Assembly (NCBI RefSeq): GCF_900176345.1
Contig: NZ_FWXU01000013.1
Location: 62,001 to 126,000 of the forward strand
Direction: 5' to 3'
From: Rhizobium sp. RU36D
Lineage (GTDB): Bacteria > Pseudomonadota > Alphaproteobacteria > Rhizobiales > Rhizobiaceae
Length of the DNA: 64,000 nt
Shown here: in pieces, positions 1 to 64,000 of the stretch
Layout: each line of letters opens with the position of its first letter
Position numbering within the stretch: the stretch's first letter is position 1
Notes under the pieces: generated by a model
The model's database searches: none
Seen by the model: only the letters and a program-made list of their open reading frames with translations
What the model was told of the DNA's origin: nothing
Made by a program: the position numbers and the translations under genes

Positions 1-792
1 GCCGACGGGCTACCTTTGGAAGTCACCGAGACGCCCGCACCGCGCGGCCATTCCATCGAGTTCCGCATCAACGCGGAGGATCCCGGCCGCGGCTATCTGC
101 CCACGCCCGGCAAGATCACCACCTTCGCGCCGCCGTCCGGCCCGGGCATCCGCCTCGATAGCGGCGTCGTCTCCGGCTCCACCGTGCCCGGCACCTTCGA
201 CAGCCTGATGGCCAAGCTGATCGTGACGGGCGCCACCCGCGAACAGGCGCTCTCCCGCGCCCGCCGGGCTCTCGCCGAATTCACCATCGAAGGCGTGGCC
301 ACCGTCCTGCCCTTCCACCGCGCCGCCATCGCCTCGCGCGATTTCACCGGTGAGGACGGCTTCAAGGTCCACACCCGCTGGATCGAGACCGATTTTGCCG
401 GGACGATGGAGGCGGCGGCCCGGCCCGAGCCGCTGTCTGACGACCAGATGGTCCGCACCCATGTGGAAATCGACGGCAAGCGCCACGCGCTCGGCATTCC
501 CGCCGCCCTTCTGGCCGGGCTCGGCGGCCTTTCGACTGCCAACCCTGCGGCCGGCCTTGCTGCGGTAAAACCCGAAGACCGCGCTGCCATCACCGCGCCG
601 ATCTCCGGCACGCTGCAAGCCTTCAAGATCGAGGACGGCACCGAGGTGGCGAAAGGCGACCTGATCGCCGTGATGGAGGCGATGAAGATGGAAACCCAGG
701 TCTCCGCCCCCCGCGCAGGCAAGATCCGCCTTACCGCCGAACCCGGCGCTTATATCAACGCGGGCACGGAGATCGCCCGGTTCGAGGATTGA
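1..792 (+). CDS. acetyl/propionyl-CoA carboxylase alpha subunit, 3' part
   Basis: The frame is open at the left edge, so only the C-terminal 263 residues are present. The visible part begins in the C-terminal lobe of a biotin carboxylase domain (EFRINAEDP, then PGTFDSLMAKLIV), which carboxylates biotin using ATP and bicarbonate. It ends in a biotinyl carrier domain with the motif MEAMKMET; the lysine at 685-687 is the expected biotinylation site. A linker joins the two, as in alpha subunits of acetyl-, propionyl- or methylcrotonyl-CoA carboxylases that pair with a separate carboxyltransferase beta subunit. No beta subunit follows, so it may lie upstream of the window. Substrate cannot be decided from this fragment. 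The class assignment is firm. Confidence 0.93.
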   Translation, partial: ADGLPLEVTETPAPRGHSIEFRINAEDPGRGYLPTPGKITTFAPPSGPGIRLDSGVVSGSTVPGTFDSLMAKLIVTGATREQALSRARRALAEFTIEGVATVLPFHRAAIASRDFTGEDGFKVHTRWIETDFAGTMEAAARPEPLSDDQMVRTHVEIDGKRHALGIPAALLAGLGGLSTANPAAGLAAVKPEDRAAITAPISGTLQAFKIEDGTEVAKGDLIAVMEAMKMETQVSAPRAGKIRLTAEPGAYINAGTEIARFED

Positions 793-871
793 GATGGGTG
801 CGGCGCAGTCCCTCTCCCCCTTGTGGGAAGGGATGAAAAACCAGCCTCTTAGGTAAGCCTAGCATAGACAC

Positions 872-2557
872 CTAGCTATTTCTGAGGTTCAGCTCTTTCC
901 TCGCAGCTTGTAGATCAATCTTCGCATTGTAACCGTGTTTCTGCAGAAGATGGAGAAGGTGCGAGCCGGTGAAAAGGCTTATAGGCTTGCCTGAAGCAAA
1001 CTGGTGAGCGTCAGGCCCGTAATCAGCAGTTGATATCAATATGCCTCTGGATGCACCCTCGTGCTGCAAGGTGCCGTACAGGTCACGTACGGCTGATACC
1101 CCGACTGTCTTTGTATACCGCTTCGCTTGGATGATGATCTTGCCACCGGTGATTGGGTCCGGATCAAACGCCACCGCATCCACACCACCGTCGCTGCTCG
1201 CTTGAGTTATCTTTACCTCGCCACCCCTCGAGGCGAACTCCTTTTCGAACAGCTCCCGTATGAGGTGCTCAAAGTCACCCCAGTCCATTGCAGCAATGTT
1301 GGTGGCATTGTCGAGACCTGCAATGATCTCCTTTGCGTCAATGAAGCGCTTGTCCTGTTTGTTCATTTCCATGACCGGAGCGATCGGCGCCAACGCCGCG
1401 AGTGAGGAGGCTGAAACGCCTTTCAAGCTCTTGAAGCACGCCTTCGGGTCAACTCTCGCAAGATCGATCTGCTCGAATTCTGACTTCGTTACGAGCACAG
1501 ACATGATGCAGCTTCGGGTATCCTTGCCAGTGGCACGGTTCACGCTGGTTGAGAAGCCGTTAAAGAGGATCGCCTTCAGGTTTCCATGCTCGTCCGCTTC
1601 GAAGAGTTCGTGGAGAGTACGCAGGCAAATCTGATAACAAGCCGAATCAAAGTAGGCTTTCTGTTCCCTCTCTGACAGATGCGTCTCTTTCACTTCCCCC
1701 GTAGAGGGCGTGAATTTTACCGACTTTAGGGTCGGCATTCTGTCGAGAGATGGAAGTTCGTATTCAATCTGTAGCATTTGGGCCGGAGCGGCATGATAAT
1801 CAAGCTCATAGGATTTCTCGAACAACCCACCATAGTCCGAGGCATCGAGAACCAGGCTAGCGTGCTCAATTACCGCTCTCGGATCGCCAGCTTTAACGTC
1901 CCTAGCAAGCTGGTCAATCTTGGCGTTCGCTGCATCTTGCGCAGCTATGAACTCATTGTGCTTCTGCTTACACTCGACTTCATACTGTTCTTTTGCTTGG
2001 CGCCACTCATCGACCTTCGTATTGTGGAGAGCGATGGCCTCCTCCGTCTTCCGTTTCCAGTCTTCCTTATCAGCCTCGTAAAGGGCGCGAGCCTTCTCTT
2101 GCTTTCGGGCGCGCCGACCGAAAACAACATCCCAGAACGAGATATGAGGAACTAAAAGAACTGGCTCGTCGAAGGGCTTCCGAGATGGCTTGGGCACAGC
2201 GTAGGACATTGGACCTGTATAAATAGATCTGTCTTTCAGCTTCTCCCAATCAACTCGGTCGTTACGGCCAAAAGTCCACTCAAGGATATTGCTGACGGCT
2301 GCCAACTTTGCACCTGCTTCCGCACTCATAGCGTCGCAGGCTTCCTTGCTCGCCGCCAATTGAGACTTGCGATAGTGGTCATCGGCAAGCTTATCCCAAC
2401 GCTCCAGCAATTCTCCTACCTTGATCTCAAGAAGGTAGATCTCTGGTGCGCTGACTTGCTTATGAATGCCCAGTTCAGTCTGCCAAAAGTCGATCGAATA
2501 ACGCAGAATTCGCTGGCCATTGGCACTCCATTTTGCCTCGATCTCGCCAACCTTCAA
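872..2557 (-). CDS. Mrr-type restriction endonuclease with long coiled-coil N-terminus
   Basis: A 561-residue protein. Residues about 425-550 form a restriction-endonuclease-like Mrr_cat domain: the FEHLIRELFEKEF helix, then SDGGVD with Asp460, then IIIQAKRY with Gln477/Lys479. This is the PD-(D/E)xK pattern of type IV enzymes that cut modified DNA. Residues about 145-225 are rich in Glu, Lys and Arg and probably form a coiled coil; the rest of the N-terminal two thirds matches nothing I recognise. The start shown is TTG and there is no good upstream ATG, so the N-terminus is uncertain. The gene is visibly AT-richer than the carboxylase before it and the ATPase after it, with no operon partner, which suggests horizontal acquisition. 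A role in defence is inferred from the family; specificity is unknown. Confidence 0.8.
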   Translation of the reverse strand: MKVGEIEAKWSANGQRILRYSIDFWQTELGIHKQVSAPEIYLLEIKVGELLERWDKLADDHYRKSQLAASKEACDAMSAEAGAKLAAVSNILEWTFGRNDRVDWEKLKDRSIYTGPMSYAVPKPSRKPFDEPVLLVPHISFWDVVFGRRARKQEKARALYEADKEDWKRKTEEAIALHNTKVDEWRQAKEQYEVECKQKHNEFIAAQDAANAKIDQLARDVKAGDPRAVIEHASLVLDASDYGGLFEKSYELDYHAAPAQMLQIEYELPSLDRMPTLKSVKFTPSTGEVKETHLSEREQKAYFDSACYQICLRTLHELFEADEHGNLKAILFNGFSTSVNRATGKDTRSCIMSVLVTKSEFEQIDLARVDPKACFKSLKGVSASSLAALAPIAPVMEMNKQDKRFIDAKEIIAGLDNATNIAAMDWGDFEHLIRELFEKEFASRGGEVKITQASSDGGVDAVAFDPDPITGGKIIIQAKRYTKTVGVSAVRDLYGTLQHEGASRGILISTADYGPDAHQFASGKPISLFTGSHLLHLLQKHGYNAKIDLQAARKELNLRNS

Positions 2558-2808
2558 CGCCTTGATGTATCTTGACTTATAAGAAACCTGGACCGTTGCG
2601 CGCCCCCCCTGACATAGCGACCAAGAGAAGCAAATCCTGGGTTGCGCGTCTAGTAGGTGACCACTTTTTGAATTGCAGCTATGCTTAATCTGCAGTGCGG
2701 CGTGCTTAAACGCCTTTCGCTCGAATAAATTTTAGGTCGATCCGACCTAAAATCATCCAGATCCAAGCGCTAGATTTTTCAGCTGATGGACCTATCGCCC
2801 CCCAAACC

Positions 2809-5800
2809 TCATATCTCATGAATCCGCACCGATGGCACCACGCGCTGGGCGAGGTCGCAGAGGTGGCGGTGGTGGGTGAGGTAGATGACCTGGCCGATCC
2901 GCGCCATCTCGCCGAATAGCCGCAGCACCTCTTCCGAGCGGGGTTCGTCGAAGGTTTCCATGATGTCGTCGGCGATGAAGGGCACCGCCGGGCGCAACCT
3001 GGCGAATTCCTCGTAGCCGGCCAGGCGCAGCGCGAGATAGAGCTGGAAGCGGGTGCCCTTGGACATTTCCTCCGCCAGCTTCGAGCCGCCCGCCCTGGTG
3101 ATGCCGATCAGCGTTTCCCGGTCCTTGTCCGGGCGGGCCGCAAGACCCTGATATTCCCCGCGGGTGATCTGGCTGAAGGCGTCGGAGGCGCGGGTCATCA
3201 TGGCGCTGCGGTGGCGGTCGCGATAGGCTCGGAGCGCATGTTCGGCTACCAGTGCGCCGGCCTTCAGCCGGAGATGGGCCAGCGCCGCCTCCTCGATTTC
3301 CAGGAAGATCGTGCGTCGCTCCGCCTCGATGCGGGCCACGGCATCATCGCCGCCGATCGCCTCCAGGCGGTCGGATGCCCTGGTCTTCTCGGCAAAAAGC
3401 TGGTTGCGGCGGTCCTCGATATCCTCAAGGCGTCCCGAAAGCTCGGCCGCCTCGCGGGCAAGCTCGGCGAAATCGATGCCGTCGAGTAGATCGAGCGCAG
3501 CTTCGATCGAGGGCGAGGAGACTTCCGTGAGGATGCGCACGCCAAGCTCCTGCAGCCGCGCTTCGCTGCGGGCCAGCGCTTGCGCCGCATCAAGCGCCTC
3601 TGCCACCTCGGCGAGCGTCTCGACGCCGAAGAAGGCGGTGAGTTCCGCCTTGGCCTCGGCATGGCTTGCCGCTTCCCGCTCCAGACCCGCGCGCTCTTCC
3701 TGCAGCAGCGCGCGCTCGGCTGTCTTGTCCGCCAGCGCCTTTTTCTGTTGCAAGGCCCGGGCGTGCCGCTCGGTCAGCGCCCGCGCGGCAACGGCCGAAA
3801 GCGCGGGGTCCAGCGTCTCGCCAAGCTCGGCCAGAAGCGCGGAGAGAGCGGCCACGAATTCGGCCTGGTCGCGCTCCATCGTGCCGATGCGGCGCAGGAA
3901 TTCGTCGCGATCGCGCAGCAGGCCCGGAAGCTCGGCGAGCCGATCCAGCACTTCCCTGACAGCGCCGGGTTCCTGCATGCCCGCGAGCCATGTGCCGGAA
4001 AGCGCATCCTGCCAGCGCTGTTGCCAGGCCTCGGCCTCGGCCCGTGCCGCATCATAATTCCGCTGGCGAAGCTCCAGCTGCCGTTCCCTGTCCTCGTGCG
4101 CCCTTTGCGCCGCCTTCCGCGCCGTCAGCACCGCGGCATGGCGGGCAATGGCGTTTTCCGCCGCATAGGCCAGGGCGGCAAGATCGGGGGCGTCAGCGAC
4201 GACGCCTGCGTGGTCCAGCGCCGTGGCGAGAGTGTCATGATCGCGTGCCAGGTCGGCCTTGGCGGTTTCGATCGCCTCTTCAGCGTCCCGCAGCGCGGCG
4301 GCCGCATCCAGCGCCTGTTGGCGGCGGCGGGCGAAGTCTTCGATCCGGCCAAGCAGCGTGGTCAAGTTGGTTATGCCGGTAAGCCCCGCGGCCGCCGGCA
4401 GTTCGGCGGCAATCTCGGCTGCAAGCGCGGCATGCTCAGCCTCGGCTTCCTTTTGCAGCGCTGTGTGCCGGGCTATGCCAGCCTGTGCCGCCGCACTTTC
4501 GCGGGTCAGGTGCCGAAGCTCGGCCAGATCTTGCAGGCTGGCGAGGCGAGTGGCGGCAATCCGGTCGTCGGCCTGCATGCGCTCTGAAAAGCTCGCCGCG
4601 GTCGCAGCATCCAGCTTGGCCAGGTGCTCGGCCCAGGCGGCATCGCGCGCTGCGCGGGCCGCTTGCGCTTCCGCATCGCCAATCGGCCCGACCGCGGTGC
4701 GGATCGCCGCGATGCGCGCGCCGCGCGTCTCCTCCTCGGTGACCAGGTCGCGCAGCCGGTCGCGATGTTCGGCGCGGCGCTTGTCGATCGCGGTCGCCGC
4801 CGTCCTCCAGGCCTCGACCTGTCGCTGGTCGGGCAGGCGCAGCGCATGGAGCGCAGCCGCATCCCCGGCAAAGGGGTCAAGTGCCGCAAACAGCTGGTCG
4901 CAGCGCTCCTTCAACTGCGGCAGGCCGCGCCGGGCCAGATGCAGCCGCGTCTGGTGGTCGCTGCGCCTGACGACGGACAGCGCTGCCTGAAGCGCGGCAA
5001 GCTCCGCCTCGCCGGGCAGATCGGCCGCGTCATCGTCCTCAGCCTCGGTCTCCTGCCCGCGCTCATGTTCCTGCCGCGCATGGGCAAGCTCCCGCTCCGC
5101 GCTTTTCAGCAGGGCCTCGATGCCGGAGCGGGATTCGATGAGATCGCGCAGCGTACCGATCGTGGCGGCCGGCAGCAGCAGGCTATGCGGATCGGCAAGG
5201 CCCGGCTGGCCCAGCGCGCCAAGCAGGGCGGCAATCGCGCCATCACGCTCGGCCAGCGCCAGCCGGCGCTTCGGCAGGTCTTCCTCGGCGCCAAGAAAGC
5301 GGGAAGCGGCCGGCGACAGCGCCAGAATGCGGTCGCCCAGCGCCAGCACCGGCTCGTCGAGACCGATCGCCTCGATCTGGCGGTCGAGACGGATGTCTGC
5401 TTCAACTAACTGTTCCAGCCGGGTCTGCAGCCGCACCTCGTCCTCGCGCAGCCTGGGCAACAGCCGCTCCCAGCCGGCCGGTGGACGCGGCAGGTCGCCC
5501 GCGGCGGCAATGGCCTCCCTGACATGGCGATACTCGTCGGCCAGAGGCCTTGCCTTCAGCTGCCCGCTCACCGTCTCATGACGGGCCCTGAGTTCGCCCC
5601 GTTCGCGCATCACGGCGTCATAGGCCTGGGTCGCCTGGGTCAGCGCCGCAACCAGCCCGGCATGGGCCGACGCCTGGGTGTCGATTTCATCCCGCCGGGC
5701 CTTCAGCTCGGTCAGCCGCTGCTTCAACTCGGCGATGCGGGTGGAGCGGGCGCGCTTCTTGTAAAGCTTGTCGGCCTCGTCGCCCACCAAAGCGAGCGTC

Positions 5801-6285
5801 GCGCTGACGCCGGCCAAGCCCGCACTGGCGGAAAACAGCAATTCGCCCAGATCGCCCCGGCTTTTCAGGATCGCCTCGCCGCCGTCCTCAAGCGTCTGGT
5901 CATCGAGCGAAAACATGGTGCGATAGGCATCCCGGCCGACGCCGGATAGCGGCGCGCTGAGCAGCGCCTCGGCCACCGGCTGACCCGCGCCGTCCAGCAG
6001 GTCGTTGCTGCGCTGCTTCAGGCGTTTCAGCTCATGGGTCGCGCCGCCGAACTCCAGGCAGGCGCCAATCTGCATGGCATTATAGGCATGCAGGAAGTTG
6101 TAGCGGCTGCGTTCCTCAATGCCGTAAAGCAGGTCGAGATAGGCCGATAGCGAGGTGGATTTGCCGGCCTCGTTCAGCCCGTAGACGATGTGCAGGTCCG
6201 GCGAGCCGGGCCTGTGCGCGCCGAAATCCAGGGCATGGTCGGTGAACTTGCCGTAGCGGGTGAGATCCAGGCGGCGCAGACGCAT
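2809..6285 (-). CDS. YhaN-like SMC/Rad50-type ATPase
   Basis: A 1158-residue ATPase of the YhaN/SbcC group (COG4717). The Walker A loop GLNEAGKST lies at residues 36-44. A very long Ala/Glu/Arg-rich coiled-coil region follows, and the C-terminal half-site has a signature-like SKGTRFQLYLALRLA and a Walker B-like PFIADDI. The fold resembles Rad50: two half-ATPases joined by coiled coils that control a partner nuclease. The start codon overlaps the stop of the upstream nuclease gene as TGATG, so the two are translationally coupled. Relatives in Bacillus (YhaN) pair with YhaO. The likely role is DNA end processing or repair; a defence role is possible but unproven. Confidence 0.88.
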   Translation of the reverse strand: MRLRRLDLTRYGKFTDHALDFGAHRPGSPDLHIVYGLNEAGKSTSLSAYLDLLYGIEERSRYNFLHAYNAMQIGACLEFGGATHELKRLKQRSNDLLDGAGQPVAEALLSAPLSGVGRDAYRTMFSLDDQTLEDGGEAILKSRGDLGELLFSASAGLAGVSATLALVGDEADKLYKKRARSTRIAELKQRLTELKARRDEIDTQASAHAGLVAALTQATQAYDAVMRERGELRARHETVSGQLKARPLADEYRHVREAIAAAGDLPRPPAGWERLLPRLREDEVRLQTRLEQLVEADIRLDRQIEAIGLDEPVLALGDRILALSPAASRFLGAEEDLPKRRLALAERDGAIAALLGALGQPGLADPHSLLLPAATIGTLRDLIESRSGIEALLKSAERELAHARQEHERGQETEAEDDDAADLPGEAELAALQAALSVVRRSDHQTRLHLARRGLPQLKERCDQLFAALDPFAGDAAALHALRLPDQRQVEAWRTAATAIDKRRAEHRDRLRDLVTEEETRGARIAAIRTAVGPIGDAEAQAARAARDAAWAEHLAKLDAATAASFSERMQADDRIAATRLASLQDLAELRHLTRESAAAQAGIARHTALQKEAEAEHAALAAEIAAELPAAAGLTGITNLTTLLGRIEDFARRRQQALDAAAALRDAEEAIETAKADLARDHDTLATALDHAGVVADAPDLAALAYAAENAIARHAAVLTARKAAQRAHEDRERQLELRQRNYDAARAEAEAWQQRWQDALSGTWLAGMQEPGAVREVLDRLAELPGLLRDRDEFLRRIGTMERDQAEFVAALSALLAELGETLDPALSAVAARALTERHARALQQKKALADKTAERALLQEERAGLEREAASHAEAKAELTAFFGVETLAEVAEALDAAQALARSEARLQELGVRILTEVSSPSIEAALDLLDGIDFAELAREAAELSGRLEDIEDRRNQLFAEKTRASDRLEAIGGDDAVARIEAERRTIFLEIEEAALAHLRLKAGALVAEHALRAYRDRHRSAMMTRASDAFSQITRGEYQGLAARPDKDRETLIGITRAGGSKLAEEMSKGTRFQLYLALRLAGYEEFARLRPAVPFIADDIMETFDEPRSEEVLRLFGEMARIGQVIYLTHHRHLCDLAQRVVPSVRIHEI

Positions 6286-7553
6286 CAGTGGGTCTCCGCG
6301 CTTTCGGCCTTCAGCCGGGCCATCACGTCGTCGCTGCCGTCGGCCAGCAGTTGCGCGACAAAGGCCTCGAACTCCGCCTCGTCATCGCCGCTGAAGCCGC
6401 GGCTTTCGGCCGGCAGGTCATCGCGCAATTCCTTGACCATCCGCCTCACATCTTCGCGCAACCCGTGACTTGCGGCCATGTCGCTGCGCATCAGCGAGCC
6501 AAGCTCGACCAGAGGATCGGCGCTCGCCACGCTGCCCGTCTCGCCCGGCGGCTGCATGGAAAGCTCCAGCTTTTCGATCCAGGTGCGGCCAATGCCCTCG
6601 GCCCGCGCCTCCGCCTCGGTCAGAAGCAAGTCCCGGTCGCGGCGGATACGGAAGGCAAGCGGTGTCGTGCCGGTCAGAACAAGGCGGCTCACCAGATGCT
6701 CCGATGCCGTGGTCCCACGCGCCGCGACCAAAGCCGCCTCTATAGTCTCAACGGCCTCGAACCAGGTGGTGGCGGGCGTGAGATCCACGGGAACGCGGGC
6801 GAATTCTGCGAGGCTCGTCAGCCGTTCTTCCACAGCAATCGTCCTGTCGTCCCTGATGGTGACGAGCGATACGGTCTTCGGCCCCGCCTCGTTGATATCC
6901 CGCCCCTGGGGCATGCCGGGCATGATCACGGTGCGGCTTCCCGGATGGTCCATGCGCTGGTGGATATGGCCGAGCGCCCAATAGTCGAAACCTGCGGCAT
7001 GCAGGTCCGCCGCGCTGCAGGGGGCATAGACGTCGTGGCCCACCGCGCCGGCAAGGCTCGTATGCAGAATGCCGATATTGACGGCATCCGCCACCGGCGG
7101 CCTGAATTTCGGCAGCAGGCTTTCCGGCGCATGGGGCTTGGCGAAGCTCATGCCCTGCACGGCAATACGCAGGCCCTCGCGGCTGCTTTCCACGATCTCG
7201 GCCCGCCCGGAATAAAGCTTCACCGATGGCGGCAGGATCAGTTCCTGGGTGATGCGCGACAAGGCGTCGTGATTGCCGCGGATGACATAGGTCGCAATAC
7301 CGGCCGCATCCAGCCGCCCAAGCTGTGCCGCCAGAAACCGCGCCGTCTTCATGGAGGTCTGATCGCCGTCATAGAGATCACCAGCGATGATCACGGCATC
7401 GATCTGTTCTTCCAGGGCGAGATCCACAATCGAAACCAGCGCCCGGCGGGTGGAATCCCCGATCAACCCGGCCAGATCAGGATTGCGCAATGATAGCGAG
7501 CGCAGCGGCGAATCGAGATGAAGATCGGCGGTGTGAATGAATCGGAAGGGCAT
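6285..7553 (-). CDS. YhaO/SbcD-like DNA exonuclease (metallophosphoesterase)
   Basis: A 422-residue member of the Mre11/SbcD calcineurin-like phosphoesterases. The metal-binding motifs appear in order: HTADLHLDSPL near the N-terminus (Asp10, His12), IIAGDLYDGD (Asp59), IRGNHD at 92-96, and YWALGHIHQR further on. The C-terminal half is the variable capping part. It is the first gene of a two-gene operon with the YhaN-like ATPase and the genes overlap by one base, so the products very likely form a nuclease-ATPase complex acting on DNA ends. Homology to YhaO of Bacillus is stronger than to classical SbcD in gene order and partner type. Confidence 0.9.
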   Translation of the reverse strand: MPFRFIHTADLHLDSPLRSLSLRNPDLAGLIGDSTRRALVSIVDLALEEQIDAVIIAGDLYDGDQTSMKTARFLAAQLGRLDAAGIATYVIRGNHDALSRITQELILPPSVKLYSGRAEIVESSREGLRIAVQGMSFAKPHAPESLLPKFRPPVADAVNIGILHTSLAGAVGHDVYAPCSAADLHAAGFDYWALGHIHQRMDHPGSRTVIMPGMPQGRDINEAGPKTVSLVTIRDDRTIAVEERLTSLAEFARVPVDLTPATTWFEAVETIEAALVAARGTTASEHLVSRLVLTGTTPLAFRIRRDRDLLLTEAEARAEGIGRTWIEKLELSMQPPGETGSVASADPLVELGSLMRSDMAASHGLREDVRRMVKELRDDLPAESRGFSGDDEAEFEAFVAQLLADGSDDVMARLKAESAETH

Positions 7554-7645
7554 GGATTGTATTTCACTCTGGCTTCATCACAGGGAACCGTCATCTAGGA
7601 CGGCTAACGCCCAGATGCCAATGCCGCAGCCAGATTTGCTGGTTT

Positions 7646-8128
7646 TTATTCGGCCTCACGCTCGGACCGTCTCATTGGGTTGACGTACGCGGACGTCTGC
7701 CGTGCGGGGTCACGCTCCACATGCAAGCTGGCGCGGCCGCGAGCATTCCGCTCAATAGTCTCGTCTGGACCCCTTTTTTCAAACAGGGGCTTAATCCACG
7801 CGTTTTCCGGCGCCTGGGTCAAGATCGCAAGAGAAACATCGGCGGCATAGCGATGGGGCAGGCCTTCGAGAAAGACCTTCCGTGCCTCGAAGGGAGCGGC
7901 CGAGATGACGTAGGCAAGTTCATCGGCGGCGATCTGGTCCCAAACGCCCGCCATATCGAGCGACTGAGCGCTCAGGTAGATGCGGTCGCTACCGGCTCCG
8001 CCATCGGCGGCAACCTCCTGCAGCATGGTCTCGATGCTGGCCAGGATCGAAGCTTTCTCGCTTTTGGTCAGCTCAAGTGACATCAGGCGCTCTATGTCGG
8101 ACGGCCTGATCAGCGCTACATTTATCAT
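7646..8128 (-). CDS. hypothetical protein, second gene of an unknown pair
   Basis: A 160-residue soluble protein without signal peptide or membrane segment that I do not recognise. It is predicted mostly helical in the first 110 residues; the tail after about 115 is charged and low in complexity (many Arg and Glu). Its ATG overlaps the TGA of the gene before it by four bases, so it is translated with that partner. The pair stands alone between the YhaO gene and the diguanylate cyclase. The conserved-looking centre (FEARKVFLEGLPHRYA) may be a structural repeat or interaction surface, but no function can be assigned. Confidence 0.6.
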   Translation of the reverse strand: MINVALIRPSDIERLMSLELTKSEKASILASIETMLQEVAADGGAGSDRIYLSAQSLDMAGVWDQIAADELAYVISAAPFEARKVFLEGLPHRYAADVSLAILTQAPENAWIKPLFEKRGPDETIERNARGRASLHVERDPARQTSAYVNPMRRSEREAE

Positions 8129-8694
8129 GGTCGCTCTCCGGTTCGTGGAGGAGTGTATATGAAAAACGCCCGCACATATATGTCGAAGCGCGCAAATGCC
8201 GCCTTGGCGTTTTCCAGGTGCTTCCGCGTTAGATGGGGTCTCTTTCCGAAACGACCAGAGTTATTGGTAAGCACCCATGCATTGGGCGAGGTGACCACGG
8301 GATCGTAGAATATCTCGCCGCCGATCCGGGCCGACTTCATCTGCCCCGGGCCCACAGGCTCCAACAGGGCGGGATGACCAAGCCGCACATCGGTTTCACG
8401 CATGGGAGGCCCGTTGCGGGGAAGGATGTAACTGACCTGGCCCGTATCCCGCGCCAGCACTTCTTCCAGGGCAAACCGCAGCTTTCCGTCCACGTCGATC
8501 AGCCACAGGAGCGGCGTCGTTGCATGCAACACCTGCGGCACCCGCAGGTCCGACGCGGATTCCAGATAGGCCTTCAATGCGGGGGCGGTCGTATCATCGA
8601 GTATCTGCACGCTGCGCGGCATCACGCTCATCTCGGCTTCCGAGGCGCTGCGCTCGAAAGGCAAGCATGGCCCATATTCCTCATCCAGATCCAT
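8125..8694 (-). CDS. hypothetical protein, first gene of an unknown pair
   Basis: A 189-residue protein of unknown family when started at the ATG at 8694, which has a G-rich stretch just upstream; a TTG 21 bases further up is possible but less likely. The middle is beta-rich (LLWLIDVDGKLRFALEEVLA) and the C-terminal third contains NNSGRFGKRPHLTRKHLENA followed by a basic amphipathic helix. There is no signal peptide. It overlaps the next gene by four bases (ATGA), the arrangement expected of a two-component functional unit such as toxin-antitoxin, enzyme-inhibitor or adaptor pairs, but no signature supports any of these. Confidence 0.55.
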   Translation of the reverse strand: MDLDEEYGPCLPFERSASEAEMSVMPRSVQILDDTTAPALKAYLESASDLRVPQVLHATTPLLWLIDVDGKLRFALEEVLARDTGQVSYILPRNGPPMRETDVRLGHPALLEPVGPGQMKSARIGGEIFYDPVVTSPNAWVLTNNSGRFGKRPHLTRKHLENAKAAFARFDIYVRAFFIYTPPRTGERP

Positions 8695-8807
8695 ACCCGC
8701 CCCTGGACTATCCAACTCGCTGTCCGCTCAATCAGTCGCACGCCGCAACCGCCCTTGGCAAGCCAAGGGTGACTTCCGTGCGTCCATAGGGGGAATAAGT
8801 CGCTGCG

Positions 8808-10475
8808 CTACACCCGCCAGGTGTTCTTGCCCGAGGCCTTGGCCTGGTACAGCGCCGCATCGGCCTGTTTCAGGGCGGCGGCGAGGTCGGTTTGGCCGGC
8901 CTCCAGGGATGCCGCGCCGATGCTGCAGCTGACCTGCAGCGTATGGCCCGAAAAATGCGATGGCTGGCGGACGGCTTCGATCAGCCTGTTGGCCACCACG
9001 TTCAGCATGGCGCGGTCTCCATTTGGCAGCACCACGACGAATTCGTCGCCACCCAGCCGCGCGACGATATCCCCGTCGCGCACCACGCCCAGCATGCGCC
9101 GGGCCGTCTCGATCAGCACATGGTCGCCTGCGGCATGGCCGTGGATGTCATTGACCTGCTTGAAGCCATCGAGATCAACCACCAGGGCAGCCCAGTGCCG
9201 TTGGCCCACGGCTCTTTCCACGCGGTGCTGCAGGCCTCGCCGGTTCAGGAGGCCGGTCAGGCTGTCGGTGTCGGCCTGCTCGCGGGAGCGTTGCAACTGT
9301 TCGTATTCTTCGGTGATGTCGATCACCACGCCGACGATGGTCATGGGGCGCCCGGCGCCGTCGCGGATCAGCCGCCGCTCGCAGCGCATCCAGCGTTCTC
9401 CGGCAAGCGTTGCAAGCCGGTACTGCGCCACCGCCTGTTCCACATCGCCGTCGATCAGGGCCGACATGTCGGCCAGGTCGCGATCCTGGGAGGGAATGCG
9501 GTCGAGATAGCCGCCGATATCAAGTTCCGTCCCTTCAGGGCCATGGATGAACTGGCCAAGCTGCCGGGATGTCTGGAACTCCGAGCTGCTGATGTTGTAT
9601 TGCCAGAAGCCGCCGCGCACGATTTCCATCGCCAGCGACAGCTGCATGTTGGATGCCTCCAGCGCTCGCGCTGCCTTGCGCTGCTCGGTCAGGTCCAGGG
9701 CGTGGGAGACGAAATAGACGATCTCGCCGGCGGCATTGCGCATGGCCGACACCGAAAGCGCGGCCTCCACCACGCTGCCATCGGCATGGATGTAGCGCTT
9801 GTCGAGCCGGTAGCCATTGGACCGGCCATTCAGGACAGCCAGGAAAGCCTTTCGATCGGAGTCCAGATCGTCGGGATGCGATATGTCGCCAAGCCAGACC
9901 CCGACCATGTCGGCAGGTGTGCGACCCAGCATCGAGGCAAAACTCTCGTTGGCCCTGGTAATCTTGGCCAGGGGATCAACGATCGCAATGCCGATCGGCG
10001 CATTGCGGAAGGAATCCTCGAACAGCGCTTCCTTCTCGATGTCCAGCAAATGCCGGTGCCGGACCGTCGTCAGGTCGGTGATGAAGGCATGCACGCCATA
10101 GACCTTGCCATCCAGGCCGATATTGGGCCGGTAATTGGCCAGCGCCCGCCGTTTTCCGGTGGCGGTGATGATGTCGTATTCAAAGTCGGCGGAGATGCCG
10201 AGCAGAGCTTCCTCAAGCGGCTTGCGGATGGCGACCGCATTCGTCGGGCCGACGATCTCGCTGTAGTGCAGCCCAAGGATGGCGTGGGGATCATGGCCGC
10301 GCATCCGCGCATAGGCTTCGTTGGAATAGACGTAGCGGAGGTTGGTATCGAAAGAGCAGACGAGGCCGGGGAGAAGTTCCAGAATGCGCGTGCTTTCCGC
10401 GTCCATAACGGAGGCAGGCTTCGACCGGGCCACGGGGGCTGTCGCCTGTCTGGACTCTCTCTGGGGTGCCGTCAT
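8808..10475 (-). CDS. PAS-PAS-PAS-GGDEF diguanylate cyclase
   Basis: A 555-residue cytoplasmic sensor enzyme. Three PAS-type modules occupy roughly residues 25-380 (the first with DTNLRYVYSNEAYARM, the second with DPLAKITRANESFASM, the third less typical), followed by a GGDEF domain with intact RLGGDEF at about 473-479. The product-inhibition site RxxD (RDGD) sits exactly five residues before GGDEF, so feedback control by cyclic di-GMP is expected. There is no EAL domain and no membrane segment. I chose the ATG at 10475 because GGAG lies about eight bases upstream; an extension to 10547 reads through unlikely sequence. It converts GTP to cyclic di-GMP in response to a PAS-sensed cue, which is unknown. 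Confidence 0.92.
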   Translation of the reverse strand: MTAPQRESRQATAPVARSKPASVMDAESTRILELLPGLVCSFDTNLRYVYSNEAYARMRGHDPHAILGLHYSEIVGPTNAVAIRKPLEEALLGISADFEYDIITATGKRRALANYRPNIGLDGKVYGVHAFITDLTTVRHRHLLDIEKEALFEDSFRNAPIGIAIVDPLAKITRANESFASMLGRTPADMVGVWLGDISHPDDLDSDRKAFLAVLNGRSNGYRLDKRYIHADGSVVEAALSVSAMRNAAGEIVYFVSHALDLTEQRKAARALEASNMQLSLAMEIVRGGFWQYNISSSEFQTSRQLGQFIHGPEGTELDIGGYLDRIPSQDRDLADMSALIDGDVEQAVAQYRLATLAGERWMRCERRLIRDGAGRPMTIVGVVIDITEEYEQLQRSREQADTDSLTGLLNRRGLQHRVERAVGQRHWAALVVDLDGFKQVNDIHGHAAGDHVLIETARRMLGVVRDGDIVARLGGDEFVVVLPNGDRAMLNVVANRLIEAVRQPSHFSGHTLQVSCSIGAASLEAGQTDLAAALKQADAALYQAKASGKNTWRV

Positions 10476-10607
10476 GCACGTCTCCGGTGATATGATTTCA
10501 CGCGACGGAGAGCTTAAGTGACGTTTGTTAAATTTCTCATTATGCAATTACGAAATATCGCAACTTTGGATGCCGGCGACGTCTGATTTCGCAACCTTTT
10601 TTGGATT

Positions 10608-11135
10608 TCACGCCATGTGGGCAAAGCGCCCAAATCGCCCACGGGAAAAGCACAGGGGATCACCGTCGCGTTGTGCAGCGCGCAAAACCCTGCCGATAAT
10701 GATCGTGTGGTCGCCCGCATCATGCAGCGTCTGGCGCTGGCATTCGAAGCGGGAGAGGGTGCCGGGAATGACCGGCACACCTTCCACATTGTAGTGCCAG
10801 TCGATCGCCTCGAAGCCGTGTCCGCCGCGGGTAAAGCAGGCGGAAATATCATCCTGGTCGGCGCTCAGCACATGGATGACGAAATGCTCCGCCGCGGTGA
10901 ATGGCCCATGCCGGGCCGAGCTCTTGGCCGGCGACCACAAGACCAGCGGCGGATCGAGCGAGACCGAGGCGAAGCTGTTGACGGTCATGCCGAGAGGTCC
11001 GCCTGGCCCGACCGCGGTCACCACGGTCACTCCCGTGGTGAAGGTGCCTAGCGCATTGCGCAGGGCGCGGGCATTGTCGGCATCGGGCACGAAGACATGC
11101 TCTGAACCGGAGGCGGACGTCTCGGCTGTGATCAT
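10608..11135 (-). CDS. flavin reductase domain protein (DIM6/NTAB, HpaC-like)
   Basis: A 175-residue FMN/FAD reductase of the split-barrel family. The start region NALGTFTTGVTVVTA, the segment GMTVNSFASVSLDPPLVL and the later ISACFTRGGHGFEAIDW are the usual flavin-binding and dimer features. Such enzymes use NAD(P)H to reduce free flavin for a partner monooxygenase. Here it is the last gene of a three-gene operon with an LLM oxygenase and an aldo/keto reductase, and its ATG overlaps the preceding TGA as TGATG. The obvious reading is that it supplies reduced FMN to the oxygenase at 12028-13185. Confidence 0.88.
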   Translation of the reverse strand: MITAETSASGSEHVFVPDADNARALRNALGTFTTGVTVVTAVGPGGPLGMTVNSFASVSLDPPLVLWSPAKSSARHGPFTAAEHFVIHVLSADQDDISACFTRGGHGFEAIDWHYNVEGVPVIPGTLSRFECQRQTLHDAGDHTIIIGRVLRAAQRDGDPLCFSRGRFGRFAHMA

Positions 11136-12031
11136 CAGGGCACCTCGTGTCCTATGGCGTGGGTGTAGAGTTCGAACCAGGTCTGGCGGTCCAGCACCAC
11201 CTTTGCCGCATCGCCGATCGCGCTGATGCGGGCGAGGCTGTTGGTGCCGAGCACCGGCAGGATGCGGGCAGGGTGGCGCAGCAGCCAGGCGACCGCGACC
11301 GCGCTTGCATCCACGCCCTGCTCGGCGCCGATGCGCTCAAGGGCGGCGATCAGCGCCGGACGGGAGCCGTCGAACAGCTTGCCGCCGCCCAGCGGAGACC
11401 ATGCCATCGGCGGGATCATGCGCTCCTGCAGAAACGCAAGGTCGCCATTGGTGAAGGCCTGGGGCGCAACAAGGCTCATCTCGATCTGGTTGGTGACCAG
11501 CGTGGTCTCCATGGAGGACTGCAGCAGGGCATAGTCCCAGGGCCGGAAGTTGGAGACGCCGACGGCGCGCACCTTGCCGGAGGCCACCAGGGCATCGAGC
11601 GCCGGGCCGGTTTCGTCAGGGTCCATCAGCGGGTCGGGCCGGTGGATCAGCAGCAGATCGATACGGTCAGTGCCCATGTCGCGCAGCGAGGCCTCCACCG
11701 AGGCGTTGATATGCGCAGCCGTCGTATCGTAATGCTTCACGCGCGTGGCGGAGTGGCGGCCGGCTCCAACCAGGATGCCGCATTTTGTGACGATTTCCAG
11801 CTTGTCGCGCAGATGGGGTGCGGCCTTGAGCGCGCCGCCGAAGATCGCCTCGGCGGTGTAGCCGCCATAGATGTCGGCCTGGTCCATGGTGGTGATGCCC
11901 TGTGCCAGGCAGGCTTCCACCTTGGCCTGCACATGGGCCGGCGAGGTGTCCTTGTCGTCACCGATGCGCCACATGCCATAGACGAGGCGGCTCAGCGAGA
12001 GTTCGGGGGAAAGGTCGACGCGGTCGGTCAT
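11135..12031 (-). CDS. aldo/keto reductase
   Basis: A 298-residue NADPH-dependent aldo/keto reductase of the YdhF-like group. Features seen: LSRLVYGMWRI at the start, TTMDQADIYGGYTAEAIFG with the catalytic Asp-Tyr region, DLLLIHRPDPLMDP, VRAVGVSNFRPWDYALLQ, and the C-terminal cofactor segment RILPVLGTNSLARI. The ATG at 12031 overlaps the oxygenase stop (ATGA); the longer open frame upstream is antisense-like sequence inside the oxygenase gene and was discarded. It probably reduces an aldehyde or ketone produced by the upstream monooxygenase; the substrate is unknown. Confidence 0.9.
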   Translation of the reverse strand: MTDRVDLSPELSLSRLVYGMWRIGDDKDTSPAHVQAKVEACLAQGITTMDQADIYGGYTAEAIFGGALKAAPHLRDKLEIVTKCGILVGAGRHSATRVKHYDTTAAHINASVEASLRDMGTDRIDLLLIHRPDPLMDPDETGPALDALVASGKVRAVGVSNFRPWDYALLQSSMETTLVTNQIEMSLVAPQAFTNGDLAFLQERMIPPMAWSPLGGGKLFDGSRPALIAALERIGAEQGVDASAVAVAWLLRHPARILPVLGTNSLARISAIGDAAKVVLDRQTWFELYTHAIGHEVP

Positions 12032-13185
12032 CTGCGGACTCCTGTGCCAAGCGGTGTCGCCGGCGTTTCGCTCGGTACCCGGCCATAGGCATGGGGCAGC
12101 GAGCAGGTTTTCAGTTGCGGCAGCACCTTTGCACCGAAATGGTCGGCTTCGTCGAGATGGGGATAGCCGGAGAAGATGAAGGCCCGGATGCCCATCTTGC
12201 GATAGGCCTCGATTTCCGAGAGCACCTGGTCGGTGGAGCCGACGATGGCGGCGCCGCAGCCGGAGCGGGCGCGGCCGATACCGGTCCACAAATGCCGCTC
12301 GACGAAACCGAACTGATCGGCCAGTTCGCGGGCACGGGCCTGGTGGGCGACGCCGAGCGAAATGGAATCATGGGCCCGCTCGCGGATCAGCTTGCCATAT
12401 TCGTCATCGAGCTTCGAGACGAGGTGTTCGGCATACTCCCGCGCCTCGGCTTCCGTGTCGCGCACGATCATATGGACGCGCAGACCATAATCCAGCGTGC
12501 GGCCATGGGCTTCGGCCCGGGCGTGCACCGCCTTCATGCGCTCCGCCAACTGCTCCTTGGTTTCCGGCCACATCAGGTAGACGTCGCATTGGGCGCCGCA
12601 GAGTTCCAGCGCGTCGGGCGAGTAGCCGCCGAAATAGAGCAGCGGGCCGCCATTCTGCTGGTAGGGGCGGGCGGGTTCGGTCGAGACACCCTTGAAATTG
12701 TAGACCTCTCCCTGGTGGTCGATCGTCTCGCGGGTCCAGGCCTGGCGAAGGATCTGCACCACCTCGTGGCTGCGGCGATAGCGGAAGGCGCTATCGGCCA
12801 CTTCGCCGGGAAAATCCGAGCTGATGACATTGAGCGTCAGCCGGCCCTTGAGCATGTGGTCGAGGGTGGCAACGGTGCGCGCCAGCATGATCGGCTGCAT
12901 CTCCCCGCAACGGATCGCGGCGAGAAAGTTGATCTTCTCCGTGATCGGCGCGCAGGCGGCGACGAAGGACAGCGTGTCCTGGCCGACCTGGTAGGAGGAG
13001 GGGCAGAGAATGTTGCGAAAGCCATGGCCCTCGGCCGCCTTCACGATGTCCGAACAGTGCTCGAAGCTGGAGCGCAGCGCGCCGTCGGGAACACCCAGAT
13101 AGGCATAGTCGTCGGAGCACAGGGCGGCGAACCAGGAGACCTCGGAGGCATCCAGATCAGCTGAGGTGACGGGTACGACTGTCAT
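12028..13185 (-). CDS. LLM class flavin-dependent monooxygenase (SsuD-like)
   Basis: A 385-residue bacterial luciferase-like monooxygenase, close in length and pattern to alkanesulfonate monooxygenase SsuD. Supporting segments: INFLAAIRCGEMQPIMLART, LTLNVISSDFPGE, RSHEVVQILRQAW, GEVYNFKGVSTEPARPYQQ, LLYFGGYSPDALELCG and the C-terminal GSTDQVLSEIEAYRKMGIRAFIFSG split over two helices. The start at 13185 has a strong GGAGGAG ribosome site. It heads a coupled operon with an aldo/keto reductase and a flavin reductase, so it is a two-component FMNH2-dependent oxygenase. A sulfonate substrate is plausible but no sulfonate transporter is adjacent. Divergent from a HutC-type regulator that probably controls it. 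Confidence 0.92.
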   Translation of the reverse strand: MTVVPVTSADLDASEVSWFAALCSDDYAYLGVPDGALRSSFEHCSDIVKAAEGHGFRNILCPSSYQVGQDTLSFVAACAPITEKINFLAAIRCGEMQPIMLARTVATLDHMLKGRLTLNVISSDFPGEVADSAFRYRRSHEVVQILRQAWTRETIDHQGEVYNFKGVSTEPARPYQQNGGPLLYFGGYSPDALELCGAQCDVYLMWPETKEQLAERMKAVHARAEAHGRTLDYGLRVHMIVRDTEAEAREYAEHLVSKLDDEYGKLIRERAHDSISLGVAHQARARELADQFGFVERHLWTGIGRARSGCGAAIVGSTDQVLSEIEAYRKMGIRAFIFSGYPHLDEADHFGAKVLPQLKTCSLPHAYGRVPSETPATPLGTGVRR

Positions 13186-13232
13186 GAAACTCCTCCGCGA
13201 CGGCCAAATTTTCCTCTTGCCTAGCACCCGAT

Positions 13233-13257
13233 TTGATGTAGATCAATAGTGTATCAA
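13233..13257. promoter_or_regulatory. candidate GntR/HutC operator in divergent promoter
   Basis: An inverted repeat TTGAT (13233-13237), four-base spacer, ATCAA (13242-13246), then a further ATCAA at 13253-13257. It lies between the divergently transcribed LLM oxygenase operon and the HutC-type regulator gene, the expected place for autoregulation and operon control. Seen directly; binding by the adjacent regulator is inference. Confidence 0.45.
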
Positions 13258-13293
13258 TTTTTTGCAGCAGAGGCATTTGCGCAGATCCCGTCG

Positions 13294-13998
13294 ATGACCC
13301 AGCCCCCTGGAAGCCTTCCCATCTACCTGCAGATCACCGAACTTCTGGTGCGCGACATCGCCGCCGGACGGCTGATCGACGGGGAAAGGCTGGCACCGGA
13401 GCGCGAGATGGCCGAGCAATTGGGCATCGCCGTCGGTACGCTGCGCAAGGCGCTGGCGGAGCTGCAGGCGAGGGGGCTTCTTGAGCGGGTTCAAGGCTCT
13501 GGCAACTACATCAAGGCGGTGAGCGACCCCAAAAGCCTCTATTCCATGTTCCGGCTGGAGCTGATCGGCGGCGGCGGCCTGCCGACGGCGGAGGTGCTCG
13601 AGGTCAAGCGATTGCCCAAACCGGAAGGCCTGCCGGAATTCGGCACCTCTGGCGCGGCCCATCGCATCCGGCGGCTGCGGCGCCTGTCGGGCAAGCCGGC
13701 GGCACTGGAGGAGATCTGGCTGGACGCATCCTATGTCAGCCAAATCGCGCCAGAGGACCTCTCGGAGTCGCTGTATCTCTACTACCGCACCAAGCTGTCT
13801 CTCTGGATTACCAGGGCGGAAGACCAGGCGGGCCTGGACACGGTGCCCGACTGGGCGCCGGCGGCCTTCGGCCATCCGGCCGGCGCGCCGGCGCCGCATG
13901 TGCTTCGCATCAGTCAGGACCAGGATGGCGCGCGGGCGGAGGTTTCCCGCACCTGGTTCGATCATACCGTCGCTCGCTATGTCGCGCGGCTGAAATAG
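13294..13998 (+). CDS. GntR-family regulator, HutC/UTRA type
   Basis: A 234-residue repressor. The N-terminal winged helix is typical GntR (YLQITELLVRDIAAGRLIDG, then LAPEREMAEQLGIAVGTLRK, ending GSGNYI). Residues about 85-230 form a UTRA ligand domain, ending SRTWFDHTVARYVARL. The ATG at 13294 is preferred; a GTG at 13249 would place the start inside the candidate operator. It is divergent from the LLM oxygenase operon and 12 bases before a Gfo/Idh/MocA dehydrogenase on its own strand, so it likely represses both until a small-molecule ligand, perhaps the oxygenase substrate, is present. Confidence 0.9.
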   Translation: MTQPPGSLPIYLQITELLVRDIAAGRLIDGERLAPEREMAEQLGIAVGTLRKALAELQARGLLERVQGSGNYIKAVSDPKSLYSMFRLELIGGGGLPTAEVLEVKRLPKPEGLPEFGTSGAAHRIRRLRRLSGKPAALEEIWLDASYVSQIAPEDLSESLYLYYRTKLSLWITRAEDQAGLDTVPDWAPAAFGHPAGAPAPHVLRISQDQDGARAEVSRTWFDHTVARYVARLK

Positions 13999-14010
13999 GG
14001 GAAGAAAGAC

Positions 14011-15126
14011 TTGAAACCGATCTATGGCATTATTGGCTGCGGCATGATGGGACAGGAGCATCTGCGCAATATCGCTCTCTTGCCGGAGGCCGAAGTGGCG
14101 GCGATCTTCGAGCCTGATGCCGGCATGCGCGCTGCGGCAGCCGCGGCCGTGCCCGGAGCCCTGATGGTCGACAGCATCGAGGACCTCCTGGCCGTCGAGG
14201 CGGTCAATTGCCTGCTGATCGCAAGCCCGAACTACCTGCATCTGGCGCAACTGGAAAAGATCGCAGCGATCCGCCCCCTGCCGGTGCTGGTCGAGAAGCC
14301 GCTGTTTACCGCGCCTGAGGATGCGCCGCGGCTGGCAGCTCTCAGGGCAGCCTATCCCCAGCCGATCTGGGTGGCCATGGAATATCGCTACATGCCGCCG
14401 GTGGCGCGGATGATCAGCGAGGCGGAAGCGGCCACGGGCGGCATTCGCATGCTGACCATTCGCGAACACCGCTTTCCCTTCCTGCACAAGGTTGGCAACT
14501 GGAACCGCTTCAATCGCAACAGCGGTGGGACGCTGGTGGAAAAGTGCTGCCACTTTTTTGATCTGATGCGCCATATCCTGAAATCCGACCCGGTGCGGAT
14601 CATGGCCTCAGGTGGCCAGGCGGTGAACCACAAGGACGAGAGCTATGATGGCGAGCGGCCCGATATCTGGGACAATGCCTATGTGATCGTCGATTTCGCC
14701 TCCGGTGCGCGGGCCATGCTGGAGCTTTGCATGTTTGCCGAGGGTGCGCGCTACCAGGAGGAAATCTCGGCCGTTGGACCCGACGGCAAGATCGAATGCC
14801 TCGTACCGGGACCCGGCCGCTTCTGGCCGCCGCACCTGGGCGAACCGCCAGTCGCCCAGGTGATCGTTTCGCCGCGGGATCCGAAGGGGCCGCGCATGGT
14901 GGAAATCCCGGTCGACCCGCAGCTTCTGGAAGCGGGCGATCACAACGGCTCGACCTTCTACCAGCACCAGCGCTTCGTGCGCGCAGCCGCCGGTGCAGGC
15001 GATGTCGAGGTGGCCTTCAACGACGGCTGGTGGGCTGTCGCCATGGGGCTGGCGGCCCAGCAATCCGCCATGACAGGCCAGGCGGTGACGCTGGCTGAAA
15101 CCGCCTATGCACCCCGGCGAAAGTAA
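14011..15126 (+). CDS. Gfo/Idh/MocA family oxidoreductase
   Basis: A 371-residue NAD(P)-dependent dehydrogenase. The N-terminal Rossmann fold shows GIIGCGMMGQEHLRN, then LLIASPNYLHL and the catalytic-domain motif VLVEKPLFTAPED with the conserved EKP lysine. Downstream GGTLVEKCCHFFDLMRHIL gives the substrate-domain His/Asp pair. The start is TTG with GGGGAAG close upstream, 12 bases after the regulator stop, so the two are co-transcribed. Family members oxidise or reduce sugars, inositols and related polyols. The substrate is not evident, but the shared regulator links it to the divergent flavin monooxygenase operon. Confidence 0.9.
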   Translation: MKPIYGIIGCGMMGQEHLRNIALLPEAEVAAIFEPDAGMRAAAAAAVPGALMVDSIEDLLAVEAVNCLLIASPNYLHLAQLEKIAAIRPLPVLVEKPLFTAPEDAPRLAALRAAYPQPIWVAMEYRYMPPVARMISEAEAATGGIRMLTIREHRFPFLHKVGNWNRFNRNSGGTLVEKCCHFFDLMRHILKSDPVRIMASGGQAVNHKDESYDGERPDIWDNAYVIVDFASGARAMLELCMFAEGARYQEEISAVGPDGKIECLVPGPGRFWPPHLGEPPVAQVIVSPRDPKGPRMVEIPVDPQLLEAGDHNGSTFYQHQRFVRAAAGAGDVEVAFNDGWWAVAMGLAAQQSAMTGQAVTLAETAYAPRRK

Positions 15127-15171
15127 CACGCCTTCGGCCACCGGGGCTGGGACTTGGGCTCGGCCACGGGA

Positions 15172-16155
15172 TCACAGCGCCTGCAGGGCATCATAATCGG
15201 CGCGGCCCCAGGTCGCGCCGGCCTTGCTATTGTTGTGCAGCGGCACGACGGCATTGATGAAGGCCTGGCGATCGACCTCCACCACCGTGACGCCGAGGCG
15301 CTTGAACGCGCCGACCAGCTCCGTTTCCGCCTTGCGGATCTCCTCTGTCGCGCGGTTTGCCGCCGTGCGCAGCACGTCTTCCATGATCGTCTTCTGGTCG
15401 TCGCTCAAGCCCGCCCAGACATGGCCGCCGACCAGGGTCAGCAGCGAGTCGGTAATGTGGCCGGTCAGCATGATGTGGCTTTGCACCTCATGGAACTTCT
15501 TGGCCATGATGGTTGGCAAGGGATTTTCCTGGGCCTCCACGAGGCCGCGCTTCAGCGCATCATAGACATCGGCAAAGGCGATCGGCGTCGCCTCGGCCCC
15601 GACGGCCTGGCTGAACATCAGGAAAACCGGCACCGGCGGAACCCGGAGTTTCAGGCCGCGCATTTGCCCGGGCCGCGTGATCGCCTGGTTGGCCGTCAGG
15701 TGGCGCTCGCCATAATAGGTGAGCGTGACCAGCCGCTGGCCGGTATTTTCCTGATACGCCGCCGCATTGCGGGCAAACACCTCCGACTGGCGATAGGCCT
15801 GCCAGTGGCCGAAATCCCGAAACATATACGGTGCATGGGAAATGCTGATCGGCGGGTAATTGACGCCGGCAAAGGCGGCACCCGTATAGATGATGTCGAT
15901 GGTTCCGAGGCTCAAAGCCTCGTTCAACTGGCTTTCGTTGCCCAGTTGCGAGGCGGGAAACACTGTTATGTTGACCCGTCCATCGGTTCGCCTGCGAATT
16001 TCCTCGGCCGCCCACAGCGCCTGCTGGTGAAATGGCTCTCCGGTCTCATAGACATGGGCCCATTTCAGGTTCGACGCATGGGCCGGCCTGATCACGCCCG
16101 ATCCCAGCGCCAGCGCTGCCATGCCCTTGACGGCGCTTCTGCGCGTCAGCTTCAT
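15172..16155 (-). CDS. TRAP transporter substrate-binding protein (DctP family), orphan
   Basis: A 327-residue periplasmic binding protein. The N-terminus MKLTRRSAVKGMAALALG resembles a Tat-style signal (twin Arg, hydrophobic core, cleavage near AHA-S). The mature part carries TRAP hallmarks: LKWAHVYETGEPFHQQALWA, VFPASQLGNESQLNEALSLG, LKLRVPPVPVFL and VEAQENPLPTIMAKKF. No DctQ or DctM gene is next to it; it stands alone, convergent with the Gfo/Idh/MocA gene. It must either use a distant membrane pair or serve as a sensor protein. Family assignment is firm, ligand unknown. Confidence 0.9.
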   Translation of the reverse strand: MKLTRRSAVKGMAALALGSGVIRPAHASNLKWAHVYETGEPFHQQALWAAEEIRRRTDGRVNITVFPASQLGNESQLNEALSLGTIDIIYTGAAFAGVNYPPISISHAPYMFRDFGHWQAYRQSEVFARNAAAYQENTGQRLVTLTYYGERHLTANQAITRPGQMRGLKLRVPPVPVFLMFSQAVGAEATPIAFADVYDALKRGLVEAQENPLPTIMAKKFHEVQSHIMLTGHITDSLLTLVGGHVWAGLSDDQKTIMEDVLRTAANRATEEIRKAETELVGAFKRLGVTVVEVDRQAFINAVVPLHNNSKAGATWGRADYDALQAL

Positions 16156-16354
16156 TCTGTACCTCCCGGCATTGCTCCCCCATTGCCTTGGGGAAAGCTA
16201 GCAGCTTCGCCAGCCGGGTGCCACAACCGGGACGAACAGGGTGACGCCGGCTTTGCTCCCGGCGATTGCCAGGTGCATATCGCCATTGGAAAGCCTGTGC
16301 GCTTTGCAAGGGCGACGGTATCGGCAAGCGCGCCCATCGGATAAGCTGACGGCC

Positions 16355-17350
16355 ATGATTCCCGCTGATGAACCACCCAAACGCCGTGGCCGCGGCAAGG
16401 CGCGACCCAAGGCGCCACCTCCGCCACCCCCCTTCATCGTGCCCGTCGTGCCGGCCTGGGCGCAGCCGCGCGGCGCCGTGGAGCGGATCGAGGATGCGGC
16501 TCTGATGGCCGGAGCCGCCCTGCATTCGCTCGACCAGGTGGTGCGCGCCGAACCCGAATGGGCGGGTGTCTGGCGCCAGCGGCTGGCACTTAGCTGCGCG
16601 GTGTCGGCCGTCAAGCTCGCCGGCCGGCAGGAGGGCGAGGCCGAGCTGCGCGACGCCTGGTGCCTGCGCAAGCCGGGGGACGATCCCGGCCCCGCCGGCA
16701 ATATCTACGGGGTGTGGAAGCGGCTGCCGGCGCGGGCGCCTGCCTTGTCCACCAAGGCCTTGCAGGAGATCGCGGCGCTATTGTCGATCCGCTGGAGCGA
16801 GGCGCTGGCATCGCTGCCGGGATGGCTGGATGACCTGGTGCAGGCGGGGCGTCCCGCGCCCTTCGTGGCAACCGCCTTGCTCACGCGGCTCCATGCCGAA
16901 CGGCCGGATGCCGAACTCCTGGGCTGGTGGTGTGCCGACATGGCGCTGGCGCAGGTGCTGCGCTGGCCGGTGGCTGTGCCGCTCTTGATGGCCGAGCGCC
17001 ACGGTCCGGCCTTTCGCAGCATTGGCGGCCGTGGCCGGGTCCGGCCGGGGGAGCCGGCTTTCGAGCGCGCCGTGCTCACGGCCATGTCGCTTGGCGCGGC
17101 GGAAGCCTGCCGGCAGGCGGCGGATGTCTCCCGCCGGGCGGAAAAGCTCAAGACCGTGACCCCGCTCCTCAGGGCCAAGGGCGCGGGCGATGTCCTGCGC
17201 CTGCTTTTGGAGGAGGATGCGGTTTCCGGCACGCTGACCACGCCCAAGCTCACGCGCTGGGCGACGCGGCGGCTGTTCGAGCGGCTGAGCGAGCTTGGCG
17301 CGGTGCGCGAGCTTTCCGGCCGCAGCACCTTTCGGCTCTATGGATTGTAG
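16355..17350 (+). CDS. DUF1403 family protein
   Basis: A 331-residue protein of the DUF1403 family, mainly known from rhizobia and relatives. The N-terminus is basic and proline-rich (KRRGRGKARPKAPPPPPPF), the remainder mostly helical, ending TKLTRWATRRLF-type sequence and a short winged-helix-like tail. The ATG at 16355 is chosen because an upstream frame back to 16241 has no family-like sequence. It is followed after three bases by an ScpB-like gene, a recurring pair in this group of bacteria, which suggests the protein works with ScpB in a chromosome or plasmid organising complex, perhaps in place of ScpA. Its molecular function is not known. Confidence 0.82.
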   Translation: MIPADEPPKRRGRGKARPKAPPPPPPFIVPVVPAWAQPRGAVERIEDAALMAGAALHSLDQVVRAEPEWAGVWRQRLALSCAVSAVKLAGRQEGEAELRDAWCLRKPGDDPGPAGNIYGVWKRLPARAPALSTKALQEIAALLSIRWSEALASLPGWLDDLVQAGRPAPFVATALLTRLHAERPDAELLGWWCADMALAQVLRWPVAVPLLMAERHGPAFRSIGGRGRVRPGEPAFERAVLTAMSLGAAEACRQAADVSRRAEKLKTVTPLLRAKGAGDVLRLLLEEDAVSGTLTTPKLTRWATRRLFERLSELGAVRELSGRSTFRLYGL

Positions 17351-17353
17351 GCC

Positions 17354-18079
17354 ATGGCGCGCCGGACCCGTGAGATCACCATCGTCGATACGGAACTCAG
17401 CGACCTGCCGCCGGAGGCGCGCTGGCGCGAATGGATGAACCGTGTCGAGGCGGTGATCTTCGCCTCTGCCGAGCCGGTGAACCGCGACATGCTGGCTCGC
17501 GTTGTAGGGCGCCAGGCCAATATCGACTTCCTGATCGACGATATCAGGGCCGAACTCACGGGCCGGCCCTATGACATCGTCAAGGTCGCCGGCGGCTGGC
17601 AGCACCGGACGCGGCCGGGTTATGCCGGGGCGATCCGGGTGGCCGGTGCTGCGGTGAGCGGCGGCGGGGCACCCTCGATCTCCCACAACGAGGCCATGCT
17701 GCTGATGGCGATCGGCTATTTCCAGCCGGTGACGCGGGCCGAACTGTCGCGGGTGTTCGGCAAGGAGGTGGGCCGCGATGCCATCGCCTCGCTGCGGCAG
17801 GCCGGCTTCATTGCATCAGGCCCGCGCAGCCCGACCCCGGGCGCGCCCTATACCTATGTGACCACATCAGCTTTCCTCTCTGCCTTCGGCTTCGACACGC
17901 TGCGCGACCTGCCCGACCTCGAAATGCTCGAGGATGCCGGGCTCTTGAGCCGCCACAGCGCACCGGCCGATACGCTCGCCGAGCCACCCATGGCCGGCGA
18001 TGAGGACGAGGATGCCATGGTGGTGGATGACGATGAGACGGATGGCGAGGATAGTGACGATGAGGCCGGGCTGGGGTGA
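17354..18079 (+). CDS. scpB: ScpB-like SMC complex subunit
   Basis: A 241-residue protein resembling the kleisin-associated subunit ScpB. It shows two winged-helix modules: WMNRVEAVIFASAEPVNRDM with the following helix, and EAMLLMAIGYFQPVTRAELS with VGRDAIASLRQAGFI. A domain-ending segment YVTTSAFLSAFGFDTLRDLP is typical. The C-terminal 40 residues are extremely acidic (runs of Asp and Glu), unlike compact ScpB proteins. It lies three bases after the DUF1403 gene, whereas housekeeping scpB sits with scpA, so this is probably an accessory paralogue. It likely acts on the nucleoid with DUF1403; whether SMC is the partner is unproven. Confidence 0.82.
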   Translation: MARRTREITIVDTELSDLPPEARWREWMNRVEAVIFASAEPVNRDMLARVVGRQANIDFLIDDIRAELTGRPYDIVKVAGGWQHRTRPGYAGAIRVAGAAVSGGGAPSISHNEAMLLMAIGYFQPVTRAELSRVFGKEVGRDAIASLRQAGFIASGPRSPTPGAPYTYVTTSAFLSAFGFDTLRDLPDLEMLEDAGLLSRHSAPADTLAEPPMAGDEDEDAMVVDDDETDGEDSDDEAGLG

Positions 18080-18298
18080 GTTTGGATGCCCGGGTTGATC
18101 CCCTCACCAACAAAATCTGAGGTTTAGCTGCGCTAATCCCTCGATTGCCCTTGCGCGACGACGCGCTCAGGCTTCCGTTCGCTGAAATCGATTCACTGGA
18201 TCGATTTCTGGCCTTTGGCCACCGCTCCGAAGCCTCTCCCACAGGGGAGGGGGGAGGCGGAGGTGGCAACAAGCAGCCAAGGGTTTTGCCTTGGCAAC

Positions 18299-18513
18299 CC
18301 CCCCTCTGGGCTGCCGCCCATCTCCCCCTCAAGGGGGGAGATCGCATTGCCGCAGACGCTCGCCTCCAAGTGAACATGCGGCAGATACTCCAGCTCGCCT
18401 CATCGCATACCGTACTCATGTCGGCGGTGTTTGACGGGTTGTAAGAGGGCGAGCGGTAGCCACGGTCCGATCTCCCCCCTTGAGGGGGAGATGGGCGGCA
18501 GCCCAGAGGGGGG
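18299..18513. repeat. palindromic mosaic element, copy A
   Basis: Two 46-base arms (18299-18344 and 18468-18513) are perfect reverse complements and enclose about 120 bases. Each arm itself contains a short hairpin around CTCCCCCTCAAGGGGGGAG. The arm sequence recurs at 31904-32070, 33198-33362 and, in variant form, 35350-35652, which identifies a dispersed intergenic element. The surrounding gene-free stretch 18080-18671 also holds degenerate copies of the C/G-rich motif near 18230-18260 and no convincing gene. Confidence 0.85.
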
Positions 18514-18671
18514 TATGAGCAGGCAATGACGCTTGCGGATCATCCCCTCACCTGAAAAATCGAGCACTTAAGCTTTCGCAACATGCTGATTTTTAGTCCT
18601 CCTACAATAGGGCCATGCAAGGCTATTCCGATTCCCCGCCAAACCTTGCGCCGGATAGCGGAAAATCCTCG

Positions 18672-19652
18672 TCAGAACAGGCGGTTGCCCATCTGCTCGG
18701 TTTCCCAGGCAGCCAGAAACTCCGTCTGGCCCGCAAGCCATCCCATGGAATTTACCCCCCATTCCGGCGCCCGGCTTGCATAATCGCCCATCAGCCAGAC
18801 ATGGCGGACGATGACGAAGGGTAAGACCGCCTGGAAGTCGGCATCCGAAATCGGGCGATACGCGCGATAGCCATCCACGAACGCCTGCCAGGCTGCGGTG
18901 AAGGCGCGGCCGAAGGAGACCTTGGCCCAGAGGAACACCGCGAGATCATAGGCGAGATAGCCCGGGCCGCTGTCATCAAAATCGAAGAACACCGCCTCGC
19001 CCGATGCGTTGATTCTGGAGTTGAAGCCGTGGGTATCGCCATGGCAATAGGTCCAAGTGAGGCCGGACATAGCCTCGATGGTGGTCGCGGTGCGGTCCGC
19101 GATCGCTTCCAGATCGAGCATCGGCTGCCCCTCCACGATGCCGCTGTCGCGGATGCGGGCGAGCGGGCGGTGAAGCAGGTGGTCGAGATCGAGCCGGTAG
19201 ACCGCCCCTTCGCCCTTGTAGGTCTCGGCCGCATTGTGCAGCAGGGCGAGCGTTCGGCCCGTGGCCCGGGCATCCGCCGCGACGGCTGGCTGCGGGTCGC
19301 GACCGTCGAGATGCTGGAACAGCACCCCTTCCCTCATCCCCTCTGCCGCCTGACCTGACACGAAGAGCGCGCCATCGCGGGTGGCAACGGGGGCAGCCAC
19401 AGGCACGCCGGATGCCGCGAGATGGCTGATGAAATTCGTCTCGCCCTTCACATCCGCCGGCCCGCGCACACGATGATGCGACAGCCGAAACACATAGCGC
19501 GCACCATCAGCCGTCTTCACCAGATAGGTATCGTTGAGGCCGCGTTGCAACAGCATGCAGGAGACGGGCGCCGCCACGGGATAATGCGCTGTTATGAACT
19601 CTTCGACCGCTGCAAGCTGCGCCGTCGAATAAAGCGGTCGAAAGTCGATCAT
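18672..19652 (-). CDS. aminoglycoside phosphotransferase-fold kinase (homoserine kinase II-like)
   Basis: A 326-residue APH/ChoK-fold phosphotransferase. The N-lobe has LQRGLNDTYLVKTADGARYVFRLS-type sequence; the catalytic loop is TYCHGDTHGFNSRI and the metal-binding motif is VFFDFDDSGPGYLAYDLA. A kinase of this fold phosphorylates a small alcohol or amino alcohol with ATP. The ATG at 19652 is preferred because GGAGGG lies six bases upstream; two start codons a few residues earlier would be too close to that site. It stands alone between repeat copy A and an AraC regulator, so the substrate cannot be inferred. Confidence 0.85.
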   Translation of the reverse strand: MIDFRPLYSTAQLAAVEEFITAHYPVAAPVSCMLLQRGLNDTYLVKTADGARYVFRLSHHRVRGPADVKGETNFISHLAASGVPVAAPVATRDGALFVSGQAAEGMREGVLFQHLDGRDPQPAVAADARATGRTLALLHNAAETYKGEGAVYRLDLDHLLHRPLARIRDSGIVEGQPMLDLEAIADRTATTIEAMSGLTWTYCHGDTHGFNSRINASGEAVFFDFDDSGPGYLAYDLAVFLWAKVSFGRAFTAAWQAFVDGYRAYRPISDADFQAVLPFVIVRHVWLMGDYASRAPEWGVNSMGWLAGQTEFLAAWETEQMGNRLF

Positions 19653-19690
19653 GTCCATCCCTCCAAGCGCCCCCACCGCTTGTCGCCCGA

Positions 19691-19709
19691 TTCGTCAGGT
19701 TTTGCAAAG
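19691..19709. repeat. 19-base direct repeat, copy 1
   Basis: The 19-mer TTCGTCAGGTTTTGCAAAG occurs here and again in the same orientation at 21691-21709, exactly 2000 bases away. Similarity continues at a lower level for about 30 bases on the right side of both copies. The repeat lies in the 379-base gene-free stretch 19653-20031, where I see no gene and no other strong signal. Confidence 0.7.
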
Positions 19710-20031
19710 CAGCGGGGTGCCTGCTGTGGCGGGGTCGGGTCCAGGCGGGGCAACATGATAGTCCAAGCACCAGGGGCTGCTCTATCACTTGAAGACCAGG
19801 GAATTTTCGGCTTGAGCGGTCCCGCCAAAGACCGATCTTTGTTGAAGTTGGTTCCGTTGTGAAAAAGGCGGCGTGGTCGGGATGCGCGATACCTGACATT
19901 GGCGCTGCCATCGCGTCCCGTCCGGCGATGTCGCAAGAATCAGGCTAACAAGTCTCGCTTTAACTGGAAATTCGCGACATGTTTTACATTGCCGCCTACC
20001 GAGTGCGGATAGATTTCAAGGGTCGAGTTGA

Positions 20032-20856
20032 GTGAAACACCAAAATGAGGATCAGGTCGCAAAGAGCGAAGATGCGGGCTCCGGGGTTTTCATTCTCTCT
20101 GTTAGCCAGGCGACAACAGCGACGTTCACGGACCTGTATATCACGCTGCCTTTTCTGATCTTTATCCAGACTGGATCGAAGCGCGTGATCTGCCCCACAC
20201 GTGGGGAGGTGATTGGCGAGGCGGGAGACGTGATGATCTTCCCTGCCGGCTCTGTGGTCACTTTGGAAAATCGCCGTATCCTGAATGCCAATTACCGGGC
20301 AGCTGGCGTGTATTTTACCCAGGATCTGGTCGACATGGTTTTTGCCGAGCATCCGCAAAGACATGTCTCACCGGGCATTCAGGTTTTGCGCGCAGAGCCT
20401 CACCGGCCCTTCGACGTTCTCAATCTCATAAAGGAAACACTCGACAGGCATGACCTGCCGCCTGCAATCAGGCAGCATCGACTTCTCGAACCCCTGATCT
20501 GGCTTCGGCAGAACGGAGTGCAGCTTCCAAGGCATGGTGAGGAGCAGGCATGGGGCAAGGTGCGGCGTCTGATCGAAACAGACCTTGGCCATCCGTGGCG
20601 GGTGAGTGACGTCGCCAGGCACTTTGCCATGAGCGAAGCAAGCTTTCGTCGGTGGCTCGCGAGATCAGGACCCGGTTTCGCGCAAATCCTGTTCAATACC
20701 CGCCTCGAGAGAGGCCTTACGCTTCTGCAAACGACCGACGTCCCCATTTCGCATATCGCGCTGGAATGCGGCTTTAGAACGCCGTCGCATTTTTCCGATT
20801 CCTTTCGAAAAAGGTTCGGAATAACGCCAAGAATGATCAGAACGGCCGAGGAATGA
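20032..20856 (+). CDS. AraC-family transcriptional regulator
   Basis: A 274-residue regulator with a GTG start. The N-terminal half is a cupin-like sensing region (LPFLIFIQTGSKRVI, GEAGDVMIFPAGSVVTLENR). The C-terminal 100 residues form the double helix-turn-helix of the AraC/XylS family: HPWRVSDVARHFAMSEASFRRW for the first and ISHIALECGFRTPSHFSDSF followed by RKRFGITPRMIR for the second. The next gene on the same strand is a secreted PEBP-family protein 99 bases downstream, which is a plausible target. Effector unknown. Confidence 0.92.
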   Translation: MKHQNEDQVAKSEDAGSGVFILSVSQATTATFTDLYITLPFLIFIQTGSKRVICPTRGEVIGEAGDVMIFPAGSVVTLENRRILNANYRAAGVYFTQDLVDMVFAEHPQRHVSPGIQVLRAEPHRPFDVLNLIKETLDRHDLPPAIRQHRLLEPLIWLRQNGVQLPRHGEEQAWGKVRRLIETDLGHPWRVSDVARHFAMSEASFRRWLARSGPGFAQILFNTRLERGLTLLQTTDVPISHIALECGFRTPSHFSDSFRKRFGITPRMIRTAEE

Positions 20857-20955
20857 TCGTTTTTCGATAGTATCTGATCGCGCGCCGGAAGCATGTCCGA
20901 GGCCCGCACGCTATCAGATGCAGCATGATCAATCGTCTGGAAAGGACACTCCATC

Positions 20956-21504
20956 ATGCGAAAGACGGCTTCTCTCATTGTATCGGTACTGGCAGCTCTG
21001 GTGGGCTCTGCAGCAAGCGCGCAGGACTTCAAACTGTCCAGCACCTCGATTGCCGAAGGTGTGCAACTTGGCGCCCTCTTCCTATTTAAGGGTTTTGGAT
21101 GCGACGGCGGCAACCTCTCGCCGCAACTGTCCTGGTCCGGCGTGCCCGAAGGCACGAAGAGCTTCGCCATCACGGCCTATGATCCGGATGCCCCGACCGG
21201 CTCGGGATGGTGGCACTGGAACGCCGTCAATATTCCGGCATCCGTCAACGCCCTTGAACTCGGTGCGAGCGGCAGTAACAAGATGCCGGCAGGCACCGTC
21301 GAAATTGCCAATGATTACGGCGTGACCGGGTTCGGGGGCGCTTGCCCGCCTCCAGGAGAAGTTCACCGCTATGTGTTCACGGTGCACGCACTGGCAACCG
21401 AGCGTCTGGAACTGCCGAAGAATCCTAGCAATGCACTGGCCGGGTTCATGATCGGCGCGAATACGATCCAGACTGCCCGCATTGTCGCGGTCTACAACCG
21501 CTGA
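20956..21504 (+). CDS. secreted YbhB/YbcL-type PEBP family protein
   Basis: A 182-residue protein of the phosphatidylethanolamine-binding (Raf kinase inhibitor-like) family. A signal peptide is clear: MRKTASLIVSVLAALVGSA with cleavage after ASA. The mature part holds the family motifs LSPQLSWSGVPEGTKSFA, YDPDAPTGSGWWHWNAVNI and GACPPPGEVHRYVFTVHAL, which form the small anion or lipid-head pocket. Most bacterial members are cytosolic; the exported form points to a periplasmic or surface role. It follows an AraC regulator on the same strand. Biochemical role of bacterial PEBPs is poorly known. Confidence 0.9.
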   Translation: MRKTASLIVSVLAALVGSAASAQDFKLSSTSIAEGVQLGALFLFKGFGCDGGNLSPQLSWSGVPEGTKSFAITAYDPDAPTGSGWWHWNAVNIPASVNALELGASGSNKMPAGTVEIANDYGVTGFGGACPPPGEVHRYVFTVHALATERLELPKNPSNALAGFMIGANTIQTARIVAVYNR

Positions 21505-21552
21505 GGTGATCGAGATAACGGCAGTCGACCAAGCATACTGACTGCCGTTTTG

Positions 21553-21674
21553 CCCCGGATAGACCGAGCGGCGCGCCAGCGCCGTATCACGCCCTGCCCT
21601 CCTCCAGCGCCAGTGACGAGCGCCGTTCAAACAGGGCAGCGATGAGGTCGGATTGGGTGATCAGGCCGACCAGC
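21553..21674 (-). pseudogene. duplicated 3' scrap of the HPP-CBS gene
   Basis: This 122-base stretch closely repeats the 3' end and flank of the intact HPP-CBS gene (from about 22425 to 22545). On the minus strand it still encodes TQSDLIAALFERR and LALEEGRA followed by a stop at 21587-21589, matching the intact C-terminus with only one or two amino-acid changes, and similarity runs past the stop codon. It ends abruptly at 21674, close to the 19-base repeat at 21691. It is a gene remnant left by duplication and deletion or insertion, not an expressed gene. Confidence 0.85.
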
Positions 21675-21690
21675 CCACATGTGCCCCTTT

Positions 21691-21709
21691 TTCGTCAGGT
21701 TTTGCAAAG
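21691..21709. repeat. 19-base direct repeat, copy 2
   Basis: Second copy of TTCGTCAGGTTTTGCAAAG, in the same orientation as 19691-19709. It lies 16 bases beyond the broken end of the HPP-CBS gene remnant. The two copies bracket the AraC regulator, the PEBP gene and the remnant. Confidence 0.7.
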
Positions 21710-21790
21710 TGGCGGTTCCGGCTTTGGCGTGGTCGCAATGCACCGATCGCCGTCATTGAATTGCACGTTTAACGTGATTATGGTCGCGGC

Positions 21791-22309
21791 ATGATGCACC
21801 GTTACATTTGTTTGCGACCAATAGTAGCTAAGACCATCGTATCGGTGATGCTGCTGTGTGCCGTAGGTCCGGCAGCGGCAGAACAGAGCAGTTTCCCCGG
21901 TGGCTTTCGGCTCGGCAGTTCCCTTGAGGACGCCAAGCGACATGCGGCCTCCCGTGGCTGGCAACTCTTGGCTATTTCACCGGAATTACCAGGCCAATGG
22001 CTTGTAGATGACCAGAATATAAGCATTCATGTGTGCAATGATACCTTGGCGAGGGTAACTCAGAGTTCACCAGGTGATCTGGATGAATTTGCGCAGATTG
22101 TCTCTCTCATCCGGAGGGAACGAGGCGAGCCAAATCTTCAGGTCGTGACGTTCATGGCTGGATCTGTGCCCGTATCAAATATCGATGCACGCTTCGCAGA
22201 GATGGACGGTCTGAGCGTCGCGGTGCAGTTGAGCAGCACGGGGGGCAAGCTTGCCCTAGCCACGACCTACTTTTCCCATGCATGCGCACGCCACCCGACA
22301 GAGCCCTAA
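21791..22309 (+). CDS. hypothetical secreted protein
   Basis: A 172-residue protein with an N-terminal export signal (hydrophobic run TIVSVMLLCAVGPAAAE, cleavage likely after AAA). The mature part is small and mixed, with two Cys residues (in HVCNDT and SHACAR) that may form a disulfide. No domain is recognised. It is slightly AT-richer than its neighbours and lies between the HPP-CBS gene remnant and the intact HPP-CBS gene, so it may have arrived with the event that broke the duplicate. Periplasmic location is inferred; function unknown. Confidence 0.6.
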   Translation: MMHRYICLRPIVAKTIVSVMLLCAVGPAAAEQSSFPGGFRLGSSLEDAKRHAASRGWQLLAISPELPGQWLVDDQNISIHVCNDTLARVTQSSPGDLDEFAQIVSLIRRERGEPNLQVVTFMAGSVPVSNIDARFAEMDGLSVAVQLSSTGGKLALATTYFSHACARHPTEP

Positions 22310-22458
22310 AGGCCGATTGTGGTGATCACGCCGTCCTGTCGCGTCATGCCTCCCTAGGCCTGAACCGCGCCTGTAGGGGGGCACGAGGTACGTAAGTTCC
22401 ACGCCTGCCGACATCCAAGCCCCATCCCGGATAAACCGACCGCCGCGCTGGAGCCATA

Positions 22459-23643
22459 TCACGCCCTGCCCTCCTCCAGCGCCAGTAACGAGCGCCGTTC
22501 AAACAGGGCGGCGATGAGGTCGGACTGGGTGACCAGCCCGACCAGGCGGTTGTCGTGATCGACGATCGGCATGTGGTGCAGGCCCTGATCGGCCATGGGC
22601 GGCACCAGCTTGGCGATCAGGGTTTCCGGCAGGGCGGATTGCACGCGCCGGGTCATGATATCGCCGACATGCAGCGGGCTCTTGCGGCGCCGGACGGAGG
22701 CCGCCAGCCGGTGGCGGAGCCCGAGCTTCAGCCGGCCGTCTTCCGAGAGGATGGCATGGCGCAGGAAATCCGTCTGGGTGAGGATGCCGACCAGTTCGCC
22801 CCTGTTCGAAACGACCGGCAGCGCCTTGATGCGGTGGGTGAGCAATTGTCGCCAGGCCGCGCGAAGCCCGGTCGCCTCGGTGACGGTCAGGACATCCCGC
22901 GACATGATCTCGCCGCAGGTGATCTCGCCCGAGCGGCGGTTAAACGCGCGGATCTGCGCCTGGTGCAGCAGGGCATCCAGGTCCTCGGGGCTGACATTGA
23001 CCACCTCGTCGTAATCTTCCAGCACCGCCCTGATATCGTCAGGTGCGGCGCCGAGACGGGCGCTGGGCGGCGGATCGGCTGTGTGGTGCGGGTTGGCCTG
23101 CGGCTTGGGTGGAAGATGGGGATAGGCGCGGCCGGTGATATTGTTGAAGGCCAGCGCCGTGCCGAGGATCAGCGCGCTGTTCAGGCCAACAGGCGAGAGC
23201 AGGAACCAGTAGCCGGCATCATGGATTGCCGAACCGCCCAGCACGGCAGTGAGCGCCACCGCACCCGAGGGCGGATGCAGGCAGTTCAGCATCAGCATGG
23301 CGCCAATGGACAGCGCAATGGCGAGGCTGGCCGCGAGCAGCGGATCCTTGATGAGGAGGGCCGCGGTGACGCCGATGAAGGCGGAGACCAGATTGCCGCC
23401 GAGGATCGACCAGGGCTGGGCCAGCGGGCTGGACGGGGCGGCAAACAGCAGCACGGCGGAGGCACCCATGGGCGCGATCAGCAGCGGCAGGTTGACCTCT
23501 GACCCCAGCGCCAGCTTGCTCGCAAAGCCAGTGAGCAGGATGCCGACAAGGGCCCCCAGCGAGGCGCGGGCGCGCTCTGCCAGGCTGGTGCGGGCAATGG
23601 AGGGCGTGAAACGCTGCAGCAGGCGCAGTGGAAGGGAAGACAT
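22459..23643 (-). CDS. HPP family membrane protein with C-terminal CBS pair
   Basis: A 394-residue protein. Residues about 20-175 form the HPP domain, named for its His-Pro-Pro motif (LNCLHPPSGAVALTAVLGG) with several membrane helices such as SLAIALSIGAMLML. The C-terminal half holds two CBS domains (MSRDVLTVTEATGLRAAWRQ; MTRRVQSALPETLIAKLVPP with IVDHDNRLVGLVTQSD) that usually bind adenosine nucleotides. HPP proteins are implicated in nitrite or anion transport; the CBS pair would gate transport by energy state. The ATG at 23643 is preferred to an upstream GTG at 23703, but neither has a strong ribosome site. A 3' fragment of the gene is duplicated about 0.9 kb downstream. Confidence 0.88.
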   Translation of the reverse strand: MSSLPLRLLQRFTPSIARTSLAERARASLGALVGILLTGFASKLALGSEVNLPLLIAPMGASAVLLFAAPSSPLAQPWSILGGNLVSAFIGVTAALLIKDPLLAASLAIALSIGAMLMLNCLHPPSGAVALTAVLGGSAIHDAGYWFLLSPVGLNSALILGTALAFNNITGRAYPHLPPKPQANPHHTADPPPSARLGAAPDDIRAVLEDYDEVVNVSPEDLDALLHQAQIRAFNRRSGEITCGEIMSRDVLTVTEATGLRAAWRQLLTHRIKALPVVSNRGELVGILTQTDFLRHAILSEDGRLKLGLRHRLAASVRRRKSPLHVGDIMTRRVQSALPETLIAKLVPPMADQGLHHMPIVDHDNRLVGLVTQSDLIAALFERRSLLALEEGRA

Positions 23644-23732
23644 CGGCAGACCCGGCGGGTGATGCGTTAAAAACGTGTCGCGACCGGTGAGAGCCGCTGC
23701 CACGCTTTAGACGCCTGTTTTCTCAGCATGAT

Positions 23733-23761
23733 CCCGCAAAACCGATTCACGATTTTGCGGG
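23733..23761. repeat. palindromic intergenic hairpin
   Basis: A hairpin with 9-base arms, CCCGCAAAA at 23733-23741 and TTTTGCGGG at 23753-23761, preceded by GCATGAT. This general form is familiar from widespread palindromic repeats in rhizobial genomes. It lies downstream of the LysE gene and upstream of the HPP-CBS gene, both on the minus strand, and may also terminate LysE transcription. Confidence 0.6.
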
Positions 23762-23886
23762 ACATAGCTTGTTGCCAGTCTGACTATCAGATCGCTGCAA
23801 AAACAGGCAGGGCCGATTTTCCAAATTTTGCGCATTTGCTGAAAAAAGTAGCGGAATGATGTGAGGGCTATCCGAGCCGTGGCCGG

Positions 23887-24519
23887 TCAGCTGCGTTGCA
23901 GCGCCAGATGGCCGCCGAGACCGATGAGGATGGTGCCACCCAGGCGCTGGGCGAGACGCTGGGCCCGGCCGGACTGCCTGACGCGGCTGACGATCAGCCC
24001 GGCCAGGGCGACGCAGACGAGATCGGCCAACGTGAAGATGGCATTCACGGCGATGCCGAGGATCAGGAATTGCAGCCATACCGGCAGGCTTGCGGCGCTA
24101 TCGACGAATTGCGGCAGGAAGGCCAGGAAAAACAGCGCGGTCTTGGGGTTCAGCACCTCCACCGCGACACTCTGGGCAAAGGCGCGTCGCGGCGAAGCGA
24201 CGGGCGCTTCGTGGCCATGGCCAGTCTCCCCGGTCCTGGCGCGCCACATGGAGATGCCGAGCCAGACCAGATAGAGCGCGCCAACCAGCTTCACCAGGGT
24301 ATAGGCGAGCGGCACCGCATGGAACAGCACCGAAAGCCCGGCCACGGAGGCCAGGATATGCACATAGGCGCCGAGATGGATGCCGGCCACCGCCATCACC
24401 CCCGCAAGCCGCCCGCCTGCCATGGTCCGCGCCGCCGCATAAAGCATGGCCGGGCCTGGAATTAAGGCAAAGACCGAGGTCGTGACGACGAAGGCCAGCA
24501 GGATATCAAGACTTGCCAT
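23887..24519 (-). CDS. LysE/RhtB family amino-acid exporter
   Basis: A 210-residue inner-membrane protein with about six hydrophobic segments. It begins MASLDILLAFVVTTSVFALI and contains the LysE-family signature PGPAMLYAAARTM, then VKLVGALYLVWLGISMWRA and LNPKTALFFLAFLPQFV, the latter highly conserved in this family. Members export amino acids or derivatives such as homoserine lactone. No regulator is adjacent, so the substrate is open. Standard length for the family. Confidence 0.92.
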   Translation of the reverse strand: MASLDILLAFVVTTSVFALIPGPAMLYAAARTMAGGRLAGVMAVAGIHLGAYVHILASVAGLSVLFHAVPLAYTLVKLVGALYLVWLGISMWRARTGETGHGHEAPVASPRRAFAQSVAVEVLNPKTALFFLAFLPQFVDSAASLPVWLQFLILGIAVNAIFTLADLVCVALAGLIVSRVRQSGRAQRLAQRLGGTILIGLGGHLALQRS

Positions 24520-24608
24520 GCGGGCGGGCCTTTGCGTGCGGTGGGTCTTGGACGGAAGGGTAGCGATTTTACCGCGGGGTGCAAGGTGAGGCGGGGTGCT
24601 CTCTCCGC

Positions 24609-25259
24609 CTAATACATCGACTTGCGATAGGCCTCCTCCAGATCGTCATCCAGCTTGCGCTGGGCATCCTGGTCGGCGGGCGCGCCCGAGGTTTCGTCCA
24701 GGATGATTTTCACCAGCGAGGGCATCTCCCGGCGATCCTGGAAATGCGCGGGATCCCACAGATGCGAGCGGCGGAAGGCCTTGGCGCAGTGCATGAAGAC
24801 CTCGCGCACCTTCACCACGATGGCGAGTTTCGGCACGCGGCCGCTGACCTCCATGGTGGCCAACAGATCGGGATCGGTGACCAGCAGCGCCTCGCCATTG
24901 ACCCTGAGCGTATCGTCAAAGCCGGGGATGATGAACAGCAGGCCGACATTGGGATTGGCGATGATATTGGCGAGCGTATCCAGCCGGTTATTGCCCGGCC
25001 GGTCGGGAATGGCAAGCGTCTGCTCATCCAGGATGCGCACGAAACCTGAGGGATCGCCGCGCGGGCTGACATCCGCCCGGCCATCAGCGCTTTGCGTGCC
25101 GATACACAGGAACGGCGACCGGCGAATGAAATCCTGCGCATGGGGGCCGAGCCGATCCTGGCATTTCTGGATGGCAAGCGTGTGGGTGGGCTCATAGAGG
25201 CCGCGCAGGGATGCAGCGTTGGTGATGGTGTGGGCCGGATCGGGTGTGTAGGTGGTCAT
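24609..25259 (-). CDS. PNPOx-family FMN-binding protein (MSMEG_1061 type)
   Basis: A 216-residue flavin-binding split-barrel protein. Key segments are FLCIGTQSADGRADVSPRGD, LAIPDRPGNNRLDTLANI, NPNVGLLFIIPGFDDTLRVN and the C-terminal KAFRRSHLWDP, the pattern of the MSMEG_1061 subfamily. These proteins bind FMN or F420 and act as oxidoreductases of unknown substrate rather than as true pyridoxamine-phosphate oxidase. A GAGGGAAC site supports the ATG. It stands alone and marks the left boundary of the AT-richer reverse transcriptase insert. Confidence 0.85.
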   Translation of the reverse strand: MTTYTPDPAHTITNAASLRGLYEPTHTLAIQKCQDRLGPHAQDFIRRSPFLCIGTQSADGRADVSPRGDPSGFVRILDEQTLAIPDRPGNNRLDTLANIIANPNVGLLFIIPGFDDTLRVNGEALLVTDPDLLATMEVSGRVPKLAIVVKVREVFMHCAKAFRRSHLWDPAHFQDRREMPSLVKIILDETSGAPADQDAQRKLDDDLEEAYRKSMY

Positions 25260-25664
25260 GATGTGTTCCCTCGGTTTTTTCGTATGCCTTGGCTGACGAG
25301 CAGTGACGCTTGATGTACGTGCCTCATTTCGGTGATAGGAGGCATTTTAGTCAAAGGCAAGGATGGCAACGGTACCTTTTTGGCGAACCCTCGATCGGCT
25401 GGCCGATTGGGGCCGCGAGCAGACAGTCTGCCGTCAGATCGAACCTGATGATAGCGGACATGTCATCATCTATTGTGCTGGGAGAAAACGCCCCAAAGCC
25501 TCCGGTGGCATTAACCTCCAAAGCCATCAACAAAGCGACCTAGACGGATATTGGTCGGCGGCCACACCTCCAAATTCGGTAGCAAGTGTTCGTCTTATCG
25601 TCGCTCATATATACTTCTCAAGTGATATCTGAGATGTTGCAGAAGCAATCATCACACGGTCATC
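25260..25664 (+). other. leader region of the reverse transcriptase; candidate non-coding RNA
   Basis: A 405-base stretch without a convincing gene. It shows several potential hairpins: TGCCTC at 25320-25325 pairing with GAGGCA at 25339-25344, an ATCGGC/GCCGAT dyad near 25394-25407, a CAGAC/GTCTG dyad near 25420-25430, and GATGAT/ATCATC flanking a 12-base loop near 25448-25471. A small frame (25363-25632, 89 codons) ends 32 bases before the reverse transcriptase but has no recognisable family or strong ribosome site. By analogy with defence-associated reverse transcriptases that use an upstream RNA as template, this may be a structured non-coding RNA; that is inference. Confidence 0.35.
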
Positions 25665-27464
25665 ATGAGATCTCCCCGCTTTGATATACGTGCCAAGAAG
25701 CTGCGCACGATCTTTTCGCCACAGAACATCGAAAGGATTTGGAAGGAGAAAGTCAAAGTCTCCATGCGTGATCAATTCATTTGCGATGGTATTGAGAACT
25801 TCGATTTTCACGTATCGCGAAAGGTAGAGAGCCAAAAACTCTCGCACTTGATCTTATCAGGCGATTACGCTCCGCAGAAAGCACAACGAATACTCGTAGA
25901 AAAGAGCAAAGGTCTTTGCCGGCAGCTCGTCATTCCGAGTGTCCGTGATGCTATCGTTTTACAGTGCTTATCTGATGCCCTTTATTCTGAGATCAAAGGC
26001 AAGGCACCTACGAGCAAGGCGTTCTTTGAGCCGAAGGATCACAAGTTCTCTTCGCCTCCGAGTGGTTATGGCACGTTCGCAGCTTGGCTGAATTTCCAGA
26101 AAGAGCTCTTCGAATTCTCAAAGACGCGCAAATTTATCGTCGTCACGGACATCGCAAACTACTACGACAGCATTTCTTACGTCCATCTCCGCAATGCGAT
26201 TGCTTCAATCAGTGGCGTCGAGGAATGTGTGATCGATATGCTGATCTACGTTCTCGGCGATCTGCTTTGGCAACCTGACTACACTCCTCGCATCGAGGTC
26301 GGTTTGCCGCAGATCAATCTTGATGCACCCCGCTTGCTCGCGCATTGCTTCCTCTACGAACTGGATTCCTACCTAGCCAGCGACCCCGAACGGGACTTTG
26401 TGCGTTACATGGATGACATCGATATTGGCGTTGACACGATCGTCGATGCCAAGCGAGCGTTGAAGACAGTTGATCTTGTTCTCCAGACGAAACAGGTTCG
26501 TTTGAATAGCGGAAAGACGGTCATTCTCACGCAGTCCGAGGCTATTCGGCATTTCCGGATTTTTGAAAACGCACGCTTGGATACAGTCCAGGCTAGAGTC
26601 GACTATCGCCTAAAACACGGACTTCCGTTGGACAGGCAGCGCGCGCTTGTTGAAGCCAGAATACGGCAAGGAATTCGTAAAAAATTATTCGACGCAGGAA
26701 ACGGCGAAAAGGTCCTGAAACGGTGGCTGGGTCTTGCGACAAAAACCGATGCTGTGGTCAAACCGGAAGTCCTAGAAGATCTAATTAAGCGGCGACCGGC
26801 GGTCCGTGAAAATGTTTACGCATTAATTAGGGGCCGCCCCCTGGCTCCGTCGGTCGCACGCGTTTTAGCAAGGGCTGGTCAGTCAGGTCTTCTTGTAGAC
26901 GACGCCGCAATGGTCGAGATGTCGAACTATCTTGTTGAGACATTAGTCCAAACAAGGCGCTGTCACCCAATGATTGAAACGATCATCGCAAGCAACGATC
27001 CGCAGAACTATTTTGGACTCTATTCAAGGCTTTGGCTCCAGTCGAAATATGGGACGCCGGCCCAGCTTCTTGCAACTCTTCAAGATGCCCGCAAACTCTG
27101 GGTCCCGCATGACCGGTTGGGACGCCTGGCAGCATCGTTCTTTCCTTTGTTTCTCGGCACTCCCGAAGAGGCCTCCCTAAAAAGCCTACTTGCGGACACT
27201 CTAAACGCCGGGGTGCGCGAGACTCTTAAGTTCCATATGAATCTTGCTAGGGACCTCCCTACCTTCAAGGCAATGTTCGACGCCCTAAAGGCTCCTAATC
27301 CGTCCCGCGGAACCGGCATAACGCACGCAAAATTTCTTTGTCTCATATCCGCATTGCGAAACCCTGCCGCACCGGCCGCTCAGATTGCGACTCTGAGAAC
27401 CAATCATTCCCGAGCCTTCGAAGACAGCTACTACAAGGCCATAGGCAAGCGTCTCGGGATCTAG
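25665..27464 (+). CDS. solo reverse transcriptase, probable defence-associated (UG/Abi-like)
   Basis: A 599-residue RNA-dependent DNA polymerase. The palm motifs are intact: motif A VVTDIANYYDSI (Asp162), motif B GLPQINLDAPRLLAH from residue 213, motif C RYMDDIDIG (YMDD at 248-251) and the following LNSGKTVIL at 280-288. Residues 1-120 form a finger-like region with KSKGLCRQLVIPSVRDAIVLQ. The 300 residues after the palm are mostly helical and match no maturase, HNH, RNase H or integrase domain I know, which excludes group II intron and retroelement types. There is no weak sign of frameshift. Coding composition is clearly AT-richer than both neighbours. The ATG lacks a clear ribosome site. Solo reverse transcriptases of this shape belong to the Unknown Group/Abi clade, several of which block phages; the subgroup cannot be named from sequence alone. 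Confidence 0.85.
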   Translation: MRSPRFDIRAKKLRTIFSPQNIERIWKEKVKVSMRDQFICDGIENFDFHVSRKVESQKLSHLILSGDYAPQKAQRILVEKSKGLCRQLVIPSVRDAIVLQCLSDALYSEIKGKAPTSKAFFEPKDHKFSSPPSGYGTFAAWLNFQKELFEFSKTRKFIVVTDIANYYDSISYVHLRNAIASISGVEECVIDMLIYVLGDLLWQPDYTPRIEVGLPQINLDAPRLLAHCFLYELDSYLASDPERDFVRYMDDIDIGVDTIVDAKRALKTVDLVLQTKQVRLNSGKTVILTQSEAIRHFRIFENARLDTVQARVDYRLKHGLPLDRQRALVEARIRQGIRKKLFDAGNGEKVLKRWLGLATKTDAVVKPEVLEDLIKRRPAVRENVYALIRGRPLAPSVARVLARAGQSGLLVDDAAMVEMSNYLVETLVQTRRCHPMIETIIASNDPQNYFGLYSRLWLQSKYGTPAQLLATLQDARKLWVPHDRLGRLAASFFPLFLGTPEEASLKSLLADTLNAGVRETLKFHMNLARDLPTFKAMFDALKAPNPSRGTGITHAKFLCLISALRNPAAPAAQIATLRTNHSRAFEDSYYKAIGKRLGI

Positions 27465-27680
27465 CTCACTGTCCCAACGACAGGTATTTGTCCGCTTCAA
27501 TGTATCTCCAACTGAGGCCTTGAAGACCCGCTTCGCCCCGAACTCGGTCCGACTCGCCGTGTTGGAGCCATCCCGGATCGAAGCAGGAGCCGCGACCGCA
27601 TTCGGGCCCGTCAATCAGGTTGCCGAATGACTTTGATGACGGCTCAAACCAGACACTCCCCACCACTCCGCCACCACCCC

Positions 27681-28796
27681 CTACCCCGCCAACCTCCCCC
27701 CCGTCATCGGCTTCGGCGCGCCCGTGGTCGAGGGAAAGCTGATCGGCAGTCCGCGGAGCACGCGGACGGCGAGGAAGGCGAAGCATTCGGCTTCCACGGC
27801 GTCGCCGCGCCAGCCAAGAGTTTCGGCCGGGATCGGCTCGGCCTTGGCGCGGGTCTTCAGCATGGCCATGATGGTGGGGTTGTGGCGGCCGCCGCCGCTG
27901 ACGACGAGCTTTGTCGGCCGGCGCGGCAGGAGATCGAGCGCCTTGCCGACAGCAGACGCGGTGAAGGCGGCGAGCGTGGCGGCGCCATCGGCGACCGACA
28001 AGCCCTCGGCCATGGTCGCGGTGAAATCGAACCGGTCGAGCGATTTCGGATAGGGTTTGCTGAGCCAGGGATGGGTCAGCAGCCGGGCGAGGCGCTCCTC
28101 ATCAACAGTGCCGGCGGCCGATAGCGTGCCGTCGCGGTCCATCTCCCCCAATCCGTGGGCCTTGATCCAGTCATTGAGCGGGGCATTGGCTGGGCCGGTA
28201 TCGAAGGCGACAACGGTGTCGGATCCATCGAACCAGGTCATATTGCCGACACCGCCGAGGTTCAGCACGGCGGTATCGCCATCCTTCGCCACGTCGCGCA
28301 GCAGCGCCGCATGATAGGCGGCGGCGAGCGGGGCACCCTGCCCGCCGGCCGCGACATCGGCGGAGCGGAAATCCCAGGCGACTTTCGTGCCGAGCAGCGC
28401 GCTCATGAGCTTGCCATCGCCGAGCTGCCGCGTGGCGCCGAGGCGGCCGGGCTGCGGCGCCCGGTGCAGCACCGTCTGGCCATGAAAGCCGACGACGCCG
28501 ATCTCAGCCATGGTAAGGCCGCTGGATTCCACCAGATCGCGAACGGCCTGGGACTGGGCGCGGGTCAGCCGCTCCTCCGCCTCGGCGAAAATCGCCGGCT
28601 CCGGGCCTTCGAAATTCCAGGCGCGGGCCTGGCGCAGGGTTTCCTCTAGGAGGTCGCGGGTTTCGCGTGGATAGGGGGCGAGCGTATAGGCGCCGGCCGC
28701 CTCGATGCGCTCGCCATCGGTCTTCAACAGCGCCACGTCGATATTGCCGTCCAGCACGGTGCCGGTCATCAGACCCACGGCCCAGATCGGTTGCAT
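27681..28796 (-). CDS. anmK: anhydro-N-acetylmuramic acid kinase
   Basis: A 371-residue kinase that cleaves and phosphorylates 1,6-anhydro-MurNAc to MurNAc-6-phosphate in cell-wall recycling. Motifs: [20 protein letters not shown] at the start (canonical GxMSGTSxDGxD with the serines replaced by Thr and Val), [55 protein letters not shown] and [13 protein letters not shown]. The ATG at 28796 has AGGAG upstream; the frame extends further but without family sequence. It is a single gene and forms the right boundary of the reverse transcriptase insert. The 216 bases to its right-hand neighbour 27464 hold no gene that I can support. Confidence 0.93.
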
Positions 28797-28878
28797 GGCA
28801 GGCTCCTTGCGATTTGCTATCCCTGCCGACAGCGTGTCGCGTGCGGTGCCGCCGGTGTCAAGACGGGATGGCGGGACG

Positions 28879-29355
28879 CTATCCCCGACGGGCGGCATTG
28901 ATGGCGGCGACGTCGATCTTGCCCATCTGCATCATGGCCGCAAAGGCGCGCTTGGCTTCTTCGCCGCCGGCGGCCATGGCCTCCGTCAGCGTGCGCGGGG
29001 TGATCTGCCAGGAGAGGCCCCATTTGTCCTTGCACCAGCCGCAGGCGCTTTCCTGCCCGCCATTGCCGACGATGGCGTTCCAGTAGCGGTCGGTTTCTTC
29101 CTGGTCGTCGGTGGCGATCTGGAAGGAAAAGGCTTCCGTCTGGCGAAAGGCCGGGCCGCCGTTCAGCCCCATGCAGGGAATGCCGCAAACGGTGAAATCG
29201 ACCGTCAGCACATCGCCTTCCTGGCCGGAGGGATAATCGCCCGGCGCGCGATGAACGGCATGCACGGCGCTATCGGGAAAAACAGAGGCATAAAAGCGCG
29301 CGGCCTCCTCCGCATCGCGCTCGAACCACAGGCAGATGGTGTTTTTCGGTGTCAT
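28879..29355 (-). CDS. VOC/PhnB-type glyoxalase-fold protein
   Basis: A 158-residue member of the PhnB-like 3-dmu-9_3-mt domain group of the vicinal oxygen chelate superfamily. It has [58 protein letters not shown] and [15 protein letters not shown], the usual strands and the CGWCKDKWG turn. It starts with a very strong ribosome site (AGGAGGAGG). Members bind metals or small ligands, and no activity is established for most. It precedes a YdeI-like gene's end by 48 bases on the same strand and could be co-transcribed with it. Confidence 0.9.
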
Positions 29356-29403
29356 GGTGTTCCTCCTCCTCTTATGCTGGTGCCCTGATGCGTCAGGACG
29401 CGC

Positions 29404-30024
29404 CTACCGTTCTGTCGCGCCCTTGCCGGCCAGGATATGGCCGCGGAACTTGGCGATGCGGCCGATGCGGGTGGCCGCGGTCTTGGCGCCCAAGAGGTTG
29501 ATCGCATAGCTTTTCTGCCGGCCGGGGGTCAGCCCGTGAAAGGCCTCCGCAAGTTCGGGATCGGCATCCAGCGCCTCGACCAGTTCCTCCGGCAACTCGA
29601 TCTCGCTTGTCTCCTTCGGCGGCTTGATGCCGGCCGCGGCATAGCCCATGGCTTCCTGGAGATAGGCCAGGATGATAGGCCGCATGGCCAGCGGCTGGGC
29701 GTTGTCGTCAAACCGGATCATGTCCGGATGGCGCGTGTTCGGCCCCTGCCGCTGCAACACGCCTTCAGGGTCCTTCATCAGCGCCGCATTGAAGAAGGTC
29801 AGCCGGAAATCGCCGCGGAAGGCGCCAAAGATCGCGATGTTGCGGCCGGCATGCATATAGCAGGGATGGCCCCATTTCACCACTTCCTCCAGGCCCGACG
29901 CGCGACAGATCTCGCGCAGATCGGCCAGACCCTGGTGCCACTGGCGGGTGGAACAGTCCGGCGTCGCATGCCGCTCGCAGCGGCCGCAGCCCAGGCTGAA
30001 AAAGTCTTCGATCTCGGTGATCAT
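29404..30024 (-). CDS. YdeI/OmdA-like DUF1801 protein
   Basis: A 206-residue protein with an N-terminal DUF1801 domain (LEEVVKWGHPCYMHAGRNIA, then FGAFRGDFRLTFFN) and a C-terminal OmdA-like segment (LPEELVEALDADPELAEAF, LTPGRQKSYAINLLGAKTAA, RIGRIAKFRG). This pair defines the YdeI family, linked in enterics to resistance against cationic peptides, though the mechanism is unclear. The ATG at 30024 follows a GGGAAG-like site; the longer open frame is discarded. It lies upstream of the VOC gene on the same strand, 48 bases apart. Confidence 0.87.
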   Translation of the reverse strand: MITEIEDFFSLGCGRCERHATPDCSTRQWHQGLADLREICRASGLEEVVKWGHPCYMHAGRNIAIFGAFRGDFRLTFFNAALMKDPEGVLQRQGPNTRHPDMIRFDDNAQPLAMRPIILAYLQEAMGYAAAGIKPPKETSEIELPEELVEALDADPELAEAFHGLTPGRQKSYAINLLGAKTAATRIGRIAKFRGHILAGKGATER

Positions 30025-30240
30025 GATGCTCGCTTCCCTATGCCCAGACGGTCTCGACCATCTCCTGCCCGTCTGCCCCAGGGACGTGCCGCCTCCAGCC
30101 GTTTCCATAGCAGCAAATCGGGGTTAAGGGGACCAGGGCGTTGCATGCGCATGGAGCAGGATTTGGACGCGATGATCAATCCCACGGCCGAGCCTCAACA
30201 CGAGTTTTCGTTCGGTTGAGAAGCTATATAGACTTCCCGC

Positions 30241-30795
30241 ATGCCGTTTTCTATCTTGGCAAAGATTGCAGCGATTGGTCGGCAGGCAATGCAGTTTGTG
30301 CTGTTAATACTCATAGGTGGGGCAATTTGGTTTTGGGCCGGTCTCTCTTCGGAACCTGCTTATCGGGAGGCTAATCCTGTCGAGGCCCATCTCTGGGAAA
30401 ATAGTCATCTCTCTCTAGTTCCCCCATTGGAGATGCAGGCCTACTACCGTGACGGCTTCACGTCCGTGTGCATTTTTCCAAACAGTGATAATACACCGCG
30501 GGGATCGGCAGAATTTGAAAATGTCTCAATCAAGACGATCGTAAAGGGCGAAGAGAGCAAAGGCTATTTGGAGCCGCTTTTCCACGTTTATTGGGTCAAT
30601 CAATCGGGTGAGGCGATTATCTGGAATCTGGACTGGAACCGATACAATGTAAAATTCGGTCCTGATGTTCTGAGAAAACACGATGGCTCACTGTCCGAAC
30701 ATGGATGTCGAGCCGATTTTCGAGCAAAACTCTTGTTCACATCCGAGCGGGACATGATGACGGTGACCTTCACAAAGGCACAGGCTGAACCCTGA
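30241..30795 (+). CDS. hypothetical membrane-anchored protein
   Basis: A 184-residue protein with one N-terminal hydrophobic segment (QFVLLILIGGAIWFWAGL), probably an uncleaved anchor with the rest in the periplasm. The remainder is a mixed beta-rich domain of about 140 residues containing two Cys (SVCIFPN and HGCRAD) that may bond. I recognise no family. Its base composition is AT-richer than flanking genes, which suggests recent transfer. It is convergent with the dppF-type gene 30 bases away. Confidence 0.6.
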   Translation: MPFSILAKIAAIGRQAMQFVLLILIGGAIWFWAGLSSEPAYREANPVEAHLWENSHLSLVPPLEMQAYYRDGFTSVCIFPNSDNTPRGSAEFENVSIKTIVKGEESKGYLEPLFHVYWVNQSGEAIIWNLDWNRYNVKFGPDVLRKHDGSLSEHGCRADFRAKLLFTSERDMMTVTFTKAQAEP

Positions 30796-30825
30796 TGTAT
30801 TGGTGGCGGGCAGAGCTTTTTGGTT

Positions 30826-31791
30826 TCATTTCATCTCCTCCGCCCGGTGGCAGGCCGCCTGGCGCAATGGCTCGATCTCGCGCAGTTCCGGCGCCTCGGA
30901 CAGGCAGCGGGCCACGGCCAGCGGACAGCGCGGGGCAAAGGCGCAGCCGGATGATGGGGTGTTTGCGAGCAGCGCGGGTCGTGTTGATGGCTCCGGTCGG
31001 CCGAAGCGGGTGACGGAGGGTTCGGCGTCAGCCAGCATGCGCGTATAGGGGTGCAGCGGCCTGTCGAACACCACCGCCGCCGGGCCGGTCTCGACGATCC
31101 GGCCGCGATACATGACCCCCACCCGATCGGCGATGGCATCGACGGCGGCGAGATTGTGGGTGATGAACAGGAAGGTGACGCCGCGCGTTTCGCGCAGCTC
31201 CATCAGCAGGTTCAGCACCTGCGCCTGGACGGAAAGATCAAGCGCTGACACCGCCTCATCCGCCACTACGAGCTTCGGCGCCGTAATGAGCGCCCGGGCA
31301 ATCGCGATGCGCTGGCGCTGGCCGCCGGAAAATTCGTGCGGGTAGCGGTGGGCATGGTCGGCGCTCAGGCCCACGCTTTCCAGCATCTCGACCACGCACT
31401 CGCGGGTCTCGGCGCGGCCGGGGCGACTGGGCAGGACATGCAGCGGCTCGGCCACGATGCGCTCCACCCGATGGCGCGGATCAAGCGAGCCATAGGGATC
31501 CTGGAACACCATCTGGAAATGCCGGCGCCGGCGGGCAAGCTCCCGCGGCGAAAGCGCGAAGAGGTCTTCGCCATCAAACAGCACCTGCCCCTCCGTCGGC
31601 TGGTCCAGCGCTATGACGAGCCGCGCCAGCGTGGACTTGCCGCAGCCGCTTTCGCCGACCAGGCCAAAGATTTCCCCGGGCTGGATGGTCAGCGACACCC
31701 GGTCCAGCGCCCGCAGGCGATGCACGGGGCCTGTGAGGCGCCGGGAGAGATAATCGCGGGAGAGGTCGCGGAGGTCGAGGAGCGGGGTCAT
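30826..31791 (-). CDS. peptide ABC transporter ATP-binding protein (DppF/OppF type)
   Basis: A 321-residue ATPase. Walker A is GLVGESGCGKSTLARLV, the signature is FSGGQRQRIAIARAL and Walker B is KLVVADEAVSALDLSVQ. The C-terminal oligopeptide-binding region with four clustered Cys (GCAFAPRCPLAVARC and ACH) marks the OppD/DppF class and often holds an Fe-S cluster. It is the last gene of a five-gene minus-strand operon (binding protein, permeases B and C, ATPases D and F) and drives import across the inner membrane together with DppD. A palindromic element separates it from dppD. Confidence 0.93.
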   Translation of the reverse strand: MTPLLDLRDLSRDYLSRRLTGPVHRLRALDRVSLTIQPGEIFGLVGESGCGKSTLARLVIALDQPTEGQVLFDGEDLFALSPRELARRRRHFQMVFQDPYGSLDPRHRVERIVAEPLHVLPSRPGRAETRECVVEMLESVGLSADHAHRYPHEFSGGQRQRIAIARALITAPKLVVADEAVSALDLSVQAQVLNLLMELRETRGVTFLFITHNLAAVDAIADRVGVMYRGRIVETGPAAVVFDRPLHPYTRMLADAEPSVTRFGRPEPSTRPALLANTPSSGCAFAPRCPLAVARCLSEAPELREIEPLRQAACHRAEEMK

Positions 31792-31903
31792 GGGTGGCGG
31801 CCCGCGAGGCTATTGGGGAGATTTCGGCCTGCGGCCTTCGCAACCTCCCGGCTAAGGCCGTTCAGCGTTCTCTGCTGCTTGTTCTTGAGCCGAATGTCCA
31901 GGG

Positions 31904-32070
31904 TACCCCCCTCTGCCCTGCCGGGCATCTCCCCCTCAAGGGGGGAGATCGACTCGCGGCACTGCCGCACACCATCACGGGCCTTTCGGCGTTTGATCAA
32001 AGGGCGAGCGGGTGCGGCAATCCGATCTCCCCCCTTGAGGGGGAGATGGTCGGCAGACCAGAGGGGGGTA
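31904..32070. repeat. palindromic mosaic element, copy B
   Basis: Arms at 31904-31951 and 32023-32070 are inverted copies of each other, identical except near the arm middle, and enclose about 70 bases. The centre (with GTTTGATCAAAGGGCGAGCGG) matches the centre of copy C in reverse orientation. It fills the gap between the dppD-type and dppF-type genes. The stretch 31792-32134 contains nothing else I can support. Confidence 0.88.
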
Positions 32071-32134
32071 GGGCTGAAAGCCCACATTGGCTGGCAACAC
32101 CAGGACGGCACGATCGCCACAGGGAGCATCTCCA

Positions 32135-33112
32135 TCACCGCCCCTCCCCCGCATGGATGCAGCGGACGCCGCGGCCGGAGGTGGTGATCGTCCAGCCGGG
32201 TTCGGCGGCGTGGCAGGCGGGTTCGCGGTCAGGACATCGGTCGGAAAACACGCAGCCTGGCGGCAAGGCGGTGAAGGCGGGCACGGTGCCGGGGATGGTG
32301 GGCAGGGGGAGGCGATCCCGGCGGCGGCGGGGGACAGCGGCGAGCAGCCCGGCGGTATAGGGGTTTGCGGGTGTGGTCAGCACCTCGCGGGTTGGTCCCT
32401 CCTCCATCCGCCGGCCGGCATAGAGCACGATCATGCGGTCACACATGCGGGCGATGATGCCGAGATCGTGGCTGACCAGCAACAGCGCCATGCCCTGCTC
32501 GCGCGTCAGATCGTCAAGGATATCCAGCACCTCCGCCTGCACCGTCACGTCGAGCGCCGTGGTCGGCTCGTCGGCGATCAGAAGCTGCGGCTTCGGCGCG
32601 ATCGCCATGGCGATGCCGACGCGCTGGCGCTGGCCGCCGGAAAGCTCGTGCGGATAGCTCGTCGCCCGGCGGGCGGCGTCGGGAATGCGCACCTGGTCCA
32701 TGAGGGAGACCGCCTCCCGCCGTGCCGCGCCCCAGGACAGGCCGCGATGCAGCACCAGCCCTTCGGCAATCTGGTCACCAACCGTCATGGATGGGTTGAG
32801 CGCGGTCATGGGTTCCTGGAAAATCATGCCGATCCTGGCGCCGCGGATCGCGCACAGGTCCGGCTCCCCGGTTTCCAGCAGGTCCTGGGCGTCGAACTGG
32901 ATGCGGCCGGTCGCACGCGCCACAGGTGGCAGCAGGCCCATGACCGCGAGCGCCAGCAGCGTCTTGCCCGATCCGCTTTCGCCGACGACGCCAAGGGTTT
33001 CGCCGGCCTGAAGGTCGAGGGCGATATCGGTCAGGATCGCCAGCGGCGGCGCGCCCGCGCTTGCGATGGAGACGGTGAGATCGCGGATAGAGAGCAGCGG
33101 GGGGTTAGGCAT
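32135..33112 (-). CDS. peptide ABC transporter ATP-binding protein (DppD/OppD type)
   Basis: A 325-residue ATPase with Walker A GVVGESGSGKTLLALAVM, signature LSGGQRQRVGIAMAIA and Walker B QLLIADEPTTALDVTVQ. The C-terminal PPGCVFSDRCPDREPACH gives the Cys cluster of peptide transporters. It forms a heterodimer with the dppF-type ATPase. Both flanking gaps hold inverted copies of the same palindromic element, so the gene as a whole is bracketed by inverted repeats, an unusual arrangement inside an operon. Confidence 0.93.
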   Translation of the reverse strand: MPNPPLLSIRDLTVSIASAGAPPLAILTDIALDLQAGETLGVVGESGSGKTLLALAVMGLLPPVARATGRIQFDAQDLLETGEPDLCAIRGARIGMIFQEPMTALNPSMTVGDQIAEGLVLHRGLSWGAARREAVSLMDQVRIPDAARRATSYPHELSGGQRQRVGIAMAIAPKPQLLIADEPTTALDVTVQAEVLDILDDLTREQGMALLLVSHDLGIIARMCDRMIVLYAGRRMEEGPTREVLTTPANPYTAGLLAAVPRRRRDRLPLPTIPGTVPAFTALPPGCVFSDRCPDREPACHAAEPGWTITTSGRGVRCIHAGEGR

Positions 33113-33197
33113 TGATAACCCCGATCTTTTCGCAGGTCAGCGGGCTGATGCGATATCCGCCGGTTGGCCGTCTGGTGCCTGGCGCGGAGTGCGGTGA

Positions 33198-33362
33198 ACC
33201 CCCCTCTGCCTTGCCAGGCATCTCCCCCTCAAGGGGGGAGATCGGATTGCTGCGCCCGCTCGCCCTTTGATCAAACGCCGCAACGCGAGTGATGGTGTGC
33301 GGCAGTGCCGCGGGTCGATCTCCCCCCTTGAGGGGGAGATGCCTGGCAAGGCAGAGGGGGGT
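33198..33362. repeat. palindromic mosaic element, copy C
   Basis: Two 47-base arms (33198-33244 and 33316-33362) are perfect reverse complements with about 70 bases between. The centre matches that of copy B inverted. It fills most of the gap between the dppC-type and dppD-type genes; the rest of 33113-33526 contains only short C/G-rich echoes of the motif. Confidence 0.9.
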
Positions 33363-33526
33363 ATCCGCGTGAGACACTTGCCATGCGCGCCTCATCCCAG
33401 GTTCAACACGTTGCACTAGACTATAGGAAACTTTTCCCCGTGAACGGGGAGAAGGGAGATGGGACATGGACTCGCCTCCGCATCCCTTCGCCACAACCCC
33501 AGGCGAACGTGATTCAAAACCGCCAA

Positions 33527-34354
33527 TCATCCCTGCCCCCTGTCGCGCGGGTCCAGGAGGTCGCGCAGGCCGTCGCCCAGCATGTTGAAACCCAGAACCG
33601 AAAGCGCGATGGCCGAGCCGGGCAGGATGGCGAGCCAGGGGGCCGGGCCGAGATAGGTCTGGGCCTCCGCCAGCATGCGGCCCCAGGTGGGCGCGGGCGG
33701 GGCGAGGCCGAGGCCGAGGAAGCTCAGGCCCGCTTCCGTCAGCATCGCCAGCCCGAGTTGGATCGTTGCCTGCACCACGATCTGGTTGGCGATGTTGGGC
33801 AGCACATGCTCCGTGGTGATCAGCATCGGCCCCTTGCCCGCTGCCCGGGCCGCCATGACGAAATCGCGCGACCAGACCTGCAGCGCCGCGCCCGCCGTGA
33901 CGCGGGCAAAAACCGGCACCATGAAGACCGCAATCGCGATGATTGCCGTCAGCCGGCCGGTGCCCATCAGCGCGCCGAGCATCATGGCCGAGAGGATCGG
34001 CGGTACGGCAAAGATCACGTCATTGGCGCGCATGACGACGGCTTCCAGAAGCCCGCGACGGGCGGCGACCGTGACACCGAGCAGCGTGCCCAGCGCCCCG
34101 CCGAGCGCCACCGCCGAGAGCGCTGTTGATAGGGAGTTCCAGGCGCCGACCATCAGCATGGAGGCGACGTCGCGGCCGAAATGGTCGGTGCCGAGCAGCC
34201 CTTGTGTCAGCGGCGCTTTCAGCTTGTGGATGATCTGCATCTTTGCCGGCGGCAAGGGCGTCCAGACAAGCGAGATAAGCGCGACGGCCACGAGCGCGGC
34301 GATGATGGCGGCGCCCAGCAGGAAATTGTGCCGGAGCCGCGGGAGACGGGTCAT
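33527..34354 (-). CDS. peptide ABC transporter permease (DppC type)
   Basis: A 275-residue permease with about six membrane helices, beginning NFLLGAAIIAALVAVALISL. After it come LLGTDHFGRDVASMLMVGAW, the binding-protein-dependent transport domain, and the EAA-loop region AGLSFLGLGLAPPAPTWG. The ATG at 34354 overlaps the stop of the dppB-type gene (ATGA). The extended frame is antisense sequence in dppB and was discarded. It forms the membrane channel with DppB. Confidence 0.93.
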   Translation of the reverse strand: MTRLPRLRHNFLLGAAIIAALVAVALISLVWTPLPPAKMQIIHKLKAPLTQGLLGTDHFGRDVASMLMVGAWNSLSTALSAVALGGALGTLLGVTVAARRGLLEAVVMRANDVIFAVPPILSAMMLGALMGTGRLTAIIAIAVFMVPVFARVTAGAALQVWSRDFVMAARAAGKGPMLITTEHVLPNIANQIVVQATIQLGLAMLTEAGLSFLGLGLAPPAPTWGRMLAEAQTYLGPAPWLAILPGSAIALSVLGFNMLGDGLRDLLDPRDRGQG

Positions 34355-35301
34355 TGCGCCCCTCCCCGCAGTCTTGGATCGAGCCAGAGATAGGCGAGAT
34401 CGACGATGAAGTTGACGATGATGACGAGCGCGGCGAAGAAGAGAACGACATCCTGCAGCACGATGACATCGCGCTGGGCCAGGGATTGCAGCGCCAGCCG
34501 CCCGAGGCCGGGCAGGTTGAAGACGTTTTCGATCAGCACCGCGCCGGCAATCAGGAAGGTGAATTGCAACCCGATGATGGTGATGACAGGGACCAGCGCA
34601 TTGGGCACGGCATGGCGCCACAGGGCGGCGCGCCGGGTCAGCCCCTTGGCCCGGGCGGTGCGCACGAAATCGTCGTTCAGCACCTCCAGCACGGAGGAGC
34701 GGGTGACACGGGTCAGCACACCCGCCTGCGGCAGGGCGAGCGCGATGGCGGGCATGAACAACGCCTCCAGCGCTGGCAGCACCCCCTGCTGCCAGCCGGG
34801 GAAACCGCCTGACGGCATCCAGCCCAGCGAGACCGAAAACACCAGCACCAGCAGCAAGCCGACCCAGAAGCCGGGCACGGCGATGAACAGTTGCGAGACC
34901 ACGCCGCCCAGATAGTCCAAGGCGGAATGACGCCGCGCTGCCGACGTGACCCCGAGCGGGATGGCGATGGCAACGGACAGGATAATGGCCATGACGGCGA
35001 GCGGCAGCGTCACCTTCAGCCGCTCCAGGATCAGCCCGGCAACGGGCACGTCATATGTATAGGACCGCCCGAGGTCGCCGGTCAGGAGGCCGCCCAGCCA
35101 TTGCAGGTAGCGGACGGGCAGCGGCTGGTCGAGCCCCAGTTCGCGGCGCAGAGCCTCCAGCGTATCGGCGCTGGCCGAGGTGCCCAGCATGATCGCCGCG
35201 GGATCTCCGGGCAGCACGTCCATGACAAGGAAGATCAGCGCCGAGACGAGCAGCAGGGTGAGGATGAGCGAGCCGATGCGGCGGGCGGCGAGGGTCAGCA
35301 T
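34351..35301 (-). CDS. peptide ABC transporter permease (DppB type)
   Basis: A 316-residue permease. The N-terminus LAARRIGSLILTLLLVSALIF is the first helix; FLVMDVLPGDPAAIMLG and LGLDQPLPVRYLQWLGGLLTGDLG are characteristic of the DppB/GsiC class. The EAA-type loop and six helices follow, with TRVTRSSVLEVLNDDFVRTA before LIENVFNLPGLGRLALQSL. It is coupled to dppC by a four-base overlap and separated from the binding-protein gene by palindromic copy D. Confidence 0.93.
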   Translation of the reverse strand: MLTLAARRIGSLILTLLLVSALIFLVMDVLPGDPAAIMLGTSASADTLEALRRELGLDQPLPVRYLQWLGGLLTGDLGRSYTYDVPVAGLILERLKVTLPLAVMAIILSVAIAIPLGVTSAARRHSALDYLGGVVSQLFIAVPGFWVGLLLVLVFSVSLGWMPSGGFPGWQQGVLPALEALFMPAIALALPQAGVLTRVTRSSVLEVLNDDFVRTARAKGLTRRAALWRHAVPNALVPVITIIGLQFTFLIAGAVLIENVFNLPGLGRLALQSLAQRDVIVLQDVVLFFAALVIIVNFIVDLAYLWLDPRLRGGAQ

Positions 35302-35349
35302 GGGATGGTGTCAATTCGACGCGGCCAAAGGCGCTTACATGAAGAAAGA

Positions 35350-35652
35350 CCCTCTCTGCCCTGCCGGGCATCTCCCCCACAAGGGGGGAGAAGACCTGGG
35401 GCCGATCGCTCGACTTCCATGACGGTTGCCATGGAGGCAGACCCAAACGGTCGGCTGATGCGAACGGAAGCGGACGGTGCCGCCGGTTCATCTCCGCCAT
35501 GTGCAGGGAGATAAGCCGGAATCCGCCGCTCTATCTTCAAATCGAAGAAACCATCTTTGCGGCCAAGGTGTAATCGTCTGGCGATTGAACCGAGCGGTGT
35601 CCGCGAGTCTTCTCCCCCCTTGTGGGGGAGATGCCCGGCAGGGCAGAGAGGG
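35350..35652. repeat. long inverted repeat, copy D
   Basis: Two 46-base arms at 35350-35395 and 35607-35652 are perfect reverse complements. They belong to the same family as copies A-C, with GACAAGAC-like end changes and a CACAAGG core in place of CTCAAGG. About 210 bases lie between, with a further decayed C/G-rich motif near 35480-35520 but no gene. It sits between the binding protein and dppB, both on the minus strand, where the hairpin could stabilise the binding-protein mRNA end. Confidence 0.92.
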
Positions 35653-35683
35653 TTTTTGATTGTTGACGCCCCCACGTCCCGCC

Positions 35684-37213
35684 TCACTCCTCCCAATAGA
35701 CCTCTGCCAGCACATTCGACGGGATCGGTTCGTTTTCCCACAGCCCCTTGAGCTTCTTGTTCCAAACCCCGAGCTTGGGCATGACGAAGAGATAGAGGGC
35801 CGGCACGTCTTCGGCCAGGATCTTCTGCGCTTCGCCATAGAGCCGGTCCTGTTCGGCCGGGTCGGTGCTGGCCTCGACCTTGTCGAGGATCTCGTTGAAG
35901 GCCGGGTTGGTGTAGTTGAAGTAATAGGGGTCGCGGGCATAGATATCGATGTCCATCGGCTCGGCATGAGCGACGATGGTCATGTCGTAATCTCGGCCCT
36001 TGAACACATCCTGCACCCATTTCGCCGGAAACTCCGTCGGCTCGATGGTCATGGTGACGCCGATCTCGGCGAACATGGCCTGCATGACCTCCGCCGAGCG
36101 CGGGGCATAGGCCATTTGCGGCGTCTTGATGGTGAAGGAAAAGCCGTTGGGATAGCCGGCCTCGGCCAGCAACGCCTTGGCCTTTTCCGGATCGTAGGGA
36201 TGGACCCCCGTCAGATCGAGATAGCCGCGGTCGTTGGGCGTGTAGTGGCTGCCGATCGGTGTGCCGAGGCCAGACCAGGCACCGTCCACCACCGTCTGGC
36301 GGTCGATTGCCATCATCAGCGCCTGGCGCACGCGCTTGTCGTCGAAGGGCTTGCGGGCATTGTTCATGCCGGCCACGACCTTCAGCTCGGTATTGCCGAT
36401 GACGGTGGTGAGCTTCGGATCGTCCTTGAAGCTTTCCATCAGCTCCGGCGCGCCGAATTCCGGGAAGGCATCGACATCGCCCGATTTCAGTGCCGCCGCC
36501 TGGGCCTGCGGATCGGATATGAAACGGAACGTCACCTTGTCCAGCTTCACCGCGACCTGGTCGTTCCAGTAGTCGGGATTGGCTGTTAGTTCCACCTTGT
36601 CGCCCTTGGCCCAGCTGACGAATTTGAACGGGCCGGTGCCGATGGGGTTGGACTTGGCGTCTGCAGCACTTTTCGTACCAACAATGGAAGAAGAGGGCCA
36701 GGCGAGCCAGTAGAGCAGGCTTCCAGCCGGCTCCTTCAGCTTCAGCACCAGGGTCGTGGCATCAGGCGTTTCGATCGTATCGATGGCGGCGAAGAAGCGC
36801 TTTTGCGGATTGACGCTGTCTGCGCCGCGCGCGCGCTCCAGCGAGGCCTTGGCGACCGAGGCATCGAAGACCTCGCCATCGTGGAATTTCACTCCTTCGG
36901 CGAGCTTGAAGGTATAGGTCAGGCCATCAGGCGCAATCTGCCAGCTGCGGGCAAGCTGCGGCTGGATCTTGCCGTCGCGGTCCACGGTCACCAGCCCCTC
37001 GAAAATGTTCTGCCAGGTGACCTGGCCGATGGCGACGGGAGCGGCCACCGTCGGGTCAAGGCCGGCAGGCTCGATGCCCATGCCGAGCGTCAATTCCTTG
37101 TCCGCGGCAAGAGAGGTGCCGCCAAGCGACAGGCCAGCCAGGGCCGTGGCAGTCATGGCAAAGGCAAGGCGGCGGATCGCGCGGGGCAATGACGCAGGCA
37201 TGTCGGTGATCAT
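35684..37213 (-). CDS. peptide ABC transporter substrate-binding protein (SBP family 5)
   Basis: A 509-residue periplasmic binding protein, first gene of the peptide transporter operon. Signal peptide: RRLAFAMTATALAGLSLG with cleavage near SLAAD. The family 5 pattern is clear: LGMGIEPAGLDPTVAAPVAI, QNIFEGLVTVDRDGKIQPQL, VKFHDGEVFDASVAKASLER, NPIGTGPFKFVSWAKGDKVE and NPDYWNDQ. The ATG at 37213 follows AGGGGAAAG. Such proteins capture peptides, nickel or opine-like compounds; the ligand is not obvious here. Confidence 0.92.
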   Translation of the reverse strand: MITDMPASLPRAIRRLAFAMTATALAGLSLGGTSLAADKELTLGMGIEPAGLDPTVAAPVAIGQVTWQNIFEGLVTVDRDGKIQPQLARSWQIAPDGLTYTFKLAEGVKFHDGEVFDASVAKASLERARGADSVNPQKRFFAAIDTIETPDATTLVLKLKEPAGSLLYWLAWPSSSIVGTKSAADAKSNPIGTGPFKFVSWAKGDKVELTANPDYWNDQVAVKLDKVTFRFISDPQAQAAALKSGDVDAFPEFGAPELMESFKDDPKLTTVIGNTELKVVAGMNNARKPFDDKRVRQALMMAIDRQTVVDGAWSGLGTPIGSHYTPNDRGYLDLTGVHPYDPEKAKALLAEAGYPNGFSFTIKTPQMAYAPRSAEVMQAMFAEIGVTMTIEPTEFPAKWVQDVFKGRDYDMTIVAHAEPMDIDIYARDPYYFNYTNPAFNEILDKVEASTDPAEQDRLYGEAQKILAEDVPALYLFVMPKLGVWNKKLKGLWENEPIPSNVLAEVYWEE

Positions 37214-37504
37214 TTCTTTCCCCTGTTTTGCGGGAGGCTTGTTGCGGCACTTTGGCCGATGTCGCGGTGCGAAATAGTGGCATCTCAGAGCCTGCGGCAC
37301 AATGGCGGATTTTGGCCCGGCGGTACGCTCACGGATATGGCAAGGGGTTGTGTTCGGCTGACACCGATTATCGGAACCGAGCCGGCATGCGGTGATCTCC
37401 GCATGCTTCCTAATGTGTGTGGTTAAGGCGCTAAGTTAATAAGTTTATTAATAATAGTGTGTATATAAGTTGACACTCACATAAAGGTTCCGGAGCCTAG
37501 TCGC

Positions 37505-39220
37505 ATGTCCCTTCTTTCCCCCTTCAGCTCCAACGCATCGGCCATTCTGGAGGCGATCCACCGCTCTCAGGCGGTGATCGAATTCGATCTCTCCGGCAAG
37601 ATCCTCGCCGCCAATAAGAACTTCTGCGATGCGATGGGCTACAAGCCGGAAGAGATCGTCGGCCGCCACCACAGCATGTTCGTGGAAAAGGATTACGCGA
37701 CCTCATCCGCCTATCGCGACTTCTGGTCGCGGCTCGGCAGCGGCAAGTTCGAGCAGGCGCAATACAAGCGCGTGGCCAAGGGCGGTCGCGAGGTCTGGAT
37801 CCAGGCATCCTACAACCCGATCATGAAGGGCGGCAAGGCGGTGAAGGTCATCAAGTTCGCGACTGATATCACTGCGTCGAAGTTGGAAAGCCTTGACAGC
37901 AAGGGCAAGCTGGAAGCGCTGTCGCGGGCGCAGGCCATCATCGAGTTTACCCCCGATGGCAAGATCCTGACCGCCAACAAGAATTTTCTCTCCGTCATGG
38001 GCTACGACCTCGGCGAACTCACCGGGCGCCACCACTCGATGTTCTGCGAGCCTGATTATGCGCGCTCTCCCGCCTATCGGCAGTTCTGGGAAGGTCTCGC
38101 TGCCGGCAAGCCGGCCAGCAGCCAGTTCACCCGCCTGGCCAAGGATGGCAGCAAGGTGTTCATCGAGGCCTCGTACAATCCGATCCTGGATGACGACGGC
38201 AAGGTGCTGAAGGTGGTGAAGTTTGCCATAGACGTTTCCGGCCGCGTGCGCGCGGTCGAGGAATTGGCGGCCGGCCTGGAGCGCCTTGCCGATTGCAATA
38301 TCCGCATGACGCTCGACAAGCCGTTCACGCCGGAATTCGAGCATCTGCGGCACAATTTCAACACCTCCATCGGCCGGTTCCAGGAGACGCTCGCGGAAGT
38401 GTTGACGGAGACGACAGAGCTTTCCAGCGAGGGGCAATCGATCCGCGACGCCGCCGGAAATCTAGCCCAGCGCACCGAGCAGCAGGCCACGGCGCTGGAG
38501 CAGACCTCGGCAGCCCTGGCGCAGATCACCGCGACCGTGAAGGATTCGAGCCTCCGCACGCGGGAGACCCGTGCCTTGGTGCAGGATGCGCGCAAGGCCG
38601 CCTCCCAGTCGGTGAGCGTGGTTGACGAGACGGTCGCCGCGATCGGGCGGATCGAGAATGCCTCGGCTGAAATCGGCAAGATCATCGATGTGATCGACCA
38701 GATCGCGTTCCAGACCAACCTTCTCGCCCTCAATGCCGGGGTCGAGGCCGCGCGCGCCGGCGAGGCGGGCAAGGGCTTTGCCGTGGTGGCGCAGGAGGTG
38801 CGGGAACTGGCGCAACGCTCCGCCCAGGCCGCGCGCGAAATCGCCGGCCTGATTGCCAATTCCACCCGCGAGGTGGAAGAAGGCGTGCGGCTGGTGAGTG
38901 ACACCGGTGAAGCGCTGCGGCGGATCGAGGAGTTCGTGGACTCCATCAACCTGAACATCGAGGCGATCGCGACATCGGCCAACGAGCAATCCACCAATCT
39001 CGGAGAGATCAATGCATCGATCGGCGAACTGGACAAGATGACCCAGCAGAATGCCGCGATGGTCAACAACACCACGAAGATCAGCGAGGGATTGGCGGAG
39101 GGGGCCTCGCGGCTGGAGGCGCTCGTCAACCGGTTCAAGCTCAACCGGCGCTCGGCCATTCGCGAGCCGGGTTCCGCGGCGGCGGCCGCAGGTCCTGCCT
39201 ACGGTCGACGCGCCGCCTGA
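37505..39220 (+). CDS. soluble methyl-accepting chemotaxis protein with two PAS domains
   Basis: A 571-residue receptor with no membrane segment or signal. Two near-duplicate PAS domains occupy about residues 15-115 and 135-240; each has the pattern xIEFxxxGKILxANKNF followed by GRHHSMF and a later ASYNPI. A HAMP-like linker follows, and residues about 300-540 are the signalling domain with conserved hairpin tip [34 protein letters not shown] split here only for description. No CheR-binding pentapeptide at the end. It probably senses internal redox or a cofactor. Two PAS copies are clearly an internal duplication. Confidence 0.92.
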
Positions 39221-39236
39221 CGCTGGTCAGTAGAGG

Positions 39237-39515
39237 CTAGGCCCGGCCCTCGGCAGGGCCTGGCAGCAAGGACATGCCGGCGGCCTGGGCCGCCCGCATG
39301 AAGGCGCGGCGCGCTAGGCCGGTCAACTGGCCGGCTTCCAGCGCCCGTGCGCACCACATCATGGCGCGATGGCGCGCCTCGCAGCGGCGTGTGGGCCATT
39401 CATATTCCAGGAAATCCAGTGCGTCATAAGGATGCTTGAAGCTGCGGCTCAAGCCGCTCGGCATGACGATATGGACGGGTTGGTGCCAAAAGCGCTCTTT
39501 ACTCGACATAATCAT
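39237..39515 (-). CDS. DUF982 family protein
   Basis: A 92-residue protein of the DUF982 family, common in rhizobia. It has the family frame: a start with FWHQPVHIVMPSG, then ALDFLEYEWPTRRCEARHRAM, ARALEAGQLTGLARRAFMRA and AAGMSLLPG. It is convergent with the soluble chemoreceptor gene, 16 bases apart. Function is unknown. Confidence 0.83.
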   Translation of the reverse strand: MIMSSKERFWHQPVHIVMPSGLSRSFKHPYDALDFLEYEWPTRRCEARHRAMMWCARALEAGQLTGLARRAFMRAAQAAGMSLLPGPAEGRA

Positions 39516-39570
39516 CTCCCTGTGGCCGCAGATAACGGGGCGCGGGGAGGATGGTTCCGTAAAATCTGAT

Positions 39571-39957
39571 CTATTTTTCGGTCGGCGGGGTGCCGCCGGG
39601 CGCCGGTTCCGACCGCGTCAGCACGAAGACGGCGCAGCACAGCAGGATGATGCCGATGGCGATCCGGAGCGCCAGGCTTTGAGGACCGGCGAACCAGACG
39701 ATGCCATAGCTCGCCGTCATCAACGAAATCGAGGCGATCTTCGCCTTGCGCGCAATCGCCCCCTCCCGCCGCCAATCCGTCAGCGGCTTTCCGTACCGGG
39801 GATGGTCGATCAGCCATTGTTCGAAGCGCGGCGATGTGCGGGCAAACAGTGCCGCCGCCAGGATCATGAAGGGCGTGGTGGGCAGCACCGGCAGGAAGAT
39901 GCCGATGATGCCAAGCCCGACGGCAAGCCAGGCAATGAGGAGGAGCAGGATGCGCAT
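39571..39957 (-). CDS. YbaN/DUF454 small membrane protein
   Basis: A 128-residue protein of the DUF454/YbaN family. The N-terminus is a membrane helix (LLLLIAWLAVGLGIIGIFLP) followed by the family motif LPTTPFMILAAALFARTSPRF and HPRYGKPLTDWRREGAI; two further hydrophobic segments follow (ASISLMTASYGIVWF and LRIAIGIILLCCAVFVL). The ATG at 39957 is chosen because the extended N-terminus lacks family sequence. Inner membrane; function unknown. The 268 bases to the ferredoxin gene contain no gene. Confidence 0.87.
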   Translation of the reverse strand: MRILLLLIAWLAVGLGIIGIFLPVLPTTPFMILAAALFARTSPRFEQWLIDHPRYGKPLTDWRREGAIARKAKIASISLMTASYGIVWFAGPQSLALRIAIGIILLCCAVFVLTRSEPAPGGTPPTEK

Positions 39958-40225
39958 CGGTCTTGGTCCAGGGACGGCCAGCGACGGGTTCGTCGCGGCA
40001 ATGCCTTCCTCATATAGACAAGTTTTATCCCGCGCAAAGGGTGAGGTGCGAAACGGCCCACGGGCCGTGGCTTTGCAAAGACACGGCCGATGGGTGGAAA
40101 ACACCAGTAAATAAGGCCGGAACGTATTAAAGCGTCGGAATGTAAAAATTATTCCCGTCTAACAATATTTCCGAATCTATATTTTGGAAATACTAGAAAA
40201 TCAGGGCGCGCGATCTCGTTCGCGC

Positions 40226-40585
40226 CTACCGGACTGCGTCACAACGCTGTTCGACCCTGTCGCGGGGCGGAAAGGCTGCGATGACGGGATGGTCGAGCGG
40301 GCTGGCGCGGCCTTTTTCCCAGCCGCCGGGTGCGCCCCAGCCGGTGACCTCGGCGCCGAAAAAATCGCGGTTTGCGGTGATATAGACCTGCTTTTCCGGC
40401 GGCACATCCTCGTCCCACAGGATTGCATCGACAGGACAGACCGAGAGGCACAGGCCGCAATTGATGCATTCGTCGGGGTGGATATAGAAGGACCGTCCGC
40501 CCTCGTAGATGCAGTCCACCGGGCATGCCGTGGTGCAATCGCCATCCTTCACGTCGATGCACGGATCGGTAATCACATAGGCCAT
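40226..40585 (-). CDS. fdxA: 7Fe ferredoxin
   Basis: A 119-residue ferredoxin with Cys at 9, 17, 21, 25, 40, 43, 46 and 50, the same spacing as the 7Fe ferredoxin I of Azotobacter (each position one higher), so one [3Fe-4S] and one [4Fe-4S] cluster are expected. The C-terminal extension after DILWDEDVPPEKQ-type sequence is about normal for FdxA proteins of alphaproteobacteria. It transfers single electrons at low potential. It stands alone, with no redox partner gene adjacent. Confidence 0.93.
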   Translation of the reverse strand: MAYVITDPCIDVKDGDCTTACPVDCIYEGGRSFYIHPDECINCGLCLSVCPVDAILWDEDVPPEKQVYITANRDFFGAEVTGWGAPGGWEKGRASPLDHPVIAAFPPRDRVEQRCDAVR

Positions 40586-40870
40586 GGGACGATCTCCGCG
40601 GGTCGGCAGGATGGGCTTATCCGTTATCCCAGATCGATGCGTTGCGCAGAAGTGCCGATTTTCGGTGTTTTCGTTGCCGGTTCGGCAACGCGGGCCTTTG
40701 CCAAGTCTTGCGTCAATAGCTCGTGAATTCGCAATTGCTTATACACGCGAAAATCAGTCGTATACTCTGCGTTTGAGCCGAGAAAGGCGACTTACTACGC
40801 ATTTAGCTAAATTTAATCTATTTCAATCAGACTTTCCTGATATCAGTCAATTTTAGGGGGTTCTGGCGGT

Positions 40871-42688
40871 ATGAAGACGATGAAAATATCCTTCAGGCTG
40901 TATATGCTGGTGGCCTTGTCGCTGGCGATTTTCTCCGCCGCGCTGGTCTATGCCTTGTATCACGGTCAAAATGCGCTGGTTGCCGAGCGCAAGGCCAAGC
41001 TCAGTGCCATGGACGAGAGCATGATCACCTTGTTCAAGTTCTATCATGGCCTGGAGACCTCGGGTGCCATCACCCGGGAGGAGGCCCAGACCCGCGCCAA
41101 GGATGCGGTGCGGGCGCTGCGGTATGAAGATAGCGGCTACTTCTGGATCAATGACATGAAGGCCAATATCGTCATGCATCCGATCAAGCCGGCGCTTGAT
41201 GGCACGGATCAGTCGAAGATGGCCGATCCCACGGGCAAGTTCATTTTCCAGGAATTCGTCAAGGCTGTCCAGAACAGCCCGACCCGCCAGGGCTATGTCG
41301 ATTATCTCTGGCCGAAGCCTGGCTTTGAAGAGCCGGTGCTGAAATATTCCCACGTCGCCGGTTTCGAGCCCTGGGGCTGGATCGTCGGCACGGGCGTCTA
41401 TGCTGACGACTTGGCAGCCCTGTTCCGCCGCAACGCGATCGAGACGGCCGGTATTCTCGGCGTCGGCGGTCTCGCCATCGTGCTCGTTGCCTTCGCCATC
41501 GTGCGCAGCGTTGTCGGCCCGATCGGCCGTCTGCAGGTGGTCATGACGGCTATCTCGGAAGAAGACGTGTCGCAGGAGGTGCCGGAAACCGGCCGCGGCG
41601 ACGAGATCGGCCAGATGGCCAAGGTGGTTGCGGTGCTGCGTGATTCCGTTCGGGAGCGCATGGAGTTGCGCGGCCGCGACGTGGAGCAGCAGCAGCGGAT
41701 CAATGAGACCCGCGACCAGAACGAACGCCAGGCCCAGGCCATTGCCAAGGTGCAGGCCGATGCCATGCATACCGTTGGTTCGGCGCTGGAGCGTCTCGCC
41801 AATGGCGACCTGACGGCAACGATTGGCGAGATCCCTGCCGAATATGCCAAGCTGCGCACCGACTTCAACCGCGCGGTCGAGGCCTTGAACGACGTCATCT
41901 CGTCCATCGCGCAGTCCACAGAGATCGTGCATGGCAGCGCTGGCGGCATTGCCGAAGCGGCCAACAATCTGTCCCATCGCACGGAGCAGCAGGCGGCCTC
42001 GCTGGAGGAAACCGCAGCCGCCCTCGACGAGATCACCGCAACGGTTCGCTCCTCTTCCGAGCGCGCGGCTGAAGCGAGCCGCATGGTCAGCGAGACCAAG
42101 CAGAGCACCGGCAAGTCTGGCTCCATCGTTCGCGATGCCGTCTCGGCGATGAGCCGGATCGAGGATGCGTCCAACCGCATCGGCCAGATCATCGGCGTGA
42201 TCGACGAGATCGCCTTCCAGACCAACCTGCTTGCGCTCAATGCCGGTGTCGAGGCAGCCCGTGCCGGCGAGGCAGGCCGCGGCTTTGCCGTCGTGGCGCA
42301 GGAAGTCCGTGAACTGGCGCAGCGCTCTGCCAATGCGGCCAAGGAAATCAAGAGCCTGATCAGCAATTCTGCCCATGAGGTGGAAACCGGCGTGGCGCTG
42401 GTGCGCTCCACGGGTGATGCGCTGACGGAAATCGAGGCCCTGGTCAACAAGGTCAACGATCAGGTGAACTCGATTGCGACCGCTGCCAAGGAGCAGGCCG
42501 TGGGCCTGGCCGAAGTCAACACCGCCGTCAACACCATGGACCAGATGACCCAGCAGAACGCGGCCATGGTGGAAGAGACCTCCGCCGCCAGCCAGACGCT
42601 GACGCTGGAAAGCAACCAGTTGAAGGCACTGCTGCAGAACTTCCGGCTGGCCGGCCGCCACGAGACCACCCACCGCCGCGCCGCCTGA
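40871..42688 (+). CDS. transmembrane methyl-accepting chemotaxis protein with Cache sensor
   Basis: A 605-residue receptor. Helix 1 is at about residues 11-32; the periplasmic part (35-185) is a single Cache domain of the sCache_2 type, with [20 protein letters not shown] and [14 protein letters not shown]. Helix 2 is near 190-212, followed by a HAMP domain and the methyl-accepting signalling domain with the conserved hairpin tip ([20 protein letters not shown]). sCache_2 domains typically bind small organic acids. The upstream 285 bases are AT-rich and contain no gene. The signalling domain closely resembles that of the receptor at 37505. Confidence 0.93.
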
Positions 42689-42720
42689 GGACGTCTGTCC
42701 AGATATCGGCAATGAAAAAA

Positions 42721-42744
42721 GGAGAGGCCTGCCCGGGCCTCTCC
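42721..42744 (+). terminator. probable intrinsic terminator of the chemoreceptor gene
   Basis: GGAGAGGCC at 42721-42729 pairs with GGCCTCTCC at 42736-42744 across a 6-base loop, followed by TTCTGTCTTTCT and preceded by a run of A. It lies 32 bases after the chemoreceptor stop and before the convergent DUF2934 gene, so it probably terminates both strands. Confidence 0.75.
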
Positions 42745-42774
42745 TTCTGTCTTTCTCGGCGAACGTTCGTGTGT

Positions 42775-43098
42775 TTAAGCCAGCTTGCGCCGCTTGTCCG
42801 TGGCGCGGACGCTGCTGCCCTGGGCGGCGGGAGCAGCCGAGGCCCCAGCCAGGGGTGCGGCGTGCAGGCTGTCCGGCACGACGGGTGCGGCGGGGTCGCT
42901 CTGCTTCGGTGTGGTCTCGGCCATCGTCTGGCCGGCATTCACATTGCCGGCCTCCGCAGCCATGATGTCGCCGGTCTCGGCGCGGACTTCCTCCACAGCT
43001 CTCAGCCAGTGGTGGAAATCGTTTCCTTCGGGGCGGCCTTCCTGTTCCCAGATCGCATAGGCCCGTTCGCGAATTCGCTCATCCAGTTCTCTGTCCAT
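42775..43098 (-). CDS. DUF2934 family protein
   Basis: A 107-residue protein. The first 45 residues are a DUF2934 domain (RIRERAYAIWEQEGRPEGN, then HHWLRAVEEV), and the rest is a Pro/Ala/Thr-rich disordered tail ending in the basic ATDKRRKLA. Function unknown; common in soil proteobacteria. Confidence 0.85.
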   Translation of the reverse strand: MDRELDERIRERAYAIWEQEGRPEGNDFHHWLRAVEEVRAETGDIMAAEAGNVNAGQTMAETTPKQSDPAAPVVPDSLHAAPLAGASAAPAAQGSSVRATDKRRKLA

Positions 43099-43165
43099 GG
43101 CGCTCTCCTTGCCCTTTGGTCGCTATGACGCACAACTGTAACGCTCACGGATTGTTCCCGACGAA

Positions 43166-44098
43166 TCAGGAAAAGCCGATCAGGAACAGGATAGCGGAAA
43201 CGGTGAAGAACGAGAGTGCCGTCGTGAGAATAAGCGCGGAAGCTGCAAGGCTTTCCTCGCCCCAGCGCAGGCCAAACAGGGCATAGATGCTCATCATCGG
43301 CACCGATGCGATCAGCACGCCGCTGATCAGCAGGTCCTGAGGCAGCGTGCCGACCGATACAAGGCATGCGAGTACGCTCAGCGGATGGGCGATGAGCTTG
43401 CCGCCGACGATCCAGCCGATCGACCCGCGCGGCGGCGAGATCGTCAGCGCGGCGACGGCCCCACCCACCGCAAGCAGCGCCACGGGTGCCGATACCGGCG
43501 CCAGCATCGACAGCGTGCGCTCCAGCGCGGTTGGCAAGGCAAGGCCCGACAGCGAGAAGGCGACGGCCGCCAGCACCGAGAGCAGCAGCGGATTGCGCGC
43601 CATGCCCATCAGCGTCTGGCGCAGGGCGGCCAGGCTCAAGCCCTTGCCGGCGGCACTATCGGCAATGGTGACGGCAAGCGGCATCATCACGATGTTTTCG
43701 ACCAGCATCGCCATGGTGAAGGCCTGCAGCGCGGCATCCCCGACCACGAGGGCCGCCACCGGAAAGCCCATGAAGGCACTGTTGGAACAGCACATGCCCA
43801 TCGCTTCCAGCACGGCGGTCTGGCGCGGCCGCTTCAGCACCTTCAGCGAAAAGGCGAGGCCGATGGCAAAGACGATGAGGGATCCGGCGAGATAGCCCAA
43901 CACGAAATCCCAGCGCAGGATTTCGGTGATCGGGTTGCGCGCGATGTTGACGAAAATGGTGGCGGGCATGCAGACCCGCATGACGACGCGTCCCAGCGAC
44001 CTTATCTCGCCGGCCTCGACATAGCCGGTCCGCGTCGCCAGAAACCCGGTCGCGATGATCAGGTAGATCGGCAGGGTGACGGACAGCACCTCGATCAT
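43166..44098 (-). CDS. AEC-family transporter
   Basis: A 310-residue membrane protein with about ten helices, of the auxin efflux carrier (AEC) family. The start MIEVLSVTLPIYLIIATGFL, the cross-over region FVNIARNPITEI and the later LMGMARNPLLLSVLAAVAF with LISGVLIASVPMMSIYALF are typical. In bacteria such proteins move organic acids such as malate or malonate. It is the last gene of the minus-strand operon with an aldolase, a dehydrogenase and AroQ, and may import or export an intermediate of that pathway. Confidence 0.88.
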   Translation of the reverse strand: MIEVLSVTLPIYLIIATGFLATRTGYVEAGEIRSLGRVVMRVCMPATIFVNIARNPITEILRWDFVLGYLAGSLIVFAIGLAFSLKVLKRPRQTAVLEAMGMCCSNSAFMGFPVAALVVGDAALQAFTMAMLVENIVMMPLAVTIADSAAGKGLSLAALRQTLMGMARNPLLLSVLAAVAFSLSGLALPTALERTLSMLAPVSAPVALLAVGGAVAALTISPPRGSIGWIVGGKLIAHPLSVLACLVSVGTLPQDLLISGVLIASVPMMSIYALFGLRWGEESLAASALILTTALSFFTVSAILFLIGFS

Positions 44099-44138
44099 TG
44101 GAGGCGCCGTCCCGCGACTGGCCGAGCAGGCTCTTTCG

Positions 44139-44903
44139 TCATGCTTTCCATGATTTCGCCAGCGCGCGGGCGCCGCGCAGCAGGATGGCGCTATCGACAT
44201 CGACAGCGGTGAAGGTGGTGCCGGCTGCCACGGCCTCCTTCAGGAACTCCTGGTCGAGCGAGAGGATGCCCGCTGGCTTGCCGGCCGCGACAATGCGCCT
44301 GATGGCCTGGAGGATTGCGGCCTTGACCTCGGGATGGCCGGGATTGCCGGGGAAACCCATGATGGCGGCAAGGTCGGCAGGGCCGATGAAGATGCCGTCC
44401 ACGCCATCGACGGCGGCAATCGCTTCGATATTGCCCAGCGCCTCGGCGGTTTCGACCTGCAGCAACAGGCAGATTTCCTCGCTCGCCCGCGTCGCATAGT
44501 TCTCGATCAAGCCGTAGCGCGTCGCCCTGGTAATGCCGGCCAGGCCGCGCATGCCCTGGGGTGCGTAGCGCACGGCTGAGACGGCGCGCGCCGCCTCCTC
44601 GGCATTTTGCACGTAGGGAATGAGCAGGGTCTGGGCGCCGATGTCGAGCAGGCGTTTGATCTCGACCGCATCGTTCCAGCCGGGCCGCACGGCCGCATGG
44701 GTGAGATAGGGGGCTGCCGCCTGCAGCATGGCCTGCACCGTAGTCATCTCCACGGCGGTGTGCTCGGTGTCGATCAGCATCCAGTCGAAGCCGCAGCCTG
44801 CGAGTGCTTCGGCATGGCCGGAGCCGGGGATGGTGCACCAGATGCCAATCTGCTGCTGTCCGGCAGCGATTGCCGCCTTGAAGGGGTTCCTGATCAGGTC
44901 CAT
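44139..44903 (-). CDS. HpcH/HpaI-type aldolase
   Basis: A 254-residue class II pyruvate aldolase of the HpcH/HpaI family. Motifs: IGIWCTIPGSGHAEALAG, FDWMLIDTEHTAVEM with the active-site histidine, MRGLAGITRATRYG, CLLLQVETAEALGNIEAIA (metal-binding Glu) and DGIFIGPADLAAIMG (metal-binding Asp). It cleaves 2-keto-3-deoxy or 2,4-dihydroxy-acid compounds to pyruvate and an aldehyde. The ATG at 44903 has AGGAGAC upstream. It is 11 bases after the Gfo/Idh/MocA gene in the AroQ operon. The true substrate is unknown. Confidence 0.9.
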   Translation of the reverse strand: MDLIRNPFKAAIAAGQQQIGIWCTIPGSGHAEALAGCGFDWMLIDTEHTAVEMTTVQAMLQAAAPYLTHAAVRPGWNDAVEIKRLLDIGAQTLLIPYVQNAEEAARAVSAVRYAPQGMRGLAGITRATRYGLIENYATRASEEICLLLQVETAEALGNIEAIAAVDGVDGIFIGPADLAAIMGFPGNPGHPEVKAAILQAIRRIVAAGKPAGILSLDQEFLKEAVAAGTTFTAVDVDSAILLRGARALAKSWKA

Positions 44904-44914
44904 GCCGTCTCCTG

Positions 44915-45952
44915 CTAGAGTGTCTCGATGGTGATGCGCTGGCGGTCTCGAGCGGAGGCCTTCACCGCCTCGATCACCTGCAATGTTCGCGTTCCCTCGC
45001 GCCCTGATACGAGCGGCGGCTCTTGCGCCTGGATGACGCGGGCGAAATGTTCTGCCTGCAGCACCAGCGGATCGCCTGATGGGCGCGGCGCTGTCGTGGC
45101 CGATAGCGGCTCCCACCAGCTGCGCTTGCCCTCATGCCGCCAGAGCCGCACGCGCGGCAGTTCCAACGCGCCTTCCGTGCCGCCGATCACGTAGCAGGCC
45201 TGGTCCGTCTGGGGATAGGCCGGGTTTTCGCCCGAGGTCAGCTCCCAGCTCCAGGGGGCGGGAATGCAATCGGCGACATTCATCGTTCCGAGCGCACCGT
45301 TTTCGAATTCGAGAATGATGACACAGGCATCCTCGACCGCATTGCCGCGGACGGCCCGGCTTTCCACTGCCTGCACCGCGGCGACCTCGCCAACCAGATG
45401 GCGCATGAGGTCGATATCGTGGATAAGGTTGACGAGGACGGGGCCGGCGCCCGGCTGCCGGCGCCAGGCCACGTCGAAATAGTCGTCCGGCTTTGCCAGC
45501 CAGAACATGCCGTTGACGGAGACGGGCCGGCCGATCCGGCCCTCCGTGACAAGCGATTTCGCCGCCGCGATCAGCGGGTTGTAGCGGCGGTGATGGCCGG
45601 TCAGCAGCGGCACGCCGGCCGCCTCCGCCGCCTGCAGCAGCACCATCGCTTCCTCGACGCTGGTCGCAAACGGCTTTTCCACCAGGACGGGCAGGCCCTG
45701 CGCCACGCAGGCAAGCCCGCCTTCCACATGGATCTGGTTGGGCGTCGCCAGGATCACGCCATCGACAGTGTCAGGCGGCATGTCCGCCACGCTGGCGAAC
45801 CAGGGCAGGCCGAGCGACTGTGCCCTGTCCTTCGCTGCCGGTGCCGGATCGATGACGGCGGCAAGCCTTGCTCCCCTTGCCTGCCCCAGCGCCTCCATGT
45901 GGCGCAGGCCGATCAGGCCCGCGCCGACCACCGCGATGCGCGTCTCCTCCAC
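44915..45952 (-). CDS. Gfo/Idh/MocA family oxidoreductase
   Basis: A 345-residue NAD(P)-dependent dehydrogenase with a GTG start and a good TAAGG site. Features: AVVGAGLIGLRHMEAL, GVILATPNQIHVEGGLA, VLVEKPFATSVEEAMVL (catalytic EKP Lys), GHHRRYNPLIAAAKSL and VNLIHDIDLMRHLVGE (His-Asp pair). It follows aroQ by 9 bases, so it acts in the same pathway. In such a module it could be a quinate or shikimate dehydrogenase-type enzyme, but sequence alone does not show this. Confidence 0.9.
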   Translation of the reverse strand: MEETRIAVVGAGLIGLRHMEALGQARGARLAAVIDPAPAAKDRAQSLGLPWFASVADMPPDTVDGVILATPNQIHVEGGLACVAQGLPVLVEKPFATSVEEAMVLLQAAEAAGVPLLTGHHRRYNPLIAAAKSLVTEGRIGRPVSVNGMFWLAKPDDYFDVAWRRQPGAGPVLVNLIHDIDLMRHLVGEVAAVQAVESRAVRGNAVEDACVIILEFENGALGTMNVADCIPAPWSWELTSGENPAYPQTDQACYVIGGTEGALELPRVRLWRHEGKRSWWEPLSATTAPRPSGDPLVLQAEHFARVIQAQEPPLVSGREGTRTLQVIEAVKASARDRQRITIETL

Positions 45953-45961
45953 AGCATCGCC

Positions 45962-46399
45962 TTACTTGTTGAGGAGCGTCGCAAGCCGCCGCACGGCCGC
46001 CTGATAGCCCTCTGTGCCGAGGCCGGCGATCACGCCTTCCGCGCGGGCGGAGACGAAGGAATGGTGGCGGAATTCCTCGCGCTTGTGGATGTTGGAGATA
46101 TGCACCTCGATCACGGGTCCGTCGAAGGCGTTGAGCGCATCGAGGATGGCAACTGACGTGTGGGAATAGGCGCCGGGATTGATGATGATGCCGGCGGCCT
46201 CGGTGCGGGCGGTGTGGATCTGCTCGACAATCACGCCCTCGTGGTTGGACTGGAACAGCTCGACCGACAGGCCCAGCGTTTCGCCAAGCTTGGCGCAATC
46301 GGCGGCGACATCGGCCAGCGTCTCGCGGCCGTAGATTTCCGGCTGGCGCTGGCCAAGCAGATTGAGGTTCGGGCCGTTCAGGATGTGGATCTTTTTCAT
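45962..46399 (-). CDS. aroQ: type II 3-dehydroquinate dehydratase
   Basis: A 145-residue dodecamer-forming enzyme that interconverts 3-dehydroquinate and 3-dehydroshikimate. Motifs [35 protein letters not shown] and [18 protein letters not shown] contain the active-site Tyr, Arg, His and Asn residues of the type II class. The ATG at 46399 has AGAGGC upstream. It begins a minus-strand operon and is divergent from a TRAP transporter operon that ends with an AroE-like gene. With that context a catabolic role in quinate or shikimate use is more likely than aromatic amino-acid synthesis. Confidence 0.95.
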
Positions 46400-46733
46400 G
46401 ATGCCTCTATCGGTCGAAGGTGTGCGATGCCGCCGGGACGACCGGGTCCTTAGCGGCGGCAAGATAGGCTTGTAACACCGGTTTGCACCGGCGGACGACA
46501 GTTGATGAATGGGCGACCGCATCATCCTCCCGAACGGCCTTCAGAGCGAAGATAGCCGAGGCCGGCGCCGATGCAAAGAAAAAATCGATTATCCACCGCA
46601 TCCGCAGATAGACAAAAACTGTCGATTATTTGCGATCCATAAGGTGGACGGTAGACACATGGTGTATTTCCTGCCAGTGTCCGTCAACGGCTCCGGGAGG
46701 GAGCACGTCTGCCAAGGACCAGGAGGAGAAACC
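46400..46733. promoter_or_regulatory. divergent promoter region with two TCGATTAT sites
   Basis: This 334-base gap separates aroQ and the TRAP operon. It contains TCGATTAT at 46585-46592 and again at 46622-46629 (37 bases apart). The reverse complement ATAATCGA recurs at 51182-51189 in the promoter region of the two GntR regulator genes at the far end of the locus. A strong AGGAGGAG site precedes the TRAP binding protein start. Seen directly; a shared operator is inference. Confidence 0.45.
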
Positions 46734-47729
46734 ATGTCATCGACCATTACCCGCCGCACGCTGCTGGCCGCAACGGCCGCCGCCACGCTGCTCACCGCAG
46801 GCTTTGCCCAGGCGCAGGACAAGATCCGTCTGCGCATGTCCACCGTCGCCACCGAAACGGACCAGCGCACCGTGGCGCTGAAGGAAGTCTTTGGCCCCGG
46901 CGTTGCCGATTTTGCCTCGTATGAGCCGCATTACAACGGCACGCTGTTCAAGCAGGCGACGGAACTGGAAGCCATTTCGCGCGGCAACCTGGAAATGGCC
47001 ATCACCTCGGCCCAGGAAGTCGCGACCTTCTTCCCGGAATTCTCGGTCTTCACCGCCGGCTACCTGCATCGTGACGCAGCCCATCAGGTGGCCGTGTTCA
47101 ATTCGCCGCTGATGCAGCCCTTCAAGGACAAGATCGAGTCCGAAATGGGCGTCAAGCTGCTGACGGTCATGTATCTCGGCCGTCGCCACGTGAACCTGCG
47201 CACCGAGCAGGAAGTGAAGACGCCCGCCGATCTCGCCGGCGTGAAGCTGCGCATGCCCGGCACCGATGCCTGGCAGTTCCTCGGCAATGCGTTGGGCGCC
47301 AGCGCCGTGCCGGTGGCCTTCGGCGAAATCTATACCGCCCTGCAGAGTGGCGCGATCGACGGCCAGGACAACCCGCTTCCGACCGTGCGCGACAGCAAGT
47401 TCTACGAAGTGACCAAGCAGATCGTGCTGACCTCGCATCTCGTCGACCTGAATTACCTGGCGCTGTCCAAGAAGGTCTGGGACGCCATGACGCCGGAGCA
47501 GCAGGCCGCCACCCAGAAGGCCGCCGATGCCGCAGCAGAAGCTGCGCGCACCAAGCAGTTGAAGCTTGAGGACGAACTGGTGGCCTTCATGAAGGAAAAG
47601 GGCCTGAAGGTCTATGAACCCGACATCAACGCCTTCCGCACGCATGTGCAGGCGGCCTACCTGAAGTCCGACTATGCCAAGGCATGGCCCGAAGGCATCG
47701 TCGATGCCATCAACGCCGCCGGCAAGTAA
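46734..47729 (+). CDS. TRAP transporter substrate-binding protein (DctP type)
   Basis: A 331-residue periplasmic protein with signal MSSTITRRTLLAATAAATLL and cleavage near AQA. The TRAP binding pattern is clear: MYLGRRHVNLRTEQEVKTP, LAGVKLRMPGTDAWQFLGNA (with the ligand-binding Arg), VPVAFGEIYTALQSGAIDGQ and DNPLPTVRDSKFYEV. The start at 46734 follows AGGAGGAG. It delivers its ligand to the DctQM membrane pair encoded directly after it. Confidence 0.94.
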   Translation: MSSTITRRTLLAATAAATLLTAGFAQAQDKIRLRMSTVATETDQRTVALKEVFGPGVADFASYEPHYNGTLFKQATELEAISRGNLEMAITSAQEVATFFPEFSVFTAGYLHRDAAHQVAVFNSPLMQPFKDKIESEMGVKLLTVMYLGRRHVNLRTEQEVKTPADLAGVKLRMPGTDAWQFLGNALGASAVPVAFGEIYTALQSGAIDGQDNPLPTVRDSKFYEVTKQIVLTSHLVDLNYLALSKKVWDAMTPEQQAATQKAADAAAEAARTKQLKLEDELVAFMKEKGLKVYEPDINAFRTHVQAAYLKSDYAKAWPEGIVDAINAAGK

Positions 47730-47741
47730 GGCTTAAATCCC

Positions 47742-48263
47742 ATGCAGCGCCTCCTGGAAAGGCTGCGGCAAGGGGCTGATGGCGTGGCGGCGGCGATGCT
47801 CGCCGCCATGTTCATCCTGTTCCTCGTCCAGATCGTCAGCCGCTATATCCTGAACCTGTCGCTCGGCTGGACCATTGAGGCATGCCTGACCCTGTGGCTG
47901 TGGATCGTCTTCTGGGGCTGCGCCTTCTGCCTGCGGCCATCGGACCACATCCGGTTCGACATACTCTATCTTTCGGTCAACCGGCCGACGCAGCGGATTT
48001 TCTCCGCTGTGGCGGCGCTCGCCATCGTCATAGCCTTTGTCGTGTCCTTCCTGCCGACCTATGACTATGTCGAATTCTACAAGATCAAGAAAAGTGCGAC
48101 GCTGCGCATGCCGCTGAGCTATGTCTTCAGCATCTATATGGTTTTCATGGTGATGATCATCCTGCGCTATGGCTGGATGCTGGTCGATTTCGTCAGGGGC
48201 AAGGAAGATATCGAAGGGCAGATCACCTCCTATGATGTGATCGATACGGAGACCGGTCGATGA
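47742..48263 (+). CDS. TRAP transporter small permease (DctQ type)
   Basis: A 173-residue membrane protein with four helices (for example VAAAMLAAMFILFLVQIVSRY) and the DctQ signature WTIEACLTLWLWIVFWGCAF. It starts 12 bases after the binding protein and overlaps the large permease by four bases (ATGA). Confidence 0.93.
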   Translation: MQRLLERLRQGADGVAAAMLAAMFILFLVQIVSRYILNLSLGWTIEACLTLWLWIVFWGCAFCLRPSDHIRFDILYLSVNRPTQRIFSAVAALAIVIAFVVSFLPTYDYVEFYKIKKSATLRMPLSYVFSIYMVFMVMIILRYGWMLVDFVRGKEDIEGQITSYDVIDTETGR

Positions 48264-49555
48264 GCTTCGAATTCACGCTGTGCCTCGTCACGCTGTTCGT
48301 TGCGGCGGCCATCGGCATGCCCATCGCCTTTGCCATGATCGTCTCGGCGATCGTCTATCTGTTCGCCTCCGGCCAGGACCTGGCGCTTGCGGCCGAGCAA
48401 CTGATCCAGAGCGTCTATGACAGCTTCGTGCTGCTCGCCGTGCCGCTGTTCATCGTGGCGGCCAACATCATGAATGTCGGCGAGATCAGCGACCGGCTTC
48501 TCGCCTTCTGCAAGGCGCTGGTCGGTCGCTTCAAGGGCGGCATGGCGCAGGTCGATATCCTGGTCAGCCTTATCTTTTCCGGCATGTCCGGCTCGGCCGT
48601 TGCCGATGCCGCCGGCGTCGGCAAGATCACCATCCGCATGATGCTGAAGACCGGCCACTACACGCCGGGATTTGCCGGCGCCGTGGTCGCCGCGTCCGCC
48701 ACCATCGGGCCGATCATCCCGCCGTCCATTCCGCTCGTTCTCTATGCGCTCGTCTCCGATGCCTCGATCGGCTACCTCTTCCTCGGCGGCGTCGTCCCTG
48801 GCCTGTTGATGACGGCCGTGCTGATGATCATGAACTCGGTGATCGCCAATCGCCGCCATATCCCAGCGGAAGAGGCGGTGCCGCTGCGCGAACTCCCGCG
48901 GATAACCTTCCGGGCGCTGCCGGCGCTGATGATGCCCGTCATCCTGCTCGCCGGCATCTATGGTGGTGCCACCACGCCGACCGAAGCCGCGGCCGTCGCT
49001 GCCTTCTATGCGCTGCTGGTCTCCGGCCTGCTTTACCGTTCGCTGAGCCTTCGCTCGCTCTACAACGTGTTTCTCGACTCCTCCAGGTCATCTGCTTCGG
49101 TGGGCCTGGTCATCGGCTCGGCGCTGATCTTCAACTACATCGTGGCCGCGGAAAACATTCCGGCCGCGCTGTCGAACCTGCTGGCGACCCTGGAACTCTC
49201 CCGCTGGCAGTTCCTGATCTTCGTCAACGTGCTGTTCCTGCTGCTGGGCTGCGTGCTGGATGCCACGACGATCATCCTGGTCATCATCCCGCTGTTCCTG
49301 CCGACGGTGAAGGCGCTTGGCATTGACCCCATCCATTTTGGCGTCGTCGCGGTCGTCAACTGCATGATCGGCCTGATCACGCCGCCCTATGGCATGCTGC
49401 TGTTTGTCATCAACGGCACCACGGGGATTGCGATCAAGGACATCGTGCGGGAGGGCTTCCCGTTCCTGATCGCCCTGCTGATCGCACTTGCTCTGCTGAC
49501 TGCGTTTCCGGAGCTGGTGCTGGCCCTGCCCCGTCTCCTGGGTTACGAGGGCTGA
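48260..49555 (+). CDS. TRAP transporter large permease (DctM type)
   Basis: A 431-residue membrane protein with about twelve helices. It contains FSGMSGSAVADAAGVGKITI, VVAASATIGPIIPPSIPLVL and IIPLFLPTVKALGIDPIHFG, all highly conserved in DctM. It forms the sodium-driven channel with DctQ and ends 2 bases before the AroE-like gene. Confidence 0.95.
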   Translation: MSFEFTLCLVTLFVAAAIGMPIAFAMIVSAIVYLFASGQDLALAAEQLIQSVYDSFVLLAVPLFIVAANIMNVGEISDRLLAFCKALVGRFKGGMAQVDILVSLIFSGMSGSAVADAAGVGKITIRMMLKTGHYTPGFAGAVVAASATIGPIIPPSIPLVLYALVSDASIGYLFLGGVVPGLLMTAVLMIMNSVIANRRHIPAEEAVPLRELPRITFRALPALMMPVILLAGIYGGATTPTEAAAVAAFYALLVSGLLYRSLSLRSLYNVFLDSSRSSASVGLVIGSALIFNYIVAAENIPAALSNLLATLELSRWQFLIFVNVLFLLLGCVLDATTIILVIIPLFLPTVKALGIDPIHFGVVAVVNCMIGLITPPYGMLLFVINGTTGIAIKDIVREGFPFLIALLIALALLTAFPELVLALPRLLGYEG

Positions 49556-49557
49556 CC

Positions 49558-50406
49558 GTGGCAAACAATGGCAAGACGCTGCGCCTCGGCTTGATCGGCG
49601 GCAATATCCTGGCGACCCGCTCGCCATCCCTGCATATCGTCTGCGGCCTGTCGGTCGGGCTCAACACGACCTATGACCTGCTGGTGCCGGCGGAGTTTGG
49701 GCTGGGCTTCGCCGACATGGTCGCCCACTGTCGCAAGTCCGGCTTCGACGGCGTCAACGTCACCTATCCGCACAAGGAAGAGGCGGTGCTGGCGGCTGAA
49801 CCCGGCGACCCTGCCGTCGCGGCCATGGGCTCGTCCAACACGCTGCGCCTGCAGGCAGACACCCCGCAAGCCTTCAACACCGACCATAGCGGCTTCGTCG
49901 CCGCCTACCGCGAGCGCTGGGGCGATAGCTCACCCGGCCGGGTGCTGGTGATTGGTACCGGCGGCGTGGGCCGTGCCGTGGTGTTCGGGCTTGCGACGCT
50001 CGGCGCATCGGAGGTGCTTCTGTACGACACCGACGCGACCAAGGCGGCAGCACTGAGGACCGCCGTCAGTGCCTATCACGGCATGCCGGTGCGAGAGATC
50101 GACGAAACCATGCTGCGCGATCTTGCCGGTGTCGATGGAGTGATCAACTGCACCCCGCTCGGCATGATCGGCCGGGCGGGATCGCCGTTGCCGGCCGGTG
50201 TTCGCGGTCGCCCGCGCTGGGCCTTCGATGCCGTCTATACGCCGGAACACACCGAGTTTCGCGGCCAGGTGGAAGCGCTCGGCGCCGACTTCCTGTCAGG
50301 CTACGAGCTTTATTTCCACCAGGGCATCCACGCTTTCGAGATCTTCTCGGGTCGCAAGGTGGAGGACCAGGCCTGGGTGCGCCGGGTGCTGAACCACAAG
50401 GGCTAG
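49558..50406 (+). CDS. shikimate dehydrogenase family protein (AroE-like)
   Basis: A 282-residue enzyme with GTG start. Motifs: LIGGNILATRSPSLHIVCG (substrate region), VNVTYPHKEEAV with the catalytic lysine, NTDHSGF, VIGTGGVGRAVVFG (NAD(P)-binding loop), INCTPLGMI and YELYFHQGIHAFEIFSG. The substrate loop differs from classical AroE, and the location in a TRAP operon points to a catabolic shikimate, quinate or related dehydrogenase. The cofactor loop ending VLLYDTDATKA has an acidic residue that favours NAD rather than NADP, an inference. Confidence 0.88.
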   Translation: MANNGKTLRLGLIGGNILATRSPSLHIVCGLSVGLNTTYDLLVPAEFGLGFADMVAHCRKSGFDGVNVTYPHKEEAVLAAEPGDPAVAAMGSSNTLRLQADTPQAFNTDHSGFVAAYRERWGDSSPGRVLVIGTGGVGRAVVFGLATLGASEVLLYDTDATKAAALRTAVSAYHGMPVREIDETMLRDLAGVDGVINCTPLGMIGRAGSPLPAGVRGRPRWAFDAVYTPEHTEFRGQVEALGADFLSGYELYFHQGIHAFEIFSGRKVEDQAWVRRVLNHKG

Positions 50407-50413
50407 CACGGGA

Positions 50414-51109
50414 TCAAGCCGGCGCCTTGTGGCCGGCGGCATGGGCGGCGAGCGCATGGGCGACGCCGTGGTCGATATGGGTGGCGAGCAGCGACTGGGC
50501 GAGATCGACATCGCGGGCAAGGGCGGCATCCAGAAGCGCCTTGTGTTCCGCGGCGGCGACGGCGCCACGAAAAGTGAGATAGACCATCTGGTAGCGGAGG
50601 TATTTGTCGAACACCACCTGATGCACGGCCATGACCTCGGCGGAACGGCAGGCCTTGATCATGGTCTGGTGGAAGCCGAAATCGTAGCGCTTCCATTCGC
50701 TGCGATCACAGGCCTCGCCTGCTATCATGCGCTGTTCGATGCGGCTGAGCTTGTGATGGGCGGCCACGAGGTCGCTTTCCCAGGCGACGTCGCCTGACCG
50801 CAGGGACTTCGCCAGCGCGTCGAGTTCGATCAGCTTGCGCAGGGCGGCGAGCTCCTGGAGGTTTTCTGCGGAGATCGGCGCCACGGCAAAGCCGCGCTGG
50901 TCCTCGCTGACGACAAGGCCTTCCGAGGTCAGCCGGTTGAGCACTTCGCGCAGGGTGGGAACCGATGCGCCATAGGTTTCCTTCAGGTCTTCGAGCCTGA
51001 GCCGCTGGCCGGGGGGCAGCTTGCCGAAAATGACATCGCCGCGCAGCCTGAGATAGGTCTGTTGGAAAAGGGACGTGGTCAAGACATCCTCCGCAGGCGC
51101 CCGGATCAT
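50414..51109 (-). CDS. FCD-type GntR regulator 1
   Basis: A 231-residue regulator. The winged helix is at residues about 12-80 (RLRGDVIFGKLPPGQRLRL, VPTLREVLNRLTSEGLV) followed by an FCD ligand-binding domain (NLQELAALRKLIELDALAKS with conserved Asp/His metal residues further on). It is convergent with the AroE-like gene and divergent from a close paralogue, sharing DQRGFAVAPISAENL with DQRGYRVVPVSQENL there. It likely controls the locus in response to a carboxylate. Confidence 0.92.
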   Translation of the reverse strand: MIRAPAEDVLTTSLFQQTYLRLRGDVIFGKLPPGQRLRLEDLKETYGASVPTLREVLNRLTSEGLVVSEDQRGFAVAPISAENLQELAALRKLIELDALAKSLRSGDVAWESDLVAAHHKLSRIEQRMIAGEACDRSEWKRYDFGFHQTMIKACRSAEVMAVHQVVFDKYLRYQMVYLTFRGAVAAAEHKALLDAALARDVDLAQSLLATHIDHGVAHALAAHAAGHKAPA

Positions 51110-51173
51110 GTGTTGTCACAGCTGTTTGTCGCCGGATCGCCTTTTCTCAATACATCATCTATGATCGTCGAAA

Positions 51174-51189
51174 TATACGGTATAATCGA
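51174..51189. promoter_or_regulatory. candidate FCD-GntR operator
   Basis: A palindrome TATAC-G-GTATA at 51174-51184, overlapping the ATAATCGA motif (51182-51189) that also occurs, inverted, twice upstream of the TRAP operon. It lies 24 bases before the second GntR gene and between the two divergent regulators, so autoregulation and joint control of the locus is plausible. Confidence 0.5.
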
Positions 51190-51213
51190 AATCATCGTTT
51201 TTTGCAGGGACCC

Positions 51214-51882
51214 ATGGTCGACGCACCGCGCAAGGAAACCATATCGAGCCGCATCTCCGGCATGCTGCGCGAGCAGATCCTGAAGGGCGAACTCGCGCCG
51301 GGATCAAAGGTCAATCTCGACCGGTTGCGCGAGCAGCACGACGTGTCGATCAGCCCGCTGCGCGAAGCGGTGTCGCGGCTGGTGGCGGATGGACTGGTGG
51401 AATTCGAAGACCAGCGCGGCTATCGCGTTGTGCCGGTCTCCCAGGAAAACCTGGCGGAGGTGATCCTGCTCCGGTCGGAACTGGAGGTGATGGCGCTGCG
51501 GCAGAGCATCGCCCATGGCGATCTCGAATGGGAGAGCAACGTGATCCGCGCGCTGCATCGGCTGACCCATACCAGCCGTGGCACCGACGGCGTGGATGCG
51601 TGGGAGGCGGCCCATACGGCGTTTCACACGGCGCTGGTCGGCGGCTGCGGCATGCCGCTGCTCATTACCTTCTGCACCATGCTGAACAACATGACCGACC
51701 GCTACCGCCGCCTGCTGCCACCGCCTGATGTCGCCGAGCGCGATGTCACGGCCGAACACGAGGCGATCGCCATGGCCGCCACCGCCCGCGATGCGGACGA
51801 AGCCTGCGACGCCCTGAAGCGCCACATAAGGAAAACCGGAGAGGACTTGGCTGCAAGGTTTGCGGCGGGGCGTCACGAATGA
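51214..51882 (+). CDS. FCD-type GntR regulator 2
   Basis: A 222-residue regulator, paralogous to the one at 50414. Winged helix: ISSRISGMLREQILKGELAP, VSISPLREAVSRLVADGLVE; FCD domain follows with NLAEVILLRSELEVMALRQS and histidines in WEAAHTAFHTALVGGCG and TAEHEAIAMAATARD as expected for the metal site. The ATG at 51214 (GCAGGGA upstream) is preferred to the TTG at 51202. Divergent from its paralogue across 104 bases with the palindrome described. Confidence 0.92.
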   Translation: MVDAPRKETISSRISGMLREQILKGELAPGSKVNLDRLREQHDVSISPLREAVSRLVADGLVEFEDQRGYRVVPVSQENLAEVILLRSELEVMALRQSIAHGDLEWESNVIRALHRLTHTSRGTDGVDAWEAAHTAFHTALVGGCGMPLLITFCTMLNNMTDRYRRLLPPPDVAERDVTAEHEAIAMAATARDADEACDALKRHIRKTGEDLAARFAAGRHE

Positions 51883-52091
51883 AACTGTCCGATTTTGCGG
51901 ACATATAGCTGGTGAATCTGGCGCTGATCCTATCCAGGCCTGACTGTCAATCGCCCACATGTATCACCCAAGACTATCGCATACAGGACACCCCTGGTGG
52001 TTCTGGGCCCCCTCTTATTCCCCCGGGAAGCAGTGCCGAGCGTATGCGACGCGATCAGGGGGCTTACCTCCACAGCTTTGGCGCTTCGCGC

Positions 52092-52220
52092 TCCCCCTCA
52101 TCCCCCTGCCGGGACCTTCTCCCCGCTGGGGAGAAGAGGGCAAGGACCGCAACGGTTCCGTTCCTCCTCTCCCCCGCGGGGAGAGGGTGGCCGAGCACAG
52201 CGGAGGCCGGGTGAGGGGGC
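52092..52220. repeat. degenerate palindromic mosaic element, copy E
   Basis: A C/G-rich stretch with CCTTCTCCCCGCTGGGGAGAAG near the left and CTCTCCCCCGCGGGGAGAG near the right, plus CCCCCTCATCCC and GGGTGAGGGGG as outer partners. It is a familiar rhizobial intergenic pattern, different in sequence from copies A-D. The 401-base gap 51883-52283 holds nothing else that I can support. Confidence 0.65.
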
Positions 52221-52283
52221 GCCTCGAAACTCGCTGCTTACGGTGTGGAGCGTATCGATAATCTGGAATAGATCGGATGTCGG

Positions 52284-52622
52284 TCACTCTTCGAAGAGAG
52301 TGGTCTTCTTCCCGACCCAGCCGTTCTGCGCCGAGACGACGGCGAAATATGCTGTTTTGGCCGCCATGTCGTTCGTGAAGAACTTCAATTTTCCATCACG
52401 TTTAGCTAAGGCCGCCTGCTCGGCAGAGCATGCCTTAAGGACGAGACGCGACGCCTTGCGTGCGTCGATGTCTTTGGCACTGAAATCCTTGGCCGAACGA
52501 TCGATGCATTTCGTCCATGCCTTGAGGTCTGCCTTGAAATTTTGATGTTGGCCATATTCTGGCGTCGCTGTGCATGACGCCAAACCGAAGACACTGAACA
52601 AAACAAGCGCGACGTATCTCAT
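52284..52622 (-). CDS. hypothetical lipoprotein
   Basis: A 112-residue protein with a lipoprotein signal MRYVALVLFSVFGLASC; the lipobox LASC makes Cys17 the lipidated residue. The mature part is small, mostly charged and helical, with two more Cys (KCIDRS and KACSAEQ) that may form a disulfide. No family recognised. The ATG at 52622 lies 17 bases from the livF stop on the same strand, but a link to the transporter is doubtful. Confidence 0.65.
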   Translation of the reverse strand: MRYVALVLFSVFGLASCTATPEYGQHQNFKADLKAWTKCIDRSAKDFSAKDIDARKASRLVLKACSAEQAALAKRDGKLKFFTNDMAAKTAYFAVVSAQNGWVGKKTTLFEE

Positions 52623-52639
52623 TGCTGGCCCCCCCCCCC

Positions 52640-53323
52640 TCAAATCCCCAGATACCGATCCTTCACATCGGCATTAATCTGGTCGGGCCTGCCCTTCCAG
52701 ACAGAGCGCCCGTTTTCCAGGATGACGCAGCGGTCTGCGACCGGCAGGAGTTCTGACAGCGTCTTGTCGACCAGCAGGATCGACAGGCCATCGGCCTTCA
52801 GCTTGCGGATGGCGGCCCAGATGTCGTGGCGGATGACGGGGGCCAGGCCTTCGGTGGCTTCGTCGAGGATCAGCAGGCGCGGATTGGTCATCAGCGCCCG
52901 GCCAATGGCGAGCATCTGCTGTTCGCCGCCCGAAAGCGTGCGCGAGAGCTGGTCGCGGCGCTCGGCCAGACGGGGAAACAGCTCGTTGACCCGGGCAAGC
53001 GTCCAGGCTCCCGGCCGGGCGGCGGCGATCAGGTTTTCATGCACCGTCAGGTCGCGAAAGCAGCGGCGCCCCTCCGGCACCAGGCCGACGCCCATGCGAG
53101 CGACCTTATAGGCCGGCAGCCGCGCGGTCGAGCGGCCGGCAAACTGGATGGAGCCGCCGCGTGGCGGATTGAGATTGCAGATCGAGCGGATGGTGGTGGA
53201 CTTGCCCATGCCGTTGCGGCCCATCAGCGCCAGCACCTCGCCTTCGCCAAGGGAAAGCTCCACGCCGAACAGCGCCTGGCTTTGACCGTAGAAGGTGGTG
53301 ATGTCTTGCACGTCAAGCAGCAT
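52640..53323 (-). CDS. livF: branched-chain-type ABC transporter ATP-binding protein LivF
   Basis: A 227-residue ATPase with Walker A ALMGRNGMGKSTTIRSI, signature LSGGEQQMLAIGRAL and Walker B RLLILDEATEGLAP, the LivF type. It begins inside the livG stop (TGATG) and is the last gene of the transporter operon. It energises import with LivG. Confidence 0.93.
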   Translation of the reverse strand: MLLDVQDITTFYGQSQALFGVELSLGEGEVLALMGRNGMGKSTTIRSICNLNPPRGGSIQFAGRSTARLPAYKVARMGVGLVPEGRRCFRDLTVHENLIAAARPGAWTLARVNELFPRLAERRDQLSRTLSGGEQQMLAIGRALMTNPRLLILDEATEGLAPVIRHDIWAAIRKLKADGLSILLVDKTLSELLPVADRCVILENGRSVWKGRPDQINADVKDRYLGI

Positions 53324-54072
53324 CAGTGCTCCTCCCCCAGATAGGCCGAGCGGACGGTCGGATCGCGGCGGATTTCCTCCACCGTGCCCGAGGCTACGAT
53401 CTTGCCATAGACCAGCACCGAGATACGATCGGCCAGCGCGAAGACGGCATCCATGTCGTGCTCCACCAAGAGGATCGGCGCCTCGCGGCGCAGGCTGTCG
53501 AGGAAGGTGGTGAGCCGCTTGGATCCTTCAGGCCCCATGCCGGCCATCGGTTCGTCCAGCAGGAAGGCGCGTGAACCGAGCGCCAGCGCAATCGCGATTT
53601 CCAGTTGGCGACGCTCGCCATGGGAAAGCTCTGATGCCGGCAGCCGGGCGCGCTCGGCCAGCCCCACTCGCTCCAGCACGGCCATCGCCGGTTCGGTGAG
53701 GCTCCTGTCGCTCATCACAGGCTTGAAGAAGCGGAAGCTCGAGCCCTGGCGCGACTGCACCGCCAGCATGACATTGCGCAGCGCCGAAAATTCCGGTGCA
53801 ATCGAGGAGATCTGGAAGGTGCGGCCCAGACCGCGCCGCGCGCGCTCCGCCACCCCGAGCCCGCCGATATCCTGCCCCTCGAAATGGATGGAGCCGCTAT
53901 CGGGCTTCACCGTGCCGCAGATCTGGTGGATCAGCGTGGATTTGCCCGCGCCATTGGGTCCAATCAGCGCGTGGATTTCGCCGGGCTTCAGATCGATGCT
54001 GACATTGTCAGTGGCGCGCAAGGCGCCGAAATTCTTGACGAAATTGCGGATTGACAGCACCGGCTCAGCCAT
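53323..54072 (-). CDS. livG: branched-chain-type ABC transporter ATP-binding protein LivG
   Basis: A 249-residue ATPase with Walker A ALIGPNGAGKSTLIHQI, signature LSHGERRQLEIAIAL and Walker B AFLLDEPMAGMGPEG. The RTFQI and LLVEHDMDAVFALADR segments are typical of LivG. The ATG at 54072 overlaps livM by eight bases. Confidence 0.93.
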   Translation of the reverse strand: MAEPVLSIRNFVKNFGALRATDNVSIDLKPGEIHALIGPNGAGKSTLIHQICGTVKPDSGSIHFEGQDIGGLGVAERARRGLGRTFQISSIAPEFSALRNVMLAVQSRQGSSFRFFKPVMSDRSLTEPAMAVLERVGLAERARLPASELSHGERRQLEIAIALALGSRAFLLDEPMAGMGPEGSKRLTTFLDSLRREAPILLVEHDMDAVFALADRISVLVYGKIVASGTVEEIRRDPTVRSAYLGEEH

Positions 54073-55039
54073 GACGCGCCCTCCCGCCGAGAAGACCCAG
54101 CAAGCCGCCACGGGCAAAGAGCACCGTACCGAGGAGGATGAGGCCGAGGAAGAACTGCCAGCGCTCGGTGATCTCGCCGAGATAGTGTTCGATGAGGATG
54201 TAAAGCGCCGCGCCCGCCAGCGGCCCCATCAGCCGGCCGGTGCCGCCGAGAATGATCAGCACGATCAACTCGCCCGACATGTGCCACGACATCATCGACG
54301 GGCTGACGAAGCGATTGAGATCGGCAAACAGCGCGCCGGCGATGCCCGTGATCATGCCTGATAGCACGAAGGCCACGAGCTTGACCGGAAACGGCGAGAT
54401 GCCGACCGAGGCAGCGCGCGTCTCGTTCTGGCGGATCACCTCCAGCGCCGTGCCGAAGCGCGAGCGGCGCAGCGCGGAGAAGAAGACGATGCCGAGTAGA
54501 AGCAGGACGTAACAGACCAGGAAGAAGCTCAGCGGCTTCATGGTGTTCAAGCCCGGAAACTGGTTGCGCACCAGGATCGACAGTCCATCTTCCCCGCCAT
54601 AGGCTGGCCAGGACACCGCGAAATAATAGACCATCTGCGCGAAGGCGAGCGTGATCATGATGAAATAGACGCCTGAGGTCCGGAGGCTGATCGCGCCGAT
54701 GAGGACGGCCAGCAGGCCGGAGACGAGGGCCGCCACGATCCATATCACCGGCATCTGGTCCGTACCGCCGAGGCCGAACAGCAGCGGCTCGCCGGAAAAG
54801 ACATGGGCCGAGAGAATGCCGGCCGCATAGCCGCCGATGCCGAAATAGACCGCATGGCCGAAGGAGACGAGGCCGCCGAGCCCCAGCACCAGGTTCAGCC
54901 CCGTGGCTGCCAGCGCCAGGATGGCGATGCGGGTGGCAAGCGTGATGTAGAAGGTCTCGCCCAGCCAGTTGGCGATCAGGGCCGCGGCCAGCAGTGCGGC
55001 GACCAGCGCGAGATTGATTGTGTTTTCCCTTGAGATCAT
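54065..55039 (-). CDS. livM: branched-chain-type ABC transporter permease LivM
   Basis: A 324-residue permease with about nine helices. GLNLVLGLGGLVSFGHAVYF is the strongly conserved LivM segment, with a later GGTGRLMGPLAGAALYIL. The ATG at 55039 has GAGG upstream and starts 7 bases after the livH stop. It pairs with LivH. Confidence 0.93.
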   Translation of the reverse strand: MISRENTINLALVAALLAAALIANWLGETFYITLATRIAILALAATGLNLVLGLGGLVSFGHAVYFGIGGYAAGILSAHVFSGEPLLFGLGGTDQMPVIWIVAALVSGLLAVLIGAISLRTSGVYFIMITLAFAQMVYYFAVSWPAYGGEDGLSILVRNQFPGLNTMKPLSFFLVCYVLLLLGIVFFSALRRSRFGTALEVIRQNETRAASVGISPFPVKLVAFVLSGMITGIAGALFADLNRFVSPSMMSWHMSGELIVLIILGGTGRLMGPLAGAALYILIEHYLGEITERWQFFLGLILLGTVLFARGGLLGLLGGRARHG

Positions 55040-55046
55040 GGCCGCC

Positions 55047-55967
55047 TCACCCCTGCGCCGCAAACAGGCCGCGCGGCCTGAACGCCAGGATCAGCGCCAT
55101 CATGATATAGATCAGCATCGAGGCGATCGAGCCGCCGACGGCTGCCGAGGCTGATGGCGAGAGCATGACGGCCAGGATCTGCGGCAGCAGGAAACGCCCC
55201 ATGGTATCGACCACGCCGACCAGCAGCGCGCCGGCCATGGCGCCCTTGATCGAGCCGATGCCGCCGATGACGATAACGACGAAGGCGAGGATCAGCACCG
55301 GCTCTCCCATGCCGACCTGCACCGACTGGATGGCGCCCACCAGCGCCCCGGCAAAACCGGCCAAGGCCGCGCCCAGCGCAAACACCAGCGTATAGAGCAG
55401 GCGGATATCGATTCCGAGCGCGCCGATCATCTCCCGGTCGTTTTCGCCCGCGCGGATCTGGATGCCGATGCGCGTGCGGTTGATCAGCAGCGTCAGGCCG
55501 GCCGCGACAACAGCTCCGGCGACGATGATCGCCAGCCGATAGGCGGGATATTGCCCGCCGCCCGGCAGCGGCACGGCGCCCGAGAGCGCGGCGGGAATAT
55601 TGAGATAGAGCGGGAAGGAGCCGAACAGCCAGCGCGTGCCTTCCGAAAAGATCAGGATCAGCGCGAAGGTGGCCAGCACCTGGTCGAGATGGTCGCGATC
55701 ATAAAGCCGCCGGATGACGAGCACCTCGACGATCGCGCCGGCAGCCGCCGCCGCGATCAGGCTGGCGACAAGCCCCAGCCAGAAGGAACCGGTCCAGGTC
55801 GCGACCGCAGCGCAGGCAAAGGCGCCGACCATGTAGAGGGAGCCATGGGCCAGGTTGATGAGGCCCATGACGCCGAAGATCAGCGTCAGCCCGGCGGCCA
55901 TCAGGAACAGCATGACGCCGAGCTGAAGGCCGTTGAGCAACTGCTCAAGCGCGAGTACTGCGGTCAC
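55047..55967 (-). CDS. livH: branched-chain-type ABC transporter permease LivH
   Basis: A 306-residue permease with GTG start and an AGGAC site. It has the LivH segments LLNGLQLGVMLFLMAAGLTL, FGVMGLINLAHGSLYMVGAF, IAENDREMIGALGIDI-like RAGENDREMIGALGID and GGIGSIKGAMAGALLVGVVD. It lies 15 bases after the binding protein. Confidence 0.93.
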   Translation of the reverse strand: MTAVLALEQLLNGLQLGVMLFLMAAGLTLIFGVMGLINLAHGSLYMVGAFACAAVATWTGSFWLGLVASLIAAAAAGAIVEVLVIRRLYDRDHLDQVLATFALILIFSEGTRWLFGSFPLYLNIPAALSGAVPLPGGGQYPAYRLAIIVAGAVVAAGLTLLINRTRIGIQIRAGENDREMIGALGIDIRLLYTLVFALGAALAGFAGALVGAIQSVQVGMGEPVLILAFVVIVIGGIGSIKGAMAGALLVGVVDTMGRFLLPQILAVMLSPSASAAVGGSIASMLIYIMMALILAFRPRGLFAAQG

Positions 55968-55982
55968 TACTCAGTCCTGCCC

Positions 55983-57119
55983 TTAGAGCGCGCAGTCTTT
56001 GGCGTAGGCATCGCCGTGGTCGGTGAAGATCTTCTCGACCGTCTTGTTCGTCAGAACATCGCCTTCCTTCACCACTTCAGTGACATAGATGTCCTGGATC
56101 GGGTGCTGGTTGGTGTTGAACTTGAACTTGCCACGCGGCGACTGGATGTCGGCCTTCTTCAGCTCGGCGGCAAAGGCTTCCGTGTTCTTCACGTCGGCCT
56201 TGGCGGCTGCGGAGAGGATCAACTGTGCGGCGTCATAGGCCTGGACGGCATAGAGCGACGGCAGGCGCTTATATTCGGCCTGGAAGGCTTCGACGAACTT
56301 CTTGTTGGCCTCGTTGTCGAGGTCCTTGACCCACTGGCCCGATGCCTTGGCGCCGATGGCGGCATCGCCGATGGCCGGCAGCACGTCCTGGCTGAAGGAG
56401 AAGCCCGGGCCCATGACCGGGACGTTCACGCCCGACTGGGCATATTGCTTCATGAAGGCGATGCCCATGCCGCCGGGCAGGAAGGAGAAGACGCCGTCGG
56501 CGCCCGAGGCGCGGATCTGGGCGATTTCGGCGGCATAATCGGTCTGGCCGACCTGGGTATAGACTTCGGATGCCACTTCGCCCTTGTAGTAGCGCTTGAA
56601 GCCGGTCAGCGAATCCTTACCAGCCGGATAGTTCGGCGCCATGATGAACATCTTCTTGTAGCCCTTGTTGGCATATTCGCCCATGGCTTCATGAAGGTTG
56701 TCGTTCTGGTAGGCAGCGTTGAAATAGAGCGCGTTGCAGCCCTTGCCGGCCAGAGCGGCGGGCGCTGCATTGGTGGAGATGTAGAACTTGCCCTGGGCGA
56801 CGACCGCGGGCTGCACCGCCATCAAGAGGTTCGACCAGACGATGCCGGTGAGGATATCGACCTTTTCCTGCTGGATCATCTTGTCGGCGATCTGCACGGC
56901 TAGCTCCGGCTTCTGGCCGTCGTCCTCGGTGATCACCTCGATGTCCTTGTTGCCGGCCTGCTTGATCGCGAGCATGAAGCCGTCACGGGTGTCGACACCG
57001 AGACCTGCACCGCCGCCCGAAAGCGTGGTGATGAGGCCGATCTTGACCGGCTCAGCCATGGCAGTGCCAGCCATGGCGATACCGAGCGCCAGCGCGGTCG
57101 TGGAAAGGAAATTCTTCAT
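55983..57119 (-). CDS. branched-chain-type ABC transporter substrate-binding protein
   Basis: A 378-residue periplasmic protein with signal MKNFLSTTALALGIAMAGTA and cleavage near AMA. It belongs to peripla_BP_6 proteins: IGLITTLSGGGAGLGVDTRD, GFMLAIKQAGNK, MIQQEKVDILTGIVWSNLLM and KMFIMAPNYPAGKDSLTGFK. These bind amino acids, amides or aromatic acids. Being followed in the locus by an aminobenzoate-type CoA ligase, an aromatic ligand is plausible; it heads the five-gene liv operon. Confidence 0.92.
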   Translation of the reverse strand: MKNFLSTTALALGIAMAGTAMAEPVKIGLITTLSGGGAGLGVDTRDGFMLAIKQAGNKDIEVITEDDGQKPELAVQIADKMIQQEKVDILTGIVWSNLLMAVQPAVVAQGKFYISTNAAPAALAGKGCNALYFNAAYQNDNLHEAMGEYANKGYKKMFIMAPNYPAGKDSLTGFKRYYKGEVASEVYTQVGQTDYAAEIAQIRASGADGVFSFLPGGMGIAFMKQYAQSGVNVPVMGPGFSFSQDVLPAIGDAAIGAKASGQWVKDLDNEANKKFVEAFQAEYKRLPSLYAVQAYDAAQLILSAAAKADVKNTEAFAAELKKADIQSPRGKFKFNTNQHPIQDIYVTEVVKEGDVLTNKTVEKIFTDHGDAYAKDCAL

Positions 57120-57254
57120 GTTACCCTCTCTTTTTGGTTCTTGGTCGTTACATGCCTGTCGGCAGAAGGCGGTGCCTGTTGCGGCCGCCTGCTTCCCTGG
57201 TGACCTTTGTCGGATGCCTTGACGACATCCGTCAAGCCGAAAGCGCCGCCGACG

Positions 57255-58889
57255 TTAATGTGAAGTCGGCTGCTGTTCCTGCTTCAGCCGGAAACGCTGG
57301 ATCTTGCCGGATTCGGTCTTCGGCAGGGCCTTGGTGAAAACCACCGAGCGCGGATACTTGTAGGGCGCGATCACGGATTTCACGTGGTCCTGCAACAGCT
57401 TGACCAGTTCGGCGCTCGGCACCTCATGGGCTTCCAGCACTACATGGGCCTCGACGATATGGCCGCGATCACCATCGGCCACGCCGATCACGGCGCATTC
57501 GCGCACCGAGGCGTGGGAGAGCAGCGCCGCCTCGACCTCGGGTCCGGCAATGTTGTAGCCGGCTGACACAATCATATCGTCGGAGCGGGCGGCGAAGTGG
57601 AAATAGCCATCCTCGTCCTCCACAAAACTGTCGCCGGTCAGGTTCCAGCCGTCGCGCACATAGTCCTTCTGCCTGTCGTCGGCGAGATAGCGGCAGCCGA
57701 TCGGCCCGCGCACCGCAAGCCGCCCCACCGTGCCGCGCGGCACTTCCTTCATGTCGTCATCCACCACAACAGCCTGATAGCCCGTGAGGGGCTTGCCGGT
57801 GCAGGCCGGCTTGGTGTCGTCGAGGCGATTGGAAATGAAGATATGCAGCATTTCGGTGGCGCCGATGCCATCGAGGATCGGCCGGCCCGTCTTGTTGACC
57901 CACTGGTCGAAGACCGGCGCCGGCAGGGTTTCGCCGGCCGAGACGGCGACGCGCAGCGAGGAGAGATCGGCACCCGCATCCATCGCCGCCAGCATCACCC
58001 GGTAGGCGGTCGGCGCGGTGAAGCAGATGGTGGCGCGGTATTTCTGGATGATCTCGATGAGGTTCGGCGGCGAGGCGTTTTCCAAGAGCGCGGCACTGGC
58101 GCCAAAGCGCAGCGGAAAGACCGCAAGCCCGCCGAGGCCGAAGGTGAAAGCAAGCGGCGGCGAACCGACGAACACGTCGTCCGAGGTGACGCCGAGCACC
58201 TCTTTCGCATAGGCGTCGGCGATGATGAGAAGGTCGCGGTGGAAATGCATGGTCGCCTTGGGCACCCCTGTCGAGCCCGAGGTGAAGCCGAGCAACGCCA
58301 CGTCGTCGCGGCCGGTCTTGACGGCCTCGAACTTCACCGGCTTGTCGAGCGCCGCACGGTCCAGTTCGGCATCGTGATTGGCGGTGCCGTCGAAGCCGAT
58401 CACCTGCTTCAGCCAGGCGCTATCCTTGGCGCAGGCCACCATATCGTCCATCAGCCGGGTATCGCACAGCGCGAGCGTGATCTCGGCCTTGTCGACGATC
58501 TTGGCAAGCTCGCCGGCACGCAGCATCGGCATGGTGTTGACCACGACGGCGCCGGCCTTTGTGGCGGCCAGCCAGCAGGCGACCATGGCCGGATTGTTGG
58601 CCGAGCGGATCAGGATCCGGTTGCCCGGCTTGACGCCGAAATCCGAAACCAGCGCATTGGCGAGCCGGTTGGTCCAGTCGGACAGTTCCTTGTAGGTGCG
58701 CCGCCGGCCGTTGCCGATCAGCGCGGTATGGTCGCCAAAGCCGCGCTCCACCATGCGGTCGGTCAGCTCGACGCCGGCATTCATATATTCGGGATAGTCG
58801 AAGCCGGTCAGATCGATCTCCGGCCACTGGTCAAACGGTGGAAGATTGTCGCGCGTGAACGTGTCCACGTGCCCGGTCGGTCCCAGCAT
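57255..58889 (-). CDS. 2-aminobenzoate-type/benzoate CoA ligase (AMP-binding)
   Basis: A 544-residue acyl-activating enzyme. The AMP-binding motif is LLGFTSGSTGVPKATMHF, followed by SPPLAFTFGLGGLAVFPL, DGIGATEMLHIFISN, GWNLTGDSFVEDEDGYFHF and the C-terminal PRSVVFTKALPKTESGKIQR with the catalytic lysine. The overall arrangement (LPPFDQWPEIDLTGF at the start, MLHIFISN motif) is that of benzoate and 2-aminobenzoate CoA ligases. It activates an aryl carboxylate for CoA-dependent ring degradation. It lies upstream of the liv operon on the same strand and divergent from an arylformamidase-like gene. Confidence 0.9.
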   Translation of the reverse strand: MLGPTGHVDTFTRDNLPPFDQWPEIDLTGFDYPEYMNAGVELTDRMVERGFGDHTALIGNGRRRTYKELSDWTNRLANALVSDFGVKPGNRILIRSANNPAMVACWLAATKAGAVVVNTMPMLRAGELAKIVDKAEITLALCDTRLMDDMVACAKDSAWLKQVIGFDGTANHDAELDRAALDKPVKFEAVKTGRDDVALLGFTSGSTGVPKATMHFHRDLLIIADAYAKEVLGVTSDDVFVGSPPLAFTFGLGGLAVFPLRFGASAALLENASPPNLIEIIQKYRATICFTAPTAYRVMLAAMDAGADLSSLRVAVSAGETLPAPVFDQWVNKTGRPILDGIGATEMLHIFISNRLDDTKPACTGKPLTGYQAVVVDDDMKEVPRGTVGRLAVRGPIGCRYLADDRQKDYVRDGWNLTGDSFVEDEDGYFHFAARSDDMIVSAGYNIAGPEVEAALLSHASVRECAVIGVADGDRGHIVEAHVVLEAHEVPSAELVKLLQDHVKSVIAPYKYPRSVVFTKALPKTESGKIQRFRLKQEQQPTSH

Positions 58890-59143
58890 GATCTTGTTCC
58901 CAGTTCATTTTTGTTTTCGTAACCGGTCGCGCGAAACGTGTGCCCGTTCCTTCGCGGCGGTGGCGGCGGCTCTTTTCAGCAGCCTTCCGTCATCACCAGA
59001 ATTGCACTTGCGCAAAAATTGTTCAAGAGGAGGAATTTTAAGTTTATAATAATTTTGGGCGAGAAAGCTTGCGCGTTGACATGCCCGCCTCCGCCGGTCA
59101 CTCTCCCGACCCGAATTGGCTGCAAAATGCGGGGGAAATCAAC

Positions 59144-59968
59144 ATGCTGCATCAGATCACCGACTGGAGCGACGCCTATGCGAACGGGGCAAACATTCCC
59201 GGCGGCGACCGCTGGCCGGATCTGTGGGTGGAGCCGGCACGGGCCTATCGCGAGGCCCTGACGGCTGCAGGCCGGGCGCAGCTCGGCCTTTCCTACGGTT
59301 CCGGAGAGCGCAACAAGCTCGATCTTTTCCTGCCTGAAGGCACGCCCAAGGGGCTTGTCGTCTTCGTCCATGGCGGCTTCTGGGTGCGGCTCGACAACAG
59401 CTACTGGTCGCATCTGGCGGCCGGGCCGGTGGCTCACGGCTATGCTGTTGCCATGCCCTCCTACACGCTCTGCCCGCAAAACCGTGTTGCCGGCATCACG
59501 CGTGAAATCGGCCAGGCCATCACCTTCGCCGCCGGCCTTGTCTCCGGTCCGATCCGGCTGACGGGTCATTCCGCTGGCGGTCATCTGGTCACGCGGATGA
59601 TTTCGGCCACCACGCCGCTTTCGCCCGAAATCGCCGGGCGCATCGTCAAGACGGTGTCGATCGCCGGCCTTCATGATCTGAGGCCGCTGATCAAGACCGG
59701 CATGAATGCCGATATCGGCCTGACGCCGGAAGAGGCTGTGGCGGAGAGCGCGGCCCTGCTGGAGCCGCTGGCGAATACCAGGCTGACATGCTGGGTCGGC
59801 GCCGGCGAACGATCGGAATTCATCCGCCAGAACGCGCTCCTCGCCAATATCTGGAAAGGGCTAGGTGCTGCCACCGACTGCGTGGAAGAGCCGGACCGCC
59901 ACCATTTCACCGTGATCGACGGGCTGGCCGATGCCAATCATCCGCTGACGCTGGCGCTGATGGCATAG
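59144..59968 (+). CDS. alpha/beta hydrolase, arylformamidase-like
   Basis: A 274-residue hydrolase. The oxyanion motif is VVFVHGGFWVRLD, the nucleophile motif GHSAGGHL, and the acid/histidine regions are TCWVGAGERSEF and DRHHFTVIDGL. The HGGFW arrangement matches kynurenine formamidases and related amidases. The start at 59144 follows GGGGGAAA. It is divergent from the 2-aminobenzoate-type ligase, so an N-formyl-kynurenine or formylanthranilate-like substrate is attractive, but other esters or amides are possible. Confidence 0.83.
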   Translation: MLHQITDWSDAYANGANIPGGDRWPDLWVEPARAYREALTAAGRAQLGLSYGSGERNKLDLFLPEGTPKGLVVFVHGGFWVRLDNSYWSHLAAGPVAHGYAVAMPSYTLCPQNRVAGITREIGQAITFAAGLVSGPIRLTGHSAGGHLVTRMISATTPLSPEIAGRIVKTVSIAGLHDLRPLIKTGMNADIGLTPEEAVAESAALLEPLANTRLTCWVGAGERSEFIRQNALLANIWKGLGAATDCVEEPDRHHFTVIDGLADANHPLTLALMA

Positions 59969-60078
59969 GCAGAGGCGGGGCGTTTGCGGGCGCCGGCATC
60001 TTCGCGGATGTCAGGCTTCAGCGTCCTGATAAACCAGCGGTTCAGCAAGATATACGTTACCCGTGGCCTGCAAACTTA

Positions 60079-60194
60079 TCCGTCATGCAGGCCGCCGAGC
60101 CGGCATCCAGCGCAATCAAATCTTTGATTGCGAGAGACTCTTTCACGGCGCAGACGCGCCGTGGCTGGATTCCGGCCTTCGCCGGAATGACGGA
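60079..60194. repeat. palindromic intergenic element, second family
   Basis: Left part TCCGTCATGCAGGCCGCCGA and right part ending CGCCGGAATGACGGA are partial reverse complements, and enclose a perfect 10-base-arm hairpin CGCAATCAAA-TC-TTTGATTGCG at 60111-60132. Such sequences occur widely in alpha- and beta-proteobacterial gaps. It occupies most of the 328-base gap after the hydrolase gene. Confidence 0.7.
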
Positions 60195-60235
60195 TGAATA
60201 GGGTGTAGAGGAAAAGCATCTTTGTCATCAACGGC

Positions 60236-60267
60236 AAAGCCCGGCATCTTTGCGAATGCCGGGCTTT
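60236..60267. terminator. bidirectional intrinsic terminator
   Basis: Twelve-base arms AAAGCCCGGCAT (60236-60247) and ATGCCGGGCTTT (60256-60267) around an 8-base loop, followed by GTTGTTT on the plus strand. It separates the convergent hydrolase and autotransporter genes and can serve both. Confidence 0.85.
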
Positions 60268-60296
60268 GTTGTTTCAGCTGTCTCGTGCCTCGTCGG

Positions 60297-63200
60297 TTAC
60301 CAACGGACGTTGAGCGAGCCGGTGACGCGGTGCTGGTTCACGCCCTTGCGCAGTTCCACATCGTAGCCGGCGGCGAAGGTGACGCGGTCGCCCTTGCCGG
60401 CCTGCAGCTTGATCCCGCCGACGAAGGCGTCGCGACCGACTTCCTGGCCTGAGGTGGTGAAGTTGGTGCCCAGCACGCGCGCATTGGCGGTGTTGGAGAT
60501 CCCAAGGAGGTCGCGGCGATAGCCGACCGTCGCCATCGGCGTCAGGTGGAACTCGTTGGCCAGGTCGAAGCGGTGCGAGACCGTCAGCGCCGCTGTGATA
60601 TGGCCTTCCTCGAAGGTCTTGCTCGGCGTGGTCAGCGGCAGATAGGCGCCGGCTTCCGTGGTGCCGTCGAAGCCGAAGGCGCGGTAGCCGAAGGTCAGCG
60701 ACGGGATGGCCTTGGTCTCGCCGAAGGCCAGCGTCTTCTGCACGGTGGCTTCTGCAAAGCCGCCCATGCCCTTGTCACCGCTCGTCAGCAGCGAAGCCGT
60801 GCCGACGCCGAAGCTGACGCGGCGGGAAACATCCAGCTCGCCATAGGTCAGGCCCGCACGACCCGACACTTCCAGCATGGCCACCTCGGCCTGGCCATAA
60901 AGCGAGGCGTGATAGGTGTCGAGATCGGCATTCCCATGGGTGCCGGCGGCGATATCGGTGCTTTCATAGCGGAAGGCGCCGCCGACCCAGCCGGTGTCGA
61001 GCGGAATATCCACGCCGAAGGTCGCGCCGGCGCTGTCGGCCTCGAAGCCGTCATGATCGCCATACCAGCGGCCGCCCTGCGTCCAGAAGCGGGCGCGGTC
61101 GCCCTCGGGAGCGCCTTGCAACGACAATTCCGTCTGGTGCTGCCAGATGCCATCGGCAAAGCGGCCGACGGAGAGCACCGCGGACTGGCCGGCATCGACA
61201 TAGATCTGGCCGGTTGCCTGTTCGAGACCGGATGCAAGCCCGGTGGCATCGCTCAGATAGAGGTTGGAGAACAGCGCCTGGAGCGCGTCGCTCGGACGCA
61301 CGCCGGCGGCAGGACGGGCCGCATCGATGGCACCGCCGACACCGCGCGCCGCAGCGCTCTGCGTCACGCCGAAGGAGCGCAGATTGGCATAGGACACCGG
61401 CGTCGTGGCGAGCGTCAGGTTACTTGCGCCATAGACCACGTCAAAGCGGGTATTGGCGGCGAGACCCGAGGTCGGCTGCAGCAGGCTGGCGAAGCTGCCC
61501 ACGACCTGGCCATTGGCAACCTCGAGGAACTTGAAGCTATGGCCAAGCGAAGGCGTGAAGTTGTTGTTGGCCGAACCCGAGATGCCGCGCAGAAGTGGGG
61601 CGAGCACACCGGCCACCGTCGCGGTGCGGTTGCTGCCCGTCACGGCGATGCGGTCGAAACCGCCGGCGCCGACCTGGGCCGCAAGCCCATCCACTTCGAT
61701 ATTGGTCTGGGCCTGGTTGCCGAGCGTCAGGTTGCCGTTGACGGTCAGCAGACCGGGGGACTGACCGGGCGACAGGTTGCCGTTCGAGGTGAGGTTGGCA
61801 TTGATGGTGCCATTGCCCGAGAGCGTGCCGCCATTGGCGACCGTCACACCGCCGCCGCCCAGCGTGCCATCGACGCGCAGCTCACCGGATTGAACATTGA
61901 CACCCTTGGCGAAGCTTGCATTGCCCGCCACCACAACCATGCCTTGGCCCTGCTTGGAGAAGGAGCCGGCGCTGTTGATCGGCGTGGTCCAGACGATTTT
62001 GTCGCCCTTCTTGTCGTCCTCGCCGGCAACATATTCGCCCGTCGAATTCTGGTTGAGCCCCGCAGCGCCGGAATTCAAGGCTCGATCAAGCCGCAGGAAG
62101 CCGCGGCCATAGATGCGGTCGGTCCCGGCCTCGCCCAGGTCTTCTGCCGTTTCGAACAGGATGTTGGTGATCTGGGCTGGCGTATAGTTGGGGAAGGCCT
62201 CGATCAGCACGGCCACGGCGCCGGCGACATGGGGTGCCGCCATCGACGTGCCCTGCAGCGCCTTGTAGCTGCCGACAGGGTAAGCGGAATAGATAGGACG
62301 TTCGATGTTATCGTCGTCAATGCCGCCAGGTGCGGCAATGCACCAATCCGCCGCCACACCGCAATAGTTGGAGTAGGCGGCAATGACCTTCTGCGAATCC
62401 GTCGCGACGACAACGATGATACGACCGCGCTGCACGCCATCAGCGGCCTCGGCGGCGGTCAGCGCCGCATCGGTCATGTCGCTGAAGTCGGCATTGTCAG
62501 AACCGGTATAGATCCGTTGGCCGGCGGAATTCACGGCATAGGCATTGCCAGGCCGGATGAACGGAAACAGACCAAGTCCCGACGGGTTTTCGCCATAGAC
62601 CGGCGCATAGCCGCGCTCGTTGCCGGCGGCCATGGTGATGATCTGGCCGGCCCGCAGCGAGGCGCGCACCGCGGTTGCCTCGTCGGTCAGGTCGCCAGTG
62701 TTCCACGTCGTGGCACCAACACCTGCATTCGGTCCGAAGGAGCCGTTGATGACACGCACATCACTCTGGGTCGCGAGATAGGCGATGGCTGCATCCGTGC
62801 CGATGCCGAGGTTGCTGGCCTGGTTGCACTGGTCTGCGTTGGTCAGGTAAATGTCGCTGCCGCAGGCTGCGAGAGTGCCGGCGTTGTAAGTGACTCCATT
62901 GATGACGAAATTGCCGTCATTATCGACATCTTCGGACTTTTGAAATGAGGCCAGACCCTGAATGGACAGGATCGTGGCGCCGGGAGCGACACCTTGCATG
63001 CCCTGGCCATTCTGAGCCGCCGCGATGATGCCGGCGACGTGGGTGCCGTGGCCATTGCCATCCTCGGTGCCGTTTGCGGGACGGACGAAACCGTCGTTCA
63101 CATTGCCAGAGGCAATAGCCAAGTTCGGATCATACCAGTGGTAGAGCGCGGTGGAGCGCTCATCGAGACGACCTTCGAATTCGGGATGTGTCGTGCCCGC

Positions 63201-63722
63201 CACGTCGCGATCGATGCCGGTATCGACCACGCCGACCACGACGCCCTTGCCCGTGAAGTTGTTGTCGAGCGCTTCTTGTGCGCCGATTGCGCCAAGACCC
63301 CAGTTGCGGTCGAATTCAGACACCGTGTTGATGTTGACCGAGAGATCGGCGCCCGGCGGCCGGGTGACGGCCTTGACCGTGTCGGTGGACGCAAAGGCGC
63401 CTGCGTTCACGGGGCGGGCCTGGCTCAGCGCCATATCCGTCGCCAGCCGGATCTCTTGCGAAAGGTTGGGCGCGATCGACAGCGCTTCGCTGCGGATGGC
63501 GTCTGCCCGGAACGGCGTCAGCCGCGCATTCTCATAGACCGACGCGATGAAGGACGAGTGGCCATAGGACGCTGCCTGCTTCAGCGCGTCAGACAGGGCC
63601 TGTGTCACTTCAGACGCCGGTGCAGCCTGGCTTACGCTTTGCGCATAGGCGGGAAGACAGCTCAGGCTGGTGGACACCATGAGAGTGCCGAGCAGTGCTG
63701 CATAAAGTGAACGCGAATTCAT
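60297..63722 (-). CDS. subtilisin-type serine protease autotransporter
   Basis: A 1141-residue type V secreted protease. Signal peptide residues 1-28 (YAALLGTLMVSTSLSCLPAY, cleavage after AYAQ). The S8 peptidase domain has the triad Asp167 (VVGVVDTGID), His225 (NGHGTHVAGI) and Ser493 (QGTSMAAPHVAGA), with oxyanion Asn368 in AAGN. Residues about 585-625 hold the passenger-associated repeat that ends in NGNLSPGQSPGLLTVNGNLT. The last 280 residues form the outer-membrane beta barrel, ending in the terminal aromatic LNVRW. The ATG at 63722 has GGGGT upstream; the open frame beyond it shows no further domain. It would act at the cell surface or be released. The 278 bases to the window end contain no gene I can support. 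Confidence 0.93.
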   Translation of the reverse strand: MNSRSLYAALLGTLMVSTSLSCLPAYAQSVSQAAPASEVTQALSDALKQAASYGHSSFIASVYENARLTPFRADAIRSEALSIAPNLSQEIRLATDMALSQARPVNAGAFASTDTVKAVTRPPGADLSVNINTVSEFDRNWGLGAIGAQEALDNNFTGKGVVVGVVDTGIDRDVAGTTHPEFEGRLDERSTALYHWYDPNLAIASGNVNDGFVRPANGTEDGNGHGTHVAGIIAAAQNGQGMQGVAPGATILSIQGLASFQKSEDVDNDGNFVINGVTYNAGTLAACGSDIYLTNADQCNQASNLGIGTDAAIAYLATQSDVRVINGSFGPNAGVGATTWNTGDLTDEATAVRASLRAGQIITMAAGNERGYAPVYGENPSGLGLFPFIRPGNAYAVNSAGQRIYTGSDNADFSDMTDAALTAAEAADGVQRGRIIVVVATDSQKVIAAYSNYCGVAADWCIAAPGGIDDDNIERPIYSAYPVGSYKALQGTSMAAPHVAGAVAVLIEAFPNYTPAQITNILFETAEDLGEAGTDRIYGRGFLRLDRALNSGAAGLNQNSTGEYVAGEDDKKGDKIVWTTPINSAGSFSKQGQGMVVVAGNASFAKGVNVQSGELRVDGTLGGGGVTVANGGTLSGNGTINANLTSNGNLSPGQSPGLLTVNGNLTLGNQAQTNIEVDGLAAQVGAGGFDRIAVTGSNRTATVAGVLAPLLRGISGSANNNFTPSLGHSFKFLEVANGQVVGSFASLLQPTSGLAANTRFDVVYGASNLTLATTPVSYANLRSFGVTQSAAARGVGGAIDAARPAAGVRPSDALQALFSNLYLSDATGLASGLEQATGQIYVDAGQSAVLSVGRFADGIWQHQTELSLQGAPEGDRARFWTQGGRWYGDHDGFEADSAGATFGVDIPLDTGWVGGAFRYESTDIAAGTHGNADLDTYHASLYGQAEVAMLEVSGRAGLTYGELDVSRRVSFGVGTASLLTSGDKGMGGFAEATVQKTLAFGETKAIPSLTFGYRAFGFDGTTEAGAYLPLTTPSKTFEEGHITAALTVSHRFDLANEFHLTPMATVGYRRDLLGISNTANARVLGTNFTTSGQEVGRDAFVGGIKLQAGKGDRVTFAAGYDVELRKGVNQHRVTGSLNVRW

Positions 63723-64000
63723 AACATACCCCAGATCACGTGAGCCGCAGACGCCATCTGACAAGACGGGATTCTGCGCCCTAATAGGAGATGCTAGGAA
63801 ACGCATTCGGGAATGGTTTACAAGCGTTAACCCCGGCGCAAAGTTGGCATATATTGGGTGGATCTGTGAGGCAAATGCGTCGAAAATCGCGATTTCGCCA
63901 CCAAAAAGCCGCTCAGATCCGCCATTTTCCGGCTTTGTTGGCTTGGTCGGCGGCCAATCTGCCAAATTTGGGAGTATTTGCTTGGGGCGCCGTCAGGGCC

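Follow-up and report, generated by a model that had tools for sequence, protein, structure and literature searches.

The window, by which we mean the whole analysed stretch of 64,000 nucleotides of Rhizobium sp. RU36D, carries a stand-alone reverse transcriptase (RT) that, judged by its sequence, is a further member of the catalogued UG13a group. Anti-phage function of this group has apparently not been tested: the open-access literature searched yielded no paper with an experimental test of UG13. We regard the gene, with moderate confidence, as a horizontally acquired single-gene module that would act against phages by solo, protein-primed DNA synthesis. The features on which this reading draws are listed here (coordinates of the window, + being the forward strand).

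25605..25664, + strand: leader directly upstream of the ATG, probably promoter or leader, with counterparts in the two nearest relatives alone
25665..27464, + strand: reverse transcriptase of the UG13a group, a single gene of 599 amino acids (open reading frame, PADLOC RT_UG13a, RVT_1)
26139..26174, + strand: motif A, residues 159-170, with catalytic D162
26301..26345, + strand: motif B, GLPQINLDAPRLLAH, residues 213-227, in the form typical of the family, R223 being invariant
26403..26429, + strand: motif C, RYMDDIDIG, residues 247-255, with catalytic D250 and D251
26559..27404, + strand: predicted all-helical HEAT/ARM-like solenoid, alphaRep-like, residues ~299-580 (structure prediction, fold matches)
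27423..27434, + strand: D-x-[YF]-Y motif, residues 587-590, with Tyr590 as candidate DNA-priming residue

The open reading frame runs from ATG to TAG over 599 codons, and the interval end given in the preliminary description, 27680, lies 216 nt beyond the stop codon. The start codon is supported by S3 of an N-terminal MxSPxF, present in 70 of 71 homologues. Motifs A, B and C are intact, as had been noticed (residues 159-170, 213-221 and 247-255), and the catalytic residues D162, D250 and D251 are all present and each invariant in 71/71 homologues. Motif B had been called unusual, but its form is a signature of the UG13a group and not a peculiarity of the window copy: G213, P215 and R223 are found in all 71 homologues, Q216 and H227 in 70, D220 and A221 in 69. 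RVT_1 was the sole domain in a Pfam scan of the protein (29.8 bits versus a cut-off of 29.6), which agrees with the earlier remark that maturase, HNH, RNase H and integrase domains are missing.

The profile search against RT group models that had been suggested as a check assigns the protein to UG13a. The PADLOC model RT_UG13a matches at 6.6e-217 with 720.1 bits, residues 1-595 on positions 1-587 of 589, and such a full-length profile match is what defines membership; the second-best model, RT_UG21, reaches 117 bits and covers the RT half only. All 71 aligned homologues match RT_UG13a, in an alignment that extends down to 26% identity, and no feature was seen that would set the window protein apart from the group. 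The locus had been announced as probably new, a view that gives way to this end-to-end match with a group already catalogued. The UG13 group was reportedly defined in a UG/Abi survey of 2022. The main text of one relevant classification paper does not mention UG13.

With regard to other classes of RT, the earlier view of a stand-alone enzyme of the Abi/DRT kind holds, and nothing points to a group II intron, a retron or a DGR element. No NCBIfam model exceeds its own cut-off for this protein: TIGR04416 (group II RT) scores 73 bits versus a cut-off of 300, Drt4, Drt5 and Drt3a score about 24, and the retron model NF038233 scores 18.7 versus 235. Rfam has no match within 24000-29000, neither intron RNA nor retron. 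The three inverted-repeat pairs in 25250-27700 are imperfect, intragenic and about 1 kb apart, in line with the absence of retron-type repeats stated before. Direct repeats of at least 35 nt in 20000-33000 form three families, of which two lie in paralogous ABC transporter genes and one at 21554 and 22426; none touches the RT or represents a DGR template/variable pair, a search that highly mutated pairs could escape. The repeat at 21554-21673 and 22426-22545 is a direct one of 120 nt, 90% identical, its first copy intergenic and its second overlapping the end of gene 22459-23703.

By predicted structure the protein has Class 1 architecture, an RT fused to a C-terminal alpha-helical domain of HEAT-like repeats. 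Its C-terminal half had been said to match no known domain, and a structure prediction had been proposed; this prediction, of high confidence (pLDDT 90.4 for the full-length RT and 95.1 for the helical domain alone), gives an all-helical HEAT/ARM-like alpha-solenoid, similar to the helical repeats of Class 1 enzymes. Palm and fingers would take up residues ~1-298, and the helical-repeat domain would follow directly, in the position that the corresponding domain of Class 1 enzymes occupies in place of a thumb. The full chain aligns structurally with the single-gene Abi/DRT enzymes DRT6, DRT4, AbiK and Abi-P2. Searched alone, the helical domain retrieved nothing from Foldseek at E 0.001 or better, and the 50 matches listed by VIA-align include no Abi or DRT chain.

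Behind this domain the protein ends in a short tail. Within the last 19 columns only D587 (70/71) and Y590 (69/71) are conserved at 95% or more, the tail being otherwise variable, and a tyrosine stands at 589 or 590 in 70 of the 71 homologues. The exception, P0237 (L015 1498-3312), is a divergent UG13a-like RT from the same genus as the window, 31% identical and with a GTG start, in which Phe-Phe replaces the conserved tail tyrosines. By analogy with DRT9, DRT3b and DRT10, Tyr590 is likely the best candidate for a priming residue; in the parts of the sources available, DRT9 (Y496/Y498, stated as probable), DRT10 (S456) and DRT3b (Y666) are described as using a residue of the C-terminal tail as protein primer. 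Other conserved tyrosines offer alternatives, namely Y68 (71/71), Y135 and Y206 (70/71), Y167 (69/71) and Y166 (66/71). Sequence conservation of the tail tyrosine is only suggestive with respect to template-independent, protein-primed synthesis.

In the mechanism that we propose, infection would activate the RT, and the first nucleotide would be attached to Tyr590, or possibly Tyr589. From there a single DNA strand would grow, lodged between the RT lobe and the helical lobe, no dedicated non-coding RNA being needed, and the covalent protein-DNA product might be toxic to the infected cell or might sequester phage factors. As far as the accessible parts of the literature go, covalent DNA as a toxic or sequestering product is reported for DRT4 and proposed for DRT9.

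The main doubt about such a solo enzyme is template use, given the closeness of the RT core to group II RTs and the fact that tail priming in DRT9 and DRT10 goes with an RNA template. Profile comparison of the core gives 69 bits for group II RTs versus 17 bits for UG15, which we take to be DRT4; by this measure the core appears to have more in common with group II intron RTs than with DRT4, in tension with the Class 1 reading. It is possible, if unlikely, that the enzyme is a defence RT working on RNA in the Class 2 mode. Its template could be its own mRNA, phage RNA or a non-coding RNA from another place in the genome, and the cDNA made from it would be repetitive or toxic. The likeness of the core to group II RTs would suit this, as would the G-x-P-Q of motif B, kept throughout the family; DRT9 and DRT10, in the available parts of their descriptions, join C-terminal protein priming with an RNA template, and the tail tyrosine is compatible with a template. 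On the other side, the structural alignments that span both lobes are with single-gene enzymes, and a search of flanks and gene, whose flank method had a positive control without a usable pair, found neither a family-wide flanking RNA nor an Rfam match nor marked synonymous constraint inside the gene. The intended control, Drt2, matched 2 of 398 genomes at E 1e-60, none of them over the family cut-off.

Within 1 kb on each side of the RT, flank DNA of 16 loci is shared by the window and L001 and by L002 and L003; L011 shares 64-83 nt before the start codon with the window and L001, and the match between the flanks of the window and L015 is 17 nt long. When flanks of up to 6 kb were taken from 14 loci, the other shared stretches lay in protein genes, chiefly PF06983 and ABC-transporter genes. 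The leader at 25605-25664 has 52 of 60 positions identical to L001 and 42 of 60 to L011. These proximal 60 nt were considered as a flanking non-coding RNA and rejected, the 13 other upstream regions (13/13) being not above the shuffled 95th percentile. Against a dS of 0.43 between L001 and the window, the upstream flank differs by about 20% and therefore looks neutral. Folding of the flanks likewise argues against a structured RNA, with z-scores of –0.9, –1.7 (25515-25664) and –2.3 (25399-25530) for three stretches of the window and –0.1 (the homologue of 25515-25664) and –0.7 for two stretches of L001. Intergenic distances are 45 nt from the upstream gene to the RT in L002 and L003, and from the RT stop to the next open reading frame 65 nt in L026 and 2 nt in L027. 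A promoter and terminator scan gave no promoter-like site, and terminator-like sites were at chance level.

An RNA embedded in the RT gene was a further candidate, dropped after a count of synonymous changes in 15-codon windows showed no marked constraint; synonymous identity rises mildly only at codons 1-15 (1.27-fold) and near codon 186 (1.22-fold). The count used ten sequences, L003 (a near copy of L002) and L007 (broken frame) having been dropped and L014, L015, L016 and L027 not entered. These sequence comparisons make it unlikely that the family has a common cis RNA like those of Class 2; no conserved one was found in the flanks or in Rfam, by methods that a very divergent RNA could escape.

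The reading as a solo protein-primed module draws also on the genomic setting. Three neighbouring genes of the window are relevant here.

24609..25259, – strand: left neighbour, pyridoxamine 5'-phosphate oxidase-like (PNPOx_N; PF01243, 66.7 bits), divergent from the RT
27681..28898, – strand: right neighbour, anhydro-N-acetylmuramic acid kinase (AnmK; PF03702, 252.9 bits), convergent with the RT
28879..29355, – strand: PF06983 gene (167.4 bits), second to the right, probably not part of the system

Both adjoining genes had been described as pointing away from the RT, which is true of the PNPOx_N gene on the left, but the AnmK gene on the right points towards it. The description of the locus as AT-richer holds. 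The RT gene has 51.1% GC versus 63.0% for the window, and its third-position GC is 56% versus 80-84% in four neighbouring genes, so that its composition does differ from that of the neighbours; the dip is not unique, however, since a second AT-rich stretch, near 1 kb of the window (801-2800; 1.8 kb measured), has a GC of 52.1%, only slightly above that of the RT gene. Across loci, GC of the RT gene is below that of the adjoining 400 nt in 13 of 15 cases (L011 and L014 were read in reverse, the adjoining stretch there being the downstream one).

Judged by the pattern of its distribution, the RT gene is a mobile accessory gene, patchy and horizontally moved. Among related genomes 15 of 200 have a match at E 0.001 and 7 of 200 below 1e-70; at E 1e-30 the gene occurs in 4 of 397 genomes of the order and in 1 of 385 of the class sample, counts that each include the own genome and come from overlapping samples. 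Seven plasmid records match at E 1e-20; a phage collection gave no match, nor did viral contigs in a search restricted to close relatives. The RTs of L002 (Paracoccus, Rhodobacterales) and L003 (Nitratireductor, Hyphomicrobiales) are 98% identical. No empty site could be defined when the flank DNA was searched in 60 genomes of the same genus, of which 40 and 56 matched; in G028, the one genome compared, the two window flanks match about 0.5 Mb apart. One copy, L007 8001-9799 of Alsobacter metallidurans, has a broken UG13a frame with a stop at codon 54, the rest being covered by an open reading frame from 8168; it is either a pseudogene or a sequencing error.

Surroundings of the RT were compared in 17 loci with flanks (the window, L001-L008, L026-L028 and L089-L093, the last of which starts at a contig end). 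For an operon partner, few recurring neighbours were seen in 12 loci, and after a recheck of the 17 loci with 6 kb on each side the idea was rejected, as order and strand differ. One recurrence is that of the PF06983 gene, found no more than 6 kb from the RT in 3 of 17 loci: at 28879-29355 of the window, at 5337-5816 of L026 (184 nt upstream of the RT) and at about 11057-11512 of L091. The copies in L026 and L091 are 80-81% identical to that of the window. All three loci also have ABC-transporter ATPase genes close to the RT. Since the three RTs themselves are only 42-73% identical, these loci look like separate arrivals of the RT. The gene is single-copy in its own genome and has a match in 11 of 21 genomes at E 1e-20. 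With uniform insertion, finding it within 6 kb in 2 of 16 other loci would be expected about once in a thousand, an estimate made before allowing for the choice of gene, and chance alone hardly accounts for the recurrence. Because order and strand differ between the loci, an insertion hotspot is likelier than a partner.

MocR-type regulators were also noticed near the RT, at 12294-13781 of L001, 13230-14645 of L092 and, more weakly, 10739-12160 of L089. The L001 copy combines GntR and aminotransferase domains, the others are 56% and 29% identical to it, and L001 and L092 share the gene adjoining the regulator. A gene of 857/890 amino acids and its neighbour are common to L001 and L002. From sequence comparison, we interpret such recurrences as insertion hotspots or as ordinary gene neighbourhoods held in common, and do not regard these genes as partners.

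Support from defence islands is real in a few loci (L002/L003, L008) and is not seen in most. In L002 and L003 the RT is preceded by SIR2, HerA and one further gene, and L002 begins with a type IIG restriction enzyme; in L008 the RT lies 131 nt behind a restriction enzyme of the IIG type. The SIR2-HerA pair together with a 354-aa protein directly before the RT is nearly identical in the two loci (L002 3292-7955, L003 3289-7955). The 354-aa protein of L002 has no Pfam or PADLOC match, and its gene may be part of a defence cassette. Other copies lie by tRNAs and mobile-element genes: L004 has tRNA-Thr, a VapE-like gene and an integrase, L005 tRNA-Ser and a primase-polymerase, and L006 tRNA-Met; in L093 an integrase adjoins the RT, L027 has a resolvase, and in L007 a D12-class DNA methyltransferase is about 4 kb away. 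A distant UG13a-like RT with ~28% identity was seen on a plasmid of Leptospira weilii (L028 5245-7812), 162 nt after an annotated restriction endonuclease; RTs of this kind occur in three plasmid records of the species, at two sites in one of them. Scanned immediate neighbours in the window, L001, L089, L090, L091 and L092 are ordinary or without a Pfam match. When the 26 nearest neighbours were pooled, five PADLOC families were found, with one member each.

These ordinary surroundings, together with the recurrence of PF06983 in three loci and the group II-like core, would fit a domesticated RT with a role in host physiology, in repair or cDNA synthesis, and not in defence. So would conservation, which, as our impression, is stronger than expected of a defence gene. 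Values of dN/dS from the five relatives with computable dS (L001, L011, L002, L003 and L004; L005, L012 and L026 were left out, their synonymous sites being saturated) lie at 0.044-0.088 over the full gene length, falling to 0.012-0.036 in residues 1-300 and reaching 0.058-0.159 beyond them, and therefore the RT is under strong purifying selection, the polymerase half most of all. We nevertheless hold such a household role to be improbable in view of the patchy occurrence, the near identity of RTs across two orders and the copies on plasmids, beside integrases and tRNAs and behind restriction genes.

A mobile retroelement or group II-derived intron remnant moving by its own RT is very improbable: one gene in many differing sites and a group II-like core speak for it, but intron RNA, maturase and endonuclease domains are lacking, 25250-27700 holds no direct repeat of at least 14 nt, and the copies do not have the conserved ends that a self-mobile element needs.

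A mixed form is also conceivable, if improbable. UG13a might bridge the classes by joining a template-competent, group II-like core to an Abi-type helical lobe and C-terminal tyrosine priming, so that a single protein without an RNA gene would write cDNA from RNA of the infected cell, i.e. phage transcripts or its own mRNA.

Placed among known systems, the window RT differs from group II intron RTs in having neither a maturase domain nor an intron RNA. DRT9 and DRT10, of Class 2, need a cis-encoded non-coding RNA according to the parts of their descriptions available, whereas none was detected beside UG13a. DRT4 and DRT6 resemble the window RT in being single genes whose RT and helical domain align with it over 443-454 residues, yet identity in these structural alignments is 13-16%, the UG15/DRT4 profile score is low, and an ORF55-type trigger belongs to the DRT4 side of the comparison. 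DRT4 is described, in the available parts of two reviews, as a single gene for template-independent, Tyr-primed synthesis of single-stranded DNA, which is stabilised by a phage protein (PMC13213688, PMC13314766). AbiK, Abi-P2 and AbiA likewise have a helical domain after palm and fingers, with 383-466 residues aligned. Their priming sites, as far as the accessible text goes, are Tyr44 in the fingers of AbiK and a linker loop in AbiA (PMC9508834, PMC11077055), while in UG13a the best candidate primer sits in the C-terminal tail. DRT3b (UG8, Class 1), in the part of its description available, comprises an RT at 1-322, an alphaRep domain at 323-621 and a C-terminal tail with the primer Y666 (PMC13174585). 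The window RT would have the same domain order, a likeness taken from that published description, the DRT3b chain being absent from the structure and profile matches listed. Unlike it, DRT3b acts with DRT3a and a non-coding RNA, and the genome of the window has one RVT_1 match only.

Several UG groups have proved to differ in the DNA that they produce, be it genes, homopolymers, repeats or random strands. UG13a would be a compact, one-gene representative of them, and since the sequence of its core is closer to that of group II introns than to that of the solved DRTs aligned with it, its use of a template bears on the passage from templated RTs to template-free immune polymerases.
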